DNA from: Akkermansia muciniphila | GTDB lineage: Bacteria > Verrucomicrobiota > Verrucomicrobiia > Verrucomicrobiales > Akkermansiaceae | Assembly (NCBI GenBank): GCA_945873305.1 | Contig: CAMCCX010000017.1 | Coordinates: 1 to 43,661, forward strand | Length of the DNA stretch: 43,661 bases | Reading direction: 5' to 3' | Part shown: in pieces, positions 1-43,661 of the stretch | How positions within the stretch are numbered: position 1 is the stretch's first letter | How the letters are laid out: the number at the start of each line of letters is the position of its first letter | The notes under the pieces: model-generated | Database searches by the model: none | The model's input: the letters and a program-made list of their open reading frames with translations, nothing else | What the model was told of the DNA's origin: nothing | Translations under genes and position numbers: made by a program

Positions 1-1
1 C

Positions 2-859
2 GAGGCCACCGTGGACCTCGTGATGCGCCTGCCGGAATCCTGGCGCACCTGGCCGGAGAAAACCGGCGAACTCTTGATAGAAACGCCGGACGGCCGCCAT
101 CTCCCGCTTTCCCTCGTCGCGGACGTGCACGAGGTGAACGGCCCGAACGTGATCAACCGCGAGAACGGCCAGCGCCGAATCGTCATCGGCGCGAACACCG
201 ACGAGCGCGACCTCGAATCGCTGGTGGAAAACTGGCAGCGGGCGGTCGCGGAACAGGTGAAACTGCCCGACGGCTACACGCTGCGCTTCGAGGGCGAATA
301 CCTCGCCCGCCAGCAGGCTTCGCAGCGGATTCTCATCCTCTTCGCCATCATCGCCGGAGTCATCGCGGTGCTGCTAACGGGCTATTTCCGCAGCCTGTCA
401 CTCGCCTTGCAGGTCATGCTCAATCTGCCGCTCGCCCTCGCCGGCGCGCTCGCCTTCACCTGGTGGAAAATCGACAACATCAGCATCGCCACCCTCGTCG
501 GCTTCATCGCCGTGGGCGGCGTGGCCGCTAGAAACGGGATCATGATGATTTCCCACTACCTCCACCTCATGCGCCACGAAGGCGAGGTTTTCGGCATCGC
601 GCTGATCACGCGCGGGACGCAGGAGCGCCTGGTGCCCGTGCTCATGACCGCGCTGGCCGCGGGCATCGCGCTCATTCCGCTGGTGCTCGCCCCCGGCGAG
701 CCCGGCAAGGAAATCCTCCACCCCGTCGCCGTCGCCATCGTCGGCGGGTTGATTTCCTCCACCCTCCTCGACCTCGTCGTCACCCCCGCCGTCTTTTTCC
801 TGCTAGGGAGAAAAGCGGCCGAAAATGCTCTCAGGCTGGACGCTCCAGCCGCCCGATAG
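2..859 (+). CDS. CusA/CzcA-family heavy-metal efflux RND transporter, C-terminal part (5' end outside window)
   Basis: This is the last 285 residues of an inner-membrane HME-RND proton/metal antiporter; the frame is open to the left edge, so the start is missing. The fragment holds the end of the periplasmic porter region (about residues 1-100) and then the C-terminal membrane domain, with hydrophobic segments near residues 105-125, 130-150, 155-180 and 205-270. The stretches AARNGIMMISHYLHLM, RGTQERLVPVLMTAL and GEPGKEILHPVAVAI are family hallmarks of CusA/CzcA proteins, which pump Cu(I)/Ag(I) or Zn/Co/Cd out with a periplasmic adaptor and an outer-membrane channel. Which metal is used cannot be told because the methionine or aspartate determinants lie upstream. 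The next gene, 18 bp downstream on the same strand, is a small exported protein likely in the same operon. Confidence 0.93.
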   Translation, partial: EATVDLVMRLPESWRTWPEKTGELLIETPDGRHLPLSLVADVHEVNGPNVINRENGQRRIVIGANTDERDLESLVENWQRAVAEQVKLPDGYTLRFEGEYLARQQASQRILILFAIIAGVIAVLLTGYFRSLSLALQVMLNLPLALAGALAFTWWKIDNISIATLVGFIAVGGVAARNGIMMISHYLHLMRHEGEVFGIALITRGTQERLVPVLMTALAAGIALIPLVLAPGEPGKEILHPVAVAIVGGLISSTLLDLVVTPAVFFLLGRKAAENALRLDAPAAR

Positions 860-877
860 AAACCAACCATCACCAAC

Positions 878-1303
878 ATGAAAACCAAATTGACCACACT
901 GCTCCTCGCCCTCACCGCCAGCTTCGCCTTCGGCCATGGCGAAGCTGAACTCGGACCCAACAAGGGACGCATCGTCGAATTCAGCACCAACGAAAGCATG
1001 CATGGCGAGGTCGTTCAAAAAGACGGCAAGCTCCACATCGCCCTTCTCGACAAGGACATGAAGCCCGTGAAAGTGGATGCGCAGGACATCACCGCCACGG
1101 CAGGCACCCGCGACAAGCCCGTGAAACTCGAAGTCACCAAGAGCGAAAGCGGGTTCACCGTCGCCGCGCCCAAGGCGGGCGAGTGGCTGATTTTGCAATA
1201 CAAGCCGGACAAGTCCGCCAAAGCGATCACCGCACGGCTGCACTATGACGTGAAGAAATGCGGCACCTGCCAGAGTCCCGAGTGGCTCTGCTCTTGCCAT
1301 TAG
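878..1303 (+). CDS. Small exported protein with Cys/His-rich C-terminal tail, linked to metal efflux pump
   Basis: The protein has 141 residues. Residues 1-19 look like a cleavable Sec signal peptide (MKTKLTTLLLALTASFAFG), followed by an early HGEAE sequence. The middle is a small, probably beta-rich domain of about 100 residues that I cannot assign to a named family with certainty. The last 14 residues, CGTCQSPEWLCSCH, hold four cysteines and a terminal histidine. Such a tail could bind a soft metal such as Cu(I), but this is inference. The gene follows the CusA/CzcA-type pump gene by 18 bp, so co-transcription and a role as periplasmic metal chaperone or sensor are plausible. The ATG at 878 is chosen because it gives the signal peptide directly. 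Confidence 0.8.
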   Translation: MKTKLTTLLLALTASFAFGHGEAELGPNKGRIVEFSTNESMHGEVVQKDGKLHIALLDKDMKPVKVDAQDITATAGTRDKPVKLEVTKSESGFTVAAPKAGEWLILQYKPDKSAKAITARLHYDVKKCGTCQSPEWLCSCH

Positions 1304-1361
1304 ATCCTGCGAGGCAACGAAAGATATTGTATCAAGGAACCATTCGTGCGATTGTGCCGAA

Positions 1362-1970
1362 ATGGTCGAATCCGTTATCGAGAAAATTCGTCGTGTCGCC
1401 GTCGTGGTGGCCCATCCGGATGATGAAACCCTGTGGGCGGGAGGCCTTCTGCTAAGTCATCCCGAGTGGAATCCCTTCGTCGTGACACTCTGCCGCGGCA
1501 GCGATCCGGAGCGGGCTCCGAAATTCCTGTCCGCCCTCGGCCGGTTCAACGCGCGAGGCGTGATGGGCGATTTGGATGACGGTCCCGATCAGGCTCCGCT
1601 CGCCGCCTCGCTGGTGCGTGAAACCATCCTGTCACTACTGCCGGAACGCGACTTCGATCTTCTAATCACCCACGCTCCCCGCGGCGAATATACCCGCCAC
1701 CGCCGGCACGAGGAGGTTTCCCGGGCAGTCCGGGTGCTATGGAAAAGAGGAGATCTCCGCGCCGCGAGACTCTGGCAGTTCGCCTACGACGACCGGGAAG
1801 GAAGCGGCGCTCCCCGGCCCCGTGAGGACGCCGACTTCCAGTTCCCTCTATCCGACGAGCTGTGGGACCGCAAGTCCACGATCATCACCGACGTCTATGG
1901 ATTCGGCCCCGACAGCTGGGAAGCCCGCGCGGTCACGCGTGGCGAGGCTTTCCATTGCTTCGTCGGTTAG
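1362..1970 (+). CDS. PIG-L family (LmbE-like) de-N-acetylase
   Basis: The protein has 202 residues and belongs to the zinc-dependent PIG-L/LmbE deacetylases, which remove acetyl groups from N-acetylated sugars or sugar conjugates. The metal-binding motif AHPDDE is at residues 17-22, and the second histidine region (THAPRGEYTRHRRHEEV) is at about residues 105-121. No signal peptide is seen, so it should act in the cytoplasm. It is the first gene of a tight plus-strand cassette: a GT4 glycosyltransferase follows after 23 bp and a GH100-like hydrolase after that. The context suggests deacetylation of a glycan precursor or small glycoside. The true substrate is unknown. A second, quite different PIG-L gene lies at 39992-40828. 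Confidence 0.88.
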   Translation: MVESVIEKIRRVAVVVAHPDDETLWAGGLLLSHPEWNPFVVTLCRGSDPERAPKFLSALGRFNARGVMGDLDDGPDQAPLAASLVRETILSLLPERDFDLLITHAPRGEYTRHRRHEEVSRAVRVLWKRGDLRAARLWQFAYDDREGSGAPRPREDADFQFPLSDELWDRKSTIITDVYGFGPDSWEARAVTRGEAFHCFVG

Positions 1971-1993
1971 CCCGGCTCCGGAAGTTCCCCCCC

Positions 1994-3130
1994 ATGAAAA
2001 TCCTGATTCTCTATCACTATCCTCCCGCTCCCGGCGGGCTGGCCACCCAGGCGGACCTTCTCTACAAGGGGCTGTTGGAAATCGGGGTGGACGCGCGGCC
2101 GGCCCACCTCAAGTCGGACCTCGAAAAAGAATGGTATTACCGCACGTTCAAGCCGGACGTGGTGGTGGGCGTGGGTTTCTGGGGCGATGTGCCGGACATC
2201 GTCCTGCATCCCCAGCGCTTCGGGATCCGCGCGGTGCCATGGATTCTGGCAGACGGCTACGTCGCCAACTACCGCGACGTTCTTGACGCGCTGCCGCTCA
2301 TCCTCGTGCCGTCGGATTGGGTCCGGGAAACCTTCGTCAGGGACGGCATCCGCGGAGACCACGCCGTGACCTTGCCGGTCGGATGCGACACGGACAGCTT
2401 CATTCCGAGGACGGCGGACAGCCCCGAAGTCCGGGCGGTGCGCGACGGGCTCGGGGTTTCACCGGAGGAGCTGCTCGTTCTAACTGTGGGTGGCGATGCC
2501 GCGTCCAAGGGCGGGCGCGAGGTGATGGAAGCCCTCGCCACGTTGGGCGATGAAGTGCCACCGTGGCGCTATGTCTGCAAGGTCTGGCCGCAGGACCGGA
2601 CGACCGTGCAGAACGATCTCGATCTCGAACTGGCCCGCAGCCTCGGGATCTCTGACCGCGTCAGCTTCGAGACGCACTTGGTGTCCCGCAATCTCATGCC
2701 CTATCTGATCGCCGCCTGCGACGTCTATGCCGCGCCCTCGCGGCTGGAGGGATTCGGGATGCCGCAGGTCGAGGCGGGGGCCTGCGGCAAGCCCGTCATC
2801 GGCATCCGCGCGATGGCCATGCTCGACACGTTGGTCCACGGGGAAACGGCGTTTCTCGCCGGCGTGGCGCGGGAAATCCGCATCACGGAGACCGTGTTAG
2901 GACCGGAGTCCGGCTTCGAACCGAACCATCGGGTGGTTTTCGACAAGCCGCGCGTCGCGGACTACCGCGCCAGTCCGCAGGACATCGCCGGGCATTTGAA
3001 GCAGCTCCTCAACGACCCCGGCCTGCGGCAGCGGATGGGCGAGGCGGGACGGCGGCGGGCGGTGGAGCGCTTTGATTACCGGCTCGTCGCCCGGCGTTTG
3101 ATCGAAATTCTCAACGAACACCCCTCCTGA
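1994..3130 (+). CDS. GT4-family glycosyltransferase
   Basis: This 378-residue retaining glycosyltransferase has the GT-B fold. The start MKILILYHYPPAPGGLATQA is a typical GT4 N-terminus with a Gly-rich nucleotide-side loop. The donor-binding region near residue 250 contains SRLEGFGMPQVEAG, which carries the E-x7-E signature of GT4 enzymes. The frame is open further upstream, but the ATG at 1994 is preferred because it begins exactly at the first beta strand and clears the preceding stop. It is the middle gene of the PIG-L / GT4 / hydrolase cassette, and its stop lies one base before the next ATG. Donor and acceptor are unknown. Confidence 0.88.
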   Translation: MKILILYHYPPAPGGLATQADLLYKGLLEIGVDARPAHLKSDLEKEWYYRTFKPDVVVGVGFWGDVPDIVLHPQRFGIRAVPWILADGYVANYRDVLDALPLILVPSDWVRETFVRDGIRGDHAVTLPVGCDTDSFIPRTADSPEVRAVRDGLGVSPEELLVLTVGGDAASKGGREVMEALATLGDEVPPWRYVCKVWPQDRTTVQNDLDLELARSLGISDRVSFETHLVSRNLMPYLIAACDVYAAPSRLEGFGMPQVEAGACGKPVIGIRAMAMLDTLVHGETAFLAGVAREIRITETVLGPESGFEPNHRVVFDKPRVADYRASPQDIAGHLKQLLNDPGLRQRMGEAGRRRAVERFDYRLVARRLIEILNEHPS

Positions 3131-3131
3131 A

Positions 3132-4247
3132 ATGAACGCGTCCATCCAAGAAGCCAAAGCCGCCGCGCTTGAAGTGCTTCTTCACAATTGCCGTGGTCCC
3201 TGCGACGGTCTTCCGCGCACGGCGGGCTGGGGCTATCCCGAGCCGTACACCCGGGACCTGCTCATTTCCGCCCTCGGCATCTTCGCTACGGGAAACGAAG
3301 TGCTTCTCCACTCGCTGCGCCGGGTGCTGGCGACCCTCGCCCTGAACCAGAGTCCGCGCGGGATGATCTCCTCGCTCGCACACGATCCGGAGGACCGCGG
3401 AGCCAGCGATACCACGCCGTTGTTTCTTCTGGTGTTAGGAATGTTCCGGCGCTTCACCGGCGACGAGGATTTCCTGGAAGACGCGGCGACAAAGGCGCTC
3501 CAATGGATGGACTATCAGACCATCGACGACCGGGAATTGGTGGGCCAGCAACCGACCAGCGACTGGCGGGACGAACATTGGGTCCTCGGCCACGGCCTGT
3601 ATGTGAACGCGCTCGTGCACGGCTATCGCAAAATCCTCGGCATGGACGAGCGCGCCGAAGCCCTGCGGATCGACGCGAACCGCGAGGACGGCAGAGGTTT
3701 CGTCACCGAGGGCCAGGCCACCTATGCCCTTTGGTTTTACAAAGTGCTGCGGGACAAGCGCTGTGACCTGCTAGGGAACAGCCTCGCCATCCTCACCGGC
3801 CTGGCGGATCGCGAGCGGTCGCGGGAAATGCTCGCCTGGATCGAAGCGCACTGCGACGCGATGCGCGAGGAGGGCGAGTTGGCGCTGGAGTTGGCGCCTT
3901 GTTTTTTCCCGTTCATGCAGCCGTCGGATCCCGACTGGCACCCGCGTTATGAAATCTACAACCCGCCCGGCCACTATCACAACGGCGGCGTCTGGCCCTT
4001 TGTCTGCGGCTTCCACATCGCCGCGATGGTGGCCGCCGGCGAGCAGGAGATGGCGGAAGCAAAGCTCCAAGCCCTCACCCGCCTCGTGCGGATTTCCCGC
4101 AAACTGCCTTCCGCTGCTTTCGGTTTCAACGAGTGGTTCCGCGCCCAGGACGCCAGCCCCGCGGGTGAGGACTGGCAGACTTGGTCCGCGTCCATGTATC
4201 TCTACGCCGCCGCCTGCGTGGAGACGGGCAGGGCCTTGTATTTCTAG
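3132..4247 (+). CDS. Six-hairpin (alpha/alpha)6 glycosidase-like protein, GH100/invertase-like
   Basis: The 371 residues read as an all-helical (alpha/alpha)6-barrel glycosidase of the kind found in GH100 neutral invertases and amylo-1,6-glucosidase-like proteins. Supporting stretches are WGYPEPYTRDLLISALG (about residues 36-52), SDWRDEHW (about 143-150, candidate catalytic Asp), HYHNGGVWPFVCGFH (about 282-296) and FNEWFRAQD...QTWSASMYLYAA (about 335-365, candidate catalytic Glu in NEWF). No signal peptide is present, so it is probably cytoplasmic. It starts one base after the GT4 stop, which implies translational coupling, and its TAG overlaps the convergent rimO stop within a shared CTAG. 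The assignment to GH100 rests on recalled motifs and is tentative; the substrate may be the glycoside made by its neighbour. Confidence 0.7.
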   Translation: MNASIQEAKAAALEVLLHNCRGPCDGLPRTAGWGYPEPYTRDLLISALGIFATGNEVLLHSLRRVLATLALNQSPRGMISSLAHDPEDRGASDTTPLFLLVLGMFRRFTGDEDFLEDAATKALQWMDYQTIDDRELVGQQPTSDWRDEHWVLGHGLYVNALVHGYRKILGMDERAEALRIDANREDGRGFVTEGQATYALWFYKVLRDKRCDLLGNSLAILTGLADRERSREMLAWIEAHCDAMREEGELALELAPCFFPFMQPSDPDWHPRYEIYNPPGHYHNGGVWPFVCGFHIAAMVAAGEQEMAEAKLQALTRLVRISRKLPSAAFGFNEWFRAQDASPAGEDWQTWSASMYLYAAACVETGRALYF

Positions 4248-5647
4248 CGGGCCGCGACGAGGTCGTAGCCGCGCCAGTCGCCGATGGTGATGTCGGCGAA
4301 TTCGCCGACGGGGATGCTTTCGTCCACCATCACGGAGCCGTCGATTTCCGGGGCGTCCCACTGGGTGCGGGCGACGCCGGGCTGCTCGACCAACACGCGG
4401 ACGGCCTTGCCGACCTGGGCCTGGTTGGTTTCGCCGGCGATTTTCTGGAGCGCTGCCATCGAGCGCGACCAGCGGCTTTTGCGGGTGGCGTGGTGGAGGT
4501 GGCCGTCCATCTTGTTAGCGCGGGTACCTTCTTCCTTGGAGTATTGGAAAACGCCGGCGCGCTCGAAACGGAACTCGCGGATGAACTCCAACAGTTCCTG
4601 GAAATCCTCCTCGGTCTCGCCGGGGAAGCCGACGATGAAGGTGGTGCGGATGCCGAGGCCGGGGATGCCGGCGCGCATCCGGCGCAGCAGGTCGCGGATG
4701 TAGTCGCCGCTGGTCACCCGCTTCATGGCGGTGAGCATTCTATCTGAAATATGCTGGAGCGGAATATCGACGTATTTCGCGACCTTGTCGCACTCGGCGA
4801 TGGTGGTGATGAGCTCGTCCGACCAATGCGCGGGGTGGGTGTAGAGCAGGCGAACCCAGAAATCGCCTTCGATCTTGTTGATCTCGCGGAGCAGGGTGGA
4901 GAGAGATTCGCCGCGGGTGGAATCGACCGGCGAGCTTGGGGTCGGGCGTTTGCCTTCCCACTGGTCCATGCCGAAGTAGGTGGTATCCTGGGAGATCAGG
5001 TTGATTTCCTTCACGCCGGATGCAACGAGCGCCTGAACTTCTCTAACGACGGAGTCCTGCGTCCGTGACCGGTGTTTGCCGCGGATGGTCGGGATGATGC
5101 AGAAGGTGCAGGTGTGGTTGCAGCCCTCGGCGATTTTCACATAGGCGAAATGATCGGGCGTGAGGCGGATGCGCGGCGTCGAGTAGTCCGGGACGTATTG
5201 CGGCTTAAGGGTGACGAAGTCGCGCGGGTCCTCGGTGGCGGACGGACCCTCGGTTTTCTGGACCTCCGAGTCGTTCTGTTTTCCCAACAGGTTCTCGATG
5301 ATCGGGGCGACCTTGGTGATTTGGTCGAGGCCGATGAAAGCGTCCACCTCGGGCATGATGCCGGGGAGATCCTTGGCGAAGCGTTGTGATAGACAACCGG
5401 CGACGATGATTTTCTGGCGCTCGCGGTCGGGATCTTCCGAGCGGTCCTTCACGGCGCCGAAGATGGCGTCGATGGACTCCTGCTTCGCCATGTCGATGAA
5501 CGAGCAGGTGTTGATGATGAGGACATCCGCGAGCTCGGGATCGGGCGTGAGGGACATGCCGGCTTGGGCGAGGTGGCCGATCATGACTTCCGAGTCGATG
5601 AGGTTTTTGGCGCAACCGAGTGAGATGAGACCGACGGTGGTGGACAT
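4244..5647 (-). CDS. rimO: Ribosomal protein S12 methylthiotransferase RimO
   Basis: RimO is a radical-SAM enzyme with two [4Fe-4S] clusters that attaches a methylthio group to the conserved aspartate of ribosomal protein S12. The N-terminal UPF0004 domain shows Cys12 (SLGCAKN), Cys48 (NTCSF) and a third Cys near residue 84 (VAGCLSQRF). The radical-SAM motif CNHTCTFC lies near residues 175-182, followed by HRSRTQDSVVREVQAL and ISQDTTYFG. A C-terminal TRAM domain ends in GDWRGYDLVAAR. At 467 residues it is slightly longer than usual because of two loop insertions, one before the radical-SAM domain (Asp/Glu/Ser-rich) and one after WEGKRPTPSS. It converges with the hydrolase gene at 3132-4247 and shares four bases with it. 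Confidence 0.96.
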   Translation of the reverse strand: MSTTVGLISLGCAKNLIDSEVMIGHLAQAGMSLTPDPELADVLIINTCSFIDMAKQESIDAIFGAVKDRSEDPDRERQKIIVAGCLSQRFAKDLPGIMPEVDAFIGLDQITKVAPIIENLLGKQNDSEVQKTEGPSATEDPRDFVTLKPQYVPDYSTPRIRLTPDHFAYVKIAEGCNHTCTFCIIPTIRGKHRSRTQDSVVREVQALVASGVKEINLISQDTTYFGMDQWEGKRPTPSSPVDSTRGESLSTLLREINKIEGDFWVRLLYTHPAHWSDELITTIAECDKVAKYVDIPLQHISDRMLTAMKRVTSGDYIRDLLRRMRAGIPGLGIRTTFIVGFPGETEEDFQELLEFIREFRFERAGVFQYSKEEGTRANKMDGHLHHATRKSRWSRSMAALQKIAGETNQAQVGKAVRVLVEQPGVARTQWDAPEIDGSVMVDESIPVGEFADITIGDWRGYDLVAAR

Positions 5648-5663
5648 AAAAAGAGAGCGAAGA

Positions 5664-5686
5664 AGTGATCAGTAATCAGTGATCAG
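5664..5686. repeat. Short tandem ATCAGTR repeat / imperfect palindrome upstream of rimO
   Basis: The 23 bases contain ATCAGTA, ATCAGTG and ATCAG in register with a 7-base period, and two TGATCA palindromes flank the centre, giving an imperfect dyad. It lies 17-39 bases upstream of the rimO start, in the 74-bp gap to the next gene. It might be an operator or part of the rimO promoter, or only a small simple repeat. Confidence 0.4.
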
Positions 5687-5721
5687 AAGGTGATAGGAAA
5701 ATGGATGGCCTACAGCACTTC

Positions 5722-6378
5722 TTAATACTGCGGCGGCAGGATGAGTTCGTCGCCGACCTGCGGCTTGACCTGGCCGAAGCCTGGCAGCGGGTTGGCGATC
5801 GCGCCCTCGGCGGTGATGTCGGAAACCTTGAGCTGGCCGAGAATGCCGGTCTTGCGGCGGATGGCGACGATGACGCCGGTTTGGATTTGCTCGGGCAGCA
5901 GCACCTCGAAGGTGACAAATCCGCCGTATTGCGCGTCCTCGACGTATTCCTTGATGCGGCCGACGAGCAGGGCGTCGCTGATCATACGGGCGCGGCGGAG
6001 TTCGCTGTCCTTACCCTCGAGGCCGCGCTGGGCGAGCAGGCCTTCTTCGTCTTGGGCGACTTTTTTGTCGCGGGCCTCGGCTTCCTTGCGGAGTTCGATT
6101 TCCTCGAGGGCGCGCTTGTTTTGGGCTACTTGGAGCTTCATCGCCTCGAGTTCGGAGTTGGCGGGCGTCTGGACGGATTCGCTGCGGAGCAACTGCAAAT
6201 CCCGCTGCATCTTGAGGTTGTCTTGCTCAGCGCGGAGTTCCTTCACTTGCTTTTGGAGGCGGGCGATTTCATCCGCCGGGGTGTTCTTCACCCCTTGGTT
6301 CATGCCCTGCCAGGAGACGGCGAGCGCGCCGAGCAGCAGCGCAATCGTCGCGCCAAGGAGAAGTTTCATCGTGTCCAT
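5722..6378 (-). CDS. Membrane-anchored coiled-coil protein with C-terminal beta domain, unknown function
   Basis: The protein has 218 residues from the ATG at 6378 (MDTMKLLLGATIALLLG). A single hydrophobic segment at about residues 4-22 is an uncleaved anchor or signal peptide. Residues about 32-125 are rich in Glu, Lys, Gln and Leu with heptad spacing (DEIARLQKQVKELRAEQDNL) and predict a long coiled coil. The last 70 residues (GGFVTFEVLLPE...GDELILPPQY) look beta-rich, like a small barrel. An alternative ATG two codons later (6369) is equally possible, whereas a longer frame upstream would run into the preceding gene. The upstream minus-strand gene ends 33 bp before this start, so the two are probably co-transcribed. 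I know no function for it; a periplasmic scaffold is a guess. Confidence 0.72.
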   Translation of the reverse strand: MDTMKLLLGATIALLLGALAVSWQGMNQGVKNTPADEIARLQKQVKELRAEQDNLKMQRDLQLLRSESVQTPANSELEAMKLQVAQNKRALEEIELRKEAEARDKKVAQDEEGLLAQRGLEGKDSELRRARMISDALLVGRIKEYVEDAQYGGFVTFEVLLPEQIQTGVIVAIRRKTGILGQLKVSDITAEGAIANPLPGFGQVKPQVGDELILPPQY

Positions 6379-6410
6379 GGGCGGGACGTTGGACGGGGCG
6401 GGAGCGGATG

Positions 6411-7652
6411 TCAACGCGGGGCGAGAACTCCGGATGACGTGGAATTCTTGCTCAGCCAGGCTTCGGCAGAGGCCGGATCTTCCCGCTTCCATGCGTCAAG
6501 GGTGCGGCGATACATCTGATCGCGCTGTTTCTCGTCGCCGATCCGGGCGATGGCCGCGACGGCGGTGGCGGGGTCGTTGCCAAAAGAATGCCAGACGAAA
6601 TTCTGCACCACGCGGTCGTTCACGTCGTTGGGGTAGCGGTCCATCAGGGAGACCGCCGCCTTCGGGTTTTGCACGGCGGCGCTGGTGATCATGCCGCGGA
6701 GGGCGTTGCTGCGCGCGTCACCGCTGGGCAGGGTGTTGAAGGAATTCCAAGCGGCTTGCTCGTCCTTTTTCGCCCACGCGCTGTAAATATCATCGATCCG
6801 GCGCCGCGAAGCTTCGCCTGGGTTGGCGAGGAGCCAGGAAACGGTGCCTGCCGGATCGGTGGTGGCGAGTTGCTCGGCGACCCGCATCATCGCGCCGTTG
6901 CGCAGGGAATCATCCGTGATGGCGGCGATCCACGAGCGGGTGGCGTCCGATCCTTGCTGGAGCAGATGCGGTAAGATGGAATCGAGGGCTTTGCCGCGTT
7001 CCTCGCTCAGCGGCATGCTGACGAGAAGCTCGGTGGCTCGCGCGGGGTCGGATGCGGCGATGCCGCGAATGATTCCCGGCATGTAAGGATTGGCTTCATC
7101 GCCCTCGTGATTCGCTTTGGCCCAGCGGATGGCGGCCTCCGGATCGGTCGAGGCCCATGAGGTGAGAATCGTGCCGGCGGCGAAATCGTTAGTCGTGTTT
7201 TCCTTGGCATAAGCAAGGGCGGCCAGCGGATCGGCCTGGCCCCATGCCGTTAGCAGCAAGGAATACTCGCCCATCCGCCCTTCGGTGAGGCCGAGACTGC
7301 GGAAATGGGCGACCGCTCCTTCAAAATCGCCGGGTGCGAGTTGATCGATGAAAGCCAGTAACGCGCGATTCCGGTCCAGTGGGTTTTCGCCGCGGATGAT
7401 CGACTCGAGACGCGCCAGGCGGTCTTGGGAGGTTGATTTCGCGTCACGCTCCGGGCGGGCGCTGCGTGGGGAATTCTTGGATTCCGCTCCATTTCCCGGG
7501 GAATTCCGTGATGACGAGCGGGTTGACCGGGTTTCGGCCGGGCCGGTTTGACCTTCCTCCGCCGAAGCCGAAGAAGAGACGCGGCCTGCCATGAATCCGC
7601 CGGTTCCGATGAGAACAAGCGCGGCCAAGGCGGTGAGAGGCGTGAGTTTCAT
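6411..7652 (-). CDS. Exported tandem helical-repeat protein (W..xDPxAAxxW repeats)
   Basis: This 413-residue protein starts with a signal or anchor segment (residues about 3-25, TALAALVLIGTGGFMAGRV) and a Ser/Arg/Glu-rich low-complexity linker to about residue 80. The rest is built of about eight repeats of 30-40 residues with the core (A/S)W-x-x-x-DP-x-A-A-x-x-W/A. Examples are AWGQADPLAALAYA, SWASTDPEAAIRWA, QLATTDPAGTVSWL, AWAKKDEQAAWNSF and AWKREDPASAEAWL. The spacing suggests a superhelix of helical hairpins like TPR or Sel1 proteins, so a periplasmic binding scaffold is likely. Proteins of this type are common and multi-copy in Verrucomicrobiaceae (recalled, not checked). The coiled-coil anchor gene follows 32 bp downstream. 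Confidence 0.75.
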   Translation of the reverse strand: MKLTPLTALAALVLIGTGGFMAGRVSSSASAEEGQTGPAETRSTRSSSRNSPGNGAESKNSPRSARPERDAKSTSQDRLARLESIIRGENPLDRNRALLAFIDQLAPGDFEGAVAHFRSLGLTEGRMGEYSLLLTAWGQADPLAALAYAKENTTNDFAAGTILTSWASTDPEAAIRWAKANHEGDEANPYMPGIIRGIAASDPARATELLVSMPLSEERGKALDSILPHLLQQGSDATRSWIAAITDDSLRNGAMMRVAEQLATTDPAGTVSWLLANPGEASRRRIDDIYSAWAKKDEQAAWNSFNTLPSGDARSNALRGMITSAAVQNPKAAVSLMDRYPNDVNDRVVQNFVWHSFGNDPATAVAAIARIGDEKQRDQMYRRTLDAWKREDPASAEAWLSKNSTSSGVLAPR

Positions 7653-7728
7653 GAGTTTTGAATGACGCGAATGATTACATCACCATAACGACCCACGCTC
7701 CCGGTTTTTTCCAAAAACCGTCGGCGGA

Positions 7729-8580
7729 TCAACCGGCGAAGGCATTCGCAGGCAGCCCCCGGACCCCGAGGCCACGGATCACGAACAACCGTCCGGCATG
7801 CTCCTCGACCACCGATTTGTGGACGCCGGTGGTGACGTAAAGGTCCGCCAAATCCGGCCCGCCGAACGCGCAGGCGGTCGTCTCCAAGCACGGCAGCTCC
7901 ACGCGCCGCAGCTCCGCGCCGGACTCCGGATCGAAGCAAACCACGCACGCGCCATGGCAAAACGCGACCCACAAATTCCCGTCCGCATCGAGGGTCATTC
8001 CGTCCGGGGAGGAATCGAGATGCGCCGTGGAAACCACGCCGCGCATGTTCCGCAGGTGGCCGTCCTCGTAGTCGAAGGCGAGCACTTCACGCCGCGGCGT
8101 ATCGATGTAAAAAACCGTTTTTCCGTCCGCGGACCAGGCGATTCCGTTGGAATTCGTGACCGGCCCGAAGGCTTCGTGGAGCGTGAGATCCGGGTCGAGC
8201 CGGTAGAGCCGGGCATCGCCGGTTTTCTTCACCAGGCTGATGGTTCCGGCGAAAAACCGGCCGTCGGGGGAGCACTTGCCGTCGTTGAAACGGTTGTCCG
8301 GCTTGTCCGGTTCCGGGTCGGCGATCGGGGTGAGCCGGCCACTTTCCTCATCGAGAAAAAACAACCCGTCATCGCCCGCGATGACCAGCCCGCCGCTCTC
8401 GCGGGGAACCACGGCGCCCACGCGTTGACCGACGTCCCAGGATTTCTCGCTGCCGTCGGCCGGGTCGAAACGATGAACTCGGTGGCCCTCGATATCGACA
8501 AAATACAAGGCCCCGCGCCACCACAGCGGGCCTTCGCCCCACTGGCTGCGGATGTTTCCAATCGGTTCGATGCTGACCAT
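7729..8580 (-). CDS. SMP-30/gluconolactonase/LRE family lactonase
   Basis: The 283 residues match the six-bladed beta-propeller lactonases related to regucalcin and gluconolactonase, which hydrolyse sugar lactones with a bound divalent metal. Visible family features are GEGPLWW near residue 16 (metal-ligand Glu), KPDNRFNDGKCSPDGRFFAG near residues 93-112, SNGIAWSADGKTVFYIDT near 142-159, and SPDGMTLDADGNLWVAF near 190-206 with the metal-ligand Asp. No signal peptide is seen, so it is probably cytoplasmic. It is divergent from the CPBP protease gene at 8674. With a KdgK-like kinase and an FGGY kinase elsewhere in the window, a role in oxidative sugar catabolism is plausible but not shown by linkage. 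Confidence 0.9.
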   Translation of the reverse strand: MVSIEPIGNIRSQWGEGPLWWRGALYFVDIEGHRVHRFDPADGSEKSWDVGQRVGAVVPRESGGLVIAGDDGLFFLDEESGRLTPIADPEPDKPDNRFNDGKCSPDGRFFAGTISLVKKTGDARLYRLDPDLTLHEAFGPVTNSNGIAWSADGKTVFYIDTPRREVLAFDYEDGHLRNMRGVVSTAHLDSSPDGMTLDADGNLWVAFCHGACVVCFDPESGAELRRVELPCLETTACAFGGPDLADLYVTTGVHKSVVEEHAGRLFVIRGLGVRGLPANAFAG

Positions 8581-8673
8581 GACGGAAGCCTAAAAGCCCG
8601 GGGAAAGGCGCGCCATCGCAAAATCGCCGATCCAAGGCTTTCATTTTATCTAACCTCTGACAAAGTGCCATTC

Positions 8674-9690
8674 ATGCGCAGCGAGGCTTCCAGTGACGTC
8701 TTCAAGGTTTGGCTCTACGCCGCGGCGTCGGTGCTGCTCGGCGCGTGGGCCTCCCCGCTGCTCTACAATGCCGGAAAAGCGGTCGCGGAAATCTGCGCCA
8801 CCAAACAAACCAACGGCCCGCTGGAATGGTTGGCGCGGATCTGCCAGACGACGGATTTTCCGGGGTTTTTCGAGGCGAGCCTGGTGATTTTCGCGATGAT
8901 ATTGTTCCTGCCGTTCATGCAATGGCTGCGCGGCGGACGGGCGGGAGGAGATCGAAATCCGTGGTCGTTCCGCCTGCCGGACAGTGCCAGGACGCGCACG
9001 GCCGGACAGCGGCTGGCGAAGAATCCACACGGGCTGCGGCAGGGCGTGACGGGTTTCTTACTCGTCAGCGCGCTGTTTCTCATGATCGCCGGCGTGATGG
9101 TCCTCACGGGGATTTTCGAGTGGAAAAGTCCGGGTGAAAACATGGCGAAGCTCGTGTTGCGAGCCTTCGCGGCGGCGCTCGGGCTGGCGGTGTTGCAGGA
9201 AATCCTGTTCCGCGGCATCGCGATGGGAATCTTCCTGCGGGCGATGCGGCCGGCGGCGGCGCTCGGCATGTCGGCGGGGCTTTTCGCACTCGTCCATTTC
9301 CTCAATCCACCGCCGGAAGTGACCGTGGCCGATCCGGACGCGGCGGGCGTTGGCTTCGAGTTGTTGCGGAATATCGCCGCGCAGTTTTCCGAGCCGCGCG
9401 TCGTGCTGGGGACCTTCGTTCCGCTGCTCGCCCTCGGCGGCGTGCTCGCCTGCGCCCGCTGGCGGACCGCCTCGCTGTGCCTGCCCATCGGGCTTCATGC
9501 CGGCTGGATTTTCACGAACATGATCCTCGGCGGCGTGACCGTGGCGGCGAGTCGCCCGAGCTCGATCATGTGGGTGATTTCAGGCGCGTCCCTGACCCAA
9601 GGCTTGGTCGCACTCGCCGGCATCCTCATCGCGGGAGCCCTCACCAACTACCTGACAGCGCCCGCCGATGACACCGACATCCCGGCTTGA
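8674..9690 (+). CDS. CPBP-family intramembrane protease-like protein (variant QE motif)
   Basis: The protein has 338 residues from the ATG at 8674. The frame is open far upstream, but that part is only antisense to the lactonase gene. It has about eight hydrophobic segments. The CPBP (CAAX protease / bacteriocin-processing) motifs are present: LQEILFRG (motif 1), FALVHFL (motif 2) and GLHAGWIF (motif 3). The first glutamate of the usual EExxxR motif is Gln here, while the paralogue at 10429-11403 keeps EE, so activity may be altered. Family members cleave membrane or prenylated peptides, or act as immunity proteins. Its last 23 bases overlap comF, which suggests coupling. Confidence 0.85.
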   Translation: MRSEASSDVFKVWLYAAASVLLGAWASPLLYNAGKAVAEICATKQTNGPLEWLARICQTTDFPGFFEASLVIFAMILFLPFMQWLRGGRAGGDRNPWSFRLPDSARTRTAGQRLAKNPHGLRQGVTGFLLVSALFLMIAGVMVLTGIFEWKSPGENMAKLVLRAFAAALGLAVLQEILFRGIAMGIFLRAMRPAAALGMSAGLFALVHFLNPPPEVTVADPDAAGVGFELLRNIAAQFSEPRVVLGTFVPLLALGGVLACARWRTASLCLPIGLHAGWIFTNMILGGVTVAASRPSSIMWVISGASLTQGLVALAGILIAGALTNYLTAPADDTDIPA

Positions 9691-10432
9691 AACCCGCGGC
9701 TGGCGGAAACTCGCGTCCCGCGCGCTGGACCTGCTCTATCCGCCGCTCTGCGCGGTCTGCCAGGAAAACCTATCCGAAGGACGGGCGCTCTGCGACGCCT
9801 GCGACGCGGACCTGCCGCGACTCGCCGAGCCGTTTTGCAAGACCTGCGGCGAGCCGTTTCCGGGAGAAATCGACGGCCCGTTCGCCTGCCCGAACTGCAG
9901 CAAACTGAAGTTCGCCTTCGAATTCGCGCGGCCGGCGATGGTGCGCGACGAGCGCACGCTGGAAATCATCCACCGCCTGAAATACGGCCGCGAGCTCCAC
10001 TTGGCGAAGGACCTCGGCCGTCTCGCCGCCGAGGCGTTTGCCGATGCCCGGCTGGCTCCGGCGCTCGCGGGAAACTGGCCGTTAGTGCCGGTGCCGCTGC
10101 ATCGCAAACGCCTGCAACACCGCCATTTCAACCAAGCCGAGGAAATTTCCCGGATGCTGTCCGCGCATACCGGCCTGCCCGTCATCGGCGCGCTGCGGCG
10201 GATCCGCGCCACCGAGCACCAGACCGCGCTCACCCGTTCGCAGCGCTTGGAAAACCTGCGCGGAGCCTTCGTCATCACCGCCGCCGGTCGCCGCCGCAGC
10301 GAACAATCCCCGGGCGGCGCGGTGCTCGTCGATGACGTGCTCACCACCGGCTCGACCGTGGACGAATGCGCGAAAATCCTCCGCCGCGCGGGCTTTCAAA
10401 AAGTCGTCGCCGTCACCGTGATGCGCGGCTAA
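9668..10432 (+). CDS. comF: ComF-family phosphoribosyltransferase-like protein
   Basis: The 254-residue protein has the ComF layout: an N-terminal zinc-ribbon region with paired cysteines (LCAVCQENL, LCDACDADL, CKTCGEPF, CPNC, within about residues 25-80) followed by a type I phosphoribosyltransferase fold. The PRPP-binding signature VLVDDVLTTGSTVDEC is at about residues 217-232. The KRLQHRHFNQAEEIS stretch is also typical. ComF proteins are needed for uptake or processing of transforming DNA in naturally competent bacteria, though many non-competent species keep one. The start overlaps the CPBP gene by 23 bp, and the stop overlaps the convergent CPBP paralogue by four bases. Confidence 0.93.
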   Translation: MTPTSRLETRGWRKLASRALDLLYPPLCAVCQENLSEGRALCDACDADLPRLAEPFCKTCGEPFPGEIDGPFACPNCSKLKFAFEFARPAMVRDERTLEIIHRLKYGRELHLAKDLGRLAAEAFADARLAPALAGNWPLVPVPLHRKRLQHRHFNQAEEISRMLSAHTGLPVIGALRRIRATEHQTALTRSQRLENLRGAFVITAAGRRRSEQSPGGAVLVDDVLTTGSTVDECAKILRRAGFQKVVAVTVMRG

Positions 10433-11403
10433 CCGAGCGCCCGCTTCGTTTCAAAGCGCTGCAAAACAAAGTGGCAAATCACCGCGGTCAGCCCGAGCGC
10501 GAGCAGCGGCACCCCGCCGGAGCGCAGCGTGTCGCCCACGCCCCACGGCCGCAGCGGATGCGCCGGCACGGATTGATAGATCAGGTTGAACCCCTTGAAC
10601 GCCAGGATCCAACCGGCGTGGAGACCGATCGAAAACCACAGCGCCCCGGTCCGCACGCGGGCCCTCGCCAGCATCATCCCGATGACGAACAAGGTCGCGA
10701 AATCCGTGAGGAAAAATTGCGGGTCCGTGAAGTGAAGCAGGATTTTCCCCAACAGTTCGAAACCCGCCAGCGGCGCTCCGGGCGCGGCGATGACCGTCCC
10801 GTCCGGCGGCTGGAGGAAGTGGACGAAGGCGAAAACAAGCGAGGTGCCGAGACAGGCGGCGAGCGGTTTGGTGAATTTCAGCCAGAGTCCCAGCAGAATC
10901 CCGCGGAACAGCCATTCCTCCAACAGCGAAGCCCCGATCGCCGTGGGTAAAATCCCGCCCGCCAGCTTTCCAATGCCGGGCGCTTTGTTCTTCGGAACGT
11001 AAGCTCCTAACATTTCCAAGGCCGCGCCCGTCGCCCACAACATGCCGCCCGCGATGACGCAGCCCGCGGCGATCTGGATCAGCGCGGATTGCCAGCAAAC
11101 CCGGCGCACAGCCACTCCGGTCGCGTCGGCGCCGGCCCGGATCCGGCGGATTCTACGGAACAAAAGCGGCAGCAACAGCAGCGCGGAAATCGTCAGCGAG
11201 CGGCTGAAATACCGACTGAAGGGCGCCCGGCGGCATGACTTTCCCAACCATTCGGCGAGCGCGTTCAAGTCGCCCGCGGCGGAAACCCCGCCTAACCATT
11301 TTCCCGCTTGATACAGCCACGGCGAAACCACCGCGGCCAGCAGGACCGCGGAGACGACCCAGAGCACCGCCGCGCCGGCCTCGGATTGGAAAAAACGCTT
11401 CAT
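10429..11403 (-). CDS. CPBP-family intramembrane metalloprotease (EE motif intact)
   Basis: The 324-residue multi-pass membrane protein has LLEEWLFRGILLG (motif 1 with the catalytic EE pair), FAFVHFLQPP (motif 2) and GLHAGWIL (motif 3), the complete CPBP signature. It is clearly paralogous to the product of 8674-9690: both begin with a similar SEA...V..VSAVLL..VVSPWLY / ASPLLYNAGK region and share HFL-PP, GFELL and LHAGWI blocks at the same places. The two copies sit in opposite orientation around comF, consistent with an inverted duplication. The substrate is unknown. The ATG at 11403 gives a start just before the first membrane segment. Confidence 0.9.
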   Translation of the reverse strand: MKRFFQSEAGAAVLWVVSAVLLAAVVSPWLYQAGKWLGGVSAAGDLNALAEWLGKSCRRAPFSRYFSRSLTISALLLLPLLFRRIRRIRAGADATGVAVRRVCWQSALIQIAAGCVIAGGMLWATGAALEMLGAYVPKNKAPGIGKLAGGILPTAIGASLLEEWLFRGILLGLWLKFTKPLAACLGTSLVFAFVHFLQPPDGTVIAAPGAPLAGFELLGKILLHFTDPQFFLTDFATLFVIGMMLARARVRTGALWFSIGLHAGWILAFKGFNLIYQSVPAHPLRPWGVGDTLRSGGVPLLALGLTAVICHFVLQRFETKRALG

Positions 11404-11450
11404 CCGCAGCAGTCTTGGGGGTTGCCAGCGCGCTTGTCCAGAGGGTCATG

Positions 11451-11484
11451 AAAAAGCCGCCGGGAAATCTCCCGGCGGCTTTTT
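11451..11484 (-). terminator. Rho-independent terminator of the peroxiredoxin gene
   Basis: A perfect 15-bp stem (11451-11465 with 11470-11484) closes a 4-base loop. The stem is AAAAAGCCGCCGGGA on the plus strand, so both sides have a U-tract in the corresponding transcript. It lies 23 bp past the stop of the minus-strand peroxiredoxin gene and also upstream of the minus-strand CPBP gene, insulating it. Confidence 0.9.
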
Positions 11485-11506
11485 CTGAAATCGGAAACGA
11501 GAATTC

Positions 11507-11998
11507 TCAAAGTCCGCGCAAGGTCGCCTTGATCGCCTCGAAGTTCGGCATGTCGCCGGGATTTTCGAGCACCTCGGCGTATTGGACCACGCCGGATTTA
11601 TCCACCACGAAGGCGGAACGCTTCGGCACGCCGCCCATGATCAGATTCTTCGCGGGCAGGAATTGGTCGTAAGCCACGCCGTAAGCCTCGGTCACCTTGT
11701 GCTCGTAGTCGCTGAGCAGCGAGATGGTGATGCCTTCCTTTTGCGCCCAAGCTTCCTGCGCGAACGGGTTGTCGCCGGAAATGCCTAGCACCTTCGCGTC
11801 GAGCGCGTCGTAGTCGGAAATCCCCTGGGAAATGCTGCAAAACTCCGCCGTGCAGCCGCCGGTGAAGGCCATCGGCACGAACAGCAGGACGATGTTGGAT
11901 TTTCCGACAAGCTCGCTCAGCGTGACCAATTCCGGGCCGTTGGAAGTTTTGCTGACGAGGGTGAAATCAGGGGCTTTGTCGCCGACGTTAATGGACAT
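11507..11998 (-). CDS. Peroxiredoxin (AhpE/BCP-like, redoxin family)
   Basis: The 163-residue protein is a thioredoxin-fold peroxidase that reduces hydrogen peroxide and organic hydroperoxides in the cytoplasm. It begins MSINVGDKAPDFTL, typical of redoxins. The active site is FVPMAFTGGCTAEFCSI, with the peroxidatic Cys near residue 48 and a second Cys five residues later, which may resolve it. The start is set at the ATG at 11998; a longer frame exists upstream but lacks homology to the family. avtA starts 56 bp away on the opposite strand, so the promoters for both lie in that short gap. The terminator follows 23 bp after the stop. Confidence 0.93.
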   Translation of the reverse strand: MSINVGDKAPDFTLVSKTSNGPELVTLSELVGKSNIVLLFVPMAFTGGCTAEFCSISQGISDYDALDAKVLGISGDNPFAQEAWAQKEGITISLLSDYEHKVTEAYGVAYDQFLPAKNLIMGGVPKRSAFVVDKSGVVQYAEVLENPGDMPNFEAIKATLRGL

Positions 11999-12053
11999 GG
12001 TGGTTTGTTGGTTGTTTGAAGTTCGCCGACATCCTAGAACAGGGCATCCGGAC

Positions 12054-13316
12054 ATGTCATACCAATTCTCACAATTTGGCCAACACCTCGGCTGCGGCAG
12101 CGGGATCGGCGAGCTGATGGACGACCTCGGCCACGCCCTCGCCAGCGGCGGCCCGGACTTGAAAATGCTCGGCGGCGGCCAACCCGCCCGCATCCCCGAG
12201 ATCAACGCCGTCTGGCGGCGGCGGCTTGAAGAACTGATGGAGGAAATGGGCGGCCTCGAGCGCGCCCTCACCACCTACGACCCGCCGGGCGGAAATCCGC
12301 ATTTCATCCAAGCCATCGCCACCCTCTTCCGCGAGACCTTCGGCTGGGACCTCGGCCCGGAAAACGTCGGCGTCACCAGCGGTGGGCAGACCGCTTTCTA
12401 TTTCCTCTTCAACCTGCTCGCCGGGCCGATGCCCGACGGTAGTGTTCGCAAGATTTTGCTCCCGCTCGTCCCCGAATACATCGGCTACGCAAACCAAGGT
12501 GCCAGCGGCGATCTGTTCCGCGCCATCACCCCGCTCATCGAAAAAACCGGCCCGCACGAGTTCAAATACCGCGTCGATTTCGACCAGCTCGAAGTCACGT
12601 CCGACATCGCCGCGATCTGCGCCTCCCGCCCCACCAATCCCACCGGCAACGTCCTCACCGACGAGGAAATCGCCCGACTCTCCGCCATCGCCAAGGAGCA
12701 CGACATCCCGCTCATCATCGACAACGCGTACGGCGCGCCCTTCCCCGGCATCATCTTCGCCGACGCCACGCCGTTCTGGGAGAACCACGTGATTTTGACC
12801 CTCAGCCTCTCGAAACTCGGCCTGCCCGGCACCCGCACCGGCATCGTCATCGGCCCGCCGGAAATCATCCGCGCGCTCGGCTCGATGAGCGCCATCGCCG
12901 GACTATCGAATCCGAACATCGGCCAGCAAATCACCCTGCCGCTGATCAAGTCCGGCGAGATCCTCCGCCTCAGCCGCGAGGTCGTCCGCCCGTTCTACCA
13001 GGAAAAATGCCGGCTCGCCCGCCAGGCCGCGATGGACGCGTTCGGCGACGACATCGACTGGTTCATGCACCGCAGCGAGGGCGCGTTGTTCCTCTGGTTC
13101 TGGTTTCCCGGCCTGCCGATCACCTCCCAGGAACTCTACGAACGCCTGAAACAACGCGAGGTCCTCGTCATCCCCGGCCAACACTTCTTCTTCGGCCACG
13201 ACGACGCAAACTGGCCGCACCGCCACGAATGCATCCGCGTTTCCTACGCCATGGACGAAGCCGTGGTCCGCGACGGCCTGAAGATCATCGCCGAGGAAGT
13301 CCGGCGGCTGAAATAA
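12054..13316 (+). CDS. avtA: Valine-pyruvate aminotransferase AvtA
   Basis: The 420-residue protein is a PLP-dependent fold-I aminotransferase and follows the Escherichia coli AvtA sequence closely throughout as I recall it: MLGGGQPARIPE, NPTGNVLTDEEIARL, IPLIIDNAYGAPFPGIIF, LSLSKLGLPGTRTGIVIG (PLP lysine in SLSKLGLPG) and EGALFLWFWFPGLPIT. It transfers amino groups between valine (or alanine) and 2-oxoisovalerate or pyruvate, giving an alternative route in valine and alanine synthesis. The ATG at 12054 matches the family start; the frame is open upstream only across the peroxiredoxin gene. The stop is followed after one base by the first copy of the 64-bp palindromic repeat. Confidence 0.94.
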   Translation: MSYQFSQFGQHLGCGSGIGELMDDLGHALASGGPDLKMLGGGQPARIPEINAVWRRRLEELMEEMGGLERALTTYDPPGGNPHFIQAIATLFRETFGWDLGPENVGVTSGGQTAFYFLFNLLAGPMPDGSVRKILLPLVPEYIGYANQGASGDLFRAITPLIEKTGPHEFKYRVDFDQLEVTSDIAAICASRPTNPTGNVLTDEEIARLSAIAKEHDIPLIIDNAYGAPFPGIIFADATPFWENHVILTLSLSKLGLPGTRTGIVIGPPEIIRALGSMSAIAGLSNPNIGQQITLPLIKSGEILRLSREVVRPFYQEKCRLARQAAMDAFGDDIDWFMHRSEGALFLWFWFPGLPITSQELYERLKQREVLVIPGQHFFFGHDDANWPHRHECIRVSYAMDEAVVRDGLKIIAEEVRRLK

Positions 13317-13317
13317 A

Positions 13318-13381
13318 GTGTCCCGACTGTCTCAGTCGGGAGCCGAGTCTCCGGTTCCGGCTGAGACAGCCGGAACACATT
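13318..13381 (+). repeat. 64-bp REP-like palindromic repeat, copy 1
   Basis: This element begins GTGTCCCGACTGTCTCAGTC and ends CCGGAACACATT. It folds into two hairpins: CCCGACT/AGTCGGG with loop GTCTC, and TTCCGGCT/AGCCGGAA with loop GAGAC. The two loops are complementary, and the whole unit is an imperfect palindrome with GTGT and ACAC ends. It matches copy 2 (13988-14051) at 62 of 64 positions in the same orientation. It starts one base after the avtA stop and probably works as a transcript end. Confidence 0.9.
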
Positions 13382-13456
13382 GCCCAAAGCGTCGTCACCG
13401 GCGGGGCCCCCCGCTTGCGGGCTTCCACCGCCTGAATTTCGTGCTACGGTCCAATC

Positions 13457-13678
13457 ATGCCAAGCGTGTGCGATCAAATCCCCAATCTCTCGACGGCTGA
13501 AAAACTGATTGCGATGGAAGCCTTGTGGAGCAGTCTTCACCAGACCTTCGAGGATTCCGACCCGCCAGACTGGCATCGTGAAATCTTAGATCGCAGGATG
13601 GCATTGATCGAATCCGGACAGGCGGTTTACGAGGACTGGAACCAAGTCAAAAGAGAGTTGAGGGATCGCACCGCGTGA
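13457..13678 (+). CDS. Type II antitoxin, addiction-module component family
   Basis: The 73-residue protein reads MPSVCDQIPNLSTAEKLIAM at the start, then a WSSL...EDSDPPDWHREIL core. This resembles the short 'addiction module component' antitoxins (putative TIGR02574-type) that pair with ParE/RelE-like toxins. The helical N-terminus plus a flexible acidic and Trp-containing C-terminus would wrap the toxin. Its TGA overlaps the toxin's GTG start (GTGA, four bases), the usual arrangement of such pairs. Upstream, 76 bp separate it from repeat copy 1; that gap must hold any promoter and autoregulatory operator. Confidence 0.85.
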   Translation: MPSVCDQIPNLSTAEKLIAMEALWSSLHQTFEDSDPPDWHREILDRRMALIESGQAVYEDWNQVKRELRDRTA

Positions 13679-13983
13679 GAATCGAGGTCCTCACCCACGC
13701 CAAGGAGGATCTCTTCGACGGCTACCTTTTCTACGAACGCCAGGAAGCAGGCATCGGCGATTATTTCCTGGATTCCCTCAGCGCGGACATCGAATCGCTA
13801 CTCCTTCATCATGGCTATCACCGCCGGTTTTACGGTTTTCATCGGATGATCGCGCGCGTGTTTCCGTTTTTCATCTATTACCGCGTCAAGGATGAGACGA
13901 TTTACGTCGATGCCGTGGTGGATCAAAGAAGGAATCCAGCCTCAATCAAACGACTGCTCCATCGTTTGATGCGGGGAGAGTGA
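13675..13983 (+). CDS. ParE/RelE-superfamily toxin
   Basis: The 102-residue protein has the RelE/ParE fold signature: an N-terminal strand with acidic helix (MRIEVLTHAKEDLFDGYLFYERQ), a central YHRRFYGFHRMIARVFPFFIYYRV strand region with basic residues, and the ending DAVVDQRRNPASIKRLLHRL typical of the plasmid-stabilisation (ParE) branch. Such toxins inhibit gyrase or cleave mRNA at the ribosome; the exact target cannot be predicted. It starts at a GTG that overlaps the antitoxin stop. Repeat copy 2 begins four bases after its stop. Confidence 0.88.
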   Translation: MRIEVLTHAKEDLFDGYLFYERQEAGIGDYFLDSLSADIESLLLHHGYHRRFYGFHRMIARVFPFFIYYRVKDETIYVDAVVDQRRNPASIKRLLHRLMRGE

Positions 13984-13987
13984 GGAC

Positions 13988-14051
13988 GTGTCCCGACTGT
14001 CTCAGTCGGGAGCCGAGCCTCCGGATCCGGCTGAGACAGCCGGAACACATT
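13988..14051 (+). repeat. 64-bp REP-like palindromic repeat, copy 2
   Basis: It is identical to copy 1 (13318-13381) except for two bases in the spacer between the hairpins (GAGCCTCCGGAT here against GAGTCTCCGGTT). It has the same orientation and lies between the toxin stop and the stop of the convergent sugar kinase, which abuts it directly. It can therefore serve as a bidirectional 3'-end structure. The two copies bracket the toxin-antitoxin pair as direct repeats 670 bp apart. Confidence 0.9.
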
Positions 14052-15149
14052 CTAGCGGACGACCCGCGCGCCGCCGCCGCCGATTTGTTTTTCGACTTCC
14101 TTGCGGGTGACCATCGAGGTGTCGCCGGGCGTGGTCGAGGCGAGCGCGCCGTGGGCGGCGCCGTATTCGACGGCTTTCTGGGCGTCGTTGAACTCGAGGA
14201 ATCCGAACTGCAGGCCGCTTGCAAAGCTGTCACCGCCGCCGACGCGGTCCATGATTTCGAGGCCGGGATATTTGCGGCTTTCGTGGAATTTCCCCTCGTG
14301 CCAGAGGATCGCGGACCAGTCGTTGACGGTCGCGGAAATCACGCCGCGCAGGGTGGTGGCGGCGACCTTGAAGTTCGGGAAGGTCTTCACCGCGGTTTCG
14401 ATCATCGCCTTGAAGGCGTCCAGCTCGATGGCGGAAATGTTGTGGTCCACGCCCTCGACCTCGAAGCCGAGCGAGGCGGTGAAGTCCTCCTCGTTGCCGA
14501 TCATGACATCCACGTATTTCGCGATCTCGCGGTTCACTTCCTGCGCTTTCGCGAGGCCGCCGATGGTTTTCCAGAGCGACGGGCGGTAGTTGAGATCGTA
14601 GGAAACAACGGTGCCGTATTTGTTAGCGGCCTTCACGGCCTCCACGGTGAGGGCGGCGGTGGATTCCGAGAGCGCGGCGTAAATCCCGCCGGTGTGGAAC
14701 CAGCGCACCCCGAGCTTGCCGAAGATGTGGTCCCAATCGACGTCGCCCGGCTTGAGCTGGGAGGCGGCGGTGTTGCCGCGGTCGGGATTTCCCACCGCGC
14801 CGCGGATGCCGAAGCCGCGCTCGGTGAAATTCAGGCCGTTTCTCACCTTGCGGCCGATGCCGTCGTCCTCGCGCCATTGGATGAAATCCGTGGCCACGCC
14901 GCCCTGCATGATGAAATCCTCGATCAGGTGGCCGATTTCGTTATCGACGAACGCAGTGACCACCGCGGTCTTGTAACCGAAACATTTCCGCAGGCCGCGC
15001 GAAGTGTTGTATTCGCCGCCGCCTTCCCAAGCTTGGAAATTGCGGGCGGTGCGGATGCGGCCTTCGCCGGGATCGAGACGGAGCATGACTTCGCCCATCG
15101 AGAGTTGGTCAAAGGCGCATTCGGATTTCGGTTTGATCGTGAGTGACAT
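14052..15149 (-). CDS. PfkB-family carbohydrate kinase, 2-keto-3-deoxygluconate kinase-like
   Basis: The 365-residue protein is a ribokinase-fold sugar kinase. The N-terminal FDQLSMGEVMLRLDPGEGRI and WEGGGEYNTSRGL (sugar-binding Gly-Gly) match KDG kinases, and the C-terminal DRVGGGDSFASGLQFGFL is the PfkB signature with the catalytic Asp. It would phosphorylate 2-dehydro-3-deoxygluconate in uronate or Entner-Doudoroff-type catabolism; the aldolase partner is not in the window. The spacing NDWSAILWHEGKFHESRKY is seen in long verrucomicrobial and planctomycete versions (recalled). It is monocistronic or leads an operon with nothing close downstream except the palindromic repeat. Confidence 0.85.
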   Translation of the reverse strand: MSLTIKPKSECAFDQLSMGEVMLRLDPGEGRIRTARNFQAWEGGGEYNTSRGLRKCFGYKTAVVTAFVDNEIGHLIEDFIMQGGVATDFIQWREDDGIGRKVRNGLNFTERGFGIRGAVGNPDRGNTAASQLKPGDVDWDHIFGKLGVRWFHTGGIYAALSESTAALTVEAVKAANKYGTVVSYDLNYRPSLWKTIGGLAKAQEVNREIAKYVDVMIGNEEDFTASLGFEVEGVDHNISAIELDAFKAMIETAVKTFPNFKVAATTLRGVISATVNDWSAILWHEGKFHESRKYPGLEIMDRVGGGDSFASGLQFGFLEFNDAQKAVEYGAAHGALASTTPGDTSMVTRKEVEKQIGGGGARVVR

Positions 15150-15205
15150 GGTTTTTTACGTGTTGCTGGCAATTTCAAAGGTCCGTTTCCCTTGGTGTGA
15201 AGCGC

Positions 15206-15625
15206 TCAGGATTTCCGGCATTCGTCGTATTCGAAATACTCGAGCATCGTTTCGATTTCGTCGCGTCCTTCGAGGCCGCTCTCCTTTTTCCGGCGGGTCA
15301 AAATTTCGCTGACACCGTCGTTCCAGCCGACTTTTTTCAGGTAGTTGTTCCAGATGAAAATGTCGCCCTCGCTGAGCTCGCGGCCGGTTTCAAAGCACCA
15401 TTTCAGGATCTCCTCGTCGCTGCCGCCTTGCAGCACGCGCGCGGCGAGGTCGTCGTATTTCACCCGCAGGAAATCCGCGCAGCGGCCGTCGAAGCCTGAG
15501 CCGAGATTGTCCCGAAAATCCTCCCGCAGCGTGCCCGCCGCGTTTTGCCGGATCTTGTCCAGCATCCGGGAAAAGTAGATCATGCCGAGGGTTTCCTGAT
15601 AGGCGGAGAGCGGTGCGGTTTTCAT
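15206..15625 (-). CDS. DUF5069 protein
   Basis: The 139-residue protein starts MKTAPLSAYQETLGMIYFSR and contains DNLGSGFDGRCADFLRVKYDDL and GRELSEGDIFIWNNYLKKVGW. This is the pattern of the DUF5069 family, seen widely in Verrucomicrobiota, without known function. It has no signal peptide or membrane segment and should be cytoplasmic. A Cys in the GRCADFL element and DEEILKWCFETG are conserved-looking. The start at 15625 is chosen over the longer frame, which only runs across the preceding M23 gene. It is 43 bp downstream of the M23 peptidase gene. Confidence 0.82.
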   Translation of the reverse strand: MKTAPLSAYQETLGMIYFSRMLDKIRQNAAGTLREDFRDNLGSGFDGRCADFLRVKYDDLAARVLQGGSDEEILKWCFETGRELSEGDIFIWNNYLKKVGWNDGVSEILTRRKKESGLEGRDEIETMLEYFEYDECRKS

Positions 15626-15668
15626 AAATCCGCGGCCGTGGTATCCGCCGCGCGCGGACAAAGCAAGC

Positions 15669-16397
15669 TCACCGCGCGCCGTCGGCGGCGAGCATGCGGA
15701 CCAGCGGGGCGGGCGAGAGCTCCTCGGCCCCGGCATTCCGCAGCGCGGAAATCGTCGCCGCCGGATCGAGCCGGTTGAGCGGAAACATCGCGTAACCCGC
15801 CCCGATGTCCACGCCGTCGCTGGTCCGCATTTCGAAATGCAGATGCGCCGGATAGTAACCGTTCGCCGTGCCCACGGCGCCGACTTTCCCGCCGCGCGGG
15901 ACAAGCGCGCCGGGCGCGACATCGATGCGGTGCAGGTGCGCATACATCGAATGCAGCGGCCGCCCGTCCGCCGCGGTGTGCGCGATGACGACCAGTTTCC
16001 CCCACCCCGGTGATGGCTCTCCGGCGTAAACGACCCGCCCGTCCGCCGTGCAAAAAACCGGATCTCCCAGATCGGTGTTCATCCCGCCGATGCCGTTGAG
16101 GTCGTCGCCCGTGTGATGGCCGCCGCGCTTGTCGTTCATCTCCCAGAACTTTTGCGCGTTGTAAACCAGTCCGCCATGATTCGATCCCAGCGGCGGATCA
16201 AACCGCAGCGCCCGCGGAATCTCCGCCGTCTGCCAGGCGGATAGAAAATGGAAGCGATGGTCCGGCTCGCCGCTCGCGGGCATCGCCAGCGGCGAATCCG
16301 CATCGATCTCCGCCGCCTGCCGCTTCAACAGGAAAACCGCTCCTGCCAGCGCGGCGAGCACGAGGAGGATCAAAAGTTTCGACGGCCGCACCTGCAT
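15669..16397 (-). CDS. Membrane-anchored M23 (LytM/lysostaphin-type) endopeptidase
   Basis: The 242-residue protein has one N-terminal hydrophobic segment (residues about 7-23, KLLILLVLAALAGAVFLL), so the peptidase faces the periplasm. The M23 zinc site is complete: HTGDDLNGIGG (HxxxD, near residue 94) and HLHFEM (HxH, near residue 205). Another His occurs in SMYAHLHRIDVAPG. Such enzymes cut peptidoglycan cross-links during growth or division, or degrade peptides. The ATG at 16397 gives the anchor directly. The MenH-like gene lies 43 bp upstream on the same strand. Confidence 0.9.
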   Translation of the reverse strand: MQVRPSKLLILLVLAALAGAVFLLKRQAAEIDADSPLAMPASGEPDHRFHFLSAWQTAEIPRALRFDPPLGSNHGGLVYNAQKFWEMNDKRGGHHTGDDLNGIGGMNTDLGDPVFCTADGRVVYAGEPSPGWGKLVVIAHTAADGRPLHSMYAHLHRIDVAPGALVPRGGKVGAVGTANGYYPAHLHFEMRTSDGVDIGAGYAMFPLNRLDPAATISALRNAGAEELSPAPLVRMLAADGAR

Positions 16398-16440
16398 CGC
16401 GCGGATACTGGGAATCCTCCGGGAAACATTCAAGGGACAT

Positions 16441-17223
16441 TCAGCGGCCGGACTTGAGAAAATGGGCGACCCGTTGCGCGAGCCAATCCCCGGCTTCCCA
16501 CGGCACGCGGTGGCCGGAGCCGGGCGCGACGGCGAGCGTGGCTTGGGGGATTCGCGCGACCGCGCGTTCTGCCAGAGCGAGGAATTTCGGGTCGTTTTCC
16601 CCGGCGATCCACAGCACCGGGACGGTGATTTCAGGAAGCCGGTCCCACAGCGCTTGCTGGGCTCCGAGCGACCAATCGACAAAGCTGCGGGCGATCTCGC
16701 GGCGGCGCATGACGAGGCTGCCGGAGGCTTGCGGGTCGCGCGGCGGAGTGTCGCCGAGGACGGGCTGGGCGTTCCAGCTATCGAGAAATTTCTGCCAGTT
16801 TCCGGCCAGCGCCCGGGTCGCCCACTCGGTGTCGGCGGCCCGTCTGGCAGCCCGTTCCTGCTCGGATTCCAGCCCCGGGTGGGCGGAAATGATGACGGCC
16901 GCCTGCCACGGATGAGCTTTTTCCAACAGCGCGTGCAAGGCGAGGCGGCCGCCCATCGAGTAGCCGAGCAGAGCGCGGCCGTTGCCCCGGAAAACCTCGC
17001 CGCCGGCCTCGGCGTTGAGGGCTTTGGCGAAGTCGGGGAGCGGCAGCGGGCAGCAGTCGAGAAAGCGCCACAAGTCCACCGCCCGCGAGCCGATCGCGGC
17101 GGCCGCCAGGTTTTTCGCGAAGCCGCGCCAGTCCGCCGCCATGCCCACGGCGCCGTGCAGGCACCAGCATTCCATCGGCCCGGCCTCGCGGCGTTCGTCG
17201 GCTTGTTTGGAATACTGGATCAC
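16441..17223 (-). CDS. menH: Alpha/beta hydrolase, MenH-like (SHCHC synthase)
   Basis: The 260-residue alpha/beta hydrolase has LHGAVGMAADW (oxyanion region), the nucleophile elbow GYSMGGRLALHALL and an HPGLESEQERAARRAAD block, which closely recalls the HPGLQNAEE..R..D stretch of MenH. The C-terminus has GENDPKFLAL (acid Asp) and GSGHRVPWE (catalytic His). MenH removes pyruvate from SEPHCHC in menaquinone synthesis. The call is plausible but not certain, because no other men gene is in view. The start may be the GTG at 17223, which overlaps the preceding stop as GTGA, or the ATG at 17175 (MECWCLHGAVG), which is closer to family length. Confidence 0.75.
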   Translation of the reverse strand: MIQYSKQADERREAGPMECWCLHGAVGMAADWRGFAKNLAAAAIGSRAVDLWRFLDCCPLPLPDFAKALNAEAGGEVFRGNGRALLGYSMGGRLALHALLEKAHPWQAAVIISAHPGLESEQERAARRAADTEWATRALAGNWQKFLDSWNAQPVLGDTPPRDPQASGSLVMRRREIARSFVDWSLGAQQALWDRLPEITVPVLWIAGENDPKFLALAERAVARIPQATLAVAPGSGHRVPWEAGDWLAQRVAHFLKSGR

Positions 17224-17978
17224 GCTTTGGGCGCGGACGCCGCGCGGATGGCGTCGCGGATTTGTTGCTGGATTTCAGGCGATCCAATGGCTCCGAACAT
17301 CAGGGCGACGACCGCGATCACGGCCAGCAGGACGATGGCGATGAGCAGCCAGTAAACGATGGCGAGAAAGACGCCGGGGCCGTCGAGTTTCTTGTGATAG
17401 GCGTATCCGGCGGGGCAGGCGAAGCAGCGGTAGCCGACCCAGAAATTCAGGATCGGCACGAAATTCCCCAGATACCACCAGCGGCTCATGCCCAGGTTCA
17501 CCAAGCGCTTGAGGCCGAAACAGAGGCCCACGATGAACGGGATCAGGTTGGCTCCGATCGCCGCGAATTTCATGATCTCCGGACCGAACTCTGAAGTTAG
17601 AAAGGGAGTCGCGGCGGCCAATCCAAAGGCCCACACGAACGGGAAGATCAAGGTGGCGATGAGAAAGCTGCGCCGCCGCGCGCCGGGCCAGCCGCCTTCC
17701 TTGGCCATGAAATTCTCGGGCGATTCCTGTTGCGGCGGCGAGTAGGGATCGGCCGCGGGAGCGAGGCTTTCCGGAGATTCGAGAGGCGCGCGGCGCTCGA
17801 ACAAGCCTTCGATTTCGCCCGCGGGTTTCCACTCGGCCATGCCGTGCGTCCAGACCATGTCGAGCCGCGGGTTGAGGGCGGCTTCGGAGGCTTTGATCCG
17901 CAGCTCGGCGAAGGTGACCGGGCCGATTCGTTCTCCTTCACGTGAGTAAAACCAGGCGTCCTGCGGCGTGTCGTTCAT
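17220..17978 (-). CDS. GYF_2-domain (DUF4339) membrane protein
   Basis: The 252-residue protein has an N-terminal GYF_2 domain (about residues 8-58: WFYSREGERIGPVTFAEL and a later WTHGMAEWKPAGEI), a peptide-binding fold known from many environmental Gram-negatives. After a Pro-rich linker come four to five hydrophobic segments between residues about 105 and 235, with CFGLKRLVNLGMSRWWYLGNFVPILNFWVGYR resembling DUF805-like small membrane domains. It probably recruits a partner to the inner membrane. Its stop overlaps the GTG of the MenH-like gene, so these and the M23 gene may form one operon. Confidence 0.8.
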   Translation of the reverse strand: MNDTPQDAWFYSREGERIGPVTFAELRIKASEAALNPRLDMVWTHGMAEWKPAGEIEGLFERRAPLESPESLAPAADPYSPPQQESPENFMAKEGGWPGARRRSFLIATLIFPFVWAFGLAAATPFLTSEFGPEIMKFAAIGANLIPFIVGLCFGLKRLVNLGMSRWWYLGNFVPILNFWVGYRCFACPAGYAYHKKLDGPGVFLAIVYWLLIAIVLLAVIAVVALMFGAIGSPEIQQQIRDAIRAASAPKA

Positions 17979-18092
17979 GAAGGTGGATTATCGGAATCCG
18001 CAAAAGCTGTCAAACGCCACACGGCGGGACTTGTCAAAGCGCTTGGCGTGGCGAAACTCACGCCGTTCGCGCGGCGGACGCCAACAACGATC

Positions 18093-19592
18093 ATGCACTT
18101 TCTGGGGATTGAAATCGGTCACGGCGGCACCCGCGCCGTGGTCTTGGATCTGGAATCCGCGGTGATCCGTGCCGAGGCGTGGGTCCCGCATGATTGGATC
18201 GAGGGCCTGCCGGCTGGCTACCGCGAGCAAAACCCGGCGCAATGGATCGACGCGGTGGACCGCGCGGTGCGGCAGTGTCTGGCCGCGCTGGAGGGTCAGA
18301 AAGAGCGAGTCGCGGCCATCGGCATCGCGGGCCCGCAGCGCGGGTTGGTGCTGCTGGACGAGGCGAACCGTATCATCCGTCCCACGAAACTTGCCGGCGA
18401 CATTTCCGTGAAGCGGCAGGCCGACGAGATCGCGCGCGCGTTCGGCGGCGCGCCAGGGCTGATAGAAATCGCGGGACAAGCGCCGGGCGTCGAGTCGGCG
18501 GCGGCGGAGTGCCTGTGGCTCAAACAACACGAGCCCTATCATTTTCAACGGGCCGCGAGCTTGCTGACGGTGCAGGATTTCATCGCCTACTGGCTGACGG
18601 GCGAGCGGGCGACCGAGGCGGGCAGCGCTTCGGGCACCGGCCTGCTCGACATCCGCACGCGGAGGTGGTCGGCGGAGTTGTTGGATTTCATCGACCCGCA
18701 GCTCGCCTCGCTGCTGCCGCCGGTCGGCGCGTCCGACCAGCCGCGTGGTTTGCTGCGGCCCGCGCTGGCCCGCGAGTGGGGGGGTTCCGAAATGGTGCAG
18801 GTGGGCGCGGGCAGCGCTTCGCCGTTGTTAGCCGCGCTCGCGGCGGGCTGCGTCACGAATGGCACGGTGGCGGTCGAGCTCGGCTCGGCGGGCGTGATCG
18901 TCGGGGTGGGGGACTCGCCGGTGATCGACTATCGGGGAGAAATCACGCCGCTCTGCAACGCGACCGGCAGCTGGCTCGGGCTCGCCACCACCACCAACAC
19001 GGCGGTGGCGCCGGAGGTGCTGCGGCGTCACTACGGATGGAGTGCGGAACAATTTGAAGCGATGGTGGCGAGCGTTTCTCCGGGCGCGGACGGACTGCTG
19101 CTGCTTCCGTATTTTACGGGCGAATCCATCCCCCGGCTGCCGGACGGCACGAGCGTGCTGCACGGGATCACGCCGGGGAATTTCACGCCCGCCCACATGG
19201 CGCGCGCCGCGGCGGAGGGCGTGGCGCTCGGCCTCGGCTACGCGATGAGCCGGTTGCGCGACCTCGGTTTCGAGCCGCCGGAAATCCGCCTGCTAGGTCC
19301 GGGCGTGGTGAGTCCGGTGACGCGGCAGTTGCTCGCGGATGTTTTCGGCGCGCCGGTGCTGCCCGTTTCCAGCAGGCAAGGAGCCGCGGTGGGCGCGGCG
19401 ATGCAGGCGGCGGTCGCGTTTTTCCATCAGAGCGGCGAGTCGCTCGGTTTTGAGGAAATCGCCAGCTATCTGGTCGCCGGCGATTCGGAATCGCGCTGCG
19501 ACCCGGACCCGCAGGCGCACGAGATGTATCAGGAGCTGATGTCGCGCCAGCAATACCTCGTGGACACCCTCCACCCCGCCGGATTCCTTTAA
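18093..19592 (+). CDS. FGGY-family carbohydrate kinase, xylulokinase-like
   Basis: The 499-residue protein has the two actin-like domains of FGGY kinases. The first phosphate loop is GIEIGHGGTRAVVLD (residues about 5-19). IAGPQRGLVLLDE, TVQDFIAYWLTG and EAGSASGTGLLDI are typical of xylulokinases. The C-terminal ATP site reads LLGPGVVSPVTRQLLADVFG and GAAVGAAMQAAVAF. The expected substrate is D-xylulose or a related ketose. A GTG at 18048 in the same frame is possible but adds 15 basic residues not seen in the family, so the ATG at 18093 is preferred. The next gene starts eight bases after its stop. Confidence 0.85.
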   Translation: MHFLGIEIGHGGTRAVVLDLESAVIRAEAWVPHDWIEGLPAGYREQNPAQWIDAVDRAVRQCLAALEGQKERVAAIGIAGPQRGLVLLDEANRIIRPTKLAGDISVKRQADEIARAFGGAPGLIEIAGQAPGVESAAAECLWLKQHEPYHFQRAASLLTVQDFIAYWLTGERATEAGSASGTGLLDIRTRRWSAELLDFIDPQLASLLPPVGASDQPRGLLRPALAREWGGSEMVQVGAGSASPLLAALAAGCVTNGTVAVELGSAGVIVGVGDSPVIDYRGEITPLCNATGSWLGLATTTNTAVAPEVLRRHYGWSAEQFEAMVASVSPGADGLLLLPYFTGESIPRLPDGTSVLHGITPGNFTPAHMARAAAEGVALGLGYAMSRLRDLGFEPPEIRLLGPGVVSPVTRQLLADVFGAPVLPVSSRQGAAVGAAMQAAVAFFHQSGESLGFEEIASYLVAGDSESRCDPDPQAHEMYQELMSRQQYLVDTLHPAGFL

Positions 19593-19600
19593 TCTAACTG

Positions 19601-20272
19601 ATGAGCAAGGCCAAAAGCACCGAGATCCGTGGAAACCGCAAGGCGGAAATCCTCGGTTCCGTCACGGGCTGGTTCATGCGCTGCTGGGCCAAGACGCTCC
19701 GCTATCAGGTCCACGACCGCTGCGGCGTCACCACTCCGGGAGGTTTTTCAGACCCGGTCATCTTCGCGCTCTGGCACAACCGGATTTTCACCCTCCCGCC
19801 GATCTGGTGGCGCACCGGCGGCAACGCCCGCAAATCGGTCGTTCTAACCAGCGCGAGCAACGACGGCGCCATCCTCGCGCGGGCGATGGCCGTGTTCGGC
19901 ATCGGCGCGGTGCGCGGCTCGTCCTCGCGGCGCGCGGTGGCGGCCTTGATCGGCATGAAGCGCGCGCTCAAGGACGGGCTCGACGTCTGCATCACCCCCG
20001 ACGGCCCGCGCGGCCCGCGCTATGGATTTCATGCCGGCGTCATCAAACTCGCCGAATCGTCCGGCGCGCCGATCGTGCCGATCCACGCGGTTTACTCCTC
20101 CGCCTGGCGCTTGAAAACGTGGGACCGCCTGGTCATTCCCAAGCCGTTCAGCCGCGTCACCGTGATTTTCGACGAGATGCTTGTCGTCCCGCCCAAGCTT
20201 GATGAAGCTGCCTTCGAAACCTGCCGCGAGCGCGTCCAAGCGATCCTCCTCGCCGGCACCGATGACACCTGA
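19601..20272 (+). CDS. DUF374 / lysophospholipid acyltransferase-like protein
   Basis: The 223-residue protein contains FALWHNRIFTLPPIWW, SASNDGAILARAM, GSSSRRAVAALIGMKRAL and ITPDGPRGPRYGFHAGVIKLAESSG. This is the DUF374 family, related to lysophospholipid acyltransferases (LPLAT fold). The HN-x5-Pro and TPDGPRGP motifs are characteristic. In some bacteria, members transfer acyl groups or stand in for KDO/lipid A steps, but the reaction is not settled. The first 40 residues are amphipathic without a clear signal. Eight bases separate it from the FGGY kinase and 15 from folD. Confidence 0.85.
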   Translation: MSKAKSTEIRGNRKAEILGSVTGWFMRCWAKTLRYQVHDRCGVTTPGGFSDPVIFALWHNRIFTLPPIWWRTGGNARKSVVLTSASNDGAILARAMAVFGIGAVRGSSSRRAVAALIGMKRALKDGLDVCITPDGPRGPRYGFHAGVIKLAESSGAPIVPIHAVYSSAWRLKTWDRLVIPKPFSRVTVIFDEMLVVPPKLDEAAFETCRERVQAILLAGTDDT

Positions 20273-20287
20273 CCCATTTTCTCCCAA

Positions 20288-21169
20288 ATGAACGCACCTC
20301 AAATCCTCGATGGAAAATCCGTAGCCGCCGCCGTGCTCGACGAGTGCCGCGCGGAAACCGCTGAATTGTTAGCCAAAGGCATCCAGCCCGGCCTCGCCGT
20401 GGTGCTCGTCGGCAGCGATCCCGCCTCGCAAGTCTATGTCGGCTCGAAAACCCGCACCTGCGCCGAGCTCGGATTCCACTCGCTCAAAATCGAACTCCCG
20501 GCGGAAACCACGCAGGAGGAACTGCTCCAGGTCGTCCGCGATCTCAACGCCGATCCCGCCGTCCACGGCATCCTCGTCCAGTCGCCGCCGCCCAAGCACA
20601 TCGACGAGGAAGCCGTCATCCGCGAGATCGACCCGCGCAAGGACGTCGATGGCTTCCACCCGGAAAACGTCGCCAAGCTCGTGCTCGAAGACCCGAGCGG
20701 CTTCGTCCCCTGCACGCCCGCCGGCTGCATGAAATTGCTAGAAATTTCCGGCATCGACACCCACGGCGCCGAAGCCGTCGTCATCGGCCGCAGCATGATC
20801 GTCGGCAAGCCGATGGCGCTGTTGTTAGTCTCGAAGGTTTCCAACGCCACCGTCACCATCGCCCACTCGCGCTCCAAGGACCTGCCCGCCATTTGCCGCC
20901 GCGCGGACATCCTCGTCGCCGCCGTGGGCCGCCCGGAAATGGTCAAGGCCGACTGGGTCAAACCCGGTGCCGTCGTCATCGACGTGGGCATCAACCGCGT
21001 CCCGGACGCCACCAAGAAATCCGGCTTCCGTCTCACCGGCGACGTCGCCTATCAGGAAGTCGCGCCGCTCTGTTCCGCCATCACCCCGGTCCCCGGCGGC
21101 GTCGGCCCCATGACCATCGCGATGCTGATGAAAAACACCCTGCAAGCCGCGCGGCAGATCGGCTGCTAG
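20288..21169 (+). CDS. folD: Bifunctional methylenetetrahydrofolate dehydrogenase / cyclohydrolase FolD
   Basis: FolD oxidises 5,10-methylene-THF to methenyl-THF with NADP and hydrolyses it to 10-formyl-THF in the cytoplasm. The 293-residue protein has [13 protein letters not shown] (catalytic Lys), [53 protein letters not shown] (Rossmann NADP site) and [15 protein letters not shown]. The usual VQLPLP is VQSPPP here; the active-site Gln is kept. Length and all other motifs are normal. It closes a three-gene run with the FGGY kinase and DUF374 gene. Confidence 0.96.
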
Positions 21170-21237
21170 AAGAGGTTGTCTTTCCGGTGCGTGCGGATTT
21201 GCTGGAATCCGGGCGGCGGCGCGGGCGAGACTGCGGC

Positions 21238-21978
21238 ATGGCCACGCTTTGCGAATCCTTCGTCGATCTTGAAACTTCCCGCGGCGCGATGCGGGTGCAT
21301 CTGTTCACCCCGGAAGGCGGCGGGCGCTATCCGGGAGTGGTTTTTTATTCGGAGATTTTCCAGGCAACGGGACCGATCCGGCGGATGGCGGCGGCGCTGG
21401 CGGGCGAGGGTTATTTGGTGGCGGTGCCGGAGGTCTATCACGAGTTCGAGCCGCTGGGGACGGTGCTGGCATACGACGCGGAGGGCACGGCGCGGGGGAA
21501 TGCGTTGAAGGTGGAGAAGGAAATCGCTTCGTATGACGAGGACACGGCTGTGGTGGTGAGGTTTTTGCTAGATCATGAGTCGTGCAGCGGGAAAATCGCG
21601 AGCTTCGGGGTTTGTCTGGGCGGACATCTGGCGTTGCGGGCGGGGCTGCATCCGGACGTGCGCGCTGCGGGGGCTTTCTATCCGACGGATGTGCACACGG
21701 GGACCTTGGGTTTGGGAAAACGTGATGACACGCTGGAGCGGCTGCGGTCGGCGGAGGCGGCGCTGTTATTTGTGTTCGGGCGGCAGGATCCGCACGTGCC
21801 GGTGGAGGGGCGGCGGATGATTCACGCGGCGCTCGAGGATGCCGGAGCGGATTTCGAGTGGCACGAGTTCAACGCGGCGCACGCGTTTCTGCGGGACGAG
21901 GGGACGCGCTACAATCCGGCGCTGGCGCGGGTGGCGATGGCGCTGCTGCTGCGGTTTTTCACCGAGAAGATCGGGTAG
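21238..21978 (+). CDS. Dienelactone hydrolase family protein
   Basis: The 246-residue alpha/beta hydrolase has the Cys-type nucleophile elbow FGVCLGGHLALRAG (Cys near residue 121), the acid in FGRQDPHVPVEG, and the catalytic His in FNAAHAFLRDEGTRYNP. This is the Cys-Asp-His triad of dienelactone hydrolases. Members open lactone rings or act as general esterases; no aromatic-degradation genes are nearby, so the substrate is open. The start ATG at 21238 is 68 bp after folD. A hairpin terminator follows eight bases after its stop. Confidence 0.9.
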   Translation: MATLCESFVDLETSRGAMRVHLFTPEGGGRYPGVVFYSEIFQATGPIRRMAAALAGEGYLVAVPEVYHEFEPLGTVLAYDAEGTARGNALKVEKEIASYDEDTAVVVRFLLDHESCSGKIASFGVCLGGHLALRAGLHPDVRAAGAFYPTDVHTGTLGLGKRDDTLERLRSAEAALLFVFGRQDPHVPVEGRRMIHAALEDAGADFEWHEFNAAHAFLRDEGTRYNPALARVAMALLLRFFTEKIG

Positions 21979-21985
21979 ATAGAAA

Positions 21986-22012
21986 AGCACGCCGGGGCGA
22001 TCCCGGCGTGCT
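21986..22012. terminator. Hairpin terminator between convergent genes
   Basis: An 11-bp GC-rich stem (AGCACGCCGGG with CCCGGCGTGCT) and a short loop lie between the dienelactone hydrolase stop and the TonB receptor stop. On the minus strand it is followed by CTTTTCT, so it fits best as terminator of the receptor mRNA, and it may also stop the plus-strand transcript. Confidence 0.8.
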
Positions 22013-22024
22013 GGATGATGGAAA

Positions 22025-23851
22025 TCACCAATCCACGGTGATGCCGGCGTAGAGGCCTGTGCCGCTGCCTTCGATGACGCTACCGAAGTTGGAGAGCTGA
22101 TAGGATTCGTCGAGAGCGTTTTCGAGGCGGGCGTGGAGTTTCACCTTGTCGCAAATCTGATAGGAGCCGTAGAGGCGGGCGATGGTGTAGGATTGAATCG
22201 GATTGCCGCCCCAGGAGTGGTCGGAGAGGTGGGTGGCTCCGATGCCGACCAATGATTTCGGCGTGGGTTTCCAGTCGAGCGAGACGGTGGCGGCATTCTT
22301 TGGCTGGGCGCTGAGATTCTCGTGGAGATAGGTCCAGGCGAGGCGGTAGCTGAGGGCGTCTTCCATCCAACTTCCACGAAGGCCGAGCTCGAGGCCCTCG
22401 GCGGTGGTGGTTCCGGGGAGGTTGACGGCGGTATAGGTCCTGAAGTCGCCGGAGGGATTCGCGTAGGATTCGATGGCGTCCTCGATGCGGTTGGAAAACC
22501 AAGTGGCTTCGAGTGTGTGGTGGTCGCCGATTTTCTGTTCGATGCCGATGTCCCAGCCGATCGATGTCTGGGCTTCGAGCTCAGGATTTGCGACATATTT
22601 GAAATAGACGAGGTCGGTGTTGTAAAACAGATCGTTGTAACTCGGGGCGCGGAACGAACGCCCGAGTCCGGCGCGGAAGGAGGTGCCGGATTTTTCCAGT
22701 TGATAGATCGAGCCGAGACGCCAGGTGAATTCGTCACCGTAGGAATCGTAATTCTCCCAGCGGAAAGCCGCGGTGGTGGTCAGGTTTGCGACGGGCTCCC
22801 ACTCGAGGGCGGAGTGGATGCCGTAGCGGTCGCCGCCTTCATCGACGCCATCGGTGACTTGGAACGAGTCGTGATGGAAAAAGCCGCCGGCGAGCAGGCG
22901 GAGGTTTTCGGCGAGGGTGATCTCGTGGTCGGTGGAAATGCTGCCGGCGCGCGTGTCGGTGCCGTAGTTTCCGTAATCGGAGTCGTTGTCGTAGGATTCC
23001 TGCTGATAGCCTGCGAGAAAGCGGGCGGTCCAGCGGGCGGAAATCACCCCGGTGGCGTAAAGAGTGGCGAGGCTGGAATCCACGCGGTTCTCGGAAGCGC
23101 CGTGGTCGTCGTAAAAGGTATCAAACGCGCGGAAGGTGGTGCCGACGGTCCAGACGGGATCGATTTTCCCTTCCACGCGGAGGGCGGTGCTGCCTTGGTG
23201 GAAGTTTTCATCAGGTCCGTCGTTGTCGGTTTCTTCATAGCCGCCGGCGAGGAAGTAGGAGAGCGGCCCGGTTTCGCCTTGGAACATGGCGTTGGCGGCG
23301 AGGGATTGGAACGCGCCCGCTTCAAAGGTGGCCGAGCCGCGCGGATCGCCGGTGCCGCGCGGCGTTTCCATCCAGAGCACGCCGCCGATGGATTCGCCGC
23401 CGTAGATGGCACCTTGTGGACCGCGCAGGATTTCGATGCTTCCGACGTCGTAAACCCGGCCGCCGGAAAGGACGTTTCCGAGCGGCGTGCTGGAATCACT
23501 CAGGCGCATGCCGTCGATGACGACTTGGGAGTCGGCGGTTTTCGTGCCGCGGATGAAGAGGGAACTGACGGCTCCGGTCTGGCCGCCGGTGGAGGTGGAA
23601 ATCACTCCGGGGACGGCGTTGAGCGCGTCGCGGAGCTGGAGGATACCCTGATTTTGCAAGGCCTCGGGATCGAGCGTGGTCACCGCGGAGGTGACGGTGG
23701 AGGCCGGGCGCGGGATCCTCAGGGCGGAGACGATCAGCGGTTCGAGTTCGGGCTTTTTTTCCTCCGCGCGGGCAGGGGAATGGGCGAGCAGGGCGATCAG
23801 TGCGAGGGCACTCTGGCGGGAGCCTCTGAGAGGCGTTGGTTGATGTAGCAT
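22025..23851 (-). CDS. BtuB-like TonB-dependent outer-membrane receptor
   Basis: The 608-residue protein has a signal peptide (residues about 1-29, ending HSPARAEE), a short N-terminal segment LEPLIVSALRIPRPAST that may be the TonB box, a plug domain (about 45-160, with NQGILQLRDALNAVPGV, FIRGTKTADSQVVIDGM and IEILRGPQGAIYGGESIGGV) and a 22-strand-type barrel to the last residues ITVDW with the usual C-terminal aromatic. It would import a corrinoid or similar large ligand with TonB-ExbB-ExbD energy. The cobalamin riboswitch upstream strongly supports a B12-type substrate. No other B12 transport or synthesis gene is in the window. Confidence 0.92.
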   Translation of the reverse strand: MLHQPTPLRGSRQSALALIALLAHSPARAEEKKPELEPLIVSALRIPRPASTVTSAVTTLDPEALQNQGILQLRDALNAVPGVISTSTGGQTGAVSSLFIRGTKTADSQVVIDGMRLSDSSTPLGNVLSGGRVYDVGSIEILRGPQGAIYGGESIGGVLWMETPRGTGDPRGSATFEAGAFQSLAANAMFQGETGPLSYFLAGGYEETDNDGPDENFHQGSTALRVEGKIDPVWTVGTTFRAFDTFYDDHGASENRVDSSLATLYATGVISARWTARFLAGYQQESYDNDSDYGNYGTDTRAGSISTDHEITLAENLRLLAGGFFHHDSFQVTDGVDEGGDRYGIHSALEWEPVANLTTTAAFRWENYDSYGDEFTWRLGSIYQLEKSGTSFRAGLGRSFRAPSYNDLFYNTDLVYFKYVANPELEAQTSIGWDIGIEQKIGDHHTLEATWFSNRIEDAIESYANPSGDFRTYTAVNLPGTTTAEGLELGLRGSWMEDALSYRLAWTYLHENLSAQPKNAATVSLDWKPTPKSLVGIGATHLSDHSWGGNPIQSYTIARLYGSYQICDKVKLHARLENALDESYQLSNFGSVIEGSGTGLYAGITVDW

Positions 23852-23879
23852 GGTTTCTGTCTCAATGTCTGTAAGTCGC

Positions 23880-24062
23880 AGACGTCTGAAAACCCCCTCA
23901 GGCTGGTGATCTGGCTGGCCGTTCCGCTTTCGCAGTCGGGCATCACAGTGGCGATACCGCGCCGGAATCTCACCGGCTTCCCCATCAATTTCCTGCCCTT
24001 GCGAAGGGCGTCCTGAAGAGAGTCGGATTTCGCCGACGGCGTGGTGGTATTCCACGAACGGC
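23880..24062 (-). promoter_or_regulatory. Cobalamin (adenosylcobalamin) riboswitch
   Basis: On the minus strand the leader of the TonB receptor carries the conserved B12-aptamer core: GGGGAAGCCGGTGAGATTCC, then CGCGGTATCGCCACTGTGAT (the GCCACTG element at 23938-23952), CCCGACTGCGAAAGCGG and the B12 box AGCCAGATCACCAGCCT (23900-23916). Conserved joins and order match the Rfam-type cobalamin riboswitch as I know it. The ends are approximate. The aptamer sits about 30-210 bases upstream of the start codon; binding of cobalamin should lower expression of the receptor. The remaining part of the 345-bp gap up to panD shows no gene. Confidence 0.9.
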
Positions 24063-24197
24063 TCAAGGCGCAAGGGTGGAGCGCGAGATCAGAGGAAATG
24101 CAGATGAGTTGAGCGATTCCGATCAACCGCCCCGGCGGCGAAGGGGCGGAATTTCTTGGCGCTTGACGGCGGGGCGACGGGGGATTTCCTTCCCGCC

Positions 24198-24545
24198 ATG
24201 TTCCGCGAGGTCCTGAAATCAAAACTACACCGGGCGATGATCACCGGCTCGGACGTCGATTACGAAGGCAGCATCGAGATCCCGACGGACCTGATGGAAG
24301 CCGCGGACCTGTGGGCCGGTGAAAAGGTGCTGGTCGCCTCGATCACCAGCGGCGCCCGTCTGGAAACCTACATTCTCCCCGGCAAGCCCGGCACCGGCCA
24401 CATCATGATCAACGGCGGCGCCGCGCATTTGATCAAGGCCGGCGAACGCGTGGCGATCATGGCTTTCGCGCTGTCGGAAACACCGGTCGTTTCCAACAAT
24501 TTGCTGCTGGATGAGAATAACGAGATCGTCCGGCAGAGTCGGTAG
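24198..24545 (+). CDS. panD: Aspartate 1-decarboxylase PanD
   Basis: PanD is a pyruvoyl enzyme that makes beta-alanine from aspartate for pantothenate and CoA. The 115-residue proenzyme has VDYEGSIEIP with the self-cleavage site between Gly24 and Ser25; Ser25 becomes the pyruvoyl group. KLHRAMITGSDVDY (Lys9, Tyr22) and INGGAAHLIKAGERV complete the family pattern. The ATG at 24198 puts the cleavage site at the standard position; upstream open frame is not needed. It is divergent from the riboswitch-controlled receptor gene. Confidence 0.97.
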   Translation: MFREVLKSKLHRAMITGSDVDYEGSIEIPTDLMEAADLWAGEKVLVASITSGARLETYILPGKPGTGHIMINGGAAHLIKAGERVAIMAFALSETPVVSNNLLLDENNEIVRQSR

Positions 24546-24609
24546 GATCGGGCGCGGTGCCTGAAATGACGTTGACCACGCTCGCGCGGCGTGCCAATTT
24601 CCCGTCACT

Positions 24610-25200
24610 ATGAAGTGCACTCCGGCCATCTCCGCTCTTGCTTTCCTGAGTCTCGCGGCATGCGAAACGATGACGGGCCCTGTCACCAGCGGTGGCTACG
24701 ACCCGCTCCTTCCGGCCGGCAGCAGCAATCTCTCGACGCCGACCACCAGCACCACGTTTTCGGCAGGCCAGTTCGTCCGGGCCTCCATGGACAACACCGC
24801 CTTTTTCAAAGCCCGCCCGAAAGGCGACGCGGATGCGGACAAGCTTCTCACGCGGGGCACTTCGATGAAGGTGATTTCCACCAGCGACAGTTATGTGAAA
24901 GTGGAGCTCGATAGCGGCGAGGTGGGATTCGTCCCCTCGGTCATGCTCGAGGATCCAAACGCCGCGGCGCAGGCGCCAGTGACGGCCCCCGGAGAATATC
25001 AGGTTTATCCGCCCCTGCCCGGCAGCGACATCGGTCAACCGCTTCCGGTCGTCGATCCCGCAGGCCTGCCGCCGGAAGGCGCGATTCCGACAGTGATCGA
25101 TCCCGACGCACCGGCCGCCACCGCGCCGGCTCCTGTCGTGACTCCTCCGACTGACAAGTTTCCCGCTCCTGTTCCCCCCGTGGAGCCGAAAGCCGAGTGA
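24610..25200 (+). CDS. Lipoprotein with SH3-like domain and Pro-rich tail
   Basis: The 196-residue protein has a type II signal peptide: hydrophobic residues 5-17 and the lipobox LAAC with Cys18. Residues about 50-120 (ASMDNTAFFKARPKGDADADKLLTRG..MKVISTSDSYVKVELDSGEVGFVPSVML) look like a bacterial SH3 domain. The last 70 residues are a Pro/Ala/Val-rich low-complexity tail that may span the periplasm or thread peptidoglycan. No enzyme function is implied. It lies 64 bp after panD on the same strand. Confidence 0.8.
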   Translation: MKCTPAISALAFLSLAACETMTGPVTSGGYDPLLPAGSSNLSTPTTSTTFSAGQFVRASMDNTAFFKARPKGDADADKLLTRGTSMKVISTSDSYVKVELDSGEVGFVPSVMLEDPNAAAQAPVTAPGEYQVYPPLPGSDIGQPLPVVDPAGLPPEGAIPTVIDPDAPAATAPAPVVTPPTDKFPAPVPPVEPKAE

Positions 25201-25273
25201 CCGGGGCGGGGCAAAAGCAGCCCGAAATTTCTTGCGCCTTGAATCGCACTTCCGCGGCGGTTAAATCCCCGGC

Positions 25274-25732
25274 GTGAATCTCTGTTACAGTCTTCTTGCG
25301 GTGTTGTTGCTTGGTGCCTGCGCGGGGCCACACCAAGCCTTGGCGGTGAAACAGTTCCAGCTCCGCGATGCGGACCCAAAAGGCACTGATCAGCCGATGG
25401 CGAGAATGGAGAAGGAGCAACACCTGCACGGCGCTGTCAGCTGGGAGGAGCAACGCAACCGGCTCGGACAATATTACACCTTGCTCTGGGACGACCCGGA
25501 CGGCGCGGGCCAGGGCGATGTGGAAATCATCTTCCAGTATCAGCAAGGCGGCAGCGCCAGCCTGGTGAAGCAAATGACGAAAATCTTCCCGTCATCCGCC
25601 TCCAAGGGCGTGGCGGAATTCGCCGTGATCGGCGACGCCTATTTCAAGGGAGGCAAGGTCTTGACGTGGAAAGCCACGCTGCGGCGGGGCAAACGCGAAA
25701 TCGCAAGCCGCCAATCCTATCTCTGGCAGTGA
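25274..25732 (+). CDS. Small lipoprotein, unknown function
   Basis: The 152-residue protein starts at a GTG (MNLCYSLLAVLLLGACAG) and has a lipobox LGAC with Cys16. The mature part is hydrophilic with QFQLRDADPKGTDQPMARME, WEEQRNRLGQYYTLLWDD and a beta-rich second half (VEIIFQYQQGG..AYFKGGKVLTWKATLRRGKREI). I do not recognise the family with certainty; similar short lipoproteins are common in Verrucomicrobiota. It follows the SH3 lipoprotein by 73 bp and may share its mRNA. Confidence 0.72.
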   Translation: MNLCYSLLAVLLLGACAGPHQALAVKQFQLRDADPKGTDQPMARMEKEQHLHGAVSWEEQRNRLGQYYTLLWDDPDGAGQGDVEIIFQYQQGGSASLVKQMTKIFPSSASKGVAEFAVIGDAYFKGGKVLTWKATLRRGKREIASRQSYLWQ

Positions 25733-25797
25733 GATGTTGAATTCTCAGATGGATGGTTGACCATCGCCGACTCTGATTTTACACTCAGCAATCCCTT

Positions 25798-25821
25798 GCC
25801 GTTCAAATGACGGCTTTTTTT
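25798..25821 (+). terminator. Hairpin plus U7 tract, directly before the STAS gene
   Basis: A 5-bp stem GCCGT/ACGGC with a 7-base loop is followed by seven T residues (25815-25821). It fits a weak rho-independent terminator for the lipoprotein gene ending at 25732. The T-tract ends two bases before the GTG of the STAS gene, so it may also act as leader or attenuator of that gene. Confidence 0.6.
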
Positions 25822-25823
25822 CA

Positions 25824-26369
25824 GTGACTACGGAATGCCCAATTTTGGTCGGAATCTTCGATGGATTCAGTTGGATCCGCTGTGAGGGGAAAGGCTCCTT
25901 CTTGAACAGCCCCGCGCTGAAAACATTCGGCCTCGAACGAATCGTCGCGGGCGAGACTTGTTTGATCGTGGATTTACAAGCATGCACCGGCATGGATTCC
26001 ACCTTCATGGGAACGCTGGCCGGAATGGCCACCCGTCTGGCCGCTAACAAAGACGCGGTCCTTCAAATCGCCGACGCCAGCGAGCGCAACCGGCACTCGC
26101 TTGAGGATCTGGGCCTGGATTTCCTGATGGAAATCAATCCGGAGCACCCCGTTTGGTTAAGCTCCGTCGAATCCATTCGCAGCGCTTTGAAACCCCAAGC
26201 CGCCGTCTTGGGCCAGATCCAGCAAACGAAACACGTTCTCGAGGCGCATAAGGTTCTCTCCGAAGCCAACGAACGAAATTTACACGCGTTCTCAAACGTC
26301 GTCACCCTGCTGGAGTCCGAGTTGGAAACGAAGCAGAAGCAGGCAGAGGCGCAGGGAGAGCAATCATAG
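25824..26369 (+). CDS. STAS-domain protein with C-terminal helical extension (anti-sigma-factor-antagonist-like)
   Basis: The 181 residues begin at GTG and contain a STAS fold (about residues 5-105). LIVDLQACTGMDSTFMGTLAG near residues 47-67 is the phosphorylation-loop element; Ser59 in GMDSTF is the candidate phospho-acceptor. After residue 120 comes a Gln/Glu/Lys-rich helical extension (LSEANERNLHAFSNVVTLLESELE) that probably forms a coiled coil. It lies ten bases upstream of a SpoIIE-type phosphatase gene, which would dephosphorylate it in a partner-switching module. No Shine-Dalgarno is visible before the GTG, but the frame has no better start. Confidence 0.82.
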   Translation: MTTECPILVGIFDGFSWIRCEGKGSFLNSPALKTFGLERIVAGETCLIVDLQACTGMDSTFMGTLAGMATRLAANKDAVLQIADASERNRHSLEDLGLDFLMEINPEHPVWLSSVESIRSALKPQAAVLGQIQQTKHVLEAHKVLSEANERNLHAFSNVVTLLESELETKQKQAEAQGEQS

Positions 26370-26379
26370 TGCCGCAAGG

Positions 26380-27822
26380 ATGCCCGACCTCACTGCCATT
26401 ATAGCCGCCGTCGGCGCGCTGCTGATCTTGGTATTATTGCTCGCCCTCCGCAACCAGCGGCGGAAATCCCGGATCATGCGCAAGAAATTCAACGACCTCG
26501 AAGGCGAGGAACAGCGGATGTTCACCTTCCTGCATGACCTCGGCCTGGCGATCGAAAACGAGCCCTCCCCTTCCTTGCTCTCACGCATCATCGTCGATGG
26601 CATCGACAAAGTCGTCACCGCCCGCGGCGGCGCGATTTACTTCGTGAACGCGGAAAATGATTTCCTCAATCCGTCCTACATTTCGGAGGAATGTCCGCCA
26701 CTGATCGGGATTCCGGTGGAAATCCGCAAGAAGGCCGAGCGCGATCCGCGCGCGCTCGAAAGCCACCTGCGCCTGTCCCGCGTCGCCGTGGACGAGGGAA
26801 TCCTCGGCCATTGCCTGAGCGTCGGCGAGCCGATCCATGTCAGGGACGTGAAAAACCACCCCGCGTTTCGCGACGCCTTCACCCGCTACACCGACGACGT
26901 GTCGGCGCTGCTCTCGCCACTGCGCCACGCCAACAAAGACCTCGGAGTCTTGGTCGTGGCCCGCCGCCATCAGGACGGCAATTTCACGGCTAACGACTTC
27001 GCCGTCTTCCGTTCCGCGGCCGAGCAATCCTCCTTCGCCATCGGCAACGCCCGGATTCACCGGGAAGCGCATGAAAAACGCGCGATGGACGGCGAGTTGA
27101 AAAACGCCCGCGAAGTGCAGCGCATTTTGCTGCCCCAGCAAGATCCCGTCGTCGCCGGCTTCCGGATCAGCGGAACCAACCTTCCCGCTCGGATCATCAG
27201 CGGCGATTACTACGACTACATCGACCTCGGGGCGCAGAAATTCGGCATCGTCATCGCCGACGTCTCGGGCAAAGGAGTCCCGGCCGGCATGCTGATGGCG
27301 ATGTGCCGCAGCGCCCTGCGCTCGGTCGCTTCCGGCGAAATCTCGCCGTCTAACGTCATGGCCGCCGTCAACCGCCAGATTTTCCCGGACATCCGCGAAG
27401 ACATGTTCATCAGCATGACCTACAGCGTCCTCGACACCGCCACCGGCATGCTCACCCTCTCCCGCGCGGGGCACGAGCCCGCGCTGTTTTTCCGGCGGGA
27501 AACCGGCAAGGTCGAACTCCTCCGCTCACCCGGTCTCGCGCTCGGCATCGATAGCGGCGCGGTCTTCGAACGCGTGACCCGGGACCAGGAAGTGCCGCTG
27601 AAAGCCGGCGACTGCGTGCTTTTTTACACCGACGGAATGAAGGAAGCGATGAATGCCCACGAAGAGGAATTCGGCATGGAGCGGATGTGCGAATCCTTCC
27701 GCATGGCCGCGCCGCTGGGAGCCGAAGCCGTTCTGACCCGGATGCAGGAAGAGCTGGCCCAGTTCACCGGCGACGGCCCGCAAATGGACGACATCACGCT
27801 GGTCGCGATCGAGAAGCGGTGA
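26380..27822 (+). CDS. Membrane GAF-SpoIIE (PP2C) serine phosphatase, RsbU-like
   Basis: The 480-residue protein starts with one membrane segment (residues about 4-22). A coiled-coil join to about 55 follows, then a GAF sensor domain (about 55-225, with DEGILGHCLSVGEPIHVRDV and SALLSPL), and a PP2C/SpoIIE phosphatase domain (about 240-480). Phosphatase motifs are LPARIISGDYYDYI (metal-binding Asp), GIVIADVSGKGVPAGMLM, SRAGHEPALFF, VLFYTDGMKEAMN and DDITLVAIEKR. It would remove phosphate from the neighbouring STAS protein on sensing a cytoplasmic signal via GAF. No anti-sigma kinase (RsbW/HATPase) is found in the window. Confidence 0.9.
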   Translation: MPDLTAIIAAVGALLILVLLLALRNQRRKSRIMRKKFNDLEGEEQRMFTFLHDLGLAIENEPSPSLLSRIIVDGIDKVVTARGGAIYFVNAENDFLNPSYISEECPPLIGIPVEIRKKAERDPRALESHLRLSRVAVDEGILGHCLSVGEPIHVRDVKNHPAFRDAFTRYTDDVSALLSPLRHANKDLGVLVVARRHQDGNFTANDFAVFRSAAEQSSFAIGNARIHREAHEKRAMDGELKNAREVQRILLPQQDPVVAGFRISGTNLPARIISGDYYDYIDLGAQKFGIVIADVSGKGVPAGMLMAMCRSALRSVASGEISPSNVMAAVNRQIFPDIREDMFISMTYSVLDTATGMLTLSRAGHEPALFFRRETGKVELLRSPGLALGIDSGAVFERVTRDQEVPLKAGDCVLFYTDGMKEAMNAHEEEFGMERMCESFRMAAPLGAEAVLTRMQEELAQFTGDGPQMDDITLVAIEKR

Positions 27823-27823
27823 A

Positions 27824-29134
27824 TCACGGCTCCATCGGATAGGCGTTCTCGCCATGTTCCGAGCGGTCCACGCCCTCGTATTCCTGCTCCTCGCTCACCC
27901 GCAGGCCGAGCGTAACTTTCACCAGCCAGGCGATGGCGACCGTGGCAACCGCTGACCAAACGATCGTCACCCCGAGGCCTGTGGCCTGGATCCCAAGCTG
28001 GGCGCCGATCGATTTCACGTTTCCAAGACCGCCCAGCGAACTCTGCCCGAAAATCGCCAGCAGCAGCGTGCCGAGAATCCCGCCCACGCCATGCACCGCG
28101 AACACGTCCAGCGAGTCGTCGATGTGCCATTTTTCCCGGATCAAACTGACCGAGAAATAGCAAACCACCGCCGCGATCGAGCCGATCACCATCGCGCCCA
28201 ACGGCCCGACATCACCCGACGCCGGAGTGATCGTCGCCAAGCCCGCGACCAAGCCGGTGACCATGCCGATCAGCCCGACCTTGCCGTTGCGAATCCGTTC
28301 GAGAAGGCACCAGACCAACGCCGCCGCACAAGCGGACAAGTGGGTCACCAACATCGTCATCCCGGCACCGCCGCCCGCGGCGAGCTGGCTTCCGGCATTG
28401 AAGCCAAACCACCCGACCCACAGCATCGCGGCACCCACAAACACCATTCCCGGATTATGCGGCGGGTGCGGATGCTCGGGAAATCCCCGGCGCTTGCCGA
28501 GAATGATCGCCAGGACGAGCGCGGAAATTCCAGCCGTCGCATGCACCACGATGCCGCCCGCGAGATCCTTGACTCCCATGTCTTGCAACCATCCGCCGCC
28601 CCACACCCAATGGGTGACTGGCGTGTAAACCACCGCCAGCCACAAAGCGGAGAAAAGCATGATCGCGCCGAATTTCATCCGCTCGACCACCGCCCCGACA
28701 TACAAGCCCGGCGTGATGATGGCGAAGGTCATTTGAAACATCACGAACAGCGTCTCCGGAAGCTTGGTCCCCGGTGCAACCGTTTCAATGTGAATGCCTT
28801 TCAAAAATGCCGCGTCCAGATTTCCGATCCACGCCCCATCGCCCTTGAACGCCAGACTGTAGAGTCCCGCGACCCACAAAAGCGACGCCATGCAGGCGAT
28901 TCCAGCGCACTGGGCCATTACCGAAAGCACGTTCCGCCCCCTCACCAGCCCGCCGTAAAACAGAGCCAGCCCCGGCATCGTCATGAACAAAACCAATGCC
29001 GTGGAAGTCAGGATCCATGCGGTATTGCCAGAATCGATGGCGGGAACCGCGTCCTGCGCTTGAGTCATCGCCGTTCCAATGGCGAGGGTTCCTAAAATAA
29101 GTCCGCTTGTTTTCAATGAGTTGGGTCGATACAT
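27824..29134 (-). CDS. amtB: Ammonium transporter (Amt/MEP family)
   Basis: The 436-residue protein has a signal-like first segment (residues about 8-26) and about eleven transmembrane helices. Family landmarks are DSGNTAWILTSTALVLFMTMPGLALFYGGLVR, the FAIITPGLYVGAVVERMKF region, GGIVVHATAGISALV with the pore His, NPGMVFVGAAMLWVGWFGFNAGS and DDSLDVFAVHGVGGILGTLL with the second pore His. It passes ammonium across the inner membrane. Usually glnK sits beside amtB; here no PII gene is adjacent. It converges with the phosphatase gene, one base apart. Confidence 0.95.
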   Translation of the reverse strand: MYRPNSLKTSGLILGTLAIGTAMTQAQDAVPAIDSGNTAWILTSTALVLFMTMPGLALFYGGLVRGRNVLSVMAQCAGIACMASLLWVAGLYSLAFKGDGAWIGNLDAAFLKGIHIETVAPGTKLPETLFVMFQMTFAIITPGLYVGAVVERMKFGAIMLFSALWLAVVYTPVTHWVWGGGWLQDMGVKDLAGGIVVHATAGISALVLAIILGKRRGFPEHPHPPHNPGMVFVGAAMLWVGWFGFNAGSQLAAGGGAGMTMLVTHLSACAAALVWCLLERIRNGKVGLIGMVTGLVAGLATITPASGDVGPLGAMVIGSIAAVVCYFSVSLIREKWHIDDSLDVFAVHGVGGILGTLLLAIFGQSSLGGLGNVKSIGAQLGIQATGLGVTIVWSAVATVAIAWLVKVTLGLRVSEEQEYEGVDRSEHGENAYPMEP

Positions 29135-29308
29135 CAGCCAGAATTAAGCAGAATTCATTCCAGCCATTACTTCAATTCATGAAAAAATACTATTTTGATG
29201 AATCCCACAAGTTTTCCCGGTCAAATCTCAGGCTCGACGTGATTCCCGGATCCAATGAAGATCGCCCTCGGACCTGCGATTCCCGTCTCCATCCCGTAAA
29301 ATAAAAAA

Positions 29309-29328
29309 GGAGCTCCCGCGGGAGCTCC
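29309..29328 (-). terminator. 20-bp perfect palindrome with T-tract on minus strand, insulating amtB
   Basis: GGAGCTCCCGCGGGAGCTCC is perfectly palindromic. On the minus strand it is followed by TTTTTTAT, a clear rho-independent terminator pattern. It would stop transcripts entering from engB or the polysaccharide operon before they reach amtB. The rest of the 214-bp gap 29135-29348 has AT-rich amtB promoter DNA but no gene. Confidence 0.7.
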
Positions 29329-29348
29329 TGTTCTCGTCTTCCAAATCA

Positions 29349-29942
29349 ATGCAAATCAAGTCAGCCGTCTTCAACATGAGTGCCCGCGACCTTCAATCGG
29401 CACCCGATTGGCAGCGTCCTGAATTCGCCTTCATCGGCAGATCCAACGTCGGCAAATCGTCGATGATCAACATGCTTTCCAACAAGGACGCGCTCGCGAA
29501 AGTCTCAGCCACTCCGGGAAAGACCCAGCTCCTCAACTTCTTCGTCATGAACGAATCCTGGAGCCTCGTGGACCTGCCGGGATACGGCTACGCCAAAGTC
29601 GCCAAAAGCGAGAAAATCAATTTCAACGAATCGGTCGGCGACTATGTGGAACAACGCGAAAATCTCCGGCTGGTGTTCGTCTTGATCGACTCCCGCCTCA
29701 CCCCCCAACCCATCGACGTCTCATTCGTCAGTTGGCTGTTGGAATGCAAAATCCCCTTCGCCCTGGTCTTCACCAAGGAAGACAAGCAGTCCCCCGCCAA
29801 GACCCGGGCGACGGTGAAAGCGTTTCTTGAAACCCTGCCCGAGGAGCTCGCCGGAATCCCACCGGTGATCACCAGCTCCTCAAAAAGCCGGACCGGCCGA
29901 ATCGCGATCCTCAAGCTGATCGAACAAGCACTCGCCGAGTGA
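29349..29942 (+). CDS. engB: Ribosome-biogenesis GTPase EngB/YsxC/YihA
   Basis: The 197-residue TrmE-Era-EngA-EngB-type GTPase has G1 FIGRSNVGKSSMIN (residues about 28-41), G3 DLPGYGYAKV, G4 VFTKEDK and G5 TSSSKSRTG. It assists assembly of the large ribosomal subunit and is essential in many bacteria. The G4 TKED matches the family TKxD. It is the last high-GC core gene before the polysaccharide island and converges with the export-lipoprotein gene ten bases away. Confidence 0.96.
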   Translation: MQIKSAVFNMSARDLQSAPDWQRPEFAFIGRSNVGKSSMINMLSNKDALAKVSATPGKTQLLNFFVMNESWSLVDLPGYGYAKVAKSEKINFNESVGDYVEQRENLRLVFVLIDSRLTPQPIDVSFVSWLLECKIPFALVFTKEDKQSPAKTRATVKAFLETLPEELAGIPPVITSSSKSRTGRIAILKLIEQALAE

Positions 29943-29952
29943 GCGAGCCCGG

Positions 29953-30627
29953 TCACCAGTTGCTCTGCTTCACATAAATGACGTCGTAAGTCCGCACGTA
30001 GAACGGGCTGCTATCCGTGCCGTAGAGGGCTTCGTTCATGTTCAGCACGTATCGCTGGCTCCTGCCCCCCTGATTTCTGACGACGATCACCTGCTTGGGG
30101 TTCGCGAATTTGGTGAAGCCGCCGCATTCCATCACCGCTTCGAGAGCTGTCATCGGACGATCCAACGGAATTTTTCCCGGCCGCAGCACTTCTCCAGAGA
30201 CATAGACCCCCGCGGCAGCCGTCTCGACCGAGACCGTCACCCCGGGATCCTGCAAATGCGGTTGATAGCGTGAGGTAAGCTCTGATTGGAAGCTCGTTAT
30301 GCTCTTCCCCACCGCGCTGACGTCCCCGATCGTTGGCAGGCTGACCTTCCCGTTCGCCTGGATCTTCTGCTGCACATTCAGCTCGGGCGCTCCCGAGAAC
30401 GCGACTTTGATCTCGTCACCCGCGGCAAGACTCGCGTTAGGCATAGACCTGTATGCCTCGGCAGGCACCGGTGGCGCCGGATTCATGCCTCCGCATCCCG
30501 TAGTCACGATGACGTTGAAGAGACAAAGCACTCCAACAAGAGCCGTCCGGACACATTGCCATACCGAACTCGAACATTGACTGAGACGTGTATCCATATT
30601 CATACCATCGTTTATATAGATTTTCAT
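29953..30627 (-). CDS. Polysaccharide export outer-membrane lipoprotein, Wza/KpsD-like
   Basis: The 224-residue protein has a late signal segment (residues about 27-42, ALVGVLCLFNVIVTT) with a possible lipobox TTGC at Cys45. The Poly_export domain follows (SLAAGDEIKVAFSGAPELNVQQKIQANG...SLPTIGDVSAVG), then an SLBB-like repeat (GVYVSGEVLRPGKIPLDRPMTALEAVMECGG). It is shorter than E. coli Wza, lacking the C-terminal amphipathic helix, as in many environmental versions. It would form the export channel for the glycan made by the genes upstream. ATGs 24 or 30 bases downstream are other possible starts. Confidence 0.88.
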   Translation of the reverse strand: MKIYINDGMNMDTRLSQCSSSVWQCVRTALVGVLCLFNVIVTTGCGGMNPAPPVPAEAYRSMPNASLAAGDEIKVAFSGAPELNVQQKIQANGKVSLPTIGDVSAVGKSITSFQSELTSRYQPHLQDPGVTVSVETAAAGVYVSGEVLRPGKIPLDRPMTALEAVMECGGFTKFANPKQVIVVRNQGGRSQRYVLNMNEALYGTDSSPFYVRTYDVIYVKQSNW

Positions 30628-30654
30628 TTTGATGTCTATTGGTTTTTAAACAAA

Positions 30655-31611
30655 TCACTCCGAAACTCGGATCAGCTGCGGCTCTTTCCTGCGCAATGCG
30701 CGACGATCGTAATTTCTCGGTCTGCGCGATTCCTCGACAAATCGCCTAAGACTCTCGATCCCGGCGAGATAGCTCATCTCCCATTCGGGGCACCCCTCGG
30801 CACCTAACCGCGGCGTCCGCCGTAAAAGGCGGCGCAGAAAAAGTTTTATCTTGAGCCAAAAAGCCCGGAGCCCCGGATAGTGCACCCGGGTGTGCTTCCA
30901 GTGATGTGCCGTGTATGCCGAAGTGCGGCCGAATCGCTCCGCCGTCGCCAGCCAGTTCGACCGCAGAAGCCGCGTGGCATCCGGGTGATGAATGACGAAG
31001 GTGTCCTCTACTGCTTGAATGCGCAGCCCAGCCTCCTTCATTTGCATCCAGAGAAGCGTTTCCTCCCCGAATCCAGAGGCACCCGGTCCGAGCTCTTCAT
31101 CAAAGGCATCGATCTCCTCAAAAACGGATCCATGAATCCCCATGCTGGCTCCGACTAGCTCGGGAGAGTCCGCCCCAAGCACCGGCACGTCGGCAAGCCA
31201 GATTCCATGCATGTGAGTCTGCCATGAGCGGCGGAGTTCCGGGCTGAGCAGGATGCGGCCTGCCACCGCCTCACAGCGCTTCTCCAAGAGCGGCCGCGCC
31301 ATGCACTCCAACCAATTAGGAGCGGGCACGACATCATCGTCGGTGAAGAGCATTACCTCGCCTCTGGCCACCGCCAAGGCGGTGTTCTGCGCCCGACTCT
31401 TACCAGGGCGGGGTTCGGAAACATGGCGGATCTCGATGGTCGGATGGCTGGCCATAGTGACCACACTGACCGTTGCATCGGTGGAGCCGTTATCCGCCAC
31501 GATCATTTCCACCCGCCAATCCTTGGGCACCTTCACTGCCAGAAATGCCCGCAGGGTTCTCTCGAGCATTGATGCCCGGTCACGCGTACAAATGATGATG
31601 GAGCATTCCAT
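30655..31611 (-). CDS. GT2-family glycosyltransferase
   Basis: The 318-residue protein is an inverting GT-A glycosyltransferase: MECSIIICTRDRASMLERTL at the start, MIVADNGSTDAT (nucleotide-binding Asp), GKSRAQNTALAVARGEVMLFTDDDVVP (DxD as DDD near residue 95) and GEETLLWMQMKEAGLRI near residue 195. There is no membrane segment before the amphipathic, Arg-rich C-terminus (LKIKLFLRRLLRRTPR), which may dock to the inner membrane. It belongs to the same transcript as its neighbours, with gaps of 27 and 11 bp. Confidence 0.9.
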   Translation of the reverse strand: MECSIIICTRDRASMLERTLRAFLAVKVPKDWRVEMIVADNGSTDATVSVVTMASHPTIEIRHVSEPRPGKSRAQNTALAVARGEVMLFTDDDVVPAPNWLECMARPLLEKRCEAVAGRILLSPELRRSWQTHMHGIWLADVPVLGADSPELVGASMGIHGSVFEEIDAFDEELGPGASGFGEETLLWMQMKEAGLRIQAVEDTFVIHHPDATRLLRSNWLATAERFGRTSAYTAHHWKHTRVHYPGLRAFWLKIKLFLRRLLRRTPRLGAEGCPEWEMSYLAGIESLRRFVEESRRPRNYDRRALRRKEPQLIRVSE

Positions 31612-31622
31612 GTTGTCTTCAT

Positions 31623-32813
31623 TTATGCTACCTGATCCACAATCGATTTCCCGATCTCGAGCGCGGCCGTGGCGGCGGGCGAGGGCGCGTTACAGACATG
31701 CAGCGCATGATGGCCTTTCACGATGAGAAAATCGTCGACCAATCTCCCATCTTCCAGCAAAGCTTGGGCTCTGACGCCCGCCTTGCATGGAACCAGATCC
31801 TCGGAACGGACTTCGGGAATCAACTGCTGCAGGCTGTGCACGAAGGCGGACTTGAAAAACGAGCGGTGCATTTCCTTGAGGCCTTCACCCAGATTCCTGC
31901 TGATAAGTTTCCAAAATCCAGGGAACACCATCGTCTCGGTGAAATCGCGCAGGTTAAAATCGGACTTGTAGTAGCCCTCGCGCTTAAGCGCGAGTACCGC
32001 ATTCGGCCCGGCATGCACAGAACCATCGATCATCTTCGTGAAATGAACTCCGAGAAACGGGAAGTCGGGATTGGCCACTGGATAAACAAGAGTGTTGACC
32101 AAATGTCTTTTTCCAGGAACCAATTCGAAATACTCTCCCCGAAATGGAACAATTCTGGCAGCTGGGACGACACCATCCATCCGCGCCACCCGATCACTAA
32201 AAAGACCCGCACAGTTGATCACAAACCGACCCTGATACTCGCCTTTAGAGGTTTCAATCGTATGGACGTTATTGGCAGTTCTGAAAGATCTCACTTCACA
32301 CCCGAACTCAATCGCCCCACCTCCATCGACAAACAACTCGCCAAGCTTTTGTGAAACCAGGCGATAGTCTGTGATCCCGGTGGTCGGGACCTTGATTCCT
32401 CCCAGGCAGACTACGTGTGGCTCAATTTCCCTCAACTCATCCGCCGTGATTCTAGAAACAGGAAGGCGGTTCAGGACTCCACGATCAAAAAGTTGTCGTA
32501 ATATTGGCAGTTCGGATTCCCGTGTAGCGACGATGATCTTTCCACAAACATCATGTGGAATACCATGATCACGGCAGAATTCCACCATCGACATGGCCCC
32601 GGCCCTCGCGAATTCCGCCTTGAAACTTCCCGGTTTGTAGTAGATCCCTGAATGGATCACACCACTGTTACGACCCGTCTGGTGTTTGGATAATCCTTCT
32701 TCCTTTTCTAGCAAAATAATCCGTGCGGAAGGCAGTCGCTTTCCTAACTCCAACGCGGTTGCCAATCCCACAATGCCGCCACCCACAATAACATAGTCAA
32801 ATATAGCCTTCAT
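31623..32813 (-). CDS. L-2-hydroxyglutarate oxidase (LhgO)-like FAD oxidoreductase
   Basis: The 396-residue flavoprotein starts MKAIFDYVIVGGGIVGLATALEL (FAD-binding GxGxxG). KHQTGRNSGVIHSGIYYKPGS is the hallmark of the LhgO/YgaF family, and the C-terminal NAPSPAATAALEIGKSIVDQV completes FAD binding. The family oxidises L-2-hydroxyglutarate with electrons to quinone. Its location inside a glycan operon, after three methyltransferase genes, suggests it may act on a sugar acid or lactate-like branch instead; this is inference. A TTG at 32837 would overlap the preceding stop by four bases, but the ATG at 32813 fits the family start better. Confidence 0.86.
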   Translation of the reverse strand: MKAIFDYVIVGGGIVGLATALELGKRLPSARIILLEKEEGLSKHQTGRNSGVIHSGIYYKPGSFKAEFARAGAMSMVEFCRDHGIPHDVCGKIIVATRESELPILRQLFDRGVLNRLPVSRITADELREIEPHVVCLGGIKVPTTGITDYRLVSQKLGELFVDGGGAIEFGCEVRSFRTANNVHTIETSKGEYQGRFVINCAGLFSDRVARMDGVVPAARIVPFRGEYFELVPGKRHLVNTLVYPVANPDFPFLGVHFTKMIDGSVHAGPNAVLALKREGYYKSDFNLRDFTETMVFPGFWKLISRNLGEGLKEMHRSFFKSAFVHSLQQLIPEVRSEDLVPCKAGVRAQALLEDGRLVDDFLIVKGHHALHVCNAPSPAATAALEIGKSIVDQVA

Positions 32814-32833
32814 GCTGCTGTGTATTGATTGCT

Positions 32834-34024
32834 TCAAGCGTCTATCAACCTCGTTCTGACCTTTATCTCCTTCAATTTCAACTCAACCTCTCGTCTATAA
32901 ATCGGATTCATCAAGACAACAACATCAGGCTGGTAACTCATGAGAAAATCCGGAGCGATAATCTCTTGTCCCGATCCCGGAATATACAACCCCTGCTTGT
33001 TGGGATTAATATCCACTACATGCGAGATGACTCCGCTCATCGACAGCATGTTAAGGAAACTCACCGTTTTGGCTCCACCGCCCCAGATAACGGTCCGGGT
33101 GTTGTCCTGTGACCATGAGGCAAATCGATCAATCCATGGCTTCTCGCGGGCCGCGACATTGAGTGAAAATGCATCCACGGATTCCGCAAGTGCGGACATC
33201 CCTGCGCTGTGGGTAGCCTCGCTCCTGCCATCCCAATCCTCTTTCGAAATGCGCGCCTCGATCGACAAGAACTGACCGCCGTAGGCTTCCTCTAGGCGAA
33301 CCACCTCAAAGCCCGCCTTCTTGAAGACGAATTCAAGCGACTCGTAACCAAAGTAATTGCAATGTTCATAGATGACGTCCCAGACAGAAAGTTGATCAAG
33401 AATAAATCGGACATTGGGAACCTCAAAATAGACCATCACATCCCGATCGCCGTTGATCGTCCGATGGACAGTCGAGAGAAACTCCACTGGATTCTCAACA
33501 TGCTCGAAGACGTGCCGGCAGCACACCAGGTCACCCTGACTGGACACGTGCTTCTCGCCATAGAAGTCCTTATGATATTCGATACTGCCGTGCCCGGACG
33601 ATCGGATTTGCTCGCCCTCATAACTCGGATCGAAACCAATTCCGGAATTCCCTCCCTCTTCACAGAGCAGGGAAAGAAAATGTCCCTTTCCACAGCCGAT
33701 TTCCAGGACGCGTTTATGGGTGATTCCGTAGGTATGAATCAAGCGACGGGCGAGCTCCCGAGCGTATTCCCTGAACACAGGTGAATGATCGAGCGAATTG
33801 TCGTATCGCTGTGAATACTCCAACAAACTGGCGTCAAAACTCCTGTTCCAAATGAATCCACACTTGGGACAGAACATCAGATCAAGCCGACCTCTCGCGC
33901 AGTCCGTTGCCTGTCGGCGACTGGGATATTGAACCCCAATGGAGGCCGGCATATTCCCGATCTCGAAGACACTCGTCGATTTCACCTCCGAACAAACGGG
34001 ACACTTCATTGTATTGGTTGACAT
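32834..34024 (-). CDS. Class I SAM methyltransferase, sugar C-methyltransferase type, copy 3
   Basis: The 396 residues have the three-part layout of NDP-sugar C-methyltransferases. An N-terminal zinc-knuckle contains CPVC and CPKC (about residues 8-55). A central Rossmann SAM domain shows RVLEIGCGKGHFLSLL and CCRHVFEHVENPVEFL. A C-terminal domain contains VIWGGGAKTVSFLNML and VVDINPNKQGLYIPGSG. The catalytic loop reads VIYEHCNYF instead of the YHEHLCYF of copy 1, keeping Glu-His. Copies 2 and 3 resemble each other most. The substrate is probably a CDP- or other NDP-linked keto-sugar. Confidence 0.88.
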   Translation of the reverse strand: MSTNTMKCPVCSEVKSTSVFEIGNMPASIGVQYPSRRQATDCARGRLDLMFCPKCGFIWNRSFDASLLEYSQRYDNSLDHSPVFREYARELARRLIHTYGITHKRVLEIGCGKGHFLSLLCEEGGNSGIGFDPSYEGEQIRSSGHGSIEYHKDFYGEKHVSSQGDLVCCRHVFEHVENPVEFLSTVHRTINGDRDVMVYFEVPNVRFILDQLSVWDVIYEHCNYFGYESLEFVFKKAGFEVVRLEEAYGGQFLSIEARISKEDWDGRSEATHSAGMSALAESVDAFSLNVAAREKPWIDRFASWSQDNTRTVIWGGGAKTVSFLNMLSMSGVISHVVDINPNKQGLYIPGSGQEIIAPDFLMSYQPDVVVLMNPIYRREVELKLKEIKVRTRLIDA

Positions 34025-34066
34025 TCTTTTTTCCGATTTGAAGAATCTCGACTTTCACGCAGTCGC

Positions 34067-35260
34067 CTAAACGGGTAGTATTTGCGGGGTCAGCCGCATG
34101 CTTTCCAGCATCGCAAGAACTTCCTCATGATAGACGGGATTCATGAGAATCACGCAGTCCGGATGGAAATCCCGCAGCTCTTCAGGACTTCTTACAACAT
34201 GACCTGAACCCGGGATAAACTTCCCGTGTTTGTGTGGGTTGATGTCGACCACGAAGTCAATCTGCTCGCCCAATCCAAGTGTCGTGATAAATGAGACGGC
34301 CTTTGATCCGCCGCCCCATATGACCACTCGCTTTCCTTGGGAACGGAGTCTGTTGAGGTGGGATATCCAACCTTCTTTTGCATTCCTGAATCGTTCGGGG
34401 AAGTCCGCCACTGCTTGTGCGATGACAGCGAGATCCGTTTCACCATCAAGTGTCAATGGTCTGCCGTCGTTGGACGAACGCCCTGCGATCACGATATACT
34501 GTCCGTCATACTCGAGTTCCAATTCCAATAGATCGAATCCATGTTTGCGGAAGAGCCGGGCGAGTGATCCCGTGGTGAAATATGAACAGTGCTCGTAGTA
34601 GATGTCCCAAAAGGCGGCCTCGCGCAAAACACGATGAACATCCGGCAATTCGAAAAGCAGCAAGGTGTCCTTGCGATCGCCTATCGTGCGGCGAACTGTC
34701 CGCATGAATTCGCTGGTCGGAGCAATGTGTTCGAGGGTGTGGCGGCAACACACGACGTCTGCGGAAAGATGGGTATAGCGCTCGCTATAGAAATCCTGGA
34801 TGAAGTTTAGTTGTGATGCAACCGGTGTCTCAAGCCTGCCGGGAATGAACGCTGGATCCATACCGACGCCCTCGGCCATTCCCATTTCAACCAGCAGTGC
34901 GAGGAACTCACCCTTCCCACAGCCAATTTCAAGCACACTCCGACCTTGCAGCTGATACTGTTGCACCCAACGTTGAGCCAATCCCCTGGCAAAGGCATTG
35001 AACGTGGGCGAGAAGCCCTGCGACTCCTCACAGGACATGGAATACTCATGGACTGATGGGTCAAAGGCAGTGTTTGAAATAAAGCCACAATTCCCACAAA
35101 ACCCGAGTTTAAGATCGCGGCGCGGATAATTTATCGCTCGTTCCCGAGTAGGCATCAGCAATACGGAGTGAACAGGTATGTTCTTGACCTCATAGAATAG
35201 ACTCATCTCACCCGCTTCACAATTCGGGCAGATGCAGTGCTGGGATGGTTGATAAATCAT
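34067..35260 (-). CDS. Class I SAM methyltransferase, sugar C-methyltransferase type, copy 2
   Basis: The 397-residue paralogue of copy 3 has zinc-knuckle CPNC and CGNC, SAM motif SVLEIGCGKGEFLALLVEMG, CCRHTLEHIAPTSEFM, catalytic-loop IYYEHCSYF, and C-terminal VVIWGGGSKAVSFITTL and VVDINPHKHGKFIPGSG. It has no signal peptide. The ATG at 35260 (MIYQPSQHCICPNC) is preferred; a TTG at 35290 would overlap the upstream stop. Its base composition is lower in GC than the flanking core genes. It may act on a different carbon or sugar than copy 1, or be part of a complex with it. Confidence 0.88.
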   Translation of the reverse strand: MIYQPSQHCICPNCEAGEMSLFYEVKNIPVHSVLLMPTRERAINYPRRDLKLGFCGNCGFISNTAFDPSVHEYSMSCEESQGFSPTFNAFARGLAQRWVQQYQLQGRSVLEIGCGKGEFLALLVEMGMAEGVGMDPAFIPGRLETPVASQLNFIQDFYSERYTHLSADVVCCRHTLEHIAPTSEFMRTVRRTIGDRKDTLLLFELPDVHRVLREAAFWDIYYEHCSYFTTGSLARLFRKHGFDLLELELEYDGQYIVIAGRSSNDGRPLTLDGETDLAVIAQAVADFPERFRNAKEGWISHLNRLRSQGKRVVIWGGGSKAVSFITTLGLGEQIDFVVDINPHKHGKFIPGSGHVVRSPEELRDFHPDCVILMNPVYHEEVLAMLESMRLTPQILPV

Positions 35261-35286
35261 GATCTTGTTGTTGGAATGCTGGATGA

Positions 35287-36540
35287 TCAAACGATGTGAA
35301 CTTCAGGTATCGGTATGATAAACTTGCCGCCACGTTGTCGAAACTCCGACTGTTGCTTCAGGATTTCACTGGAAAAGTTCCATGGTAACATCACCACGTA
35401 GTCGGGCATGTTTTCCAAAAGCTTTTCCACCGGGAATATTTCAATATGAACTCCCGGCATGAACCATCCGTGCTTGTGGGTGTTTCGGTCAACGACGTAC
35501 TCGATGACACGGTTATCCAATCCAGCGGAGTTCAGCATGATTGTGCCTTTGGCTGCGGCCCCGTAAGCGGCGATCCGCTTGCCATCCGCTTTCAAGCCGC
35601 AAACGACCGTGCGGAGATCATCGCGGATCTTCTGAACTTGCTTCGCGAATCCGTCGTAGTAAATCGACGAATCAATCCCGAGGCATTCTTCTTCGTTCAA
35701 AATTTGTTGTAAAGACTCGGACGGGTCCTCGTGCTTCTCGATGTAATATCGGATGGATCCTCCGTGTGTTGGAAGACGCCGCACGTCATTGAGGAACAGG
35801 CCATGGCGCCGGAGCAGACGATCCACGGCAGTCACCGAGAAATAGCAGAGGTGCTCATGATAAATCGTATCGAATTCACAATGCTCAATGAGAGATCGCA
35901 GATAAGGAGCCTCAATTACCGCGATTCCGTCGTCTCTCAGCAATGTGTGGATTCCAACAAGGAAACCATGGGTGTCAGCCACGTGGGCCAGCACGTTGTT
36001 TCCGATCATGACATCGGCACGAACACCCTCGCTTTTGAGTTGCTCGGCCAATTCTCTGGTGAAGAAGTCGATTAAAGTGTGGACGCCCACCTTCTCGGCC
36101 TCAGCCGCCTGCCTCGGGGCCGGGTCAATGCCGAGCACGGGAACGCCCTTTTCAACGAAGTTTTTCAAAAGATAGCCGTCGTTACTAGCGAGCTCAACCA
36201 CGAGACTCTCAGGCCCAAGCTTGCGTCTCTCGATTAGATCAAGTGCGTTGCTTCGACAATGATCGATCCATTCCTGGGAGAATGATGAAAAATACATGTA
36301 GTCTTCTCCAAATAGAAAATCGGGCGGAACGGTCTCAAGAATTTGAACCAGTGTGCAATCAGGGCAGAACCCCACATCCAGTGGAAACTTGCGCTCTTTC
36401 TCATTCAGTTGATTGCGGGTAAGTATGCGATCTGATGGCGGCATCATTCCAAGATCGACTACAGGATGTAGACCCACTCGATCACAACTGCGGCAACATG
36501 CGGATTCACAACGATTCAGAAATGTCTCTTGATTTTTCAT
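35287..36540 (-). CDS. Class I SAM methyltransferase, sugar C-methyltransferase type, copy 1 (canonical TylC3/TcaB9-like)
   Basis: The 417-residue protein matches the TylC3/TcaB9 class of NDP-sugar C-3 methyltransferases best. The N-terminal zinc site has CCRSCD and FCPDC, with VDLGMMPPSDRIL between them. The SAM region is VVELASNDGYLLKNFVEKG, then MIGNNVLAHVADTHGFL. The catalytic loop IYHEHLCYF and GGSIRYYIEK are intact. The C-terminal domain has IAAYGAAAKGTIMLNSAG and VVDRNTHKHGWFMPG. Such enzymes add a methyl group to C-3 of a 4-keto-6-deoxy sugar nucleotide. The ATG at 36540 is chosen; a GTG at 36588 overlaps the SDR stop. Confidence 0.9.
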   Translation of the reverse strand: MKNQETFLNRCESACCRSCDRVGLHPVVDLGMMPPSDRILTRNQLNEKERKFPLDVGFCPDCTLVQILETVPPDFLFGEDYMYFSSFSQEWIDHCRSNALDLIERRKLGPESLVVELASNDGYLLKNFVEKGVPVLGIDPAPRQAAEAEKVGVHTLIDFFTRELAEQLKSEGVRADVMIGNNVLAHVADTHGFLVGIHTLLRDDGIAVIEAPYLRSLIEHCEFDTIYHEHLCYFSVTAVDRLLRRHGLFLNDVRRLPTHGGSIRYYIEKHEDPSESLQQILNEEECLGIDSSIYYDGFAKQVQKIRDDLRTVVCGLKADGKRIAAYGAAAKGTIMLNSAGLDNRVIEYVVDRNTHKHGWFMPGVHIEIFPVEKLLENMPDYVVMLPWNFSSEILKQQSEFRQRGGKFIIPIPEVHIV

Positions 36541-36584
36541 GGGTGTTTTTTTGCTAATACTTGCTGGAAAATCGCAATTTGATG

Positions 36585-37610
36585 TCACGACCGAAACCTC
36601 AAATCGTCGCCGATGACACCAGCGGCCTTCAGCATTTTGATGTGGGCCAGGCGTTGATACTTGTCACCCTCGAACTCATTCAGATTCAATCCGTGTTTTC
36701 GATAGGCTTCATAGCATTCCTCCACCCCCTTGCGTGCGGTCCACTGCGGTCGATAAGACGTTAGCTTCTCCATGGCCTTGTCGAAATTTACCCGGTAATT
36801 GCGTGAGTCGGCGGGAGCATCATCAGCGAAACGGAGATCCGAGTTCGGGACGACATCGCGTACCATCTCGGCAATCTCACGGATTCGATAGTTCTCGGAC
36901 GGCACGCCAATGTTGAATGCCTCATTGTGCACCACATCCCGCTCGGCTTTAAGAACCGATAGGAAGGCGAGGGAAATATCTGCGATGTGGACGATAGGCC
37001 GCCACGCTCTGCCATCGCTTTTAAGATGCACCTTTCCAGTCGTATAAGCCCATGCGGTGAGGTTGTTAAGCACGAGATCAAAACGAAGTCTGGGAGACAC
37101 CCCAAAAGCCGTTGCGTTGCGAAGATAGGTTGGCGTGAAATTGTCATCAGCAAGTTGACTGATATCACGCTCTGCATAGACCTTTGACTCCCCATAGGGT
37201 GTCACAGGGTTGAATGCCGAGGTTTCTCCGAGAATGCCATCTCCGCCCGCACCATAGGTGCTGCATGACGATGCTAGCACAAAACGACAAACGCCCGCTT
37301 CTTTCGCACACTTGGCGACCCGCACCGCGCCTCGATAGTTGATATCGAGTGTCAGGTCCCGATCAATGTCGCCGAGCGGATCGTTCGATAATGCAGCCAG
37401 ATGCAGCACGGCATCAATGCCGTAAAAATCCTCAACTGTGGCATCCCGAACATCCTTCTTGATGTTCGGGACCATCGGCAAGCCGTCTCCAAAAGTGCTG
37501 GCACGATAGAGATCGCTATCCATCCCCACAACATCGCACCCCTCCCGTTGAAGCATCGGAGTGAGAACCGTTCCAATATATCCCAAATGTCCTGTCACAA
37601 GTACTTTCAT
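36585..37610 (-). CDS. Extended SDR NAD-dependent sugar-nucleotide epimerase/dehydratase
   Basis: The 341-residue protein has the NAD Rossmann motif [14 protein letters not shown] (residues about 3-16), [11 protein letters not shown] (catalytic Ser/Thr area) and [11 protein letters not shown] (YxxxK, about residues 140-150). The C-terminal part [20 protein letters not shown] binds the sugar nucleotide. It lies between rfbF and the first methyltransferase, so it probably modifies a CDP-sugar: reduction, epimerisation or dehydration. Its [25 protein letters not shown] is typical for the family. It is not a clear CDP-glucose 4,6-dehydratase (RfbG), because the usual RfbG-specific stretches are not seen. 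Confidence 0.88.
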
Positions 37611-37635
37611 GGCCGTATTTTTTGTTATTCCGAGA

Positions 37636-38409
37636 TCAATCATCCCATGTTTTCCAGGGTGGATTTCCCTCCTGCCATAGGTCCTCAAGCAGCACTTTAT
37701 CCCGCAGTGTGTCCATGCACTGCCAAAACCCCTCATGACGGTAGGCCATCAATTGACCATCGCCTGCGAGACGCTCCATGGGTTCCTTTTCCCACTGTGT
37801 GGAATCTCCATCGATGTAATCAAATACTTCCGGTTCCAGCACGAAGAAAGCACCGTTCACCCAGCCTTCGGCCGCTTGAGGTTTTTCCGAGAACTCCGTC
37901 ACTCGATCTCCATCAAAGATCATGTGGCCAAAGCGGGCCGCTGGACGAACCGCTGTTACGGTTGCGATCCTGCCATGAGATTGATGGAATTTTAGCAACT
38001 TCTGGAGATCAACATTTGAGACTCCGTCGCCCCATGTCAGCATAAAAGGTGAATTCCCAACATAGGGTTTCAAGCGCTTGATCCTTCCACCTGTTAGCGT
38101 GGCGACACCTGTATCGATCAATTCCAGGTTCCAGTCGGGACGTCTATTCCCGTGGGACTCCACCGCTCCGGCGGCCAGATTCACGGTGAGATTGCTTTCC
38201 AATGAGCAATAATCGACAAAGTATTTTTTGATGTATTCCCCCTTGTAGCCCAAGGCTACGGTGAAGTCCTTCAAACCATAGTGCTCATAGTGCTTGAGGA
38301 TGTGCCATAGGATCGGCCGTCCTCCTATTTCCACCATGGGCTTCGGCTTGACCTGGGTCTCTTCGGATAGACGACTTCCCACACCGCCCGCTAGTATCGC
38401 GACTTTCAT
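37636..38409 (-). CDS. rfbF: Glucose-1-phosphate cytidylyltransferase RfbF
   Basis: RfbF makes CDP-glucose from CTP and glucose-1-phosphate, the first step to CDP-linked deoxy or branched sugars. The 257-residue protein has [20 protein letters not shown] (nucleotide binding), [31 protein letters not shown] (metal-binding Asp), [19 protein letters not shown] and QCMDTLRDK. Length equals the known enzyme. It is the anchor for interpreting the island as a CDP-sugar pathway. The ATG at 38409 gives the family N-terminus; 25 bp separate its stop from the SDR start. Confidence 0.95.
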
Positions 38410-38437
38410 GTTGAATTCTATGTGTTTTGTTGAGGAA

Positions 38438-39715
38438 CTATGGCTCGGCATTTCCGCCCACCAGTGAGTTAAAAACTTTTAGAAGCTTCGTGGCTGTTAT
38501 ATCCCAGGTGCGCTCCGACAAGACCTTGCAGCGCGCGGCTTGACCCATCGCAGAAGATTTACTGCGGTCTTGCAGCAAGCCGAACAAGGCACCGGCCAAT
38601 GCTCTGGGATCATTCCGATCCACCAGGATGCCGGTTCTGCCGTCCTCTATGGTTTCAGTCATCGCGCCCGCCCGGGTCGCAACGACAGGCGTGCCGGCGG
38701 CCATCGCTTCAATCGGTGGCAATCCGAAACCTTCGTTCCACAGCGACGGGAATGCGAACACATCCGCCTCATAGTAGCCGCGCACCAGTTCCTCGCGGGG
38801 GACATTGCCGCGGAATGCGACGCGGTCGCCCAACTCCTCGGGAAGCAGGTTCTTCAGATGGGCGATGTAGTCACTTTGATAGAGCGGAGCTAATTCGGAC
38901 AATAGCGGATCACCCTGCTGCGGAAACATGTCGTCCAATGGACGGCTGGAATGTGCGCCAAATATGTCCAGACGCGCCGTCGGGAAATGCGGGGCCACAA
39001 TGCGAAACGCTTCGATAAGAACGTGTACACCTTTTTCCGGAGACACTGCTCCGGCATACATGATTCTGTGGCTCACGGCCTCCGTCTCCGACCGTTGCGG
39101 CGATGCTTCGAATTCCGTGGTCTCTATTCCGTTCGAGACAGTGAACGGGGCGGGCTTGATTTCGGGAAAGCACCGGGCCACTTGCTGCGCCACGAAGTCA
39201 CTGACCGCAGTCACCCGATCCAAATGCCGGAAGCGTCGCGCCAGCAGCCGGTGATTGCATTGAGGATAAAGTTCATGATGGACGTTGAGCACGAGTTTGG
39301 CATGCGGATTTCCGCGCCGGACGACCGGGATATATTGCGAATTGTGCTGAAAAAAGACGATGTCAAATGCTCCGCGTGCCAGTTCATCTGCGACCTTGCG
39401 GCCATATCCCGGATGGACCCACGCAGCTGCCGAGCGGGGGATGGTCATGCAGTCGTTGAATGGCCGGTAGAGTATCGCCAACCGGTTGAATTCGCGCATA
39501 AGAAGCAGATCCGGTGCGGATGCTGCAAGCAGCCGGTATCTGACCCCTTGATCGGTGAAATCCTGTGTGGGGCCGCCATCATGGATCAGTCCAAAGACCT
39601 GCACCTCTGCTGCTGTTGCGAGCCGTGACGCGATGCCGTAGGTACAGGCACCGACTGAATTCTGAACCGGCGGCATGATTGTATCGCAATACTGATTTAC
39701 AATGGCGATTTTCAT
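38438..39715 (-). CDS. GT4-family glycosyltransferase
   Basis: The 425-residue GT-B enzyme starts MKIAIVNQYCDTIMPPVQNS. The acceptor domain has VLNVHHELYPQCNHRLLARR, and the donor domain has MYAGAVSPEKGVHVLIEAFR, FAFPSLWNEGFGLPPIEAMAAGTPVVAT (E-x7-E) and DGRTGILVDRNDPRALAGAL. The N-terminus shares MKIA-VNQ--D---PPV with the GT4 at 40862-42157, so the two are paralogous. It probably adds one sugar to the lipid-linked repeat unit. Upstream of it is a 276-bp gap. Confidence 0.9.
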   Translation of the reverse strand: MKIAIVNQYCDTIMPPVQNSVGACTYGIASRLATAAEVQVFGLIHDGGPTQDFTDQGVRYRLLAASAPDLLLMREFNRLAILYRPFNDCMTIPRSAAAWVHPGYGRKVADELARGAFDIVFFQHNSQYIPVVRRGNPHAKLVLNVHHELYPQCNHRLLARRFRHLDRVTAVSDFVAQQVARCFPEIKPAPFTVSNGIETTEFEASPQRSETEAVSHRIMYAGAVSPEKGVHVLIEAFRIVAPHFPTARLDIFGAHSSRPLDDMFPQQGDPLLSELAPLYQSDYIAHLKNLLPEELGDRVAFRGNVPREELVRGYYEADVFAFPSLWNEGFGLPPIEAMAAGTPVVATRAGAMTETIEDGRTGILVDRNDPRALAGALFGLLQDRSKSSAMGQAARCKVLSERTWDITATKLLKVFNSLVGGNAEP

Positions 39716-39991
39716 GGCAGCAATGGATTTCGGGTGAGACAAACAAAAAATTTAATTTAGTGGATGACATCCCTCAGATCGAGATAATTCCATTGAGGTC
39801 AGACAGATTTTTTTCCCCGCTTCCGTTGGCCTTGGGGGGGAACTTCGTGCGGGGCGACCGATTCCCCGATCCGGGCAGGGTTCCGCGCATCAAGACCCCA
39901 TCGGCTCAGTCATGAACGTCGTAGCGCCGTGAGCCATGGCATATTGGATCGCAGGCGGACTAACCACCGAACCACGATACGCGCTTACCCA
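39716..39991. other. 276-bp gap inside the glycan operon, no gene seen
   Basis: The gap breaks an operon whose other spacings are mostly below 50 bp. I see no coding frame longer than about 78 codons with support. It holds AT-rich DNA near 39745-39765, a G-rich run near 39832-39840, and an 8-bp hairpin at its right end (39989-40006) covering the deacetylase stop. It may contain an internal promoter for the genes leftwards. Confidence 0.5.
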
Positions 39992-40828
39992 CTAAAAGTT
40001 TAGTGGCTTCGAACAAAATTCACCATCATTGGCGGCGAAAACCTCGTAGTCTCCGGTCATGCAGGTGATGAATTGCCCGTCAGAGACATCGCCAAGGATC
40101 GGCCAGGCAGGATCGCCATTGAGTCGGGTCACCTGCGAGCGGTGCGCTGCCAGCGCTTGACGCTTTTTATCTACCACGCGGCGAACATCGACCCCGTGGG
40201 TGAAGGTCTGTCTGGCCGTTCGACCGAGGCAAAATCGAAGTGATCGCCGGAGCGCGTTGAGCATTTGACGATTTGGGCGCAGGGGAAGCGAGACCCAGGG
40301 CCATTGGTTCCAGAACCAGACGGGGTATTCAAACACTCGGGTCGGTATGTGCGCGCCACGGATCGCCTCGATCACGATTGCGTAGGTCTCTTCATGATCG
40401 GACGTGCCGTCGAACCGATAAGGCACAAAAACCTCTTCGGGATGAAGAGTTGCGAGGAACGCGGTGACCCGGGAGACTGCCGCTTCTCGTGCGGTGTGCA
40501 GCCTTCCGTCGGGGTAATCCAGAAATGTAATGTGACCCTCGGACACACCGAGGATTCGGGCAGCCTCGATTGCTTCCCCACGGCGAATTCTAACGAGCTC
40601 GCCCGAGGGGATGAAATGACGATGTGATGTCGCTCCGTCCGTCATGAAAACAAGATGAACCACAGCTCGCTCCTCGATTTTTCGGGCTATGGTTCCGCCG
40701 CAACCCAGCACCTCGTCGTCCGGATGAGGTGCGATGATGACAGCACTCTTACGCAAATCCGGGGACAGCCCGCATGCGAGGCTGCGGTCCAATTTCCACC
40801 GCAGGCTTGTGATTTGGGGAAGGTGCAT
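39992..40828 (-). CDS. PIG-L family (LmbE-like) de-N-acetylase
   Basis: The 278-residue enzyme has the zinc motif APHPDDEVLGCGG at residues 33-45 and the distal His in FDGTSDHEETY at about 143-153. FMTDGATSHRHF and FLDYPDGRL are typical of sugar-specific family members. It would remove acetyl from a N-acetyl sugar in a lipid-linked or nucleotide-linked form. It shares little sequence with the PIG-L protein at 1362-1970 beyond the motif. It is sandwiched between two GT4 genes, 33 bp after the upstream one. Confidence 0.9.
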   Translation of the reverse strand: MHLPQITSLRWKLDRSLACGLSPDLRKSAVIIAPHPDDEVLGCGGTIARKIEERAVVHLVFMTDGATSHRHFIPSGELVRIRRGEAIEAARILGVSEGHITFLDYPDGRLHTAREAAVSRVTAFLATLHPEEVFVPYRFDGTSDHEETYAIVIEAIRGAHIPTRVFEYPVWFWNQWPWVSLPLRPNRQMLNALRRSLRFCLGRTARQTFTHGVDVRRVVDKKRQALAAHRSQVTRLNGDPAWPILGDVSDGQFITCMTGDYEVFAANDGEFCSKPLNF

Positions 40829-40861
40829 TAGGACAGGATAGTCGATGGCGGACGACTGAAA

Positions 40862-42157
40862 TCAGTGAACACAGGACCCCGGTCTCCGATCTGCGGTTCC
40901 GTATGCTTGCAGCAGCCGGTCGGCCGAGCGATCCCGTGAGAAGTGGCTAACCGCGCACTTGCGCCCTGCTTCGCCCATGCGGCGGGCGAGAGCGGAGTCT
41001 GTCAGAACCGCAATGATCGCATCGGCCAATGCCGACGGCTCAGCAGGGTCAACCAAGAGTCCGGTTTCGCCAGGGATGACGGTATGCTGCATCCCGCCGG
41101 TACGCGTGGCAACAACTGGTATCTTCAGCATCATTGCCTCGATTACACTGATGCCGAATGACTCGCTCAGAGAGGCATTCACCAGCAGTGCTGCGTTGCG
41201 GTAGTGGGCGTGGATCTTGTCATGATCGGTGCACCCTTCGAAGATGATGCGCTTGCCGAGCTCTGGTCCCGCGAGTTTCTCGAGTGCGGTGAGGTAGGAA
41301 TCCTTGCCACCGGGCCTGCCACTATAATCGTAAAAACGGCGCAGCGCTTGAACTTGCGGAAGATTGCTGAGCCCGACGAGAAATCTCAGTGGGGCTGCCC
41401 CCTCATCGCCGACCAAATGAAGTGAGGCATCGGGAATGCGCTGAAGCACGGTATGGAAAGCCGTAATCAGATCATGAATCCCTTTTTCGGGCGAAAGCCG
41501 ACCCACGAACAACACACGGTTTCCGACAGGCCGTGCAGCCTGATCTTCCAAGACCACGTCTGTGGAGTTTGGCACCGTCACCAAATTTTCCGCGAATTCA
41601 GGAAATGCGTCGGAGATTGTATTAGTGAGGTATTCGCTGCAGCCAACGATCAGATCGGTCTGGCGGAGTCGCGGTTCGATGATTGCGCGCGTGAACTGGG
41701 TGAGCCACTCGCAGTGCATATGCAGTACAATTCGGACCGTCGGATTGTAGCGGCGAATCACGGGAACAAACTGTGAATAGTTCATCACGTGAACCACGTC
41801 ACTGCGCAACATGCGGATACGCTTGGCGACCTCCCTCGCATACCCCCAATGATACCACGAGGCGCCGGCAGAGTGGTCAAGTCCCGACTCAGAACTGATC
41901 TTGCGTATGAATAGCCCCGACAGTGAGGCTGTTCGGTTCACAGCTGAATCGATCAATGTCGGAGTAAAAAAGTAGTGGATACCGTCATGGGTCATGGTTA
42001 CTTCGCGATGAAGTTTGCCATGGTTTGCGAATATGGCGATCTGGTGGCCCCGATCCGAACAGTTCTTGGCCGCATGGAAGGTCCACAACGGCAGTGATCC
42101 TACGCGGACCGGAGGCCACATTGAATCGAAGGGCTGATTGACAAACGCAATTTTCAT
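40862..42157 (-). CDS. GT4-family glycosyltransferase
   Basis: The 431-residue GT-B enzyme begins MKIAFVNQPFDSMWPPVRVGS and has VLHMHCEWLTQFTRAIIEPR in the acceptor domain. The donor domain has LFVGRLSPEKGIHDLITAFH, NASLSESFGISVIEAMMLKIPVVAT (E-x7-E) and GETGLLVDPAEPSALADAI. The ATG at 42157 is the family start; the longer frame adds upstream leader without homology. It is the first gene of the visible operon, starting 80 bp left of the IS256 element, so the promoter lies in that gap or in the insertion sequence. Confidence 0.9.
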   Translation of the reverse strand: MKIAFVNQPFDSMWPPVRVGSLPLWTFHAAKNCSDRGHQIAIFANHGKLHREVTMTHDGIHYFFTPTLIDSAVNRTASLSGLFIRKISSESGLDHSAGASWYHWGYAREVAKRIRMLRSDVVHVMNYSQFVPVIRRYNPTVRIVLHMHCEWLTQFTRAIIEPRLRQTDLIVGCSEYLTNTISDAFPEFAENLVTVPNSTDVVLEDQAARPVGNRVLFVGRLSPEKGIHDLITAFHTVLQRIPDASLHLVGDEGAAPLRFLVGLSNLPQVQALRRFYDYSGRPGGKDSYLTALEKLAGPELGKRIIFEGCTDHDKIHAHYRNAALLVNASLSESFGISVIEAMMLKIPVVATRTGGMQHTVIPGETGLLVDPAEPSALADAIIAVLTDSALARRMGEAGRKCAVSHFSRDRSADRLLQAYGTADRRPGSCVH

Positions 42158-42275
42158 AATTGCTGGAAATCCGCTTTCAACATGTGATTCGCAAATCAGC
42201 GCACGCCTTGCAGTCATGCCCGCGCATTACGCGGTAGTGTAAATCTTTGTCTGTAAAAGGCTACGAAGCCCGAGT

Positions 42276-42328
42276 CCGCCGGTCAGGCAGACGATGGAGC
42301 GTAGCGGAATCGTCTGCCTGACCGGCGG
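42276..42328 (+). other. Perfect 20-bp inverted repeat in the IS leader
   Basis: CCGCCGGTCAGGCAGACGAT (42276-42295) pairs exactly with 42309-42328 across a 13-base loop. It lies 76 bases upstream of the transposase ATG. In an RNA that reads in from outside, the hairpin would be very stable and could end transcription or block translation. It could instead be an independent palindromic repeat captured by the element. Confidence 0.75.
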
Positions 42329-42404
42329 CGCGCCGACCCCACCCGGGGTTGTGGTGTCCGCCCAGAACTGGTTGCTGGAGGTGCGAACCAAGAAAGCAAC
42401 AGCA

Positions 42405-43598
42405 ATGGACGAACACCAAGCAACCCCTACCACCCACCATGATCTCATCAACCTCCTTCTTCAGGACGGCCTCGGCGAAGGGCTCCCCAAAATCGCCGAA
42501 CTGCTCATGAACGCCGCCATGCTCATGGAGCGAGCCAGGCATATCGGTGCCGGCCCCTACGAACGCGTCGAGACCCGCAACGGCCAAGCCAATGGCTTCA
42601 AACCCCGTAGTTTCCACACTTCGATGGGTGGCCTCAACCTCGCCACACCCCAGGTCCGCGGCAGTGACATCCCGTTCCGAACCTCCCTCTTGGAGAAGGG
42701 CAGCCGCAGCGATCGCGCCCTCAAAGCCGCCATGTCGAGCATGTATCTCCAAGGCGTCAGCACCCGCCGCGTCACCACCGTCATGGGCGAACTCTGCGGC
42801 TTTGAGGTCTCCTCCACCCAAGTCTCCAAACTCACCGCCGAACTCGACGGGGAGTTTGAAAAATGGCGCGCCCGCCCCCTTCCCGAGATCTCCCACCTCT
42901 TCGCCGACGCCACCTACTACAAGGTCCGCATCGACGGCAACGTCAGGGACTGCGCCACCCTCATCGCCATCGGCATCCGCCGCGACAACGGCAAACGCCT
43001 CGTCCTCGGCGTCTCCTGCGCTCTCTCTGAAGCCGAAGTCCACTGGCGCGACTTCCTCACCAGCCTCAAGCAGCGTGGCCTTGGCATTCCCGACAGCGTC
43101 ACCTCCGACGCCCACGTCGGGCTCCGGGCCGCCCTGCGCGCCACCCTCAACTCCAGCCCCTGGCAGCGTTGCCAGTTCCACCTCCAGCAGAACGCCCAGG
43201 CCTACGTCCCCACCAAGGATCTCAAGCAAAAAGTCGCCGACCAAATCCGCCGCATCTTCAACTCCGAAGACCGCCCCCACGCCGAAGCCAAGCTCGCCGA
43301 GTTTGTGAAAACCCACGAGAAGAGCGCGCCCAAACTCGCCACCTGGGCCGAGCAAAACATCCCCGAAGGCCTCACCGCTTTCAGCTTCCCGGAAGCCAGC
43401 CGCCAGCGGCTGCGCACCTCCAACATGTGCGAGACACTCAACTCGCAGATCAAACGCCGCACCAGGGTCGTCGGACTCTTCCCCAACGAGTTCTCGCTGC
43501 TGCGCCTGGTGACCGGTGTCGTCATCGAGATCTCCGAGGAATGGGAAACGGGCAAAGTCTACCTCCAACCCGAAACCAAAAAACAACAACCGAACTAA
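42405..43598 (+). CDS. IS256-family (Mutator-type) transposase
   Basis: The 397-residue DDE transposase has the first Asp in LFADATYYKVRIDG, the second Asp in VTSDAHVGLRAAL, and the Glu in SNMCETLNSQIKRRTRV, with the CQFHLQQN block before it. The N-terminus MDEHQATPTTHHDLINLLLQDG and NGFKPRSFHT match Mutator-type proteins. The frame is open further upstream to 42294, but that part is translated from the hairpin and is unlikely. It looks intact and could be active. It sits between the inverted repeats on the strand opposite to the glycan genes. Confidence 0.93.
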   Translation: MDEHQATPTTHHDLINLLLQDGLGEGLPKIAELLMNAAMLMERARHIGAGPYERVETRNGQANGFKPRSFHTSMGGLNLATPQVRGSDIPFRTSLLEKGSRSDRALKAAMSSMYLQGVSTRRVTTVMGELCGFEVSSTQVSKLTAELDGEFEKWRARPLPEISHLFADATYYKVRIDGNVRDCATLIAIGIRRDNGKRLVLGVSCALSEAEVHWRDFLTSLKQRGLGIPDSVTSDAHVGLRAALRATLNSSPWQRCQFHLQQNAQAYVPTKDLKQKVADQIRRIFNSEDRPHAEAKLAEFVKTHEKSAPKLATWAEQNIPEGLTAFSFPEASRQRLRTSNMCETLNSQIKRRTRVVGLFPNEFSLLRLVTGVVIEISEEWETGKVYLQPETKKQQPN

Positions 43599-43661
43599 CC
43601 GCAAAACTCTAGCAGCCCAGATCTCAATCAGAAAATTTTACAGAAAAAAATTTGCGCGGCC

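Follow-up and report, generated by a model that had tools for sequence, protein, structure and literature searches.

Introduction

The "insertion with long target duplication" (ILTD) has been described for restriction-modification systems (Nobusato et al. 2000, as presented in parts of PMC3031569, PMC1643837, and PMC3874152). Sister-chromatid integration in the transformation of another bacterium doubles the stretch that lies between its two joints (PMC3784515, in the part cited), and homology-facilitated illegitimate recombination is the subject of a further paper (PMC3240628, cited for that passage). For toxin–antitoxin (TA) pairs, a review describes the mechanisms of integration as unelucidated in the section cited (PMC7167474). 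Among the matches listed for titles and abstract openings in the open-licence literature, no description was found of TA cassettes between REPINs or of TA insertion with target duplication.

The window analysed here, a whole stretch of 43,661 nucleotides from Akkermansia muciniphila, is contig C17 of a 3.06-Mb genome of 171 contigs (G000); the other genomes named below (those with G numbers, Prado247, and 337R) are relatives of it. The locus under study, a TA pair between two repeats, is like ILTD, as given in the cited parts of its sources, in that an addiction-type unit is present or absent between relatives, has long and variable direct copies of the target around it, carries no transposase in the insert, and is linked to rearrangement (PMC3031569, PMC1643837, PMC3874152). 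The insert-free allele has one copy of the bracket in both cases (here at the G001 and G011 junctions, and in the pnp–mazEF-like region of G011 compared with Prado247), and the long variable direct repeats of ILTD, in the order of 100 bp, have their counterpart in brackets of 64 bp to 292 columns. In contrast to ILTD, the cargo is a type II TA pair and not a restriction-modification system, and the duplicate in the window is one REPIN-like repeat, with the cassette recurring beside other copies.

The locus is also like REPINs and RAYTs in having a dispersed doublet of inverted palindromes, with a RAYT-like gene between two copies elsewhere in the genome (PMC3116915, in the part cited), and unlike the REPIN/RAYT systems described in the cited parts of PMC3116915 and PMC2817692 it has a protein-coding TA cargo between the repeats. 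Finally, it resembles the TA cassettes of chromosomal integrons in that a whole TA operon forms a small unit (PMC2654758, in the part cited).

Results

A TA Pair between Two Near-Identical Repeats

The coordinates of the locus are collected in Table 1. The two repeats of the window are identical at 62 of 64 positions (97%) and lie 670 bp apart, and each is an inverted repeat in itself, folding to a long hairpin. The avtA stop ends at 13316, and the last base of the right repeat is next to the kinase stop codon, which lies on the minus strand at 14052. The sequence-only reading of this DNA had described two near-identical palindromic repeats around the TA pair, with one repeat at the stop of each neighbour gene, and it was borne out on both points. 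Local alignment of the upstream with the downstream flank gave a score of 62, whereas 200 mononucleotide shuffles reached no more than 23; under stricter scoring the value was 58, and 3000 control intervals from 55 avtA/kinase loci did not exceed 15. The repeat pair of the window is beyond chance.

Table 1. Features of the repeat–TA–repeat locus and of its two flanking genes in the window.
Feature	Position	Strand	Description
avtA, valine–pyruvate transaminase (flank)	12054..13316	+	420 aa; NF006964, 573.7 bits vs. cut-off 467
Left REPIN-like repeat	13318..13381	+	Two inverted REP-like palindromes; 1 base 3' of avtA stop
Cassette leader, left repeat to antitoxin	13382..13456	+	Alignable to the G001 copy at its other site
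Antitoxin (predicted)	13457..13678	+	73 aa; PF09720 (Unstab_antitox, putative addiction module component), E 4.5e-15
ParE-like toxin (predicted)	13675..13983	+	102 aa; PF05016 (ParE_toxin), E 6.3e-5; GTG start overlaps antitoxin stop
Right REPIN-like repeat	13988..14051	+	Adjoins kinase stop; matches single repeat of TA-less site
PfkB-family sugar kinase (flank)	14052..15149	-	365 aa; PF00294, E 4.1e-15

The enclosed genes are a predicted type II TA module of the PF09720/ParE type, in which an antitoxin and a toxin family occur as an overlapping pair. The Pfam score of the toxin is barely above the threshold (23.9 bits, cut-off 23), and neither protein matches any NCBIfam model. The window toxin had five close matches (85–98%) in named genomes, all of them Akkermansiaceae-type metagenome-assembled genomes. 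Between G000 and G001, the toxin differs by one amino acid, its gene having 2 altered bases in non-synonymous codons beside 7 synonymous differences; in the antitoxin, 8 bases are altered in non-synonymous codons and 4 changes are synonymous.

A Dispersed Family of REPIN-Like Repeats

Whether the repeat has further copies in the genome was a question raised by the sequence-only reading, and such copies were found in quantity, ruling out a repeat private to this locus. In G000, at least 72 matches were counted on both strands (40 of 94 candidates scored), and at least 58 sites stood among the matches listed. The window and 36 stretches of its own genome held 44 repeat places, two of them short pieces. 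An exact half-site occurred 101 times in G000, 49 in G001, 11 in G011, 23 in G013, and 8 in G021, this last genome being the sole carrier among the six searched outside the G000/G001/G011/G013 group; it was not found in the whole genomes of G003, G009, G020, G022, and G023. As a control the pattern was reversed, and none of the 10 genomes searched for the half-site contained it in that form.

Judged by its sequence, the repeat is REPIN-like, that is, a dispersed doublet of inverted palindromes making a hairpin. The window copies begin with GTGT and lack the GT(A/G)G head that PMC2817692 gives for REPs in the part cited, and it is for this reason that we name them REPIN-like and not REPINs.

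Most of the listed repeat sites are unpaired within 1300 bp. Seven pairs at most 1300 bp apart were counted, against 1.41 expected (58 sites, among the matches listed), so that the TA locus is not alone in having paired repeats; further repeat pairs were located on contigs C94, C30, C33, and C87. On contig C58 (L015:3293-4059), a 96-bp direct repeat (97%), consisting of a REPIN-like copy plus flanking bases, surrounds an ORF of 160 aa that matches no Pfam family. Searched in six relatives with 40 candidates scored per genome, this C58 cargo gave one match among the matches listed, of 187 bp in G003, and the C58 flanks fell on different contigs wherever both were found (G001, G011, G003, G020).

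The avtA–Kinase Junction in Relatives

Twenty-eight relatives were searched with both neighbour genes, avtA and the kinase. The two genes lie side by side in two of them, G001 (contig C2) and G011 (contig C62); in the other 26 of the 28, either one best match was missing or the two stood on separate contigs or far from each other, and contig breaks may conceal further cases. In both G001 and G011 the junction lacks a TA and has a single repeat, located at the kinase end, which is the empty junction that the sequence-only reading had envisaged in related strains.

This single repeat is 98% (G001) and 97% (G011) identical to the right copy of the window, and the left copy is 95% identical to the single copy at the kinase end of G001. 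Taken together, the two window repeats match the single copies of G001 and G011 at 94–98%, compared with at most 91% for 25 other copies of their own genome (hand-picked from 42). That the window repeats are nearest to the resident copy of G001 and G011 points to a duplication of the resident repeat; counting against this, the own-genome copies L032 and L033 are 97% alike and stand at unlinked sites. In the kinase locus of G013, a repeat is found at the same end, beside a different gene, and is 83–86% identical to those of the window.

A 16-base scar, identical to the window bases directly before the left repeat, was found in both G001 and G011, and their avtA 3' ends differ from that of the window. 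At these junctions (L140/L141), a fragment lies between the replaced avtA 3' end and the 16-base scar of the former avtA end; on its minus strand it contains a VapC-like piece, read by eye (translated in G001).

Loss of a TA pair can also leave one repeat, so that G001 and G011 possibly do not represent the state before insertion. A tree built on the tails of pnp did not resolve the branching order of the close relatives, and thus gives no date for gain or loss. We infer a gain at the avtA–kinase junction of the window, and not a loss in G001 and G011.

TA Copies at Other Sites in G001 and G013

G001 has its TA pair at position C1:81884, between unrelated genes, with 96.0% DNA identity to that of the window (the pnp tails of G000 and G001 are 95.2% identical). 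The best local alignment of the two sites covers 13320-14051 of the window, with both repeats inside, and the homology ends there. The two repeats around the G001 pair are 64% identical to each other and 72–74% to those of the window, and these flanks fail the shuffle test (21 vs. a shuffle maximum of 31). The G013 region corresponding to the left flank of this site has neither TA nor repeat, so the unit may there have brought its own repeats instead of duplicating a resident one; the right flank is rearranged relative to G013.

G013 presents a TA remnant on contig C32 (L139 3500-3640), made of two fragments of 81 and 48 bp that end in a truncated repeat directly 3' of lspA. The lspA–nrdR gap contains a single full repeat and no TA in G000 and G001, and a degenerate repeat in G011. 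One flank of the remnant, on the Gfo/Idh side, is located elsewhere in G001. The TA or its remnant therefore occupies a different site in each of G000, G001, and G013, each time adjoining a repeat of this family. Both the relocation of the TA unit and its bracketing can be taken as well supported, and the relatives indicate a unit that moves.

Other Direct Repeats around the TA Family

An orthologous TA pair comes after pnp in G023, Prado247, and 337R, whereas the pair of G020 is preceded by an incomplete copy of pnp and by a second small pair of genes. The order in Prado247 is pnp, terminator, TA, a copy of the pnp 3' end and terminator, and a mazEF-like pair, whose toxin is PemK/MazF-like and whose antitoxin matches MazE below the cut-off. 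The bracket spans 292 columns of the pnp 3' end and terminator at 88% (score 217 vs. a shuffle maximum of 24). G011 shows the order pnp, terminator, mazEF-like pair, with no TA, and is homologous to Prado247 over 613 bp at 76%. In 337R, a terminator region of 156 columns forms the bracket (77%; score 80 vs. a shuffle maximum of 23), and G023 (18 vs. 19) and G020 (17 vs. 21) fail the shuffle test for flank repeats. The 337R TA is 85.2% identical to that of G000 compared with 94.9% for pnp, a conflict suggesting that horizontal transfer probably takes part.

A distant member of the family in G005 (52% toxin identity) follows the 3' end of ffh (SRP_SPB domain), and pieces of 145 and 112 bp of this ffh end recur 3' of the TA. 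In G034, which belongs to a different family of the same order, non-coding bracketing repeats of 160 bp were found (85%, compositionally simple), with a stop in the toxin frame. The half-site of the REPIN-like family was absent from the 11 loci of G005, G034, Prado247, and 337R that were searched for it.

The pnp 3' region (L176, L177, L136, L137, L181, L190, L191) is a hotspot for TacA-like, MazEF-like, and PF09720/ParE TAs, where partial pnp copies remain in several genomes; in G021, a TacA-like gene is followed by a decayed copy of the pnp end.

To place these brackets against a background, 38 TA loci were reduced to 29 distinct testable ones (L057 and L058 had no toxin match, three were too short, and four duplicates were dropped). 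Direct repeats scoring 19 or more, a threshold chosen after the scores were seen, flanked six of the 29, against none of 3000 random intervals from 55 avtA/kinase loci (maximum 15), a control not matched for recently gained genes. It replaced an earlier one drawn from all loci, those with TA included, in which 2.07% of 1500 intervals scored 20 or more. Five of the TA loci score at least 42, and the sixth (G001, 19) corresponds to 22 columns of repeat. The remaining 23, with the orthologues of G023 and G020 among them, have no such repeat.

Discussion

A Probable Insertion into a Resident Repeat

The reading that we regard as probable is that a TA cassette was inserted in the one REPIN-like repeat that stood between avtA and the sugar-kinase gene, with duplication of the target, and probably via homologous recombination. 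The repeat is more likely a duplicated target or a homology arm than an obligatory carrier. The sequence-only reading had proposed a mobile REP-borne cassette. Its mobility was supported by the single-repeat, TA-less junctions of G001 and G011, by the G001 TA located elsewhere between related repeats, and by a RAYT-like gene, interrupted by one in-frame stop, between two copies of the repeat family; that the cassette would be REP-borne in general was not supported, given the other direct repeats in Prado247, 337R, G005, and G034. That reading was to be refuted by the repeat standing at hundreds of gene ends without cargo together with a TA pair in the same place, with unrelated flanks, in relatives. 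One half of this holds, the repeat standing at dozens of sites and most of the listed ones being unpaired within 1300 bp; the other does not, for the TA or what remains of it lies elsewhere in G001 and G013.

The insertion would have proceeded by homologous or short-homology recombination, without a dedicated transposase. The single REPIN-like repeat would receive the TA and be doubled, giving repeat–TA–repeat. The donor could be a circle, or its ends could join sister chromatids, in which case one cassette end would connect with the downstream edge of the target on one chromosome copy and the other end with its upstream edge on a second copy, producing target–TA–target. The transformation-linked duplication of PMC3784515, in the part cited, would give the same target–insert–target order, and it is put forward here as a proposed route. 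Dispersed repeats may serve as ready-made landing pads at dispensable gene ends, an addictive TA would select against its own loss, and direct repeats would permit precise excision, back to one repeat.

Two other vehicles were considered as well. No transposase gene was seen in the unit and the duplications range in length between 64 bp and 292 columns, which is at odds with a conventional transposon. The attC sites of integrons are not known to differ from site to site as the brackets do here, where the bracket may be the repeat, the pnp end, the ffh end, or a terminator region; an integron cassette is thus not favoured.

A RAYT-Like Gene and Alternative Routes

In the search for a RAYT gene, which the sequence-only reading had proposed, a RAYT-like gene carrying one in-frame stop was found on contig C36 of G000 between two copies of the repeat family, 682 bp apart. 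A RAYT (REP-associated tyrosine transposase) could have mobilised repeat–TA–repeat in its entirety, as a composite, non-autonomous element; a repeat–RAYT–repeat unit could travel likewise, and the layout on C36 equals that of the TA locus. The closest relative of the gene among 12 genomes searched (72%) is in G021, the half-site carrier outside the G000/G001/G011/G013 group, and this route would also agree with the homologous block of G000 and G001 ending with the repeats, and with G013 having no repeat at the G001 site. However, besides its stop, the examined part of the C36 gene scores 20.6 in Pfam, below the cut-off of 23, and none of its best matches in G001, G011, and G013 exceeds 45% identity. 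In addition, TAs of the family are also found between other duplications, and both window repeats resemble the resident repeat of G001 and G011 and not the repeats of the G001 TA. We consider transport by a RAYT rather unlikely.

In the same genome, ispG (GcpE, PF04551; L156:254-2860, G000:C27:28253-30859) has an in-frame Y1/RAYT-like transposase domain within a frame of 869 aa, and the RAYT query also matches long frames of 809–907 aa in G013, G023, G005, G008, and G011.

As a second alternative, repeat–TA–repeat could be ancestral at the avtA–kinase junction, with the repeats recombining and the TA thereby lost in G001 and G011, and with its other sites reflecting chromosomal rearrangement and not insertion. 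Direct repeats favour deletion, the G001 site is a rearrangement junction relative to G013, and the Gfo/Idh flank of the G013 remnant is elsewhere in G001. Nevertheless, this history requires a TA loss in both G001 and G011 plus a gain elsewhere in G001, it leaves the duplicated pnp and ffh ends unexplained, and the divergence of the 337R TA relative to pnp points to horizontal movement; we judge it unlikely. Finally, it is quite unlikely that a TA reached the kinase-end repeat by another route and that a second repeat was later copied to its other side, a coincidence that would suit the near-identical L032 and L033 at unlinked sites and the clustering of repeats even without a TA, but not the adjoining of TA or remnant to this repeat family in three relatives, every time, nor the recurrent bracketing of the TA family by other direct repeats.

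Implications for the Movement of TA Pairs

Beyond the insertion into a resident repeat preferred for this locus, we tentatively put forward a broader possibility, in which type II TA modules would be mobile in their own right, entering the 3' ends of genes with target duplication and needing no transposase of their own, and REPIN-like repeats would be dispersed landing pads or exchange points, a TA hopping from repeat to repeat with precise excision possible. Within one TA family, the genomes compared here offer a junction lacking the TA, sites that are filled and have their flanks duplicated, and, among close relatives, a TA relocated between repeats, and the question of how TAs move thus becomes directly testable. 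If true, an insertion mode of restriction-modification systems would be extended to toxin–antitoxin pairs, and REPIN-like repeats would gain a possible role as gene landing sites. The bracketed TA pairs of these relatives suggest how such pairs may move around genomes.
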